A stretch of DNA of 32,424 nucleotides, taken from a virus. The stretch covers positions 1 to 32,424 of the IMG/VR virus record IMGVR_UViG_3300042260_000270. The stretch is one strand, 5' to 3'. Within the stretch, counting starts at the first letter, position 1; each line of letters begins with the position of its first letter. The notes under the pieces are model-generated. The model searched no databases, was not told where the DNA came from, and worked only from the letters and a program-made list of their open reading frames with translations. Below, piece by piece: positions 1-32,424 of this stretch. The position numbers and the translations under genes are program-made.

Positions 1-146
1 GTTTGCGGATCCTGCGCTGACTAATCTAATTGTATAAACGCCTAATGCGCTTGTACCTACATATTTCAGCGATCTACGGCCTGCGAATGGAGCATTGACA
101 AATTCTGTTGTTACCAATGTCGTTGTACAATTTTCATAGTCAAATT
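1..146. repeat. Terminal overlap of the contig, left copy (right copy 32279-32424)
   Basis: 146 bases recur at the right end with one mismatch (A at 127, C at 32405). The repeat lies inside a coding sequence that reads through the join without a frameshift, as expected when a circular or permuted genome is assembled linearly. A true terminal repeat is less likely because it does not lie at a gene boundary or near the terminase genes. Confidence 0.85.
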
Positions 147-1143
147 CAAACGATGCGTTCAAATTAAGATCGAATTGCTGCTGCGAAATATCAACAATTT
201 CCTGATATTTTTTAACCGGACGGCGTGGCGTTCTGAACAAATTTTGACCAATAGGCTGCATATTTGTTGGCACCACTTTCAACATATTTGTTGTAACGGA
301 TGACTGAGCAACTCCTGCTGAATTATAGATCCAATACTTTATGTTTTCAGATCCGGCGTTGAGATAGGCTTGTTTTGCCGTTAAAATTGCAGATCCGGTA
401 TATGTCCCGGCCTGTATTCCCTCGATGATACGTTGATCGCCGTATGACGAATTGTTAATGATATACCACCGGCCGAACGATTGAAACAACCGGCAATTAA
501 AGCCTATCAGGATTGATCGCAACGTTGTTTTAGCGTCATTAATGATATAGGAATCGTGAAAAAATCCAACCTTTTTGATAGTTACCTGATCAAATATGTT
601 TTTCCACGCAGAATCTGTTGCGATCCTTAAATCATTGCTAATGTAAATGTCAAAACCCAAGGACAGATTGCCCAAAGCATTGTACATAAATTGCCAAAGC
701 GTTGGGTTGTCTGTACCGATCGCCGGCATCCAAGTGTCATAAGCGTCTAATTGACCTAAATTATCCGTTGCCGTAACTGACAAAGAATATGGCGTTGAAA
801 CCAAAGCCTGAGAATATAGGTCATTTACAACCCAACCTGCCCAAAACGTAGCCCAAGTGCCGGCTGACGATTCGTAATAAATTACAACTTTGTATTCTCT
901 TTCATCGTACAGGTAAAAATCGTCATAGGTAACGTCATCCGTTACCATTAAATTCAAGGTGCATTGAGATCCAATTAATGGCTCATAAATATCCTCATCT
1001 GCTTTCCATTCAATTTCTACCGGTTCAGACGTTCCAATCATAGGTAAAACGCTGCCTGAATATCCGTTTTTAAATATCTCAACCTTGCGTTTATTGCCTT
1101 TTAGATCGGCAAATTCCAATCTGTATTTTACACCGTATGCCAT
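1..1143 (-). CDS. Distal tail / baseplate protein, N-terminal part (gene continues at 31496-32278)
   Basis: The reading frame starts with ATG at 1143, directly after the tape measure gene (4 nt gap), and runs open through base 1 without a stop. Because bases 1-146 repeat at the right end, the frame continues at 32278 and ends at 31496, giving a 641-aa protein, of which 381 aa lie here. Position after the tape measure is where siphoviruses encode distal tail and tail-associated proteins. Around residue 327 onward it reads like the start of a carbohydrate-binding jelly-roll module (an NASFEFDYEN sequence followed by beta-rich sequence), so host-surface binding is plausible. Residue 339 is Cys in this copy and Trp in the right-hand copy. 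The tail role is inferred from position and composition; no catalytic motif is visible. Confidence 0.75.
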   Translation of the reverse strand, partial: MAYGVKYRLEFADLKGNKRKVEIFKNGYSGSVLPMIGTSEPVEIEWKADEDIYEPLIGSQCTLNLMVTDDVTYDDFYLYDEREYKVVIYYESSAGTWATFWAGWVVNDLYSQALVSTPYSLSVTATDNLGQLDAYDTWMPAIGTDNPTLWQFMYNALGNLSLGFDIYISNDLRIATDSAWKNIFDQVTIKKVGFFHDSYIINDAKTTLRSILIGFNCRLFQSFGRWYIINNSSYGDQRIIEGIQAGTYTGSAILTAKQAYLNAGSENIKYWIYNSAGVAQSSVTTNMLKVVPTNMQPIGQNLFRTPRRPVKKYQEIVDISQQQFDLNLNASFEFDYENCTTTLVTTEFVNAPFAGRRSLKYVGTSALGVYTIRLVSAGSAN

Positions 1144-1147
1144 ATTG

Positions 1148-3682
1148 TTATCCTATTCTGTTTCTTTGTTTTTCGGCTCTTTGTAAAGCTACAACCAAAT
1201 CTTGACCGCGCAATACAAATTCCCCTGACATTGCGCCGCTTCCGCCGCCGTTTCCTTGATCTAGCATACCCTGTAATTTGCTTAATGGCGCAATTACCTC
1301 CGGATTTGATTTTGCGCCCGGATATTCACCCATTAAACCCATTGTTGGGCCTGAAACGATACCACCCGCAGCAAATGCCGGAACACTACTAAATGCGGAT
1401 GCAACCGCAGCCACACCCATTGCAATAAATGGTAATAATGCGAAAATTGCACCCGGCCCTGCCGCTTGTGCTGACTTTGCACCTGCATCAATTGCGCCTG
1501 CTGTTGCTGATGCTTTTGATGCTGCAATCTGCCCTTTTGTGATCAACGCATTTTTCAATGCCTCCGCAGCATATTGAACACCGAATTGTAATAATGTGCT
1601 CAAAAATCCTTCTAATCCTGTTTGCGCCAATCCAAATGATGCAACAATTGAATTTCCCAACGATCCAAATGCCCCGCTGACTGTTGTTGCCATTGAATTA
1701 ACTTGTTCCATATACAGGCCATATTGTTCTGCCTGCAAATCTAATTGCGTTTTTTGTGCAATGGTGGATTCTGTGATTTTTTTATCCATCAATGCCATTG
1801 GTGATGGAATATCAATTGTAATCCCACGCAATTTGTTTAATGATGTGAAAAATTCACTTGTTGTAATATCGTAATTGAACCATTTTTTTAACAATTCAAC
1901 GTTTTCACGGCCTTTCTCCCCGGTCATCAGCATCAGTTTTTTGGAAAAAATTTCCATATCCGCTAATGTTCGGGCATCACCATCTTTCTTAATTTGGTAT
2001 AATGCCTTTTCTGTTTCCTCCGCTGATTTTATACGTGCTTTGTATAATTTCATTTCAGGTGAATCACCTGCGCCCGGTTGCCCTCCAACTTTTGGTGGTG
2101 CTGTTGCTCCTTTTCCTGTACCTGTTGGAGAATCAACAGCATTCAAATCAATATTGGCTAATTTGGCTGTTTTTTTGATTAACTCATCGATGTTTTTTAA
2201 TTCTTGATCTGTGGTTTTTTTACGTTCCGCTGCACCATATTTCATTGCGTTTTGCGCACCTAAAAATGGCGATGCAGATGCAAATTTACCCCACGCATCA
2301 GCCAATGCCCCCGCTGCCGTTGTTCCTGCATCCGTTTCACCTGTTTGCAAAGACAATTTTTGGGCCATTAATTGTTCAATCTTTGCGTTGGCTGCCATTA
2401 CCAATGCTTTCTGCCTTAATGATCCGATATATTTATCAATGGACTTTTGCGCTTTATCTGTGCCAACGGTTTCCAATGTAATCCCTTTCAAATAATCAGG
2501 GGAAATTGCGTTGATTGCCGTAATTGCTTTTTTCCTTTCATCCATCGCAACATTCTGATTCTTTGCGATTTTTACTAACCTTTGTAATTCGGCTTCCTCA
2601 CGTATTGTTGATTTTACCGATTCATCCTTTAATGTGTTCAATTCACCCTGAACATCGGTCATTTTCTTAAATACACCGGCCTGCAATAAATATGCACCTG
2701 TCAATGCCGCCACCAAAGATGTAATTGCCACCAATGGATTTGCCATCATCGCAGCCCAAAGAAATTTCACGGCCTTTGTCGCATTTGTAAACCCGGTGAT
2801 CATATTCTGTGATAAAAACCCAACGGCCATCAATACCGGCCCGATTGCAGCAACTAAACCGCCCAACACCATGATGATTGTTTTGGTCGTTGTGGATGTT
2901 TCTGAAATTGCCACCATTAGGCTGTTCATTGCCTTAAATGCTTTGGTAACGTATGGCAATACTACCTGTCCAAATTGTGCCCCAACCTGTTTCAATGATT
3001 CGGCAAACATACGCATCTGATTGGCTGCACCGCCTCCTGTACGTTCAAAGTCACCGTGTGCGTTTTTAGTTACAGATAAAACGTAATTGTATCGCAACAT
3101 TACCTTTTCGGCCTGTGACATTTCATCGTAGGATTTTTTGATCCCTGTCGAAAATGCGTATGCTTTAATGTTGGCCTCAGTCATTACAATACCCAACCTT
3201 TTCAATGATTCGGTTTCACCTGTAAAGATTCCGGCCAATGCTGTTTGAACCTGATCAATGCCAATGTTTTTGAATGATGCCAAATCACCGGCCAATCCAA
3301 CTAATGATGTGGATAATTTTGCAGCCTCCGATGTACTGACACCCATACCGGTTGCCATATCACCAAACAATGCCGCCATATCCAATGCCGTACCCTCAGC
3401 AATACCAAAGGATGTCAATGCCGTTTTGGCGAATGCCTGAACCTCAGCCGCTGAACTTTTGAATGACACATCAACTTTGTTCATCGATTCGTTAAAATCA
3501 GATGCCAATTTGATTGCTGCGCCACCCGCCAATGTCAACGGTGCTGTGACATACATTGACATTGATTTGCCAATTTCGGATGCTTTTTTCCCAAAATTGG
3601 TTAATTCTTTGTCTGCTCTTGATAATGCGGCTTCTAATTCTTTGGAATTACCGCTGATTATTACTTCTAGTAAACTTGCCAT
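1148..3682 (-). CDS. Tail tape measure protein
   Basis: This 844-aa protein should fix the length of the tail tube and be ejected with the DNA. It starts like many tape measure proteins: an N-terminal coiled segment with ELEAALSRADKELTNFGKKA, followed by an Ala/Gly-rich region. Hydrophobic segments lie near residues 270-330 (TTKTIIMVLGGLVAAIGPVL and following) and again near 745-775, and charged helical stretches lie between them. The C-terminus has the common AAGGIVSGPTMGLMGE-type Gly-rich motif. Using about 0.15 nm per residue, the tail would be roughly 125 nm long, which fits a siphovirus. It follows the G/GT chaperone genes, the universal order in long-tailed phages, and is separated from them by a terminator-like hairpin. 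Confidence 0.93.
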   Translation of the reverse strand: MASLLEVIISGNSKELEAALSRADKELTNFGKKASEIGKSMSMYVTAPLTLAGGAAIKLASDFNESMNKVDVSFKSSAAEVQAFAKTALTSFGIAEGTALDMAALFGDMATGMGVSTSEAAKLSTSLVGLAGDLASFKNIGIDQVQTALAGIFTGETESLKRLGIVMTEANIKAYAFSTGIKKSYDEMSQAEKVMLRYNYVLSVTKNAHGDFERTGGGAANQMRMFAESLKQVGAQFGQVVLPYVTKAFKAMNSLMVAISETSTTTKTIIMVLGGLVAAIGPVLMAVGFLSQNMITGFTNATKAVKFLWAAMMANPLVAITSLVAALTGAYLLQAGVFKKMTDVQGELNTLKDESVKSTIREEAELQRLVKIAKNQNVAMDERKKAITAINAISPDYLKGITLETVGTDKAQKSIDKYIGSLRQKALVMAANAKIEQLMAQKLSLQTGETDAGTTAAGALADAWGKFASASPFLGAQNAMKYGAAERKKTTDQELKNIDELIKKTAKLANIDLNAVDSPTGTGKGATAPPKVGGQPGAGDSPEMKLYKARIKSAEETEKALYQIKKDGDARTLADMEIFSKKLMLMTGEKGRENVELLKKWFNYDITTSEFFTSLNKLRGITIDIPSPMALMDKKITESTIAQKTQLDLQAEQYGLYMEQVNSMATTVSGAFGSLGNSIVASFGLAQTGLEGFLSTLLQFGVQYAAEALKNALITKGQIAASKASATAGAIDAGAKSAQAAGPGAIFALLPFIAMGVAAVASAFSSVPAFAAGGIVSGPTMGLMGEYPGAKSNPEVIAPLSKLQGMLDQGNGGGSGAMSGEFVLRGQDLVVALQRAEKQRNRIG

Positions 3683-3689
3683 GCTGTAA

Positions 3690-3732
3690 AGTTAAAAAAA
3701 AAGCCAACCCATTATTTGGTTTGGCTTTTTTC
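3690..3732 (-). terminator. Rho-independent terminator-like hairpin between GT chaperone and tape measure genes
   Basis: On the minus strand a GCCAA/TTGGC stem (3703-3707 with 3721-3725) is extended by A-T pairs (3697-3702 with 3726-3731) and is followed by a run of nine T. The stop codon of the GT frame lies in its loop. It may reduce read-through from the chaperone and tube genes into the tape measure gene; a near-consensus -7 box (TAACTTTA) follows it just before the tape measure start at 3682. Confidence 0.7.
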
Positions 3733-4047
3733 AATTTGATCCAAAAATGCTTTGAATTGTTCCGGTGTGGACTTTGGTTTCCCTTTCTCCAAAAACACAT
3801 CCTGTGGCAATGGGAATAATTTATCAGGTGTGATTAACTGTGAACGTTTCGTGGCTTGTGAATTTATTATTGTTGTACTTGTGAACCTGTGCATCTCCCA
3901 ATGCAGGTTAACATTTACGCTCCATGACTCCCCCAACAACGCATTTTCTTTCCAAGTATTGCGCCAAAAATTGTCCGGTGGTATTCCTGCCTGACCTATA
4001 TAAAAGTCCAACATTGAATCCCATGTTAGGGGTTTTTCGGCTTTGGG
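3712..4047 (-). CDS. Tail assembly chaperone, T extension made by -1 frameshift (GT protein)
   Basis: This is the downstream half of the frameshifted chaperone. Shifting back one base after codon 124 of the G gene enters this frame at 4047. The frame stays open through an in-frame ATG at 4014 (MLDFYIGQAG) to a stop at 3712, adding 111 aa and giving a GT product of about 235 aa. GT proteins bind the tape measure protein during tail assembly while the G part recruits tube subunits. The segment with TWDSMLDFY and FWRNTWKE is Trp-rich like other T domains. Independent translation from the ATG at 4014 is the alternative, but no separate leader is apparent there. Confidence 0.8.
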   Translation of the reverse strand, partial: PKAEKPLTWDSMLDFYIGQAGIPPDNFWRNTWKENALLGESWSVNVNLHWEMHRFTSTTIINSQATKRSQLITPDKLFPLPQDVFLEKGKPKSTPEQFKAFLDQIEKSQTK

Positions 4048-4418
4048 TTTTTTGTAGATTTTTGAACGTTTCTACGAACACCGGCATTCAGGTCATTGCC
4101 CAAAATTCGGGATTGCATTAATGTTTCCACTAATAATGTCAATGCACTTTGGTCAACATCCTCCATCCAATCGCCAACCGAATAAACCGTGTAATCGATT
4201 TCATTTCCGTTTTCTTGATCATATGCCAATAAACCGGAATAAACCAACGCACGCATTGATGATAATGATAAACCACTCCCAAAAACTTTGTCGATTTCTG
4301 AAATGCTGTACCCGGATGCCTGTTCAAAGGCCGCCCAAAAATTCATTGAAAAATGTAGGGTGCGAATTTTACCGCCAATATTTAATTGACAATACCCTCT
4401 TTTTTGATTGACTTCCAT
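4026..4418 (-). CDS. Tail assembly chaperone G
   Basis: This 130-aa protein lies between the tail tube and tape measure genes, the standard place for the G chaperone. It is a small alpha-rich protein starting MEVNQKRGYCQLNIGGK with a long amphipathic middle. Its last codons are ACA AAA AAC, giving a canonical A-AAA-AAC slippery heptamer seven codons before the stop at 4026. The overlap with the open -1 frame downstream is the strongest argument for the assignment. It should keep tape measure and tube subunits assembly-competent and be absent from the finished virion. Confidence 0.85.
   Translation of the reverse strand: MEVNQKRGYCQLNIGGKIRTLHFSMNFWAAFEQASGYSISEIDKVFGSGLSLSSMRALVYSGLLAYDQENGNEIDYTVYSVGDWMEDVDQSALTLLVETLMQSRILGNDLNAGVRRNVQKSTKNPKPKNP
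4047..4053 (-). other. Programmed -1 ribosomal frameshift site (A-AAA-AAC)
   Basis: The minus strand reads AAAAAAC at 4053-4047. In the G frame (codon first bases at 4052 and 4049) this parses exactly as A AAA AAC. The -1 frame downstream is open for 112 codons, including the stop, whereas the zero frame stops at 4026. Confidence 0.85.
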
Positions 4419-4447
4419 TTGTGTTTGATTAGGTGATAAACTCTAAA

Positions 4448-4475
4448 CCCCTGCACCATTTTACCGATGCAGGGG
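4448..4475 (-). terminator. Strong hairpin after the tail tube gene
   Basis: A perfect 8-bp stem (CCCCTGCA at 4448-4455 with TGCAGGGG at 4468-4475) encloses a 12-nt loop, 22 nt after the tube gene stop. The following minus-strand bases are only weakly T-rich (TTTAGAGTTTAT), so partial attenuation or 3'-end protection of the abundant tube mRNA is likelier than full termination. Confidence 0.6.
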
Positions 4476-4496
4476 GATGTATTTTAATTCAACAAA

Positions 4497-4907
4497 TTAT
4501 GCGTTTGTTGACTTAACAATTGCGCCTGTCAATGTGATTGAACCGCTGAATGTTACCGCTGCCTCCATTTCTGCCGATTGCTCGATTGATGCAATGTATC
4601 CCTCAGCCGTGTAAACTGTGTCACCTGATGCAGCCGTTCCGAATACACACGTGATGATTGTACGGTTTAAAACGAAATCAACTAATTCCTCAGCATTTGC
4701 AGCCGATGCGTAGTTCACTAAACCATCAAACGAAATTTCGCCTGATCGTAAACCGCTGATTCCCTCAGACCAACCGCCTGAATCCTTTGTTGTTGCATCT
4801 GCAATGTCCTGTGAAATAGACAATGTGCATGATGTTGTGTGTGCAATGGCCGTTCCTTCAACTTTGATTAATAGGTTCGTGCCGTTAAATACTCCCGATG
4901 TTGCCAT
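4497..4907 (-). CDS. Major tail tube protein
   Basis: This 136-aa beta-rich protein begins MATSGVFNGTNLLIKVEG and contains TKDSGGWSEGISGLRSGEI, a pattern typical of the TP901-1/lambda-V-like tube fold (a G-W-x-E-x-x-x-G-x-R-S loop after an early beta hairpin). It should polymerise as hexameric rings forming the tail tube. It lies upstream of the G/GT chaperones, as expected. It has its own TATATTTG -7 box and a strong hairpin after it, consistent with high expression. It is a paralogue of the next gene upstream (4960-5409). Confidence 0.85.
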   Translation of the reverse strand: MATSGVFNGTNLLIKVEGTAIAHTTSCTLSISQDIADATTKDSGGWSEGISGLRSGEISFDGLVNYASAANAEELVDFVLNRTIITCVFGTAASGDTVYTAEGYIASIEQSAEMEAAVTFSGSITLTGAIVKSTNA

Positions 4908-4940
4908 ATTTTTGTTTAATTTTTATGCTCTTATTTTATG

Positions 4941-4948
4941 CAAATATA
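4941..4948 (-). promoter_or_regulatory. Bacteroidota-type -7 box before the major tail tube gene
   Basis: The minus strand reads TATATTTG, matching TAnnTTTG exactly, 34 nt before the start codon at 4907. No clear -33 TTTG element was found at the usual spacing. Confidence 0.5.
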
Positions 4949-4959
4949 TTCAATTTCAA

Positions 4960-5409
4960 TTATACATTTTGCCACTGAATATTTAAGTTTTCCCAATTGG
5001 TAAACACCTGATTCCATATCAATCGTGCATCGGTATAAATACGGCCCGAAATTGTGAAATCAACCGAATACGTGGATACGTTTTCCATTTGGCTGATCTG
5101 CTCCACATTGTTGATGTATCCCAATCCATAGTAAAACATCCCGGCCGTTTGGAACACCCATTGCACCTGTGATCGGGTGATAATCCGTTCCACAAAGTCA
5201 TTAAAACTGACCTGATCCGAATAATCAATTAAACCCTCAGCCGAAAAGGATGCTGACCGTTTACCGGCCAACACCTCTTTCCAACCTTGTGAATCCTTAT
5301 TGGTAAATTCGGCCATATCCATCTGTAAAGACATTGTGGCTGACTTGGAATGTCCTAATGCCACATCGCCTTCATACAAAACAACATTTGTGCCGTTTAC
5401 TAATGCCAT
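4960..5409 (-). CDS. Second tail tube-like protein (paralogue)
   Basis: This 149-aa protein shares the architecture and key positions of its neighbour at 4497-4907: an early NGTNVVLYEGDVALGHS segment, then FTNKDSQGWKEVLAGKRSAS, then a VERIITRSQVQWVF segment matching VDFVLNRTIITCVF. It ends with an extra C-terminal extension of about 15 residues rich in Trp and Asn. It could be a minor tube subunit, a tube initiator or terminator ring, or a decorated second tube protein. The paralogy is seen directly; the specific role is not. Confidence 0.75.
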   Translation of the reverse strand: MALVNGTNVVLYEGDVALGHSKSATMSLQMDMAEFTNKDSQGWKEVLAGKRSASFSAEGLIDYSDQVSFNDFVERIITRSQVQWVFQTAGMFYYGLGYINNVEQISQMENVSTYSVDFTISGRIYTDARLIWNQVFTNWENLNIQWQNV

Positions 5410-5742
5410 CTAAACTGCCGGTGATTCGATTTCCGGTTCTACCGGTTCAGGTTGTGGTGGTACAGGTGGAATATAATCGCCTGTGATGGTCAAATTTAAC
5501 TGCTCCGCAATCCAACTCCACGCATAGGCATCAACTTCCCATTGTGCATACGCATCGCCTGTCATTGTCAAATTACCCTGTGCAACCTGTGCGCCTAATG
5601 TTTGATCGTCATTTTGTGCGCTTAATGAATAGTAAAACGTTGCAGAATTGCCCAACGTTACATTTACCGCATACGCATTTAAAATGGTTGCCTTTAATGT
5701 TTTGCCATTATCCCAAATGGAAACCGGTTCGATTGTCTTCAT
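5410..5742 (-). CDS. Unknown structural protein, tail region
   Basis: This 110-aa protein is beta-rich (NAYAVNVTLGNSATFYYSLS) and ends in a Pro/Glu-rich tail (IPPVPPQPEPVEPEIE). Its stop abuts the start of the second tube protein, so the genes are translationally coupled. I do not recognise a family. The context suggests a tail accessory or fibre-associated protein; the acidic proline tail could be an exposed linker. Confidence 0.65.
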   Translation of the reverse strand: MKTIEPVSIWDNGKTLKATILNAYAVNVTLGNSATFYYSLSAQNDDQTLGAQVAQGNLTMTGDAYAQWEVDAYAWSWIAEQLNLTITGDYIPPVPPQPEPVEPEIESPAV

Positions 5743-5746
5743 TATC

Positions 5747-6157
5747 TTAAATTTCTACGTTTTCTACCTCAATTTCTTTGAAATCAACACCATTCACCCA
5801 ATCTTTCAACCACACAAATTCTTCTAATCCATCAGGATTGATGATTTCAATCACCTCAAATTCAACCTCAGTCAAATTCAATTTCTTTGATTCTGCGTTT
5901 AATTTCTTCAAATTCTCTTTTGTGTAAAAATAGCCGCCATTTTCTTTCAATAATAGATTGCCATCTTTATCAACTGATGCATTTTCCAAACGCAAATCAT
6001 CCGCTAATTCATCATATTTTTCCAAATATGACTTCAATTTCTCGCTAATTTTAGCCAATTTCTTTTGTGCCTTTGTTTTTCCATCTCCAACGAAATGTTT
6101 TAAAACCTGTGCTAATACAATGATTTCTGCGTAATTCTTTTTGATACTTTTTGCCAT
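5747..6157 (-). CDS. Unknown charged helical protein
   Basis: This 136-aa protein is very rich in Lys and Glu. Its first 65 residues probably form a coiled coil (KTKAQKKLAKISEKLKSYLE), followed by an acidic C-terminal half (EVEFEVIEIINPDGLEEF). It is preceded by a TATATTTG -7 box at 6186-6193. It sits between the fibre genes and the tube genes, so a fibre chaperone or scaffold is possible, but no family is recognised. Confidence 0.65.
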   Translation of the reverse strand: MAKSIKKNYAEIIVLAQVLKHFVGDGKTKAQKKLAKISEKLKSYLEKYDELADDLRLENASVDKDGNLLLKENGGYFYTKENLKKLNAESKKLNLTEVEFEVIEIINPDGLEEFVWLKDWVNGVDFKEIEVENVEI

Positions 6158-6185
6158 TTTATGTGCTGATTAGATTATTAATGTA

Positions 6186-6193
6186 CAAATATA
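6186..6193 (-). promoter_or_regulatory. Bacteroidota-type -7 box before the gene at 5747-6157
   Basis: The minus strand reads TATATTTG, an exact TAnnTTTG match, 29 nt before the ATG at 6157 and within the 39-nt gap between two genes. Confidence 0.45.
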
Positions 6194-6196
6194 CGA

Positions 6197-6640
6197 TTAT
6201 GGACAATACGTTGAACCGCTCACAATCTGAATTGATCCGTTGTATCCGGATGGAATGTTTGTTTGTGGCCCTTGTGATATTCCATTGTAATAAAAAAATC
6301 TGTTAGTAAATCCGGGCAATACATAACGCTGACCAACTCCCAATGTTGGGGAAATACGTGTCCACGCACCTGCACCGCCATCACACGCTGTCAATTGATA
6401 ATACGTGTATTGAACAGCTACCAATTGACTTTTAACCACCAATTCGTTGTTTGGAACACCGGACAATGGCGCTGATTGAATTTCAATATACGATTGAATT
6501 AATTCCCTACGCACGCAACGCGATGCCGGTACACCTGATGGTGGCATCGGTAATAATTGTAGGAAATACCCATTATTGCAGGCATTTATTAAGCTATCCC
6601 ACGAACACGTTTGATTGGATGCGACTGATGTCCATTGCAT
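6197..6640 (-). CDS. Putative fibre-tip or adhesin-like protein
   Basis: This 147-aa protein starts one base after the stop of the large fibre gene and is therefore probably coupled to it. It contains several Cys (CSWDSLINACNNGYF, ASRCVRR, LTACDGG, and a final YCP), which may form disulfides, and many aromatic residues in beta-like sequence. A small gene directly downstream of a fibre often encodes a tip adhesin or a fibre chaperone. No family is recognised, so the role is positional inference. Confidence 0.6.
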   Translation of the reverse strand: MQWTSVASNQTCSWDSLINACNNGYFLQLLPMPPSGVPASRCVRRELIQSYIEIQSAPLSGVPNNELVVKSQLVAVQYTYYQLTACDGGAGAWTRISPTLGVGQRYVLPGFTNRFFYYNGISQGPQTNIPSGYNGSIQIVSGSTYCP

Positions 6641-6641
6641 A

Positions 6642-9600
6642 TCAATTCAGGTTTAATTTTTCTTTCAATTCTGCCACCTCTTTTTCCAACCTTGCAATTT
6701 TTGCCGTGTGAACCTCTCTATATGATAAATTCAAAAATCCATCTGTACCCTTTTGAACTGCGTGTGGCATAATTAATTCGGCATCCTGTGCAAAATATCC
6801 CAATTCAATTTTGCCATTTTTTTCGTACAATTTAGCCTCTAATTTTTCAATTTCATCAATTATCGGATTGCTTTCAATTAAAGTTTTTAGGCGAATATCT
6901 GATGATTCATAAAATGCTGTCGCTGTGACTGAATTTCTAAAAAATCCTGATCCACCACCATTTACCCTAAAATCAATCGTATTCCCATTTACGTTTAAAA
7001 CCCTGAATCCACGTGAATCATCACCTGTGCCATAGTATTTTACTTGCATCCAATATTCTGAACCGGGATGGGCAATGCCATATGTCCAATTCTCATCATT
7101 AGCCATCACAACTGCATTTGGAAAATCATAGCTGTTTGTAGGATATAAACCACCTGTAAATGATGCGTTTCCTGATACCTGCAATTTTCTGCCATTGTCT
7201 GCCGTTGAACCCATCCCAATATTTCCATTATTAAAAATGTTCATTGAAATGCTACCTGCCACATAATTATAAAATTGCAAATATCCTGTTGTATTGTATG
7301 CAATATTGTATTTTAATGAACCATTTTGCATATAAACCAAAGATGATTGACCTGATGAATTCAGCCAAATTTCGTTTTCAAATCTTACATCGCCATTAAC
7401 ATATAATTTATAAGATGGCGAATCTGTTCCTATACCTACATTCCCATTAGTTAAAACCAAATTATTAGAATAGGTGGTTGAATTATTAACTAAGTCAAAA
7501 ACGTGTTTAACTAATCCGCTTGATACAGTTTGTTTTAATCTTAAAGAATATGCAGCATTTCCATCATTATAACTCCATCTCTGAATCTCTGTACTGCTAC
7601 TGCTGCCACTTGCAATTTCTAATCTTGTATTTGGCAAAGTAGTTCCAATACCTAAATTGCAGCCTTGAAAATAACTTGATGCGCCATTATATCCCAAAGT
7701 CAACACATCTCTAACAGCATCAGAAATTGCATAATTATATGTGCCTGATGGTAAATATGATCTCCATTGAACATTTGTATTATTTAAGTAAACAGATGGA
7801 GCAGATGAATTTATAACTTGCAAATATTGTCCTTCAATCCTAACATAGTTACTAAATCTTCCTGTACCATTTACGTCAAGTTTATATCCTGCGTCTGTGT
7901 CTGAACCTATTGATACATTTCCATTTGTTCCTGCAATGCTTAATAAATTTGTTGATCCATTATAAAGTTTTATTAAACCGCCTGTTGTATACCATCCGTA
8001 CCAATTTGAATTTGATGTTACACCTCCACTTCTATTTTCCCAAAAATAACCTGCGTACGAACCTGTTGCCATAAATTCGCCATTGCCAAAATATGATGGC
8101 TGACCTAAACCTGCCGATGATACCGCACCCCTTGAATTTACAATCCCATTCGATAAAACACTAAAAACCGTTGAACCTAATGATCCATCACTTGTTGGTG
8201 CTTTAACTCCAAACACATTGTTTGATGCGTTTGCATCACCTTGAAAAAATAATCCACTTTGAACTACAAATCCAAACGCATTTCCAATTGTTCCATTTGT
8301 CCAAATTATACCACTATTTTGATTTGCCAATGTAGATGCGGCATAAGACGGGAATAATGTTTTAACCCTTGCTAAACCATTTACATCTAACATATATCCT
8401 GCATCTGTATTTGTATTTACTAATACTTTACCTGCAAAATAATTATTATCTGATCCACCTGCCTGATAAATAGCCCATTTTGTTCCAATTGTACCTGAAC
8501 CGCCTGTTGCAGGCATATATAAAGCATAGGATGCTGTTACATTTGCATTTGTATTATTATGTAAATACAATCCAAATACCTGCGTTGCAGCATTTACAAA
8601 CGTTGTGTTAAATACCGCCTGATATTGATTTGTTCCTGATGTAAATGATGAACCTGAAATATAAAATTGACGATCTGCCGTTGGTGCATTTCCCCCCAAT
8701 CCCAAACCTGAACTAAAAATTGCGCCTGATCCATCAAAATTTACTGCAAATCGTACATTATTAGATTGTGATGCGTCAATCACTTGAAATTGCCTCAAAT
8801 TCCCGTATGTTCCACCCGATCCGTGAACCCTAATATGATATTGATTTGAATCAACACCTGCCGCCTGTGTATTACTAAAACCCCAATTAGGATCACCATA
8901 ATTGTATGTTCTAATAACTGCCCCCGATGCCAAAGATGCAACAGGATTAACAAATAATAACGATGTCGTTAATGTGCGACTTCCTAAATCAACATTCGTT
9001 GTTGCGCCTGTATATGGAACATATCCTGATAAATTTGGCCCTGTTGTCACCGAACCATCAGCCATCAAATATTGACTTGCTGTACCGCCATCCCTCACAA
9101 ATGAACCGGCTGTGATGCTTTTGCCAATTCCTGTGCTGATGTTTCCAGACGAATTTATTGAAAATCTTGTTGCACCTGCCGTTTGATCATAAATGTAGAA
9201 AAACCCTGAATCCACAAAAACCGTGTAATCAGGATTTTGATCTGTATCAACAAAATACAACTTTGGTTCTGCCCCACTTATGGTCATATTTCCGGTGAAC
9301 ACCGGGTTTGCCGCATCCGCTTTTAAGGCCAACGCATTAATCACCGCCTGACTGTTTGGATATTCCGTTGAACTAGGCAACAAATTAGACACCATTTTGT
9401 CTAATCGCTGATACGTTGATGCCGCTGTTGAAATCAACAAGTAATTAGCCAACGATGCCGATGTCACGTATGAATTTGAATCAATTGATCCATCTGCCTT
9501 TAAAAACTGCGATGCTGTTCCGCCTGACTTTGCGATTGTGCCGACAATTAAATCACCTGCAATGGTTGTCACACCTGATGAATTAATCACAAAACGTGTA

Positions 9601-11045
9601 GCACCGGCTGTTTGGTCGTATATTCTAAAAAATCCGGCATCCGCTCCAATAAAATAATCCGGGTTTTGATCCGTGTCTGTGAAATACAATTTAGGTTCTG
9701 CGCCTGAAATTGTCATATAGCCTGTAAATACAGGATTCAACGCATCGGCTTTCAATGCTAATGCGTTAATGACTGCCTGACTATTTGGGTATTCTGTGGC
9801 CGATGGCAACAGATTAGAAACCATTTTATCCAAACGTTGGTATGTACTTGCTGCATCCGCTGCGCTTAAATACGTGCTATTGTCATACGTTATTGTTGTG
9901 CCTGATGCCTTCACAAAACCTGTGCCGTTCAACTGCGCCTGTGGTGTGTAACCCAATACGGTTGCGATGCTTTTATTTTTCCACAATCCGCTTGACGCCT
10001 CGTAAAATAAGCCTTGATTGTTAGCCTTTGATTGAATCAATACGTCGTGTAATTCCTCAATTTCAAATCCATTTTGGACGTTCACAAAAATTTCTCCATT
10101 GTTTGATTGTACTCGCGTTACAACTCCAATGTAAACCATATGCGCAGGCGCCACCGGCTTATTTGCTAAACCGAAAATCAACGCGCCATTTACGCCAAGC
10201 CAAACCGGATCCCCTGCGGAGGCCGCTGACGTGTCTAATCCTGCAATCAATCCGAATGTCACGCATTTAACTAGATCGTTGAGTGCGCCTCCTGTTTCAA
10301 GCAAACCAAACGTTTTTGATGACGTTGCCTCAGTGGTATTTGAAGCGGCCGAAACAATCATATTTGTTCCGTTGGCAGAAGAAACGTAAACCGCCGCGCC
10401 TTTGGCCAATGCTGCCCCTAATTTGACCTCATTTTTGGTTTGTGTGGCGTAATTATCGATCCAATGAGTATTGTAGTCTGTTGCGTCTATTTTGGACAAA
10501 ATTTGACCTGCTGTGCCTCCTGTTGGCAAGCCTCCCGGTAGTGTCGGAAACGCTGCTAATGAGCCATCTCCGCGAATGTATTGCGATATTGTACCGGCAG
10601 GAACATTGTATTTTGCGTTTAATGCCGCTTGTAAATCAGTTTGATTTGATAATGTTCCTGTAATGTTTCCCCAAATCGCGGCCGTTCCACCGATCGTCCA
10701 CGTATTATCAGCAGCCAAATTGTGCGTTTCGCCGTTGATCGTAATTGTGCGTGTAGTTGGCACGGGTGTATATCCAAGCGCAGTAATTACCTGAGCGCTT
10801 GTAATTGACGTCAAATAGGTATTTGTATCTAATGATCCGTCAGCCTTTAAAAATTGCGTTGCTAAGCCATTAGTGACTTTGTATTTGTTGGCTCTTAAAA
10901 AGCCGTTGGAATCAATAAAAACGTTTGATCCACCTCCAAAACCATCTGTGATTTGCTTTTCGCTTGCTGTTAGGACGTCATTGTCAATGACTTTCAACAA
11001 TGCTTTATACGTTTCCGCTACTAATTGACCGGTTAATGATGCCAT
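6642..11045 (-). CDS. Tail fibre with C-terminal S74 intramolecular chaperone
   Basis: This 1467-aa protein is the longest gene and the probable receptor-binding fibre. It is rich in Gly, Ser, Thr and Asn with many short NGNVGIGTDSPSYKLYVNGD-type repeats, typical of Bacteroidota phage fibres and trimeric beta structures. Two copies of a 143-aa module lie at about residues 401-543 and 544-670. The C-terminal 88 residues (from about 1380) form a peptidase S74 domain: S1382-DIRLK-1387 supplies the Ser/Lys pair of the self-cleaving endosialidase chaperone, followed by LGYFAQDAELIMPHAV and a terminal coiled coil (IARLEKEVAELKEKLNLN). The chaperone should trimerise the fibre, cut before S1382 and be released. 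Confidence 0.92.
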   Translation of the reverse strand: MASLTGQLVAETYKALLKVIDNDVLTASEKQITDGFGGGSNVFIDSNGFLRANKYKVTNGLATQFLKADGSLDTNTYLTSITSAQVITALGYTPVPTTRTITINGETHNLAADNTWTIGGTAAIWGNITGTLSNQTDLQAALNAKYNVPAGTISQYIRGDGSLAAFPTLPGGLPTGGTAGQILSKIDATDYNTHWIDNYATQTKNEVKLGAALAKGAAVYVSSANGTNMIVSAASNTTEATSSKTFGLLETGGALNDLVKCVTFGLIAGLDTSAASAGDPVWLGVNGALIFGLANKPVAPAHMVYIGVVTRVQSNNGEIFVNVQNGFEIEELHDVLIQSKANNQGLFYEASSGLWKNKSIATVLGYTPQAQLNGTGFVKASGTTITYDNSTYLSAADAASTYQRLDKMVSNLLPSATEYPNSQAVINALALKADALNPVFTGYMTISGAEPKLYFTDTDQNPDYFIGADAGFFRIYDQTAGATRFVINSSGVTTIAGDLIVGTIAKSGGTASQFLKADGSIDSNSYVTSASLANYLLISTAASTYQRLDKMVSNLLPSSTEYPNSQAVINALALKADAANPVFTGNMTISGAEPKLYFVDTDQNPDYTVFVDSGFFYIYDQTAGATRFSINSSGNISTGIGKSITAGSFVRDGGTASQYLMADGSVTTGPNLSGYVPYTGATTNVDLGSRTLTTSLLFVNPVASLASGAVIRTYNYGDPNWGFSNTQAAGVDSNQYHIRVHGSGGTYGNLRQFQVIDASQSNNVRFAVNFDGSGAIFSSGLGLGGNAPTADRQFYISGSSFTSGTNQYQAVFNTTFVNAATQVFGLYLHNNTNANVTASYALYMPATGGSGTIGTKWAIYQAGGSDNNYFAGKVLVNTNTDAGYMLDVNGLARVKTLFPSYAASTLANQNSGIIWTNGTIGNAFGFVVQSGLFFQGDANASNNVFGVKAPTSDGSLGSTVFSVLSNGIVNSRGAVSSAGLGQPSYFGNGEFMATGSYAGYFWENRSGGVTSNSNWYGWYTTGGLIKLYNGSTNLLSIAGTNGNVSIGSDTDAGYKLDVNGTGRFSNYVRIEGQYLQVINSSAPSVYLNNTNVQWRSYLPSGTYNYAISDAVRDVLTLGYNGASSYFQGCNLGIGTTLPNTRLEIASGSSSSTEIQRWSYNDGNAAYSLRLKQTVSSGLVKHVFDLVNNSTTYSNNLVLTNGNVGIGTDSPSYKLYVNGDVRFENEIWLNSSGQSSLVYMQNGSLKYNIAYNTTGYLQFYNYVAGSISMNIFNNGNIGMGSTADNGRKLQVSGNASFTGGLYPTNSYDFPNAVVMANDENWTYGIAHPGSEYWMQVKYYGTGDDSRGFRVLNVNGNTIDFRVNGGGSGFFRNSVTATAFYESSDIRLKTLIESNPIIDEIEKLEAKLYEKNGKIELGYFAQDAELIMPHAVQKGTDGFLNLSYREVHTAKIARLEKEVAELKEKLNLN
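8988..9845 (-). repeat. Tandem 429-bp imperfect repeat inside the fibre gene
   Basis: The fibre coding sequence repeats with a period of 429 bp (143 codons). Unit one starts at 9845 (TYQRLDKMVSNLLPS) and unit two at 9416 with the same residues. Similarity extends about 120 residues into each unit, through QNPDY, IYDQTAGATRF and KSGGTASQFLKADGS / RDGGTASQYLMADGS. The DNA of the two copies has diverged at many third positions, so the duplication is not recent. Confidence 0.8.
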
Positions 11046-11071
11046 TTTTTACCTGCTTATTTTAATGCAAG

Positions 11072-11521
11072 TTAAAAAATAATCAGCCTCAATTTTATGA
11101 ACACGTATCCGATAATGATAACTGACTCAAAAAAGATCGTAATAATTGCCCAAGCAGGCACTATGTTTTTCACGACTTCCTTAATTGAAACCTGAGTGTT
11201 GTCTGATTTTGATAATTGGTATTTGCTTTTGTAAACTGATTCGATTGAATCAATGTCGATTTTGGCCTCAATTCTGCCGCGTGAGGATCGCAAAGTGATA
11301 GTGCCTTGCGGTATTACAAATTTTGAATAAAAGGCCGTTAAAATGCCCGCAGAATCGCAAGGATTTTCAATGATAATTGAATCGTGAACCGCCTGTGTTT
11401 TATAGATGACGTCTGACGTGTGGATCGTGTCGTATTTTACAACGGTTGATTCTTTGATTATTGTCTTTGTAGGTTTGCAACTTGCAAACAAAACGATCGC
11501 GATCAGCAGGAATTTTTTCAT
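11072..11521 (-). CDS. Candidate unimolecular spanin (lipoprotein with C-terminal membrane segment)
   Basis: This 149-aa protein has a lipoprotein signal (MKKFLLIAIVLFASC, lipobox Cys at residue 15) and a single strongly hydrophobic segment near residues 122-143 (AWAIITIFFESVIIIGYVF) followed by basic residues. Such a protein would be anchored in the outer membrane by lipid and in the inner membrane by its C-terminus, which is the layout of T1-type unimolecular spanins that fuse the two membranes in the last step of lysis. The periplasmic part is beta-rich with many Ile, Thr and Asp. Its start overlaps the endolysin stop region, supporting a lysis role. Family membership was not checked by search. 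Confidence 0.72.
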   Translation of the reverse strand: MKKFLLIAIVLFASCKPTKTIIKESTVVKYDTIHTSDVIYKTQAVHDSIIIENPCDSAGILTAFYSKFVIPQGTITLRSSRGRIEAKIDIDSIESVYKSKYQLSKSDNTQVSIKEVVKNIVPAWAIITIFFESVIIIGYVFIKLRLIIF

Positions 11522-12009
11522 TACAATATCAAGTACCCTTGTGAATCTATTTTTTTAGCATTATACATCGCAAATAATTCCGACGGACTTTTGCCAAACG
11601 TTTTCTGAAAATGCGGCATATCCGGGAATTTTTTCCAATCGCCTCCCCACTCCCAACCGTACTTTTTGAATACGGCTACAACCTCCATCCAATCTGCCTT
11701 ACCATCCCCGTCAAAATCTTTTTTAACATCCCACGAAACTGACTTGCCGTCAATTAATACAATATCGATCGCCAACCCATAATTGTGAACACTCAAACCC
11801 GGTTTTGCCTTTGAAACAATTACGCCCGGTTTTGTTCTGCCCTGAGCGTATATTGCCTCTTGCTCTTTGAACGTTCTCAATGTATGGCTGAATCTGCAAA
11901 ACGCCTTGCCTATCAAAGCATTCACAATTTCATCATAAATTGTGACAACCTCAGCACGAACTTTTGGGTGCATCAGTTTGATTCTGTCCAATGTGACTTG
12001 ATCTTTCAT
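11521..12009 (-). CDS. Endolysin, M15-type L-Ala-D-Glu / D-Ala-D-Ala peptidase
   Basis: This 162-aa protein carries the zinc-binding pattern of M15 peptidases: S73-V-H75-x-x-G-x-A-x-D82 and a later P132-H133-F, with the WEWGGDWKKFPDMPHF block that precedes the last ligand in phage T5-like endolysins. It should cut peptide cross-links of peptidoglycan from inside the cell. It has no signal peptide, so it needs a holin. It overlaps its neighbours at both ends: the holin candidate upstream and the spanin candidate downstream. Confidence 0.92.
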   Translation of the reverse strand: MKDQVTLDRIKLMHPKVRAEVVTIYDEIVNALIGKAFCRFSHTLRTFKEQEAIYAQGRTKPGVIVSKAKPGLSVHNYGLAIDIVLIDGKSVSWDVKKDFDGDGKADWMEVVAVFKKYGWEWGGDWKKFPDMPHFQKTFGKSPSELFAMYNAKKIDSQGYLIL

Positions 12010-12296
12010 TACTCGTTTTCGTCTTTCTTTTTTACCGGCTTGCCGTGCTTCAACTTGTGGTTTTCTTCACGCAGGTTTTCAATTTCAACGGTTAATTCAT
12101 CAACCTTTTTACTCAGCTGATCCACTTTCGCTTCCAACTTCTCATTCATTTGGGTAACCATATCAATCACGCGCTGTGAATTTTCTAATTGTATTGTGCT
12201 AATGTCTGCGTTTTCTTTTCGCTTCCCTAAGATCCACGAAATTAAAGCTGTGATTGTAGATGATATTAGGCCAATGATGGCATCCCTTGTTTCCAT
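12009..12296 (-). CDS. Candidate holin or holin-like membrane protein
   Basis: This 95-aa protein has one N-terminal hydrophobic segment (residues 6-24, AIIGLISSTITALISWIL), then a basic turn (GKRKE), a coiled coil of about 50 residues and a very basic C-terminus (HKLKHGKPVKKK). One membrane segment, small size and tight overlap with the endolysin gene suggest a class III-like holin. The long coiled coil is also compatible with a lysis regulator or pinholin-like protein. Confidence 0.6.
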   Translation of the reverse strand: METRDAIIGLISSTITALISWILGKRKENADISTIQLENSQRVIDMVTQMNEKLEAKVDQLSKKVDELTVEIENLREENHKLKHGKPVKKKDENE

Positions 12297-12736
12297 TATA
12301 CTGTTTGTTGGATTTTGTTGCTTATTTCGATAATTCCACGAAAATACGTGTGATCGCGCTCATCGTCCACCATATAGGTTGAAGATTCTTTCACGCAAGT
12401 AAATACATTGAATCCGTCAGCTGACAAATCAAAATACCCGTTCGATCTTGTCCTGATTAATTCCAAAATTCTATTGATTGCCTGATTGGCCGTTAATTCG
12501 CCTCCGCTATCCGATTGAAAACGCGTTACAACCTCGATGCGAGTAATTGTTTCAGTGATATATGATGACTGATTGAAATCTGTTTCATCTGAGGAAACTG
12601 AGTACACTAAAATGTACGGGAATGATGCCGATGACGGAACCCGGTTATACACACCAAAAGTAACGCCGCCAATAACAACATTGTTGGTCAAACGCGTAAT
12701 GATCGCCTTGCGTATAAATTGTATTGGTTCTAACAT
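12296..12736 (-). CDS. Tail completion protein (DUF3168-like)
   Basis: This 146-aa protein has the start LEPIQFIRKAIITRL, then YNRVPSSASFPYILVYSVSS, typical of the DUF3168/gp17-like tail completion family, whose members sit at the head-tail joint or top of the tail tube. It lies directly after the HK97 gp10-like gene with stop and start overlapping, which is the expected order. Confidence 0.75.
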   Translation of the reverse strand: MLEPIQFIRKAIITRLTNNVVIGGVTFGVYNRVPSSASFPYILVYSVSSDETDFNQSSYITETITRIEVVTRFQSDSGGELTANQAINRILELIRTRSNGYFDLSADGFNVFTCVKESSTYMVDDERDHTYFRGIIEISNKIQQTV

Positions 12737-13179
12737 TATTTGGTTAATTGTTTTAATTTTTGGTACAACCGTACATTCAATAATCTCATTTCAGTCCGGA
12801 TCGCCGGGAAAAAATAAGGACGCGCATACATATTTTGCCTCTTGATTCCTTTGCCTTTAAATTGCTCAGCGTATGACGATGGGAATCCTGCCTCTTGTAA
12901 AAATCTCAATGTAACTCCGCGACCTGTACCAAACTCAACGTATGGCGCATAAGGAGCGCGCGCAAAGATCATTACATTTGAATTATTTTGTCTTTCATAC
13001 GCGATCGAATTGCGAAGATTCCCGTTGTCGTGAGGCGCTGTTTCTTTCATTCTCTTAACGGCCTTTGCGGCTGTCAAAGTCAATTCATTAGACAATTCTT
13101 GCCCTGCGAAATACTTTAAATCTGCAATCTGTTTTTGCAGCATTAAAATTTGCTTTGAATCAACCTTTATTTTGATCAT
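12736..13179 (-). CDS. HK97 gp10-like tail component
   Basis: This 147-aa protein matches the gp10/minor tail pattern: an N-terminal helical region, then MKETAPHDNGNLRNSI (the TAP-x-x-x-G-x-L-R-x-S signature), then YAPYVEFGTGRG. It is probably a neck or tail-terminator partner needed to join tails to heads. Its start overlaps the stop of the upstream head-closure gene. Confidence 0.85.
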   Translation of the reverse strand: MIKIKVDSKQILMLQKQIADLKYFAGQELSNELTLTAAKAVKRMKETAPHDNGNLRNSIAYERQNNSNVMIFARAPYAPYVEFGTGRGVTLRFLQEAGFPSSYAEQFKGKGIKRQNMYARPYFFPAIRTEMRLLNVRLYQKLKQLTK

Positions 13180-13523
13180 TATCCCTCAATTTTTGTTGCC
13201 GTCATTTTTACCCAAAAGTTTTCAAAGGTTTGAAACCCTGAATTGATTCTGTAAAGCGCAGAAAATCCCTCAACCTGTACAACGTCCTCATTAGCAATCA
13301 AATCAGCCGTTTCCTTGCGGATCGTAATTTCAATCTCAGTGCTTTTAAGACGTATGCCCATCCTTTCGTCAATATCTCCTTTTGTTTCCTGAACCCGGCA
13401 CCAAACTGTATCAATCTCAACGTAACCGCCCGGCGTGTAACCGCCATAACCGTCAGCAGTTTTTGCTAAACGTTTGATAATGATCCGTTGCTTTAAAATT
13501 GACGCTGTGTTGCCTGCTGCCAT
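13179..13523 (-). CDS. Head closure / head-tail adaptor protein
   Basis: This 114-aa protein has the SPP1 gp16-like arrangement: LKQRIIIKRLAKTADGYGGYTP, then VDTVWCR-type sequence (EIDTVWCRVQETKG) and a final beta strand region. These proteins close the connector after DNA packaging. It sits between a gp6-like connector and a gp10-like protein, the canonical HK97 order. Confidence 0.82.
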   Translation of the reverse strand: MAAGNTASILKQRIIIKRLAKTADGYGGYTPGGYVEIDTVWCRVQETKGDIDERMGIRLKSTEIEITIRKETADLIANEDVVQVEGFSALYRINSGFQTFENFWVKMTATKIEG

Positions 13524-14032
13524 TATATAAATACTGATTTGATGCCGTCTAATAATTTTGCTGAGGCACTAGGAACCTCATTAACAGTCATTCCTGTAAC
13601 AAAATCTGTGCGATTGTCATAATACGTTGAAACCATCATAAGCAACGCCTGCTTTAATAAGCCGTCACTCATTCCCTCTGTCGTAAAATCAATTTTAATG
13701 TCTTTGACGTCCGGATTGATCTCAACCATTGGATCGCCTAAACCGTACACCGTAAACGAAACAGAAACGCCTTTAACCGTTACCGCGTCCACTGATGCTA
13801 CGGGGCCAAAAGGAACGTCAATAAATCCGTCAACGGAATTGTCCAAATAATAGGTGCGCTCTTTGGCGATTATATCCCGGCTCATATAATTTTCTGCGGC
13901 CGTGTGGGCTGCTTCAATCATAAGATCGATCAACGTGTCATCTGCTATTGTATCAATCCGGATGTAATTTTTTGCTTCTGTGCGCGAAATAATCGGTGTT
14001 CCAATTACGTCATTAATCTTGATCTGCCGCAT
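13523..14032 (-). CDS. Head-tail connector protein (HK97 gp6-like)
   Basis: This 169-aa protein starts with SRTEAKNYIRIDTIADDTLI and continues with LMIEAAHTAAENYMSRDI, the two-helix signature of gp6-like connectors, and ends in a helical region (LKQALLMMVSTYYDNR). It should form a ring under the portal. It overlaps the preceding gene by 20 nt. Confidence 0.85.
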   Translation of the reverse strand: MRQIKINDVIGTPIISRTEAKNYIRIDTIADDTLIDLMIEAAHTAAENYMSRDIIAKERTYYLDNSVDGFIDVPFGPVASVDAVTVKGVSVSFTVYGLGDPMVEINPDVKDIKIDFTTEGMSDGLLKQALLMMVSTYYDNRTDFVTGMTVNEVPSASAKLLDGIKSVFI

Positions 14033-14267
14033 TCTTTTTTGCTTTGTTGCCCTTTGTCTTGTAAACTATCTTTTGCTCCTTTGTTTCGGCCTCAATTGCC
14101 TCCGGTTTCGCTTCAATTTCTGCCGGTAATTCTTCAACAGGCAACGTTGCGTATCCGTGTAACAAATAATGTCTTTCAACGTCAGCCGAAACAGTTACAA
14201 TTTCGCCTGCTCTGTGGTACCCTGCACGGTTATCAAATACCGTTTTTTTCATTAAAACTTTGCCCAT
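14013..14267 (-). CDS. Unknown small protein after the capsid gene
   Basis: I choose the ATG at 14267 (84 aa) over an in-frame start at 14312 because a terminator and a -7 box lie between them. The protein begins MGKVLMKKTVFDNRAGYHRAGEI, a short beta-rich domain, then a Glu/Ala-rich and finally Lys-rich tail (KTKGNKAKKNAADQD). Its position suggests a head accessory or decoration protein, but no family is recognised. A further in-frame ATG at 14252 is possible. Confidence 0.6.
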   Translation of the reverse strand: MGKVLMKKTVFDNRAGYHRAGEIVTVSADVERHYLLHGYATLPVEELPAEIEAKPEAIEAETKEQKIVYKTKGNKAKKNAADQD

Positions 14268-14286
14268 AATTGTGCTATTTTTTGAA

Positions 14287-14294
14287 CAAATATA
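14287..14294 (-). promoter_or_regulatory. Bacteroidota-type -7 box after the capsid terminator
   Basis: The minus strand reads TATATTTG, 20 nt before the start at 14267 and immediately downstream of the capsid terminator, suggesting a fresh promoter for the connector, lysis and tail genes. Confidence 0.5.
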
Positions 14295-14330
14295 AAAAGA
14301 AAAGCCACCCAATAATTAGGTGGCCTCTCT
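14294..14330 (-). terminator. Terminator after the major capsid gene
   Basis: A GCCACC/GGTGGC stem (14304-14309 with 14319-14324) is followed on the minus strand by TTTTCTTTTT. It lies 22 nt after the capsid stop codon and just before a -7 box. Confidence 0.8.
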
Positions 14331-14351
14331 TAATTTGGAATTGCGTTAAAA

Positions 14352-15548
14352 CTAAACTCCGATTGCAGCGATGTCCGTTGCAAATGTACCCTTAACGATT
14401 GCCAATGGTGCGTAGTTTGTTAAAGCAATACGCTCTTGTAAACGTACTGTTACAAAACCGTCACGAACGTTTGTACCGTCCTCACGGAAGAATTCAAGTG
14501 ATAAGTTATCACGAACCCATAACTGAGTAGCCATAGCAAAGTTTCCAACCATATAAGTGCCCGCAGTGATCGCTGTATTAACGATAACCGGAACGCCTAA
14601 GAATGTTGGCTGAATGCCTGCATAATACTGCTCGTTCAAGTACTCATTAGTAGTTGATTTTAACAACACGATTTTTGCAAAATCAGTTGGATTCAACATA
14701 ATGTAGTCAGGACGGTAATTTACCAATGCTAATTGGTTGATTGCTACCGTTAAAACGTCAAACTGATTTGCCGCTGTAATTGCGTCAGCAAAAGCACCTG
14801 CTGCGAATGCAGTAGATCCTGATGTGCTGATACCTGAGATATTCGGTGATGTACCGTTACCGTATAACAACTGAGAATCTTCAACAGTTAATAATTTCTC
14901 AGGAGCGCGAGCTGCTAAGTAAGATGTCAACTGAGGAGTGTCAGCTAACATTTCCTCAGAAATACGGAAATATGTACCAACTTTCTCAACTTGTGCAGAG
15001 TATGCAGTCAAATCAAAATCTGACTCAGGTAATGTAGATCCTTGTGCTGTTGGCGCTGCACCGTTGTCATAAGCTGACTCACGTACATAACGAACAACCT
15101 CAGAATTTGTAGAACCTTGCGCCAATAATTGACGAACGTGTACAGGACGCGTTGGGTCATACTTGATACCCGGAACGTATTGAGCCGGAATAACTTCGCC
15201 TGTGAAATTAGCCGCAACAGTCATATCGCCTGCCTTGATCTCAAATTTAGCCGCACGGCTAGTTCCGTTGATCAATCCCTCTAAACCACCTTTTGCGATA
15301 CCATCGATCAAAGATTGTTTGAACGATTGAGCGTTTGCTCCTGATGCTGTTTTCTTTGCTGCAACCTCTGCTGCGTCTAAACGGCCGTGAATCTCAGTGA
15401 ATTTAGTTTCTAAATTCTTGATCTCAGATTTCAACAACTCATCTGCTTTGCCTGTTGCTGATGCAACTGCTTGCCCCTCCGCTTTCGCGATACGGCTGTC
15501 AATAGCTGAATTTAATTCATCTAATTGCTTTTTGATTTCTTCTGTCAT
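14352..15548 (-). CDS. Major capsid protein, HK97 fold
   Basis: This 398-aa protein has an N-terminal coiled coil of about 65 residues (MTEEIKKQLDELNSAIDSRI, then KSEIKNLETKF), the probable scaffolding delta domain removed by the upstream protease. The mature part shows HK97-fold hallmarks: a TLPESDFDLTAYSAQVEKVG region, RISEEMLADTPQLTSYLA, LLYGNGTSPNISGI, and a late LNPTDFAKIVLLKSTTNEYL (P-domain helix). It follows the protease and is followed by a strong terminator, which is consistent with high dosage. Confidence 0.93.
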   Translation of the reverse strand: MTEEIKKQLDELNSAIDSRIAKAEGQAVASATGKADELLKSEIKNLETKFTEIHGRLDAAEVAAKKTASGANAQSFKQSLIDGIAKGGLEGLINGTSRAAKFEIKAGDMTVAANFTGEVIPAQYVPGIKYDPTRPVHVRQLLAQGSTNSEVVRYVRESAYDNGAAPTAQGSTLPESDFDLTAYSAQVEKVGTYFRISEEMLADTPQLTSYLAARAPEKLLTVEDSQLLYGNGTSPNISGISTSGSTAFAAGAFADAITAANQFDVLTVAINQLALVNYRPDYIMLNPTDFAKIVLLKSTTNEYLNEQYYAGIQPTFLGVPVIVNTAITAGTYMVGNFAMATQLWVRDNLSLEFFREDGTNVRDGFVTVRLQERIALTNYAPLAIVKGTFATDIAAIGV

Positions 15549-15549
15549 C

Positions 15550-16233
15550 TTATTTTGATGTAATTTGATTGTTTAAGTATTTAAAAATTTCTGAAATGTC
15601 CATTTGCTTAATTTCCGGCTCAGTGACAATTTCTGCCGGCTGAGTGGTAATGTCAATAAACAAAGATTTCAACTTCATCAATTCTGCTTCAATAGCGTAT
15701 CCAAGTTCATCAGATACGTTTTCTTTTTTAATCATTTTTGCTAGCACGTCAAAACGTTTTGCTAACAATTCCTGATTAATTTCTCCTTTTGCGTCTGTAA
15801 TTAAGGCCATTGGATTTGCCGCCAATGTAACGCAAGAAATTTCATACAATTTAACTTCTTTTAATTCTCGCACACCGTCTTGTCTGTAATTCTTAACGAT
15901 CGGCATAATTCCAACTGAATTTTCAGTTATCACGCCATTTTTCATTAATAACAAAACATCTTCGCCTAGTCTAGTTTTTGGAACCTCAGCCACAAATTTT
16001 AGTCCTTTGGTATCTTCGCCTAATTCATTGAATTTACCCAACGGCTGATCGATTCTGTGTTGGTTACAATACCGAACGCGTGAACCGTTTTCCATTAAAG
16101 TTTTGGCGTATGCGCCTTGTAAAATAATGTCGTTGTCTGAATCTATATTGCCGAAAATTGAGCCGTAACCGGACACAATGCCGTTTGCTTCGTCAATATC
16201 ATCAATACCAATGGATGTCTGCTTGTAAATCAT
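15550..16233 (-). CDS. Prohead protease (HK97/U35 family)
   Basis: I start at the ATG at 16233 (227 aa); an upstream in-frame TTG at 16251 lies inside the -7 region. The fold is that of HK97 gp4: a VSGYGSIFGNIDSDNDII motif, GAYAKTL, then a His in RYCNQHRIDQPLGK (H59) and a Ser in ENSVGIMP (S106), the expected catalytic pair. It should remove the capsid delta domain during head maturation. The stop overlaps the leader of the capsid gene. The C-terminal 60 residues are helical and acidic. Confidence 0.9.
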   Translation of the reverse strand: MIYKQTSIGIDDIDEANGIVSGYGSIFGNIDSDNDIILQGAYAKTLMENGSRVRYCNQHRIDQPLGKFNELGEDTKGLKFVAEVPKTRLGEDVLLLMKNGVITENSVGIMPIVKNYRQDGVRELKEVKLYEISCVTLAANPMALITDAKGEINQELLAKRFDVLAKMIKKENVSDELGYAIEAELMKLKSLFIDITTQPAEIVTEPEIKQMDISEIFKYLNNQITSK

Positions 16234-16247
16234 AACGTATCTTTTGC

Positions 16248-16272
16248 TCAAAATTAGTCAAATAGCTAATTA
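16248..16272 (-). promoter_or_regulatory. Promoter with shared palindrome before the prohead protease gene
   Basis: The minus strand has a TAATTTTG -7 box 16 nt before the ATG at 16233. The 25-bp block containing it is nearly identical (23 of 25) to the block at 31342-31366 and includes an AATTAG-8-CTAATT inverted repeat, so a common regulator is possible. Confidence 0.6.
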
Positions 16273-16296
16273 GAAAACAGAATATGAAAATTAATT

Positions 16297-17349
16297 TTAT
16301 CCGCCTAAATTTTCGCCTGCTATAATTGCAGCAGTGGCGCCTGTAATTGTCTCAGCGCCATTGATAGCATCGATCACGGCCGCTTGCGCCAAGCCTAAAC
16401 CAATACCGGTAATTTGCGCGCCAATCGTATTTGCGCCTGCTTTTGGCAACACGATCATTGAGCAACGGCAATTAATTACGTTGCTTGCTGAGCCATTAGG
16501 ATCGCCCGGCCTTTGTAAAGATTCGCCACCAACTGAGAATTTACCATTAAATGCTACAACTTGATTATTTGCGGCACGATGCGCGTCACGTACTCTTGCG
16601 TCATATCCTGATTTCCAAGTTTTCGTCATATCCTGTCCGGGAAACAGATTGAGCGCCGCCTGTTCCGTTGCGTAATTGGCAGCATTCGTTGCCTCAGTGC
16701 GCACGATTCGCTTTGCTTGATAGTCTGCTAGATAATCGAATTTTTGACGCAGCATTTTGGATTGTACCTTTTCGCCGGCCGTCATAAAAATAGGATCCGC
16801 CATAAATTGACGAATTGTATTTGTCAAGGTAGCCTGAGCCGTACTTGATACCATCGTAATTCTTTGGCCGCCTACCTGAGCGCCCATAAAAGCAAACGAA
16901 TTAAGCCAAATTGATTGCATATTTGCCGGATCCGCTTTGGGTAGATATTTATCAACGTTTTTTGTGTACCAATTTGCGAATTGTAAACCGATCTTTGAAT
17001 ACATACCAACGTACATATCCATATATTCCGAATCCTGAAAAAACTGCTGAGCCGTTGCGCTCGTCATTGCCTGAATCTTCAAAAATAGATCGATTGCCTT
17101 GTTGTATTCGGCCTGATAGAACGCCGTGAAATCGCGCACTGAAATACGCTCTGCCTTTGTTAATTCGTTCTCAAATTCGTCAGCCCAATTATCCTGCGCT
17201 TTGACTTCCTTTGTGTCCTCAAACAACGTGTTACAAACTGCAACGCGTTGATCAATGGAATCAAAATCATTGACAATGTTAGTATCAATAACACAACGAC
17301 CCATAAAATCATTGCGGCTCTCATCCTGATTCGGTTTAGGCAATGGCAT
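16297..17349 (-). CDS. Head morphogenesis / minor capsid protein (Mu F-like)
   Basis: This 350-aa protein has the C-terminal Mu F/SPP1 gp7 signature: RTEATNAANYATEQAA, then GYDARVRDAHRAANNQVV, then NVINCRCSMIVL with the two Cys. The N-terminal 60 residues are a separate small segment (MPLPKPNQDESRNDFMGRC) seen in phage proteins fused to head morphogenesis domains. It should act inside the prohead near the portal. It follows the portal gene with 1 nt spacing. Confidence 0.88.
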   Translation of the reverse strand: MPLPKPNQDESRNDFMGRCVIDTNIVNDFDSIDQRVAVCNTLFEDTKEVKAQDNWADEFENELTKAERISVRDFTAFYQAEYNKAIDLFLKIQAMTSATAQQFFQDSEYMDMYVGMYSKIGLQFANWYTKNVDKYLPKADPANMQSIWLNSFAFMGAQVGGQRITMVSSTAQATLTNTIRQFMADPIFMTAGEKVQSKMLRQKFDYLADYQAKRIVRTEATNAANYATEQAALNLFPGQDMTKTWKSGYDARVRDAHRAANNQVVAFNGKFSVGGESLQRPGDPNGSASNVINCRCSMIVLPKAGANTIGAQITGIGLGLAQAAVIDAINGAETITGATAAIIAGENLGG

Positions 17350-17350
17350 A

Positions 17351-18721
17351 TTATTGAACGTTTAGCGGCTTCGGATTCTCCAAAGACTGAATCGTTTGAT
17401 TTTGCGGCATTAAATTAGCAGGGATGAAATAATCGTCCATAAACATATTTTCGGCGTCCATTGCGTAGTTCATTGCGTCACGCTTCTCATTAGGAGTGAT
17501 CCACCAAGCGTTTGCTAGCTGAGTGACTAATTTGTCAACCTCCTCTTGCATTTCGCTGATCGCAGTGAAATCAAAATCGATGTATAAATCAGCCCCAAAT
17601 TTAGGCGCCAACCATCTATTTAATTCGTCACGGATCTTAATCAATTCCGGGATAACAGCATTTTGATAAAGCGCCTTTTTGGCCTCTTTCATATTGTTGT
17701 AAGTGGACGAATCTGTGTTATTAAGCAACTGAACCGGGATATTGTAAATGTTACAAAGATCCTTGACAGTACCGTTGTATTGCTCAATTAATGAAAGATC
17801 GGACGCACTCAAACCAAAATTGACCCACGAAAGATCCTTTGGAGTGATGATGATATCGCCTGCATTCGCTGCTCCCTGATACGACTTGCGAAATTTGTCT
17901 TTCAACGTCTGCGCTTGTACCTCAGTCAGGTTCCCGTCCTTTGAAATCAGCATACCGCGTGATGTCTGATTCTGTAAATACTTTAATCCGGTTGTTACGG
18001 CTTCATTGTTGGACGATAAAACACGCAGGCCGGCGCGCAATGGCGATTGCCCGTATAGGTTTGAACCGCTGCTGTCGTAGTCCGGATTAAAATCTTTGAT
18101 ATGGCAAATTAATTCAGGTGCCACTTCAATCATTGAATTGTATTGAATTTTGTACCCTGCCACCGGCATCATTACGCCTCCTGAAACGATCTCAACCAAC
18201 TGAGATGGTAGGTTGTACAACTCTTGAAATTTACCTGCGTTTGCCCCTGTATCAGGCGCGATTCCATAAATGTAACGGTTGCCGGTTAATTTACCGAAAG
18301 CAACAATTTCTCCTAGCCACGCTGAAAAGGATTGCTCAGGATTTGGGCGCTTTAATAACGCTTCAAGATCCGTGTCTTTAACTTCTTCAAACGCTCTTTT
18401 GCGCAGGATATTTGCTTTGTACATCGCGTTGCCGTCCATTAATCCTGACGTCATCGACTTGTATTGCTTTGCGGTTGGCTCGTTTTTTACGCGATAAACG
18501 GTCATTGGGATCGTTGTTGCCGCTTTTACAATTAGATTAATGATTGAATATACAGTGGCATTCCGTTGGTATCCGTCACGAATGTAGGTTTCTTCATTGT
18601 CCTCATTCATTATGATGTTTGTACCTAGCCAAGTGTAGATCAGATTATTGTACGCCGGATTGGTTCCGCTTGTCAATGCTTTGGCAATCGATTGCCGCAA
18701 TGTATCAAGTATTGATGCCAT
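17351..18721 (-). CDS. Portal protein, HK97 family
   Basis: This 456-aa protein forms the dodecameric DNA channel at one capsid vertex. It shows the portal pattern: an N-terminal helical region with YSIINLIVKAATTIPMTVYR, then LLKRPNPEQSFSAWLGE, GNRYIYGI, GQSPLRAGL, a clip/stem region, and FGLSASDLSLIEQYN with LCNIYNIPVQLLN. It lies between large terminase and the Mu F-like protein, the usual order. A -7 box (TATTTTTG) lies just upstream. Confidence 0.93.
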   Translation of the reverse strand: MASILDTLRQSIAKALTSGTNPAYNNLIYTWLGTNIIMNEDNEETYIRDGYQRNATVYSIINLIVKAATTIPMTVYRVKNEPTAKQYKSMTSGLMDGNAMYKANILRKRAFEEVKDTDLEALLKRPNPEQSFSAWLGEIVAFGKLTGNRYIYGIAPDTGANAGKFQELYNLPSQLVEIVSGGVMMPVAGYKIQYNSMIEVAPELICHIKDFNPDYDSSGSNLYGQSPLRAGLRVLSSNNEAVTTGLKYLQNQTSRGMLISKDGNLTEVQAQTLKDKFRKSYQGAANAGDIIITPKDLSWVNFGLSASDLSLIEQYNGTVKDLCNIYNIPVQLLNNTDSSTYNNMKEAKKALYQNAVIPELIKIRDELNRWLAPKFGADLYIDFDFTAISEMQEEVDKLVTQLANAWWITPNEKRDAMNYAMDAENMFMDDYFIPANLMPQNQTIQSLENPKPLNVQ

Positions 18722-18740
18722 TTGTATCGCTTTTTTTTCT

Positions 18741-18748
18741 CAAAAATA
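18741..18748 (-). promoter_or_regulatory. -7 box before the portal gene
   Basis: The minus strand reads TATTTTTG (TAnnTTTG), 20 nt before the ATG at 18721 and within the 32-nt gap after the large terminase gene. Confidence 0.4.
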
Positions 18749-18753
18749 CACAT

Positions 18754-19938
18754 TTAAACTACAAAAAAATCAGATCGATTTTTGTATTTGGTATAAACAC
18801 CGTAGCGGATCGCATCCATAAGGTGGTTGTGCTTGTCGATTGGCTTGTTTACAATCGTGCCGTCCTTTAATTGTTCCCAAAAATAAAACTGAAATTCGCT
18901 AAATAAATTTGACGATTCTGCTGAGCAAATCACTTCGTGTTCTTTTAGCAAACTGATTCCGGCCTTGATTGATCCCTCTCCTTTGATCGCAGGAATGGCC
19001 AATATATCCATCTGCCTCAACTCCTCAATCGATTTTGGCTCAGCTGATTCACAATAAATGATATGCTCATTGATTTTCTTTTCTTTCAAAAAGTCTGCAA
19101 TGTCCCGGTTGGTCATTCCTTTCTTGTACAGAATTTCGTGAATGAACAATTTATCCCCAACCTTTGCCAACTGAACGATCGCCGTTGGATCGTGACTAAA
19201 TCCAAAGTCAAGGCCGTAAAACACGTCATCAAATTCAGGAAATTCCGCCTTTGGTATAAATTTCCAATTCGGAAATATCTGACGGTCACTAAACACCGCA
19301 CGTTTCCCCTCTCCATACACGCGCCAATAGTCCGGATCCTTTTCACGTAGCCGCTCAATTTCGTGTACCAATTCCGCAGGTAAAAACTTATTGTCTTTGT
19401 AGGTTGAAATCCAACTGTCGCAATCGTCGCGCGTGATCACGTCATCGTAGATCCAATGGACAGGATCAGACGGATTGAAATCGCAAATCATTTCGTCCGT
19501 TGTACGCATTAATAATTGCCTGAAATCCTCATAATCAAGTTCATTGACCTCATTACAGTAACATATATGTCGTTTCCGGCCTCTGATTTTCTGCGGCTCA
19601 TCGACTGAAAGAAATTCCACGACGTGATTGCCGAACGTATAGGTGTTTTCGGATTTGTTATGCTGCCCTATAAACAGGATCCCTAAATTGTCTAGGATTT
19701 CAAGAAAATCGCGTTGTACCGATCCTTTCAAGGCAGGCAATGTTTTCCGGACGATCGAAATAACAAGCGGCTTTTTTGAGGACGTTAATTTGTATATCAG
19801 GTATTGACAAAGGGCATAAGTTTTCCCCGAACGTGTACCGCCCTGATGAACTTTAATACGTTTGTTGCTGTTTAGCGTCTGAAAAAATTGAACGTTGCAT
19901 TGCTGCGCTATTCGTTTTCGATTGTTGCCGGTGTCCAT
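18754..19938 (-). CDS. terL: Terminase large subunit
   Basis: This 394-aa packaging motor and nuclease has a Walker A motif GGTRSGKT at residues 33-40, a Walker B-like acidic residue in YCNEVNE (E130), and the RNase-H-fold nuclease start GLDFGFSHDPTA (D244) with later acidic residues in CESAEPKS and HLMDAIRYG. The sequence resembles PBSX/Terminase_3 enzymes. Its start overlaps the small subunit gene by 31 nt. Confidence 0.95.
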   Translation of the reverse strand: MDTGNNRKRIAQQCNVQFFQTLNSNKRIKVHQGGTRSGKTYALCQYLIYKLTSSKKPLVISIVRKTLPALKGSVQRDFLEILDNLGILFIGQHNKSENTYTFGNHVVEFLSVDEPQKIRGRKRHICYCNEVNELDYEDFRQLLMRTTDEMICDFNPSDPVHWIYDDVITRDDCDSWISTYKDNKFLPAELVHEIERLREKDPDYWRVYGEGKRAVFSDRQIFPNWKFIPKAEFPEFDDVFYGLDFGFSHDPTAIVQLAKVGDKLFIHEILYKKGMTNRDIADFLKEKKINEHIIYCESAEPKSIEELRQMDILAIPAIKGEGSIKAGISLLKEHEVICSAESSNLFSEFQFYFWEQLKDGTIVNKPIDKHNHLMDAIRYGVYTKYKNRSDFFVV

Positions 19939-20273
19939 TCTATTATGGCAGATTCAATGCCGGTTTCGTGTACAACCTCTGTGCGCTCAACGTATCCGCG
20001 TTTTTTGCCTTTGGTCTTTAAATAGAAAATTGTTGCTGTCGTGTTCCCCTCCTTGATCTGCTTATGTAATTGAGATTCGGCAAAGTCAAGCGTCATATCG
20101 GATAATGATTCAACGGCCGTCTTGTACTCAGGATCGTTGCGCAACCAATCATAATGAACCGTACGATCTATACCGGCTGCCTTTGCGGCTGTCGTTACGA
20201 TACCCAACGATTTTTCCAATGCTTCAAGCATCTTCTTTTTGTTCATTTTAGTCACGCGCGCTATGGTTGCCAT
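19908..20273 (-). CDS. terS: Terminase small subunit
   Basis: This 121-aa DNA-binding protein has a helix-turn-helix near its N-terminus (VTTAAKAAGIDRTVHYDWLR), then a helical oligomerisation region (LDFAESQLHKQIKEG) and TIFYLKTKGKKRGY, a pattern common in phage small terminases. It should recognise phage DNA and load it onto the large subunit. It begins one base after the stop of the dioxygenase gene, so packaging and DNA-modification genes are coupled. Confidence 0.88.
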   Translation of the reverse strand: MATIARVTKMNKKKMLEALEKSLGIVTTAAKAAGIDRTVHYDWLRNDPEYKTAVESLSDMTLDFAESQLHKQIKEGNTTATIFYLKTKGKKRGYVERTEVVHETGIESAIIEWTPATIENE

Positions 20274-20274
20274 A

Positions 20275-21054
20275 TTATAGTCCTTTAAATGCTTTCAACG
20301 GATAAAACACAAGGCTGTTTCTGTATCCGCCATCAAATTTCGGAATAATTGGCGTAACTCCGTGCACATTTCTCCACGCAGGATAAACCAACATTGAATT
20401 GTCGCAAGAATCCATCGTTGCGCCGTAATCAGGCACCGTTGTATTGCCTCCGCTTGCGTTTTCTTTTTTTGCAATGATAACATTTACACATCCCTCAAAA
20501 TTACCTGCATCCCGGTGAAACGCCGCAGATATATTGAAATTTGAAATTGAAGATGTAAACAAATTACCAAAACGCCATTTTTTATCAACGTTTGTGCTGA
20601 TAATTTCCAACTGCTTCTCATAAATGTTCGGCGTCAGTTTTTTAATGATCTGCTCACTTTCGTGACAAAGCATCAGCATTGCCTTGATAAATGTATTCGC
20701 TGTTTTGACCTGATGAACGGATGAGATAGACGGGTATGGACGCTTCATATGCGGTCTAGGCGGAACGCTTCCAATAATTGTACTGTATTGCTGTACTGCT
20801 TGCGTATGCCCTAAAATTCCACTTGTTCTACCCATTACGCTTTTAGGAACATTTTTGCTTCTAAACTCGGTGTTTGCGATCGCTACTAATTGCGCGGCTC
20901 TCTCGGAATAATCTGCAATGTTTTTAATGTAAAACCCAATAGGCTCTCCATTTACCAAAAATATCGTGTCCTCAGTGATATTTGGCTCAATATCGCCGCA
21001 AACATCTCCAATTTTTACATCGTGCTTAATTTGAACTAATTCAATTGATCTCAT
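20275..21054 (-). CDS. TET/JBP-family 2-oxoglutarate/Fe(II) DNA base dioxygenase
   Basis: This 259-aa protein carries the complete cupin dioxygenase signature of the TET/JBP family: H180-R-D182 with the nearby N185 (FHRDAGN), a Gly pair at 202-203, distal H231 (NVHGVTPI) and the 2-oxoglutarate-binding R245 (GGYRNSLVFY). The spacing closely follows trypanosome JBP1 (H189, D191, H239, R255). It should hydroxylate the methyl group of thymine, or of 5-methylcytosine, in DNA. No cytosine C5-methyltransferase and no dUMP hydroxymethylase are seen in the genome, so thymine to 5-hydroxymethyluracil is my preferred reaction. It overlaps the kinase gene by 14 nt and precedes the terminase genes. Confidence 0.88.
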   Translation of the reverse strand: MRSIELVQIKHDVKIGDVCGDIEPNITEDTIFLVNGEPIGFYIKNIADYSERAAQLVAIANTEFRSKNVPKSVMGRTSGILGHTQAVQQYSTIIGSVPPRPHMKRPYPSISSVHQVKTANTFIKAMLMLCHESEQIIKKLTPNIYEKQLEIISTNVDKKWRFGNLFTSSISNFNISAAFHRDAGNFEGCVNVIIAKKENASGGNTTVPDYGATMDSCDNSMLVYPAWRNVHGVTPIIPKFDGGYRNSLVFYPLKAFKGL

Positions 21055-21547
21055 TTTCTATTATGTTAAAAAATTCCTGTTTAGTTTGCTTTAAAGGCTG
21101 ATTATTATCAATTATGTACAATTTACGCAACCCGTTTGTTTTGCTTATCATTGAAATGTGGTTTTTCAATTTATTATTGAATGTATCAACATTTATCAGT
21201 TTACCGCGCTCAGCGATGCGTTTTGCGTTATTTTCGAACGTTGTTTTTAAATACACCAAAACAACACTAAAATGCTTATTCAAAATTTCAATATCCTTGA
21301 TTTGGCAATAGTAGTTCCCGGCAATGATAACATTTTTGTCTTTGTTCTCAATTATTGTTTTTAAGACGTTTTCTTTTGCGAATTGAGATAGACTGTCAGC
21401 GCCGTTGATTTGAGTGCCTACCACCCAAACGTTTGGCCTTATTTCCAAAAATATACTTTCCTGCCGCGTTACGGTTTCCTTGATGATAGATGATTTTCCG
21501 CATCCGTAATTTCCTACAAGAAAAAACGCTTTATTTTTTGCACTCAT
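21041..21547 (-). CDS. P-loop kinase, probable 5-hydroxymethyluracil DNA kinase
   Basis: I choose the ATG at 21547 (168 aa, 17-nt overlap with the upstream gene) over 21577. The protein starts MSAKNKAFFLVGNYGCGKSS with a Walker A loop at residues 12-19 and looks like a small nucleotide/nucleoside kinase (NVIIAGNYY beta strand, VLVYLKTTFENNAKRIAERG lid-like region). Small P-loop kinases next to the helical-domain protein encoded upstream are the partners known from phage thymidine hypermodification, where they phosphorylate 5-hydroxymethyluracil in DNA. The general kinase fold is clear; the substrate is inferred from the neighbours. Confidence 0.8.
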   Translation of the reverse strand: MSAKNKAFFLVGNYGCGKSSIIKETVTRQESIFLEIRPNVWVVGTQINGADSLSQFAKENVLKTIIENKDKNVIIAGNYYCQIKDIEILNKHFSVVLVYLKTTFENNAKRIAERGKLINVDTFNNKLKNHISMISKTNGLRKLYIIDNNQPLKQTKQEFFNIIENEIN

Positions 21548-22361
21548 ACAGATATTTCCTTTCAAAAGTTTCTTCACGAAATTGCCATAACACGTTCCAA
21601 TAAACGCCGTTTGTTACCGCCGCTTCCATTTTCTTAATTTCGCCATACATTCGATCAATGTAGTATCCCACATACCGGCTGCCTCTGCGATATTTTTTAT
21701 AAGCACAAAGTGTAGTTTCAATCTGAAATACGTTGCCATCATATTTCCGTAAAAAATCAATAAATGAATTGTGTAACAAAATGGCGTCATTCTTTGTAAT
21801 TTTCTTGTCCACTAGATCGATCCGATCGATGGCGTATGCCAACCCGTTCCTGCAAGATTCCGCTTCAAGCATATTCAGGTAGGTAGGTTTGTGATTAATG
21901 TCTGTAATGTTATTTAACACGTCAAGGTAGTTAAATAGGCTGAATCGGCCGAAATACTTGATGGCCTCCATTTTCTTGTACATTTCCTGCCAATTCTTTG
22001 ATCGAAAATAGTTTTGCTGACTATTCTTGACAAGCGCTTTATAAGACTTGAAACAATCAACGAATTGATTGTTAGATTTGATCCTTTGGCGATCGGTTTG
22101 AAAAATACAATTATCTTTTTTAGCGTTCCACCAATTTGTAAGCCTATTCACGTCAACGCATTCAAAATCCGGAAATTCGTTGTAGATGTAGAACACTGTT
22201 GGCGCGCAGTAACAAGTTCCGTATAAAAACGCGATCCAATAACGCTGCTCAATGTTCAACTCAAACCTGTCCGAAAGGTATTTTAAGCAAGTTATTGAGG
22301 GATCAATATCTTTTGCTTCAAGGCTCATCCGGTGATATGTAGCATAATCGATGTGTGACAT
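21531..22361 (-). CDS. 5-hmdU DNA kinase helical domain / aGPT-pyrophosphorylase clade 2-like protein
   Basis: This 276-aa, mostly helical protein has motifs I associate with the HMUDK_hel/aGPT-Pplase2 family: DRFELNIEQRYWIAFLYG (31-48), NEFPDFECVD (61-70) with WW at 77-78, IFQTDRQRIK (86-95), YFGRFSLFNYLD (136-147), ESCRNGLAYA (168-177), LCAYKKYRRGSRYVGYYIDR (218-237) and YWNVLWQFREE (254-264). In thymidine-hypermodifying phages this domain works with a P-loop kinase acting on 5-hydroxymethyluracil in DNA. It is translationally coupled (TAATG) to the glutaminase gene upstream and overlaps the kinase gene downstream. Recognition is from memory of the family pattern. Confidence 0.78.
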   Translation of the reverse strand: MSHIDYATYHRMSLEAKDIDPSITCLKYLSDRFELNIEQRYWIAFLYGTCYCAPTVFYIYNEFPDFECVDVNRLTNWWNAKKDNCIFQTDRQRIKSNNQFVDCFKSYKALVKNSQQNYFRSKNWQEMYKKMEAIKYFGRFSLFNYLDVLNNITDINHKPTYLNMLEAESCRNGLAYAIDRIDLVDKKITKNDAILLHNSFIDFLRKYDGNVFQIETTLCAYKKYRRGSRYVGYYIDRMYGEIKKMEAAVTNGVYWNVLWQFREETFERKYLYECKK

Positions 22362-22954
22362 TAAAATGCTATTTTTTTTAGATTTGGTAATTCAACCGCA
22401 AAATCGATCCCTGAGCGCTTCATAATATCATTCGTGCTTGCTATTATTACATCTCCATCCTTTTCGGCAATATACAGTGGCCGCTTTGAGTTTTTCATTG
22501 CTACCAATTTACCGCCTGATAAACCAACCATTGCAAACGTGATTGATTTGCTAGATAAAAACGCAGGATCGTCCATCTTGTGTAGCAATAAATAGCCGTC
22601 ATTATCTCCTTGAAGCAACATATTGTATTCCTGTTCCATTTCGGCCTTTGTTTTCTGAGATATAACGCCGTTGAAAGCAATCGATGTTTTGCCGTCTGAT
22701 AACGGTTGATTGTTGTCAAGTTCCCTATAATCGCCTGACGTGCTGTACCTAAAATGGGCAATAAATTTGTTAGGCGCTTTTTGGTGTAATGCCAAAACGA
22801 ATTGATCATAGTCAAGAAATTTGTTTGTCACTAGCTTCCCGGCTTCATAACAGGAGAATCCGAAACTGTGGATCCCCCTGATTTTGCTATTCTCAAAGAC
22901 TTTCGTCAATAGATCGCGATCGTAAACACCCGAAAAACCAATGATTGAACACAT
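22361..22954 (-). CDS. Class II glutamine amidotransferase (Ntn hydrolase), stand-alone
   Basis: This 197-aa protein begins Met-Cys, so Cys2 becomes the N-terminal nucleophile after Met removal. It continues with the class II signatures: R26-G-x-H-S-x-G, H67-F-R-Y-S-T-S-G74, N82-Q-P, and F94-N-G96. The family hydrolyses glutamine to release ammonia for a partner synthase; here no synthase domain is fused. Coupling by TAATG overlap to ParB upstream and to the helical hmdU protein downstream suggests it feeds ammonia, or handles an amino acid, in the base modification. Gln hydrolysis is confident; the acceptor is not known. Confidence 0.88.
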   Translation of the reverse strand: MCSIIGFSGVYDRDLLTKVFENSKIRGIHSFGFSCYEAGKLVTNKFLDYDQFVLALHQKAPNKFIAHFRYSTSGDYRELDNNQPLSDGKTSIAFNGVISQKTKAEMEQEYNMLLQGDNDGYLLLHKMDDPAFLSSKSITFAMVGLSGGKLVAMKNSKRPLYIAEKDGDVIIASTNDIMKRSGIDFAVELPNLKKIAF

Positions 22955-23526
22955 TATTTCAATTTCTCTTCTTTCAATTTCTCAATCAAGAATCCGCCAA
23001 TGTACAATTCGCGGCCTCTCCAAAATTTAACCAATTCTTGCGCCTCCTCATAATGCTCAGGCTCAAACTCAATTTGGATTGCCTTGCGTACACCTCCGGC
23101 CATATCGCCTAGCTGATCTGTTAGATCCTCAGAATCAAGAATTGAATAATCAGGCTCGTCATTGTTTTGCCAAACGTCAAGTCCCCAATCTGCTAATAAT
23201 TCAGCATCCCATTCATTCGCAAGCGCATCCCAATCCCATTCTCCAAACCCTACGTTGTCCTTGATTATAAACTCTTTTTGCTGTTCAGGCGTCAGGTTCC
23301 CGGCCTTAATGATCGGAACTTTTTTCAATCCGGCTTCTTGACACGCTCTCAATCTCATATTGCCGCCTAATACAACCATAAATTCGTCCACGATAATAGG
23401 ACGCAATTCAAGCATTTCAGGAAAATCTTTGATTGACTTTACAAGTCTTTTAAATTTGTCATCCTTGATCAATCTAGGGTTATTTGGATGAGGAATAACC
23501 AATTTGATGTTTACGTGCTCTATCAT
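22954..23526 (-). CDS. ParB-like N-terminal domain protein
   Basis: This 190-aa protein has the ParB/Srx-fold pattern: VIPHPNNPR (10-18), LRPIIVDEFMVVLGGNMRLR (41-60, with the GG-N-x-R motif), ACQEAGLKKVPI and then IIKDNVGFGEWDWDAL. The C-terminus (FEPEHYEEAQELVKFW) is a helical region seen in phage ParB-like nucleases. Such domains bind or hydrolyse nucleotides or nick DNA. Coupled translation with the glutaminase gene places it in the base-modification cassette, where ParB-like genes recur in phages. Its exact step is unknown. Confidence 0.85.
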   Translation of the reverse strand: MIEHVNIKLVIPHPNNPRLIKDDKFKRLVKSIKDFPEMLELRPIIVDEFMVVLGGNMRLRACQEAGLKKVPIIKAGNLTPEQQKEFIIKDNVGFGEWDWDALANEWDAELLADWGLDVWQNNDEPDYSILDSEDLTDQLGDMAGGVRKAIQIEFEPEHYEEAQELVKFWRGRELYIGGFLIEKLKEEKLK

Positions 23527-23527
23527 T

Positions 23528-23632
23528 CTATTTTTGTTTTTTGTTCCAAATAATATAGGTCATTACAGCAATGTACGATATTTCGATTGCTGCTAACCAC
23601 CACGCAAGCGTGACTAAATGATCGTCAATCAT
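23528..23632 (-). CDS. Small membrane protein, 34 aa
   Basis: ATG at 23632 overlaps the preceding stop (ATGA) and the stop at 23528 lies one base before the ParB start, so the gene fills the gap exactly. The protein (start MIDDHLVTLAWWLAAIEISY) has one hydrophobic segment of about 22 residues and a basic tail (NKKQK). It has no recognisable family. A role in membrane exclusion or inhibition of host functions is possible but unsupported. Confidence 0.65.
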   Translation of the reverse strand: MIDDHLVTLAWWLAAIEISYIAVMTYIIWNKKQK

Positions 23633-23859
23633 CCTTTGAATTGATTTAGTTCACGATTAATATACCACTGAGCCTTTTCAAGATCCTGCTTTTTATTGCC
23701 TTTCTTGTTACATCTCAGGATGTACTTAATTGCGTTTCCTAAATTGAAATTCAATTCAAATGATTCAATAACTTCAATGGATTCAATACCGCCTGCTGAT
23801 TTGTAGTGCGGAGGCTGATTGACTAAATCAAGCCTTTCGTGAGGTTCAACGTAATTCAT
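23629..23859 (-). CDS. DUF3310 protein (SaV-like)
   Basis: This 76-aa protein has the whole DUF3310 pattern: VNQPPHYKSAGGIESIEVIE, then FNLGNAIKYILRCNKKGNKK, then DLEKAQWYINREL. The family is common in phage nucleotide or replication regions and resembles the accessory domain of T7 gp1.7 nucleotide kinase. It starts after an AAACAAC leader and overlaps the next small gene by an ATGA. Confidence 0.9.
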   Translation of the reverse strand: MNYVEPHERLDLVNQPPHYKSAGGIESIEVIESFELNFNLGNAIKYILRCNKKGNKKQDLEKAQWYINRELNQFKG

Positions 23860-23932
23860 TTTTTTGTTGTTTAGGGAAAAATGTGCTTTTGATCCGGCAG
23901 TTATTCATCACCCAACTGCGTTGTAAATTTAT

Positions 23933-24319
23933 TTAATTTTTCCATAGGTTTGACATTGGCTTTTCCCAACAATCAATTCCATAAGATTTCAACAATATAT
24001 TTACCTGAGTATTGAGGCTGTCCTTGCGTGTAGGATCCATTTGATCCATTTCCATTCCTAGCATAAAAAACGATTCCATTGCCGTACAGGCGTTTTGAAA
24101 CGTGTCAAGCGCATCAGGTAATTCCGGATCGTCATTGCGATTGCTAGGAAATAATACGGTCATTGTTTTCTCCAACTCCCGGATCATTTGTTTTGTAGCC
24201 ATTTTTACGGCCTGCCTGTTAGCCGGGTGGCCTTGCCAAGATCCGTCAATAAAATCTAGCATATTTTGGCATAATGCGAAAAATGTTAAAAGTCTTATTT
24301 TGTCTTTTGTAGCTTTCAT
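23933..24319 (-). CDS. Unknown protein, 128 aa
   Basis: A helical protein starting MKATKDKIRLLTFFALCQNM with a mid-region PELPDALDTFQNACTAMESF. No motif is recognised. Its start overlaps the end of the upstream gene by 4 nt, so it belongs to the same operon. The 73 bases after its stop hold no gene and no clear hairpin. Confidence 0.7.
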   Translation of the reverse strand: MKATKDKIRLLTFFALCQNMLDFIDGSWQGHPANRQAVKMATKQMIRELEKTMTVLFPSNRNDDPELPDALDTFQNACTAMESFFMLGMEMDQMDPTRKDSLNTQVNILLKSYGIDCWEKPMSNLWKN

Positions 24320-24507
24320 AGGTTTGTAATATCAAGTAAATCTTTTGGGAATTTGTAAGGATCAATGCACAATTCAATTTTAATAATTTTGTGAAATATC
24401 ATAATTTCCTGTATGTCCTCAATTATTTCAATCGCCTCCTCACGCGTTATGCCATCAGTGCATTTAATGTCACCGTGAACAAATATATGCTCATCTTGAA
24501 ATTTCAT
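24316..24507 (-). CDS. Unknown small protein, 63 aa
   Basis: I start at the ATG at 24507 (MKFQDEHIFVHGDIKC) rather than at 24558, because this gives a short 17-nt overlap with the upstream gene. The protein is acidic and alpha/beta-like, with TREEAIEIIEDIQEIM in the middle. No family is recognised. Confidence 0.65.
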   Translation of the reverse strand: MKFQDEHIFVHGDIKCTDGITREEAIEIIEDIQEIMIFHKIIKIELCIDPYKFPKDLLDITNL

Positions 24508-24718
24508 TGTAATGTATTTTAAGGTTTCGAACTCGATTGTACACTGCGCGCTTTTCAATCTCAGATCCGTGAATTAATCTAGCAACGCAGGTTTCAAGAA
24601 ATAGTTTAGGATTGTGAATTATTTCCCACGCATTAATCCGGATCGGATCCTCAGTGAAATTAGGATCTGCAATTTTTTCCATTGCCCAATCAATGGCTTT
24701 TTGTCTGTTAATGTTCAT
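24491..24718 (-). CDS. Unknown small protein, 75 aa
   Basis: A mixed-charge helical protein (MNINRQKAIDWAMEKIADPN). It lies 4 nt after the stop of the upstream gene and overlaps the next one. No motif is recognised; it is accepted because of the tight operon packing and a clean ATG with an AAACAATAA-type leader. Confidence 0.65.
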   Translation of the reverse strand: MNINRQKAIDWAMEKIADPNFTEDPIRINAWEIIHNPKLFLETCVARLIHGSEIEKRAVYNRVRNLKIHYNEISR

Positions 24719-24722
24719 TTGA

Positions 24723-25010
24723 TTATTGTTTAAAGTGTTTCATTAACCAATATGCCATTCTCTTAGCCCCTTCTTCTAATCCCTGATAATGATTTCTCTG
24801 CATTACAAAATAATTATGAGCAATACTTTCTGCTTCATCGCAAATTTCATCATCACTTGGCAGTTCGATGGATGTCATTTCATTTAATATCTCAATTACA
24901 GAATTCTCCATTGCTCCTTCTAAATCTTTTTCATCTAAACTTATAAGCGTTGAATAATTTATATGTCTTATAAGAATGCCTTTTACTTGTTCTTCTGTAT
25001 ATAGTTTCAT
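24723..25010 (-). CDS. Unknown protein, 95 aa
   Basis: An acidic helical protein (start MKLYTEEQVKGILIRHINYS; later LNEMTSIELPSDDEI). The start overlaps the VRR-NUC stop by 4 nt. The 'lyteeqv' start is frequent in small phage proteins of Bacteroidota, but the function is unknown. Confidence 0.7.
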   Translation of the reverse strand: MKLYTEEQVKGILIRHINYSTLISLDEKDLEGAMENSVIEILNEMTSIELPSDDEICDEAESIAHNYFVMQRNHYQGLEEGAKRMAYWLMKHFKQ

Positions 25011-25432
25011 CGTATTGTCATTTGGTTTTCTAATTTGCCATCAATATATCCTGACCGGTATGCGGCCGAAACTTTGTCCTGTTCAATGAATCTTTGCGCT
25101 TCATAGTATTTTAGCTTTTCAATCAATTCGTCAAGCGATCTGACAATGATATACTCATATCCGCAATCCCTAGCTTTTTGCTCGAATGCCTTTTGGTTTG
25201 GCTGTTGATAATTGCCTGCGATTTTAACCTCAACAAATAAGCCGTGAAACGTTTGGTTTGGCAAAAGGATCAATAAATCAGCCACTCCTGCTTTGACGCC
25301 CTCCGCTTTTAATTTAGCGGCAACGGCCTTGTTTCTCCATCCGCCATTAGGGATCGCAAAAAACGTGTAATTGTTCAGATCAAGATATTTGGCCAATACC
25401 GTCTGCAATCTGTGTTCGTGTTCGTTTCTCAT
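25007..25432 (-). CDS. VRR-NUC domain nuclease
   Basis: This 141-aa protein matches the VRR-NUC family of PD-(D/E)xK nucleases: IPNGGWRNKAVAAKLKAEGV, then the catalytic D of GVADLLIL, the E-x-K of FVEVKIAG and a Q in QQPNQKAFEQKARDCGY. Such enzymes resolve branched DNA or process recombination intermediates. In a phage with ERF annealing protein and no other resolvase, it is the likely junction nuclease. The start overlaps the upstream membrane protein gene by 4 nt. Confidence 0.9.
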   Translation of the reverse strand: MRNEHEHRLQTVLAKYLDLNNYTFFAIPNGGWRNKAVAAKLKAEGVKAGVADLLILLPNQTFHGLFVEVKIAGNYQQPNQKAFEQKARDCGYEYIIVRSLDELIEKLKYYEAQRFIEQDKVSAAYRSGYIDGKLENQMTIR

Positions 25433-25662
25433 TTCGCCTTGTTTTTAATTTGCACCAATCCACGTTGATCATCAAAATAAATCATCTCAAAATCTTCGAT
25501 CGGTTCAAAGGTGTTTATCATATACGCTTTGCTCACTTCCGTTTCGGCCATTAGCTTTTGTTTTTTGGCGCCATTCCTTGACTTTCTGAGCTGATTGTAC
25601 GTTACGCATACGATTGATCCAATCACTATAATTAACGCGCTTAAAATCAAATTCTTTTTCAT
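25429..25662 (-). CDS. Small membrane protein, 77 aa
   Basis: One N-terminal hydrophobic segment (residues 5-22, LILSALIIVIGSIVCVTY) is followed by a basic stretch (RKSRNGAKKQK) and a polar domain, suggesting a membrane protein with a cytoplasmic C-terminus. No family is recognised. A cleavable signal is unlikely because no cleavage site is evident. Confidence 0.65.
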   Translation of the reverse strand: MKKNLILSALIIVIGSIVCVTYNQLRKSRNGAKKQKLMAETEVSKAYMINTFEPIEDFEMIYFDDQRGLVQIKNKAK

Positions 25663-25688
25663 ATGTAGGTTGTAGTTGGTTTCAACAA

Positions 25689-26441
25689 TTAATTTATTTG
25701 TCCGTTTTCATCCAAAATCATATCCATTTCAGCTAATTGATAGCAGAATAATTTGTACGCCTCCGCTTTACAGGCAGCCGTCAATAACGTAACGTCAGTA
25801 AATTTTGGCTTTAATCTAGCCGCGATCTCACGTTTTTGTTCCACCGGGCATTCCCAAATTTCGAATTGAACTAAATAATCGTACAAAAAAGATAGTCCAC
25901 CGGCCGTCCACTCAAATTTTTCTCCTGTTTTCTCTCCTAATTTTATACGCTTTATGTATGAATTTACGTTCGCTATCGCCAATGATTTCAATTCCTCATT
26001 CGTTGGTACAGGTTTCGGGATCTCAATTTCAGGCCGTTTCACGTTTTTCGTTTCCTGCCTTGCGTATTCAATGTAGGCGTTCATTATCCGTCCAAAGTAT
26101 TCGCAAGAAAAATTCTCATAGCATTTACAATCAGTATTCAGTTTCCCGGCTACGGCCATTTCAAAGGCAATCGCAATTTCCTCAGGCGTTTGGTTTCCGT
26201 AGTTTGATTTGATAAAGGCAAGCAATACGAATTTTTCCTCATCCGTAGGCAGGTTTGCTCCACGTAGGCCAACCATAAGCATCGCCAAACGTAGCACCTG
26301 TTTCAATTCGTTTTCGGATCGATTCCTTATATTTTCAGCGCTTTGCGCCTTGATTATCAAATTGGCCGTTCCTTTACCAATTTCTGAGTGCGGCGTTTCT
26401 TGCTGCACTTGTACCAAGTTTTTCGCCTGTTGAATTTCCAT
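25689..26441 (-). CDS. Probable replication accessory protein, 250 aa
   Basis: A helical protein that directly follows, and overlaps by 68 nt, the replication-initiator-like gene. It includes LRLAMLMVGLRGANLPTDEE and FSCEYFGRIMNAYIEYARQE, a pattern similar to phage proteins found next to HTH replication genes. Position suggests a helicase loader or replisome partner, but no Walker or nuclease motif is visible. It has a typical AATAACAACAACA leader before the ATG at 26441. Confidence 0.6.
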   Translation of the reverse strand: MEIQQAKNLVQVQQETPHSEIGKGTANLIIKAQSAENIRNRSENELKQVLRLAMLMVGLRGANLPTDEEKFVLLAFIKSNYGNQTPEEIAIAFEMAVAGKLNTDCKCYENFSCEYFGRIMNAYIEYARQETKNVKRPEIEIPKPVPTNEELKSLAIANVNSYIKRIKLGEKTGEKFEWTAGGLSFLYDYLVQFEIWECPVEQKREIAARLKPKFTDVTLLTAACKAEAYKLFCYQLAEMDMILDENGQIN

Positions 26442-27060
26442 TGTTGTTGTTATTTACTGATTTTTCAAAGATACCTGAGTAATTATTTGCCATCGAGTGA
26501 TTGACGTATTGTTCCAACTGATCGTCAGTAACGCGTTCCCATTTCTTCAATAATGCGGCTTTGCCGGTTTCTGTATATCGTTGTTTTTTCTCAGCCTTGT
26601 ATTTGAACCATAAATCAAAAATTTCGTCACGCCTATTTTTTACCGTACTTTCTTTTATTGATTCTTTTTTACTGCTTTCTTTCTTTATATTATTCGATGG
26701 TTTTCCTGTATTAGGATTTTCCTTCATAGGGTTTCCTAGTATTAGGTTTTCCACGACAGGATTTTGTATATACAGGCTTGAATTATCGTGCAGAATGTAC
26801 TGAATCATCCAATATCCGTTTTCGTTTTGGTAACGTTCGCGCGTTAAATATCCGTGACTTTCCAATTCTTTCAAGGCAGAGGATACGGTTGGCATTCCCT
26901 CCTTTAATTGGCTTGCGATCCGCTCAGCGCTAAAATCCCACCCATCCGGCTTTGATTGAATATAGGCAAACAATCCTTTTGCCTTTAATGAGATCCTGTG
27001 GCTGTTCACTAGATCGTTTGGTATTGTAGCATACCTATTTTTTATTACTAATTTCTTCAT
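26374..27060 (-). CDS. Winged-helix replication initiator-like protein
   Basis: I start at the ATG at 27060 (228 aa). The first 90 residues are a HTH_36-like winged helix typical of phage and plasmid initiators: YATIPNDLVNSHRISLKAKG, then FAYIQSKPDGWDFSAERIAS, then LKELESHGYLTRER. A long Lys/Glu/Ser/Asn-rich linker follows, then a small helical domain (IFDLWFKYKAEKKQ) like DnaD/DnaB-loader C-termini. It should bind the phage origin and recruit host replication proteins. The start codon lies 7 nt after a terminator-like hairpin that is part of a kissing-loop leader, so expression is probably controlled by attenuation. Confidence 0.78.
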   Translation of the reverse strand: MKKLVIKNRYATIPNDLVNSHRISLKAKGLFAYIQSKPDGWDFSAERIASQLKEGMPTVSSALKELESHGYLTRERYQNENGYWMIQYILHDNSSLYIQNPVVENLILGNPMKENPNTGKPSNNIKKESSKKESIKESTVKNRRDEIFDLWFKYKAEKKQRYTETGKAALLKKWERVTDDQLEQYVNHSMANNYSGIFEKSVNNNNNGNSTGEKLGTSAARNAALRNW

Positions 27061-27066
27061 TTGGTC

Positions 27067-27160
27067 AAAAAAAAAGCCTGAATGCGTAGGAGTGCAAACA
27101 GGCTTTGTGGTTCTTAAACCCAATTAATCACCGAAAAACTCCTACCCTTTTCGCTGATTA
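27067..27160 (-). promoter_or_regulatory. Kissing-loop leader RNA with terminator before the replication gene
   Basis: The transcript would form hairpin A (27160-27125: TAATCA/TGATTA and CGAAAA/TTTTCG stems around one mismatch, loop GGGTAGGAGT) and hairpin B (27106-27073: AAAGCCTG/CAGGCTTT stem plus an inner TGC/GCA stem, loop ACTCCTAC) followed by nine U. The loops of A and B are perfectly complementary over 8 nt (GTAGGAGT with ACTCCTAC). Hairpin B is a rho-independent terminator that ends 7 nt before the start codon at 27060. Attenuator, riboregulator or small RNA are all possible. Confidence 0.7.
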
Positions 27161-27165
27161 CATCG

Positions 27166-27173
27166 TAAATATA
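27166..27173 (-). promoter_or_regulatory. Near-consensus -7 box for the leader RNA
   Basis: The minus strand reads TATATTTA (one change from TAnnTTTG). Initiation 5-7 nt downstream would begin the RNA exactly at the base of hairpin A (27160). No convincing -33 box was seen, so the assignment is tentative. Confidence 0.4.
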
Positions 27174-27183
27174 GAAAAAAAAT

Positions 27184-27459
27184 CTATAAAACGATAGTGC
27201 CTTTGAGCGGCTTAAAACTAAACAGATGCCCATACTGCGGATTTTCAAGGATAAATTTGCGAGCGTACATAGGCGCAAAATTGTTATTTATTTTGAACGG
27301 ATCGTTTTCACTTCTGAATGTAAAATCGTATCGCATATGCTCAAAAATATACTTTGATCCTAGCTTCCTGCGTCCTTGTCTGATTAGCTTAATAGCAATC
27401 ATTTTGTACAATTCATATAGATGCGGATTGCTTTGATGATACTGCTGAAAGGTTACCAT
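27184..27459 (-). CDS. Conserved phage protein of unknown function, 91 aa
   Basis: The pattern QSNPHLYELYKMIAIKLIRQ, then KYIFEHMRYD, then KINNNFAPMYARKFILENP is a widely spread small phage family found in recombination and replication regions of phages of several phyla. The function is not known to me. It starts after a CTAAACAACAAAATT leader, and its stop lies just upstream of the kissing-loop leader. Confidence 0.75.
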   Translation of the reverse strand: MVTFQQYHQSNPHLYELYKMIAIKLIRQGRRKLGSKYIFEHMRYDFTFRSENDPFKINNNFAPMYARKFILENPQYGHLFSFKPLKGTIVL

Positions 27460-27577
27460 AATTTTGTTGTTTAGGTTGAATTTTATTCAGTTTAATGTAA
27501 TTACGTTGTAATTCTTTTGCGATATGCGCCCAAACCTGATTGAACGTGTATCCTAGTTCATTTGTTTTTGTTCTCAT
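27413..27577 (-). CDS. Possible small protein, 54 aa
   Basis: An ATG at 27577 lies inside the end of the small membrane gene (27558-27668), and the frame (MRTKTNELGYTFNQVWAHIA...) continues to a stop at 27413, overlapping the start of the next gene by 47 nt. The amino-acid composition is natural and would fill an otherwise empty gap of about 100 nt, but the long overlap and lack of homology keep it doubtful. Confidence 0.35.
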   Translation of the reverse strand: MRTKTNELGYTFNQVWAHIAKELQRNYIKLNKIQPKQQNYGNLSAVSSKQSASI

Positions 27578-27668
27578 TATACATATTGATTAATGCGCCT
27601 AAAATAGTGAAAAACATTTGCGCAACAGCCCAATAAAATACCAAATCAATTTTTGTTTCTATGCTCAT
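27558..27668 (-). CDS. Small membrane protein, 36 aa
   Basis: The ATG at 27668 overlaps the preceding stop (ATGA). The product (start MSIETKIDLVFYWAVAQMFF) is a single hydrophobic helix with a short polar tail (NENKNK). It is accepted because of the precise coupling and because similar tiny membrane genes occur at 29741-29851 and 23528-23632. Confidence 0.6.
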   Translation of the reverse strand: MSIETKIDLVFYWAVAQMFFTILGALINMYNENKNK

Positions 27669-27934
27669 TTTTTCACGTATCTGATAATTGACATAATAGG
27701 GATTCCGATCAACCGGCGCTCAGGATCCGGGTGCTTGAAAAACAATGTACGGTTTCCGTCTGTAACGTGATCCAATTCTGATTTCAAAAATAGCACCTGA
27801 TTCCCCAAGCGATATTCAAGTTCATATAAAGCACCGATCTCGATGTCACGATGCTTTATATTTGCCGTTGCTACGGAATAAATTGCTTTCAATTCTCCGT
27901 GTCTAGTTGTGTAGCTATCAACAATTTTTCTCAT
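27665..27934 (-). CDS. Unknown protein, 89 aa
   Basis: A beta-rich basic protein (VATANIKHRDIEIGALYELE, then LFFKHPDPERRLIGIPIMSI). It follows the SSB-like gene by 2 nt, so it probably belongs to the recombination unit. No family is recognised. Confidence 0.65.
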   Translation of the reverse strand: MRKIVDSYTTRHGELKAIYSVATANIKHRDIEIGALYELEYRLGNQVLFLKSELDHVTDGNRTLFFKHPDPERRLIGIPIMSIIRYVKK

Positions 27935-27936
27935 TG

Positions 27937-28242
27937 CTAAAATGGTAGATCGTCCGACTGAACCGGCGCTGATGGTTGGATAGGCTGAGCAGATACCGGT
28001 GCACCCGGATCCGATAAAATTTTCAACAATTTAAAGTTACCAACGATCGGTAATTGCAACCCTGCTTCACGCTCCTCTTTGGTTGAATTTTGCTTTACAA
28101 ATCCGTTGTTTTCGTACTTGTCAGGAGTGTCAGTCAATACACCTGTGATATCAAGGTAACGCGCCCCTGTTTTTTGACTTTCGAAAATGCGTGATTCATC
28201 AATTTTAGAAAGGTCAATTTTGATTGAAATAAAACGTGCCAT
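27937..28242 (-). CDS. SSB-like protein with acidic DDLPF C-terminus
   Basis: This 101-aa protein has a short beta-rich domain (ARFISIKIDLSKIDESRIFE, then LDITGVLTDTPDKY, then IVGNFKLLKIL), a flexible Pro/Ala/Gln linker, and ends in S-D-D-L-P-F. Bacterial SSBs end in D-D-D-I-P-F, the tip that binds recombination and replication partners. This suggests a phage single-stranded-DNA-binding protein working with the ERF annealing protein encoded two genes upstream. The fold is inferred; the terminal motif is seen. Confidence 0.72.
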   Translation of the reverse strand: MARFISIKIDLSKIDESRIFESQKTGARYLDITGVLTDTPDKYENNGFVKQNSTKEEREAGLQLPIVGNFKLLKILSDPGAPVSAQPIQPSAPVQSDDLPF

Positions 28243-28261
28243 AATGCTATTTGTTAGATTT

Positions 28262-28726
28262 TTATTTGATTACTTTTTTGATTGTAGTTGTAGAGGTTTT
28301 TGACGGCGGGAAAAAATCAGCCAATTCGCCTGTTTCTTCATCCAATATCGACACTTTGCCTTTTAGGGCTTTACAGAATGCCTCAACGTCTTTTTGCTTA
28401 TCTTTCAAGCGATCGATTTCAAACTGTAATTTACACCACGATTCGGTTTCCGAATAATCGTATTTGATACCGGCTTCCATCTCGCTGAAATCAACTCCAT
28501 ACGCGCTTAATTTACTGTCCTTATTTTGGCGCAGATCGACAAACAAATGATATTTCAAGTGTTTATCCATCTCAATAGCTAATAGATTAAATTTAGCCAA
28601 TTGTGCCGCCAATTTCACAGTGTTAATTGAATCCGCGTTGGCCATAAAGTTTTCAGCCATTTGCGCGATCTCTTTTTTGTTTAGGTCAAGGATCTGACCG
28701 TCAACACTCATTAATTCATTTTTCAT
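28262..28726 (-). CDS. Unknown protein of the recombination module, 154 aa
   Basis: A helical, charged protein between the ERF and SSB-like genes. It includes ESWCKLQFEIDRLKDKQKDV (coiled-coil like) and ends with EETGELADFFPPSKTSTTTI followed by a basic tail. Proteins of this type occur beside phage annealing proteins and resemble Gam-like or scaffold helical proteins, but I cannot assign a family. Confidence 0.65.
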   Translation of the reverse strand: MKNELMSVDGQILDLNKKEIAQMAENFMANADSINTVKLAAQLAKFNLLAIEMDKHLKYHLFVDLRQNKDSKLSAYGVDFSEMEAGIKYDYSETESWCKLQFEIDRLKDKQKDVEAFCKALKGKVSILDEETGELADFFPPSKTSTTTIKKVIK

Positions 28727-28744
28727 AGGAATGTTATTTATTGA

Positions 28745-29362
28745 TTATTGTTGGGGATTTAAAATATCTGTCTTGCGGTTCGAAAATAATTGCTTGATTT
28801 CTTTATTTTCTTTGGCTGCCTCACTTAATGTAAACCAAACTGAGTTCAATTTATCAAGCGTATTTGCTCCGGCCGTCTGCTGAATTAATAATTTGAATTG
28901 ATCGTCAAAACTGATCTGAGCCGGATCGACAGGCGCCGCTTGCTTTGGCGCAGGTTGTTTGTCTTTTGGCGTTTCGTTTGTCGCGTCTAAATCCTTTGTA
29001 TCATCGATAGCAAAAAGACCGTTGAGCGCATATTTTCGCGAGTAACTTGATGCCGCCCCCGTGACCTGCGCGCCGTCCATTCCTTTCTTTGTTTCTTCTT
29101 CACGCGCTAAACCGGTTGCAGAGTATTCCAATTCTCCATTGAATAATGTTGCGGTTGCCTCAACATAAATACGTCCGCCAATTTCTGTAACTCGATCCGT
29201 CAATGTAATTGAAAATCCCATCGGATTTACTACCTTTTTTACGGCCTCTAAAATATCCTCAGCTGATCTGTAATGATATTTCCCGAATGAATTGTATTGT
29301 CCTTTTGGGGCTTTTAATTTTGCCTGAATTTCGGCTAATGGATTACTTGTTTTCTGTTGCAT
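28745..29362 (-). CDS. erf: ERF-family single-strand annealing protein
   Basis: This 205-aa protein shows the ERF core: an N-terminal NPLAEIQAKLKAPKGQYNSF, YHYRSAEDILEAVKKVV, VEATATLFNGELEYSATG, and the signature GAQVTGAASSYSRKYALNGL followed by FAIDDTKDLDA. ERF proteins anneal complementary single strands and support circularisation and recombination of phage DNA. The C-terminal 60 residues are a helical accessory part. It starts after an ACAACTATAC leader at 29362. Confidence 0.92.
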   Translation of the reverse strand: MQQKTSNPLAEIQAKLKAPKGQYNSFGKYHYRSAEDILEAVKKVVNPMGFSITLTDRVTEIGGRIYVEATATLFNGELEYSATGLAREEETKKGMDGAQVTGAASSYSRKYALNGLFAIDDTKDLDATNETPKDKQPAPKQAAPVDPAQISFDDQFKLLIQQTAGANTLDKLNSVWFTLSEAAKENKEIKQLFSNRKTDILNPQQ

Positions 29363-29546
29363 CGTATAGTTGTTTAGATATTCTGTGAATTGATTCCCAC
29401 ATTAGTGGGTAGTTTAAATTTCTGCTTACTGCCATTTGTACGTTGTGCGGTTGCCATTGTTTCGCGCTGAATGGTTTGATACCTCTTTTATTCAAATCGT
29501 CTGCAACTTGCTTGTACAATTCTCCTTTCTTGATTTTAACTCTCAT
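29343..29546 (-). CDS. Small helix-turn-helix protein, 67 aa
   Basis: The sequence LYKQVADDLNKRGIKPFSAK followed by WQPHNVQMAVSRN strongly resembles the DNA-binding domain of serine recombinases and related HTH regulators (I-A-x-x-L-N-x-x-G-I and W-x-x-x-x-V motifs). No catalytic domain is present, so it may be a transcription regulator of the early genes or a remnant. It overlaps the ERF gene by 20 nt. Confidence 0.65.
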   Translation of the reverse strand: MRVKIKKGELYKQVADDLNKRGIKPFSAKQWQPHNVQMAVSRNLNYPLMWESIHRISKQLYDATENK

Positions 29547-29730
29547 CTGATTGCTTGTGTCGTTTTTCTAACATATCCTGCATTGATTCAAACTCCTCAA
29601 CGCCTATTTCCTTGCCGCCATAATTGGCCATTTCATTTTGAATGTATTTTCCTAACTCATCTGTGTTTGAAAAATTCTTTGTTACCGTGTAATATCCGGC
29701 GTGATCCTTGAATGTGATTTTATAGATCAT
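29536..29730 (-). CDS. Unknown small protein, 64 aa
   Basis: I start at the ATG at 29730, 10 nt after the stop of the upstream small membrane gene; an in-frame ATG at 29754 would overlap that gene by 14 nt. The product (start MIYKITFKDHAGYYTVTKNF) looks like a small alpha/beta domain. It overlaps the HTH gene by 11 nt. No family is recognised. Confidence 0.65.
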   Translation of the reverse strand: MIYKITFKDHAGYYTVTKNFSNTDELGKYIQNEMANYGGKEIGVEEFESMQDMLEKRHKQSDES

Positions 29731-29740
29731 TTTCTTGATT

Positions 29741-29851
29741 TTAGATGTTTCCAATGATATACATAACTTTCGCGCAGATCGCTAGTGCGGTCAAGCAGAT
29801 AACTAAACCTGCTATGTCATTTTTGTCGATTGTTTTTAATAAGTTCCACAT
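29741..29851 (-). CDS. Small membrane protein, 36 aa
   Basis: ATG at 29851 preceded by an AAACAACAACAAT leader. The product (start MWNLLKTIDKNDIAGLVICL) has a single hydrophobic helix of about 22 residues with two Cys. The gene fills the gap between two accepted genes. No family is recognised. Confidence 0.6.
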   Translation of the reverse strand: MWNLLKTIDKNDIAGLVICLTALAICAKVMYIIGNI

Positions 29852-29862
29852 ATTGTTGTTGT

Positions 29863-30162
29863 TTATGAATTGATTGTTAATTGCTTTTCTACTGCGTCCT
29901 CATATGAGTCAAAAAAATACTCTTCGCCGTCCTCAAAATCCGTTACCAAATACTCAACATCGCGTCCCATCATTGAGCAGATCGAAATACAGTAATGCTC
30001 CAAAGCAATATAAACGTAGCCTGAATTTGGATTAAATCCGATTTCAATAATTTCTTCATTTGGAGTAAATTCTGCGTAGGCAGCTAAACATTTTGAAAGG
30101 CCAACCGCTTCCAAAGTACAGATTGATTGATTTGTAAAACCGTTTAATTGTAAATTTTCCAT
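29863..30162 (-). CDS. Unknown protein, 99 aa
   Basis: A strongly acidic alpha/beta protein with an EEIIEIGFNPNSGYVYIALE beta region and a C-terminal FEDGEEYFFDSYEDAVEKQL. Acidic small early proteins of phages sometimes mimic DNA, but no specific match is recognised. Its leader contains ACAACTATAC before the ATG at 30162. Confidence 0.7.
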   Translation of the reverse strand: MENLQLNGFTNQSICTLEAVGLSKCLAAYAEFTPNEEIIEIGFNPNSGYVYIALEHYCISICSMMGRDVEYLVTDFEDGEEYFFDSYEDAVEKQLTINS

Positions 30163-30220
30163 TGTATAGTTGTTTTGTTGTTTGATATGGCTAAGTAAAT
30201 ATCTTTATTTTAAATTTCAA

Positions 30221-30244
30221 AACTTTTTTAAACTTTTTTAAACT
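30221..30244. repeat. Phased A-tract direct repeat
   Basis: The unit AACTTTTTTA occurs twice in tandem (30221-30230, 30231-30240) and is followed by AACT. Poly-A/T tracts spaced one helical turn apart predict curved DNA. It lies in the 182-nt gap between the phosphoesterase gene and the next operon and could assist a promoter; no consensus promoter is clear there. Confidence 0.6.
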
Positions 30245-30261
30245 AAAATTTATTTAACGGT

Positions 30262-30294
30262 AAAAAAAAAGGCAATCCAATGGACTGCCCTTTA
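30262..30294 (-). terminator. Terminator after the phosphoesterase gene
   Basis: On the minus strand a GGCA/TGCC stem with an inner TCC/GGA stem is followed by nine T. It lies about 50 nt after the stop at 30345 and makes the phosphoesterase a one-gene unit, with read-through possible into the next operon. Confidence 0.82.
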
Positions 30295-30344
30295 ATTTTC
30301 ACAACAACTATACTTACTTTTTACCTTAATTTTTCATTACAAAT

Positions 30345-31328
30345 CTAAACAATTTTTCCGTCTTTTATCATTATGTTATTCACTTTTGCTTTGCCTTCTG
30401 CGATCTCTACAACCGCAAATCCTTGATTATGCTGCGCGAAAGGATAGTATTTTGGCGATAATTGCGTCAAGCATCCTGTTGAATAGGTATGAATAAAGCG
30501 CTTAAATCCGTCTTTTTTGATCGTGTTTGTAGTCCGGTGGACGTGTCCTAACAGCGTATTGCAGAACGTTTTGTTGAAAGTAGTTTGAGATGGATTCATA
30601 CCACCGGCCATAATTTCGTGTCCGTGTACAACCAATAAATCGCCCATTTCCATACCTTGCCAATCAGGTACAAATTTAATATCAAGCACGTCCATACGGA
30701 AAAACTTGTCAAACTGCATTTCGTGAAGCTGCGCAAATTCCTCAGCCTGCTCATTCAAATATCTTTGATATCTGTTTTCGTGATTACCGGCCTTAAAATA
30801 GATCGGTATGTTAGGAAATAGATCGCGCAATTTTTGTAGAAAATTACGACACATCTCTATCTCTCTCGGAAAATCTCTAAGATCCTTTTCCTTTTCGTGC
30901 CGGCTTATTGAATAAAAGTCAAATGTGTCTCCATTCAAATACAAGCAATCAATCTCTTGTTCTCTTAAATGCTTAATTGCACATACAACGGCCTCAACCG
31001 AATGGAATGGAACGTGAATGTCAGAAAGGATCCCGATCTTTTTGTATTGCTCAGGCAATCTAGCTGAGGTGTATTCCTTTCCGATTGATTCTTCAATACC
31101 AAAATTATCTAATTCAGCAAATGTGGTTGATTCAATCTGCGCTTTGGGCAAATTTTCTAATCTTATTTTTGCCCTTTCCTTGCTTAAAATACCATATTTT
31201 GACATCATTTTTTGCATCTGTTTTCCATTAGTAAAACCATAAGTTTCACAATACTTGTCCGCAAATTGTCCGATTGTTAATGGCGATGAAAAAAAATGAT
31301 CCTTGATTTGATCGTGTTTTTGGCCCAT
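30345..31328 (-). CDS. Calcineurin-like metallophosphoesterase with N-terminal HTH
   Basis: I start at the ATG at 31328 (327 aa); the upstream TTG extension runs through the promoter. All five metal-binding motifs are present: D103-I-H105 (SDIHVPFH), G133-D-T-F-D, G181-N-H-E, H235-G-H-E and G261-H-V-H. The N-terminal 60 residues (SSPLTIGQFADKYCETYGFT) look like a helix-turn-helix. The substrate could be DNA ends, nucleotides or phosphoproteins. It is the first gene after the late-region terminator, under a promoter that shares a palindrome with the protease promoter, and has its own terminator. Confidence 0.9.
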   Translation of the reverse strand: MGQKHDQIKDHFFSSPLTIGQFADKYCETYGFTNGKQMQKMMSKYGILSKERAKIRLENLPKAQIESTTFAELDNFGIEESIGKEYTSARLPEQYKKIGILSDIHVPFHSVEAVVCAIKHLREQEIDCLYLNGDTFDFYSISRHEKEKDLRDFPREIEMCRNFLQKLRDLFPNIPIYFKAGNHENRYQRYLNEQAEEFAQLHEMQFDKFFRMDVLDIKFVPDWQGMEMGDLLVVHGHEIMAGGMNPSQTTFNKTFCNTLLGHVHRTTNTIKKDGFKRFIHTYSTGCLTQLSPKYYPFAQHNQGFAVVEIAEGKAKVNNIMIKDGKIV

Positions 31329-31341
31329 TCTAGTTTTTTTT

Positions 31342-31366
31342 TCAAAATTAGCCAAATAACTAATTA
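31342..31366 (-). promoter_or_regulatory. Promoter with shared palindrome before the phosphoesterase gene
   Basis: The minus strand carries a TAATTTTG -7 box and, just upstream of it, the AATTAG-8-CTAATT palindrome also found at 16248-16272 (23 of 25 bases identical). The start codon at 31328 lies 14 nt downstream. Confidence 0.6.
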
Positions 31367-31385
31367 ATGAAACCGATAAATAAAA

Positions 31386-31419
31386 CAAAAATGGCCGCAG
31401 ATAATTCCACGACCATTTT
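31386..31419 (-). terminator. Terminator of the tail operon
   Basis: A stem AAAATGG/CCATTTT (31388-31394 with 31413-31419) continues past one mismatch with CG/CG and is followed on the minus strand by TTTTTGTTTTA. It lies 77 nt after the distal tail gene stop and separates late from early transcription. Confidence 0.75.
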
Positions 31420-31435
31420 GCATTCCCCTAATCAA

Positions 31436-31465
31436 CATCCGATTCACCCACAAGATGAACGGATG
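31436..31465. other. Second hairpin in the late/early intergenic region
   Basis: CATCCG-A-TTCA (31436-31446) pairs with TGAA-CGGATG (31456-31465), giving ten pairs with one bulged base and a 9-nt loop. There is no U-run, so it is not a standard terminator. It could protect the 3' end of the late mRNA or be a protein-binding site. Confidence 0.5.
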
Positions 31466-31495
31466 CGCACTACACTAAACCTATGAAAAACAAAA

Positions 31496-32424
31496 TTACT
31501 CTTGATATGAAACTCTGTACGTTGTAGCCACGTCCGTGTAATTATTCGGAATATGGAATTGACAGCTGTAAACGTTTGATTTCATCTGCAACCGGATCGA
31601 ATCGACAATGGCCGAATCTGTTTCAGTTAATGTATTGAATTTGATCCATAATTTATGAGCCATCGTCATTACGCCGAATTGATCCATATTGTATAAATCG
31701 CCCTCATATTGCATTGAGTATTGTCTGAAATCATTTATCCTTTGCTGCGTCACGATCTGCTCCAAAAATAAGCCGTTTGCGTCCTGAGCGCGCTTGAAAG
31801 TATTGTTATCTGTAAATGCTCCTAAAAATACAACAGAATCCACGTCAGTTTGATAGATTTCCTTGTGTTCCATAACATCCGATGTTATAAATGATCCGGA
31901 TTGCTCCCGAATGAAATAAACCTCCTTGTACACGTTTTGCTCTTTGTCGATATTACGCACAGCGCAGTTATCCAAATACATTCCTGTATATAAACCCGGA
32001 GAATCAATGTAAGGATATGAGAATCCAATCTGCATCTGTCCGGGTTCAGGCGCTTCTTTTGCTGTAAATTTGAATGATTCAAACGTTCCTGCTCCAACAA
32101 CGGCTGTTTCATTCCAAATTACTGACGCAGACGTTCCCCAAGTTTTGTTCACTTCGCTCCAATAATAATAGGCGCCCGGTGAATACTCGATTCTCAAAAA
32201 CCAAGGCAACCGGTTATCAGATCCGCCCTTGTCGATATTGACCGAAAACAAAACCTGATATTGATTGCCTTTAATAGCGTTTGCGGATCCTGCGCTGACT
32301 AATCTAATTGTATAAACGCCTAATGCGCTTGTACCTACATATTTCAGCGATCTACGGCCTGCGAATGGAGCATTGACAAATTCTGTTGTTACCAATGTCG
32401 TTGTCCAATTTTCATAGTCAAATT
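31496..32424 (-). CDS. Distal tail / baseplate protein, C-terminal part (joins 1-1143)
   Basis: The frame is open from the right edge to a stop at 31496. Bases 32279-32424 duplicate 1-146, so the non-redundant part is 31496-32278 (260 codons). The first part completes a jelly-roll resembling carbohydrate-binding modules (FSVNIDKGGSDNRLPWFLRI, then AKEAPEPGQMQIGFSYPYID and GMYLDNCAVRNI). The last 130 residues are a separate beta-rich domain (SDVMEHKEIYQTD, DFRQYSMQYEGDLYNMDQFG). The residue equal to Cys339 in the other copy is Trp here, the residue expected in the F-E-x-W motif of such modules. It is the last late gene before the terminator. Confidence 0.75.
   Translation of the reverse strand, partial: FDYENWTTTLVTTEFVNAPFAGRRSLKYVGTSALGVYTIRLVSAGSANAIKGNQYQVLFSVNIDKGGSDNRLPWFLRIEYSPGAYYYWSEVNKTWGTSASVIWNETAVVGAGTFESFKFTAKEAPEPGQMQIGFSYPYIDSPGLYTGMYLDNCAVRNIDKEQNVYKEVYFIREQSGSFITSDVMEHKEIYQTDVDSVVFLGAFTDNNTFKRAQDANGLFLEQIVTQQRINDFRQYSMQYEGDLYNMDQFGVMTMAHKLWIKFNTLTETDSAIVDSIRLQMKSNVYSCQFHIPNNYTDVATTYRVSYQE

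Follow-up and report, generated by a model that had tools for sequence, protein, structure and literature searches.

What does a phage do to its DNA with five tightly packed genes that stand directly ahead of its terminase genes, and where would the nitrogen for such a reaction come from? The genes lie on the minus strand of the window (the whole 32,424-bp stretch of DNA that was analysed) in the order ParB, glutaminase (GAT), ADDT, P-loop kinase and TET/JBP dioxygenase, and are followed by terS and terL. Our overall reading, to which we give about an even chance, is that they form a post-replicative thymine hypermodification cassette in which GAT and ADDT yield 5-aminomethyl-dU.

Organization of the cassette and identity of its genes

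The five genes sum to 3.3 kb. The ParB/GAT and GAT/ADDT junctions are both TAATG, with a 1-nt overlap each. ADDT and the kinase overlap by 17 nt if the kinase starts at its ATG and by 47 nt if it starts at its GTG, the kinase and TET genes overlap by 14 nt, and TerS begins one base downstream of TET. All genes described in the earlier note were found in this arrangement.

Table 1 Genes of the cassette and the adjoining packaging genes in the window.
Feature	Position	Strand	Basis
ParB_N-domain protein, 190 aa, first cassette gene	22954..23526	-	Pfam ParB_N, E=4.8e-7
Stand-alone class II (Ntn) glutamine amidotransferase, GAT, 197 aa	22361..22954	-	Pfam GATase_6, E=3.6e-6
ADDT (amino acid:DNA transferase family), 276 aa, helical	21531..22361	-	Pfam ADDT (PF18724), E=2.1e-18
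P-loop kinase, 178 aa from GTG 21577	21041..21577	-	Walker A motif
P-loop kinase, alternative internal ATG 21547, 168 aa	21041..21547	-	Internal start codon
TET/JBP 2OG-Fe(II) dioxygenase, 259 aa	20275..21054	-	Pfam Tet_JBP (PF12851), E=3.4e-12
Terminase small subunit, TerS	19908..20273	-	PHROG terminase small subunit, E=8e-10
Terminase large subunit, TerL	18754..19938	-	Pfam Terminase_3, E=6.5e-26; NCBIfam phage_term_2, E=1.1e-42

Pfam searches bore out the expected TET/JBP, class II glutaminase and ParB-like identities, while the kinase gave only sub-threshold P-loop/AAA matches and none to a curated 5hmU-kinase family. Profile searches thus placed the genes at 20275 and 21531 in Tet_JBP and ADDT, and not in families unrelated to such a pathway. 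The HMUDK_hel identity previously suggested for the 21531 gene had to be given up, as it had no match to that family (PF18723) up to E=1 vs E=2e-18 for ADDT.

The TET dioxygenase, the kinase and ParB

The window TET scored 46.3 bits against the Tet_JBP profile (curated cut-off 34.9), and its iron triad and 2OG-binding Arg (H180xD182, H231 and R245) were invariant in an alignment of 14 sequences. Given the family, the intact active site and the lack of another source of hydroxymethylpyrimidine, TET would hydroxylate the thymine methyl group in replicated phage DNA to give 5-hydroxymethyl-U (5hmU). A thymine-acting TET is the likeliest hydroxylation step because searches across the window found no gene for a thymidylate synthase, a cytosine C5-methyltransferase or a PolA polymerase. 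It is most likely, therefore, that TET is a thymine 5-methyl hydroxylase, context favouring thymine over 5-methylcytosine, and we hold thymine to be its substrate with high confidence.

The kinase carries a Walker A motif, GNYGCGKS, and a G-x-D-x-L-S motif. It is profile-related to KINb and KINc, the kinases of sister cassettes, aligning with KINb at 95.9% in hhalign, and KINb in turn matches the kinases of mycobacteriophage Hydro and of Tonitrus at 97.6-98.7%. We predict that it is a 5hmU-DNA kinase, its tie to the known ones running only through these sister families, and phosphorylation of the hydroxymethyl group by this enzyme is very probable. Of 118 distinct TETs, 112 have a ParB no more than five genes upstream. 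The ParB of the window is possibly a DNA-targeting or accessory factor that would load or direct the enzymes on DNA ahead of packaging, which is the weakest part of our proposal.

Pairing of GAT with ADDT

The window ADDT scored 67.3 bits against its profile (curated cut-off 26.2) and retains the conserved FG(R) and ET.LC..K motifs, with E215, C219 and G138 in its putative pocket. Its predicted fold (model pLDDT 94) was closest in the PDB to 8z2n/8z2m, the glycinyltransferase gp46 of phage PaMx11 (probability 1.00, TM 0.61-0.65), which itself belongs to the Pfam ADDT family (E=1.6e-27). A sequence search of the PDB with ADDT found no relatives and a profile search gave chance matches only; searches of the PDB with the TET and GAT sequences likewise found no relatives. 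Among these PDB searches, it was the fold search alone that was informative. No ADDT relatives were found on plasmids.

The GAT model (pLDDT 94) matches the glutaminase folds of EgtC, GlmS and PurF, and its catalytic set, comprising the N-terminal Cys nucleophile C2, R69, the oxyanion-hole residues N95-G96 and D119, was invariant in 13 sequences. Every one of the 72 environmental ADDT loci has a GAT. Among 74 distinct ADDTs, GAT is directly upstream or one gene away in 70; two of the four exceptions have a GAT by tblastn, and the other two are the reference phages ViI and Tonitrus. Reciprocally, ADDT adjoins GAT for all 52 testable GAT genes. GAT and ADDT distances were correlated at 0.89 (partial correlation 0.81 given TET and ParB, n=56), vs 0.08 for TET and ADDT in the same analysis. 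GAT and ADDT thus co-evolve, independently of TET, and we are confident that GAT is the functional partner of ADDT. Natural GAT-ADDT fusions were not found. This obligate pairing had been overlooked in the earlier note.

Many relatives have a GNAT gene that separates GAT from ADDT. It matches PaMx11 gp48, which adjoins the PaMx11 ADDT; GNATs are a broad superfamily, so this match carries little weight. GAT was absent from the ADDT loci of the cultured phages examined. The one weak GAT match in cultured phages, in Vibrio phage Ph19S9E2, lies in an amidoligase/ATP-grasp-like neighbourhood without an ADDT and was set aside as a different system.

An exchangeable slot beside the packaging genes

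Related contigs share a conserved ParB-[slot]-TET-TerS-TerL frame, in which the slot is either vacant or occupied by an FkbM methyltransferase, by a glycosyltransferase, or by GAT, ADDT and kinase. The proposed coupling to the packaging genes is supported by context. From the slot contents, the step after TET appears exchangeable, being a methyltransferase, a glycosyltransferase, or an amination with optional acylation. The enzyme families were already known, and many uncultured phages carry the glutamine-fed version. The same GAT-ADDT-kinase-TET set occurs in dozens of distinct environmental versions, contrary to the earlier view of the cassette as unusually minimal.

Proposed pathway

We infer the following chemistry from the linkage and from the families and active-site residues of the enzymes observed above; these also support, at the level of family, motif and context, the earlier outline of oxidation to 5hmU, activation by a kinase and substitution by a nitrogen nucleophile, to which the earlier note added a putative protective role against host nucleases. 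After hydroxylation and phosphorylation, ADDT would bind 5-(pyro)phosphomethyl-dU in DNA, where a nitrogen nucleophile displaces the phosphate. This step is proposed because ADDT has the fold and family of the solved 5-PmdU glycinyltransferase, from which we predict displacement of phosphate from 5-phosphomethyl-dU, and the likelihood that ADDT acts on phosphorylated 5hmU is strong. GAT, the predicted source of ammonia, would hydrolyse glutamine and hand the ammonia to ADDT, giving 5-aminomethyl-dU in one step; in relatives bearing a GNAT the amine would then be acylated. The obligate pairing of GAT with ADDT points to ammonia as the nucleophile, and we put ammonia, with 5-aminomethyl-dU as the product, at roughly one chance in two. 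PurF, in which ammonia replaces pyrophosphate, offers a chemical parallel.

Taken together, we tentatively propose, at somewhat less than even odds for the whole, that GAT and ADDT are the two subunits of a DNA amidotransferase that places glutamine-derived ammonia on a base in double-stranded DNA, directly giving 5-aminomethyl-dU. The pair would be an exchangeable module acting downstream of 5hmU made by TET or by thymidylate synthase, and one of several chemistries swapped through the ParB-TET-terminase locus. If this is true, a glutamine-driven phage enzyme pair aminates bases within DNA, by a route to aminomethyl-uracil DNA that differs from the one through glycine put forward for PaMx11, in which gp47 reportedly makes 5-aminomethyl-dU from the glycine adduct. 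It would also provide an enzymatic means of introducing amines into DNA and a likely substrate, thymine, for the TETs of many uncultured phages. At five genes and 3.3 kb, the pathway is small enough for direct reconstitution.

Alternative readings

ADDT might instead transfer an intact amino acid, be it glycine, serine, glutamate or glutamine, onto phosphomethyl-dU in the manner of PaMx11 or ViI, with GAT only supplying glutamate locally or amidating the attached acid; this would leave an amino-acyl thymine at the end, for instance N-alpha-glycyl- or glutamyl/glutaminyl-thymine. Amino acids, and not ammonia, are indeed the substrates of the ADDT-family enzymes that have been characterised (gp46 bears the name glycinyltransferase, and ViI has an ADDT), and in two more distant GAT-ADDT loci ADDT adjoins an amidoligase identified by Pfam (L090) or an amidoligase-like gene identified by motif only (L091). 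However, the window and most close relatives lack an amidoligase, genes for a decarboxylase, an FAD oxidase or a radical SAM enzyme are missing from the cassette, and a gp47-like FAD oxidase was absent from every locus tested. A pathway fed by free amino acids could do without a glutaminase of its own, yet GAT is always retained. We regard amino-acid transfer as a serious but unlikely alternative. It is improbable that GAT acts like EgtC, as an Ntn amidohydrolase cleaving a gamma-glutamyl group or another amide off a conjugate installed by ADDT. By E-value the best PDB fold match for GAT is EgtC, which is an amidohydrolase and not an amidotransferase, and both are stand-alone domains; the GlmS glutaminase nevertheless reaches a higher TM-score (up to 0.77, vs about 0.68 for EgtC), PurF is the best NCBIfam match (E=4.6e-7), and no gene recognised in the cassette would make a gamma-glutamyl donor.

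Modification of cytosine by way of 5-methylcytosine would agree with phage TETs reported to act on that base (Burke 2021, as cited in PMC11404850) and with the C5-methyltransferase encoded by two TET relatives without GAT-ADDT. In contrast, no C5-methyltransferase was found in any of the 13 searched records of GAT-ADDT relatives or in the window. At L091 the GAT-ADDT pair has a Pfam 5-hmdU DNA kinase as its neighbour, with HMUDK_hel and an Asn-type thymidylate synthase also nearby, a setting that places the module with 5hmU and not 5hmC. These two observations disfavour 5-methylcytosine, which we consider quite improbable. It is scarcely credible that the target is host DNA or RNA rather than virion DNA, or that the genes do not serve one pathway. 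The genes overlap and are co-inherited, and the place they occupy, with ParB on one side and the terminase genes on the other, is conserved, with 45 of 52 testable TETs lying <=4 kb from a recognised terminase gene.

Comparison with known systems

PaMx11, a Pseudomonas phage, encodes in gp46-gp49 a 5-PmdU glycinyltransferase, an FAD oxidase, an acetyltransferase and a kinase (Wen et al. 2024, as cited in PMC11946847). It shares with the window the ADDT family and fold and a P-loop kinase, as well as the GNAT beside ADDT seen in many relatives of the window. Unlike the window, it makes 5hmU with a thymidylate-synthase homologue instead of TET, and has an FAD oxidase where the window system, which lacks one, has GAT. 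Mycobacteriophage Hydro (Coopervirus) and Rhodococcus phage Tonitrus, whose cluster was named a five-gene thymidine hypermodification system by its authors (PMC11955845), carry ParB, TET, an ADDT-family protein and a P-loop kinase near a terminase gene, but lack GAT, and their ADDT and TET are about 17-27% identical to those of the window. Salmonella phage ViI (ADDT/HMUD2; 5-(2-aminoethoxy)methyl-dU) has an ADDT (E=3e-58) close to 5-hmdU DNA kinase 2; in contrast to the window, the stretch examined has no GAT adjoining ADDT and no TET, and the substitution of thymine takes place as the DNA is replicated, via 5hmdUTP. Prochlorococcus phage P-HS2 and cyanophage MED4-117 have a TET 53% identical to that of the window and the order ParB-X-TET-small gene-TerL, but with an FkbM methyltransferase in the slot in place of GAT-ADDT-kinase. 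The glutaminase domains of PurF and GlmS share the class II fold and catalytic residues of GAT, whereas the window glutaminase is a separate protein, and the acceptor proposed for it is a DNA base.

Genome and host

Rfam and tRNA scans of the window gave no matches, and PADLOC found no defence families apart from a ParB/MTase N-terminal match for ParB. The two ends of the record carry a direct repeat of 146 bp that differs at one position, and the contig of a relative is a circular permutation of the window; the record therefore seems to represent a complete genome, about 32.3 kb long. Its portal protein is closest to those of Cellulophaga phages, so the host is probably a member of the Bacteroidota.

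Enzymes of the cassette

The five cassette genes run on the minus strand in the order ParB, GAT (a stand-alone class II glutamine amidotransferase), ADDT (amino acid:DNA transferase, PF18724), kinase and TET (a TET/JBP dioxygenase), then the terminase genes TerS and TerL, and the cassette junctions are overlaps or a one-base gap. The kinase gene has two possible starts, GTG 21577 or ATG 21547, the latter of which reproduces the 17-nt overlap described in the earlier note. Pfam searches assigned TET to Tet_JBP (E=3e-12), GAT to GATase_6 (E=4e-6) and ParB to ParB_N (E=5e-7); the kinase gave P-loop matches below threshold only. The gene at 21531, previously labelled HMUDK_hel, is instead a clear ADDT match (E=2e-18).

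TET retains the HxD...H...R residues for iron and 2OG, and GAT the class II glutaminase residues (N-terminal Cys nucleophile, Arg, Asn-Gly, Asp). PurF is the top curated sequence model for GAT, whose predicted structure (pLDDT 94) matches EgtC, GlmS and PurF. For the predicted ADDT structure (pLDDT 94), the top solved match (8z2n/8z2m, TM ~0.64) is gp46 of Pseudomonas phage PaMx11, a 5-phosphomethyl-dU glycinyltransferase. This enzyme also belongs to Pfam ADDT and shares the DxDP, FG and ET.LC..K motifs. Profile comparison relates the kinase to two other families found in the same slot (the space between ParB and TET), one of which matches the kinases of the actinobacteriophage Hydro and Tonitrus clusters. 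The TET family carries the annotation 'queuine tRNA-ribosyltransferase' in PHROG 6059 and several RefSeq phage records (NC_020847.1, NC_020857.1, mycobacteriophages); its match is instead to Tet_JBP.

GAT and ADDT form one inherited unit

Of 74 distinct ADDT genes, 70 have GAT either directly upstream or one gene away. Tblastn finds a GAT for two of the remaining four, and the last two belong to ViI and Tonitrus, both reference phages; GAT therefore accompanies ADDT in 72/72 environmental or genome-contig loci. In the reverse search, ADDT adjoined all 52 testable GAT genes. The correlation between GAT and ADDT pairwise distances is 0.89, and 0.81 after TET and ParB are removed; for TET and ADDT it falls to 0.08. 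These correlations and the tree indicate that the pair moves as a unit between TETs and kinases. ADDT carries a 65-70-residue N-terminal extension in two loci (L009, L122); the L009 extension looks like the beginning of the GNAT (acetyltransferase superfamily) of sister cassettes, as if that gene had decayed into ADDT. In two gut Bacteroidota MAG contigs (L168, L170; Phocaeicola, Prevotella), a radical SAM-like protein is encoded downstream of ParB-GAT-ADDT (a Pfam match in L168, where S-adenosylmethionine synthetase lies just upstream); TET of the window type was not recognised in either.

A ParB-TET-terminase frame with exchangeable contents

The ParB-[slot]-TET-TerS-TerL frame recurs among relatives of both the window TET and the window ADDT. 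Of 118 distinct TETs, 112 have ParB within five genes upstream; of 52 testable TETs, 45 have a recognised terminase gene within 4 kb. The slot is empty in 22 distinct TETs, and holds an FkbM methyltransferase in 20 and a TET-associated or other glycosyltransferase in 11, all these counts coming from similarity-ranked searches and not being frequencies. Elsewhere it holds GAT-ADDT plus one of three kinases, with GNAT added in some. The GAT-ADDT-kinase set also follows, in some phages, a second TET subfamily only 23–24% identical to the window TET.

Among the FkbM loci (L001, L014, L016, L020, L022 and others) is that of P-HS2, a cultured Prochlorococcus phage; in Pelagibacter phage HTVC112P these genes are ordered ParB-TET-FkbM. 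An FkbM-type enzyme in this position suggests that the TET product may be O-methylated or altered in a related way. A third type of slot content, the ~300-aa protein of L036 and L079, reads like a GT-B glycosyltransferase and had no Pfam match. Cultured Nonlabens flavophage P12024L, whose TET is 45% identical to the second subfamily, offers a tractable virus for TET substrate tests.

Actinobacteriophages are already known to carry ParB-TET-ADDT-kinase clusters near terminase. As far as the literature is searchable, the obligate glutaminase partner of ADDT, the spread of GAT-ADDT among uncultured phages and the swapping of this pair with other chemistries at one locus appear new, although earlier mention is possible.

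Coordinates of cassette features and related loci
Locus	Position	Strand	Feature
Window	1-146, 32279-32424		Direct terminal repeat
Window	20275-21054	-	TET
Window	21531-22361	-	ADDT
L001	5261-5962		FkbM in slot
L009	2075-3100		Extended ADDT
L036	922-1842		GT-B-like slot protein
L079	4158-5063		GT-B-like slot protein
L090	5327-7933		GAT-ADDT, then amidoligase (PF12224)
L091	4548-9307		GAT-ADDT, then amidoligase-like gene (motif only)
L168	5505-11156		ParB-GAT-ADDT, radical SAM-like protein
L176 (P12024L)	4004-6269		TET, then glycosyltransferase and methyltransferase

Substrate and proposed chemistry

In L091, a related contig, GAT-ADDT is flanked by a Pfam 5-hmdU DNA kinase 2 and the amidoligase-like gene, with HMUDK_hel and thymidylate synthase nearby. 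By our reading of an alignment with the PaMx11 enzyme, the residue that determines substrate in this synthase is Asn, which marks the dUMP type under a published rule (PMC8670742). No C5-methyltransferase was found in the window or any of the 13 GAT-ADDT relatives searched, and neither thymidylate synthase nor PolA in the 22 records searched. Because of this 5hmU-linked context and these absences, TET likely acts on thymine rather than cytosine and makes 5hmU post-replicatively.

Families, catalytic residues, fold, linkage, co-evolution and missing alternatives are direct observations, from which we infer the chemistry. TET would make 5hmU and the kinase 5-phosphomethyl-dU (the intermediate known from phiW-14 is the pyrophosphoryl form; PMC5977210); ADDT would then displace the phosphate, and ammonia from GAT would yield 5-aminomethyl-dU, already listed as a natural phage base (PMC11550810). 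Thymine hypermodification as a whole is highly probable; for the ammonia step we see roughly even chances, the main rival being transfer of a whole amino acid instead. Many relatives have, between GAT and ADDT, a GNAT similar to PaMx11 gp48, an acetyltransferase, which would acylate the amine made by the GAT-ADDT step; the window has no GNAT. In the L090 and L091 phages, the predicted amidoligase suggests a peptide-like extension of the base.

Genome and host

The window is an IMG/VR virus record 32,424 bases long. Its terminal repeat has one mismatch over 146 bp, and L005, a contig from a close relative, is circularly permuted in alignment with it; the genome is thus very likely complete at ~32.3 kb. 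The portal protein finds its nearest match in Cellulophaga phages, suggesting a Bacteroidota host.
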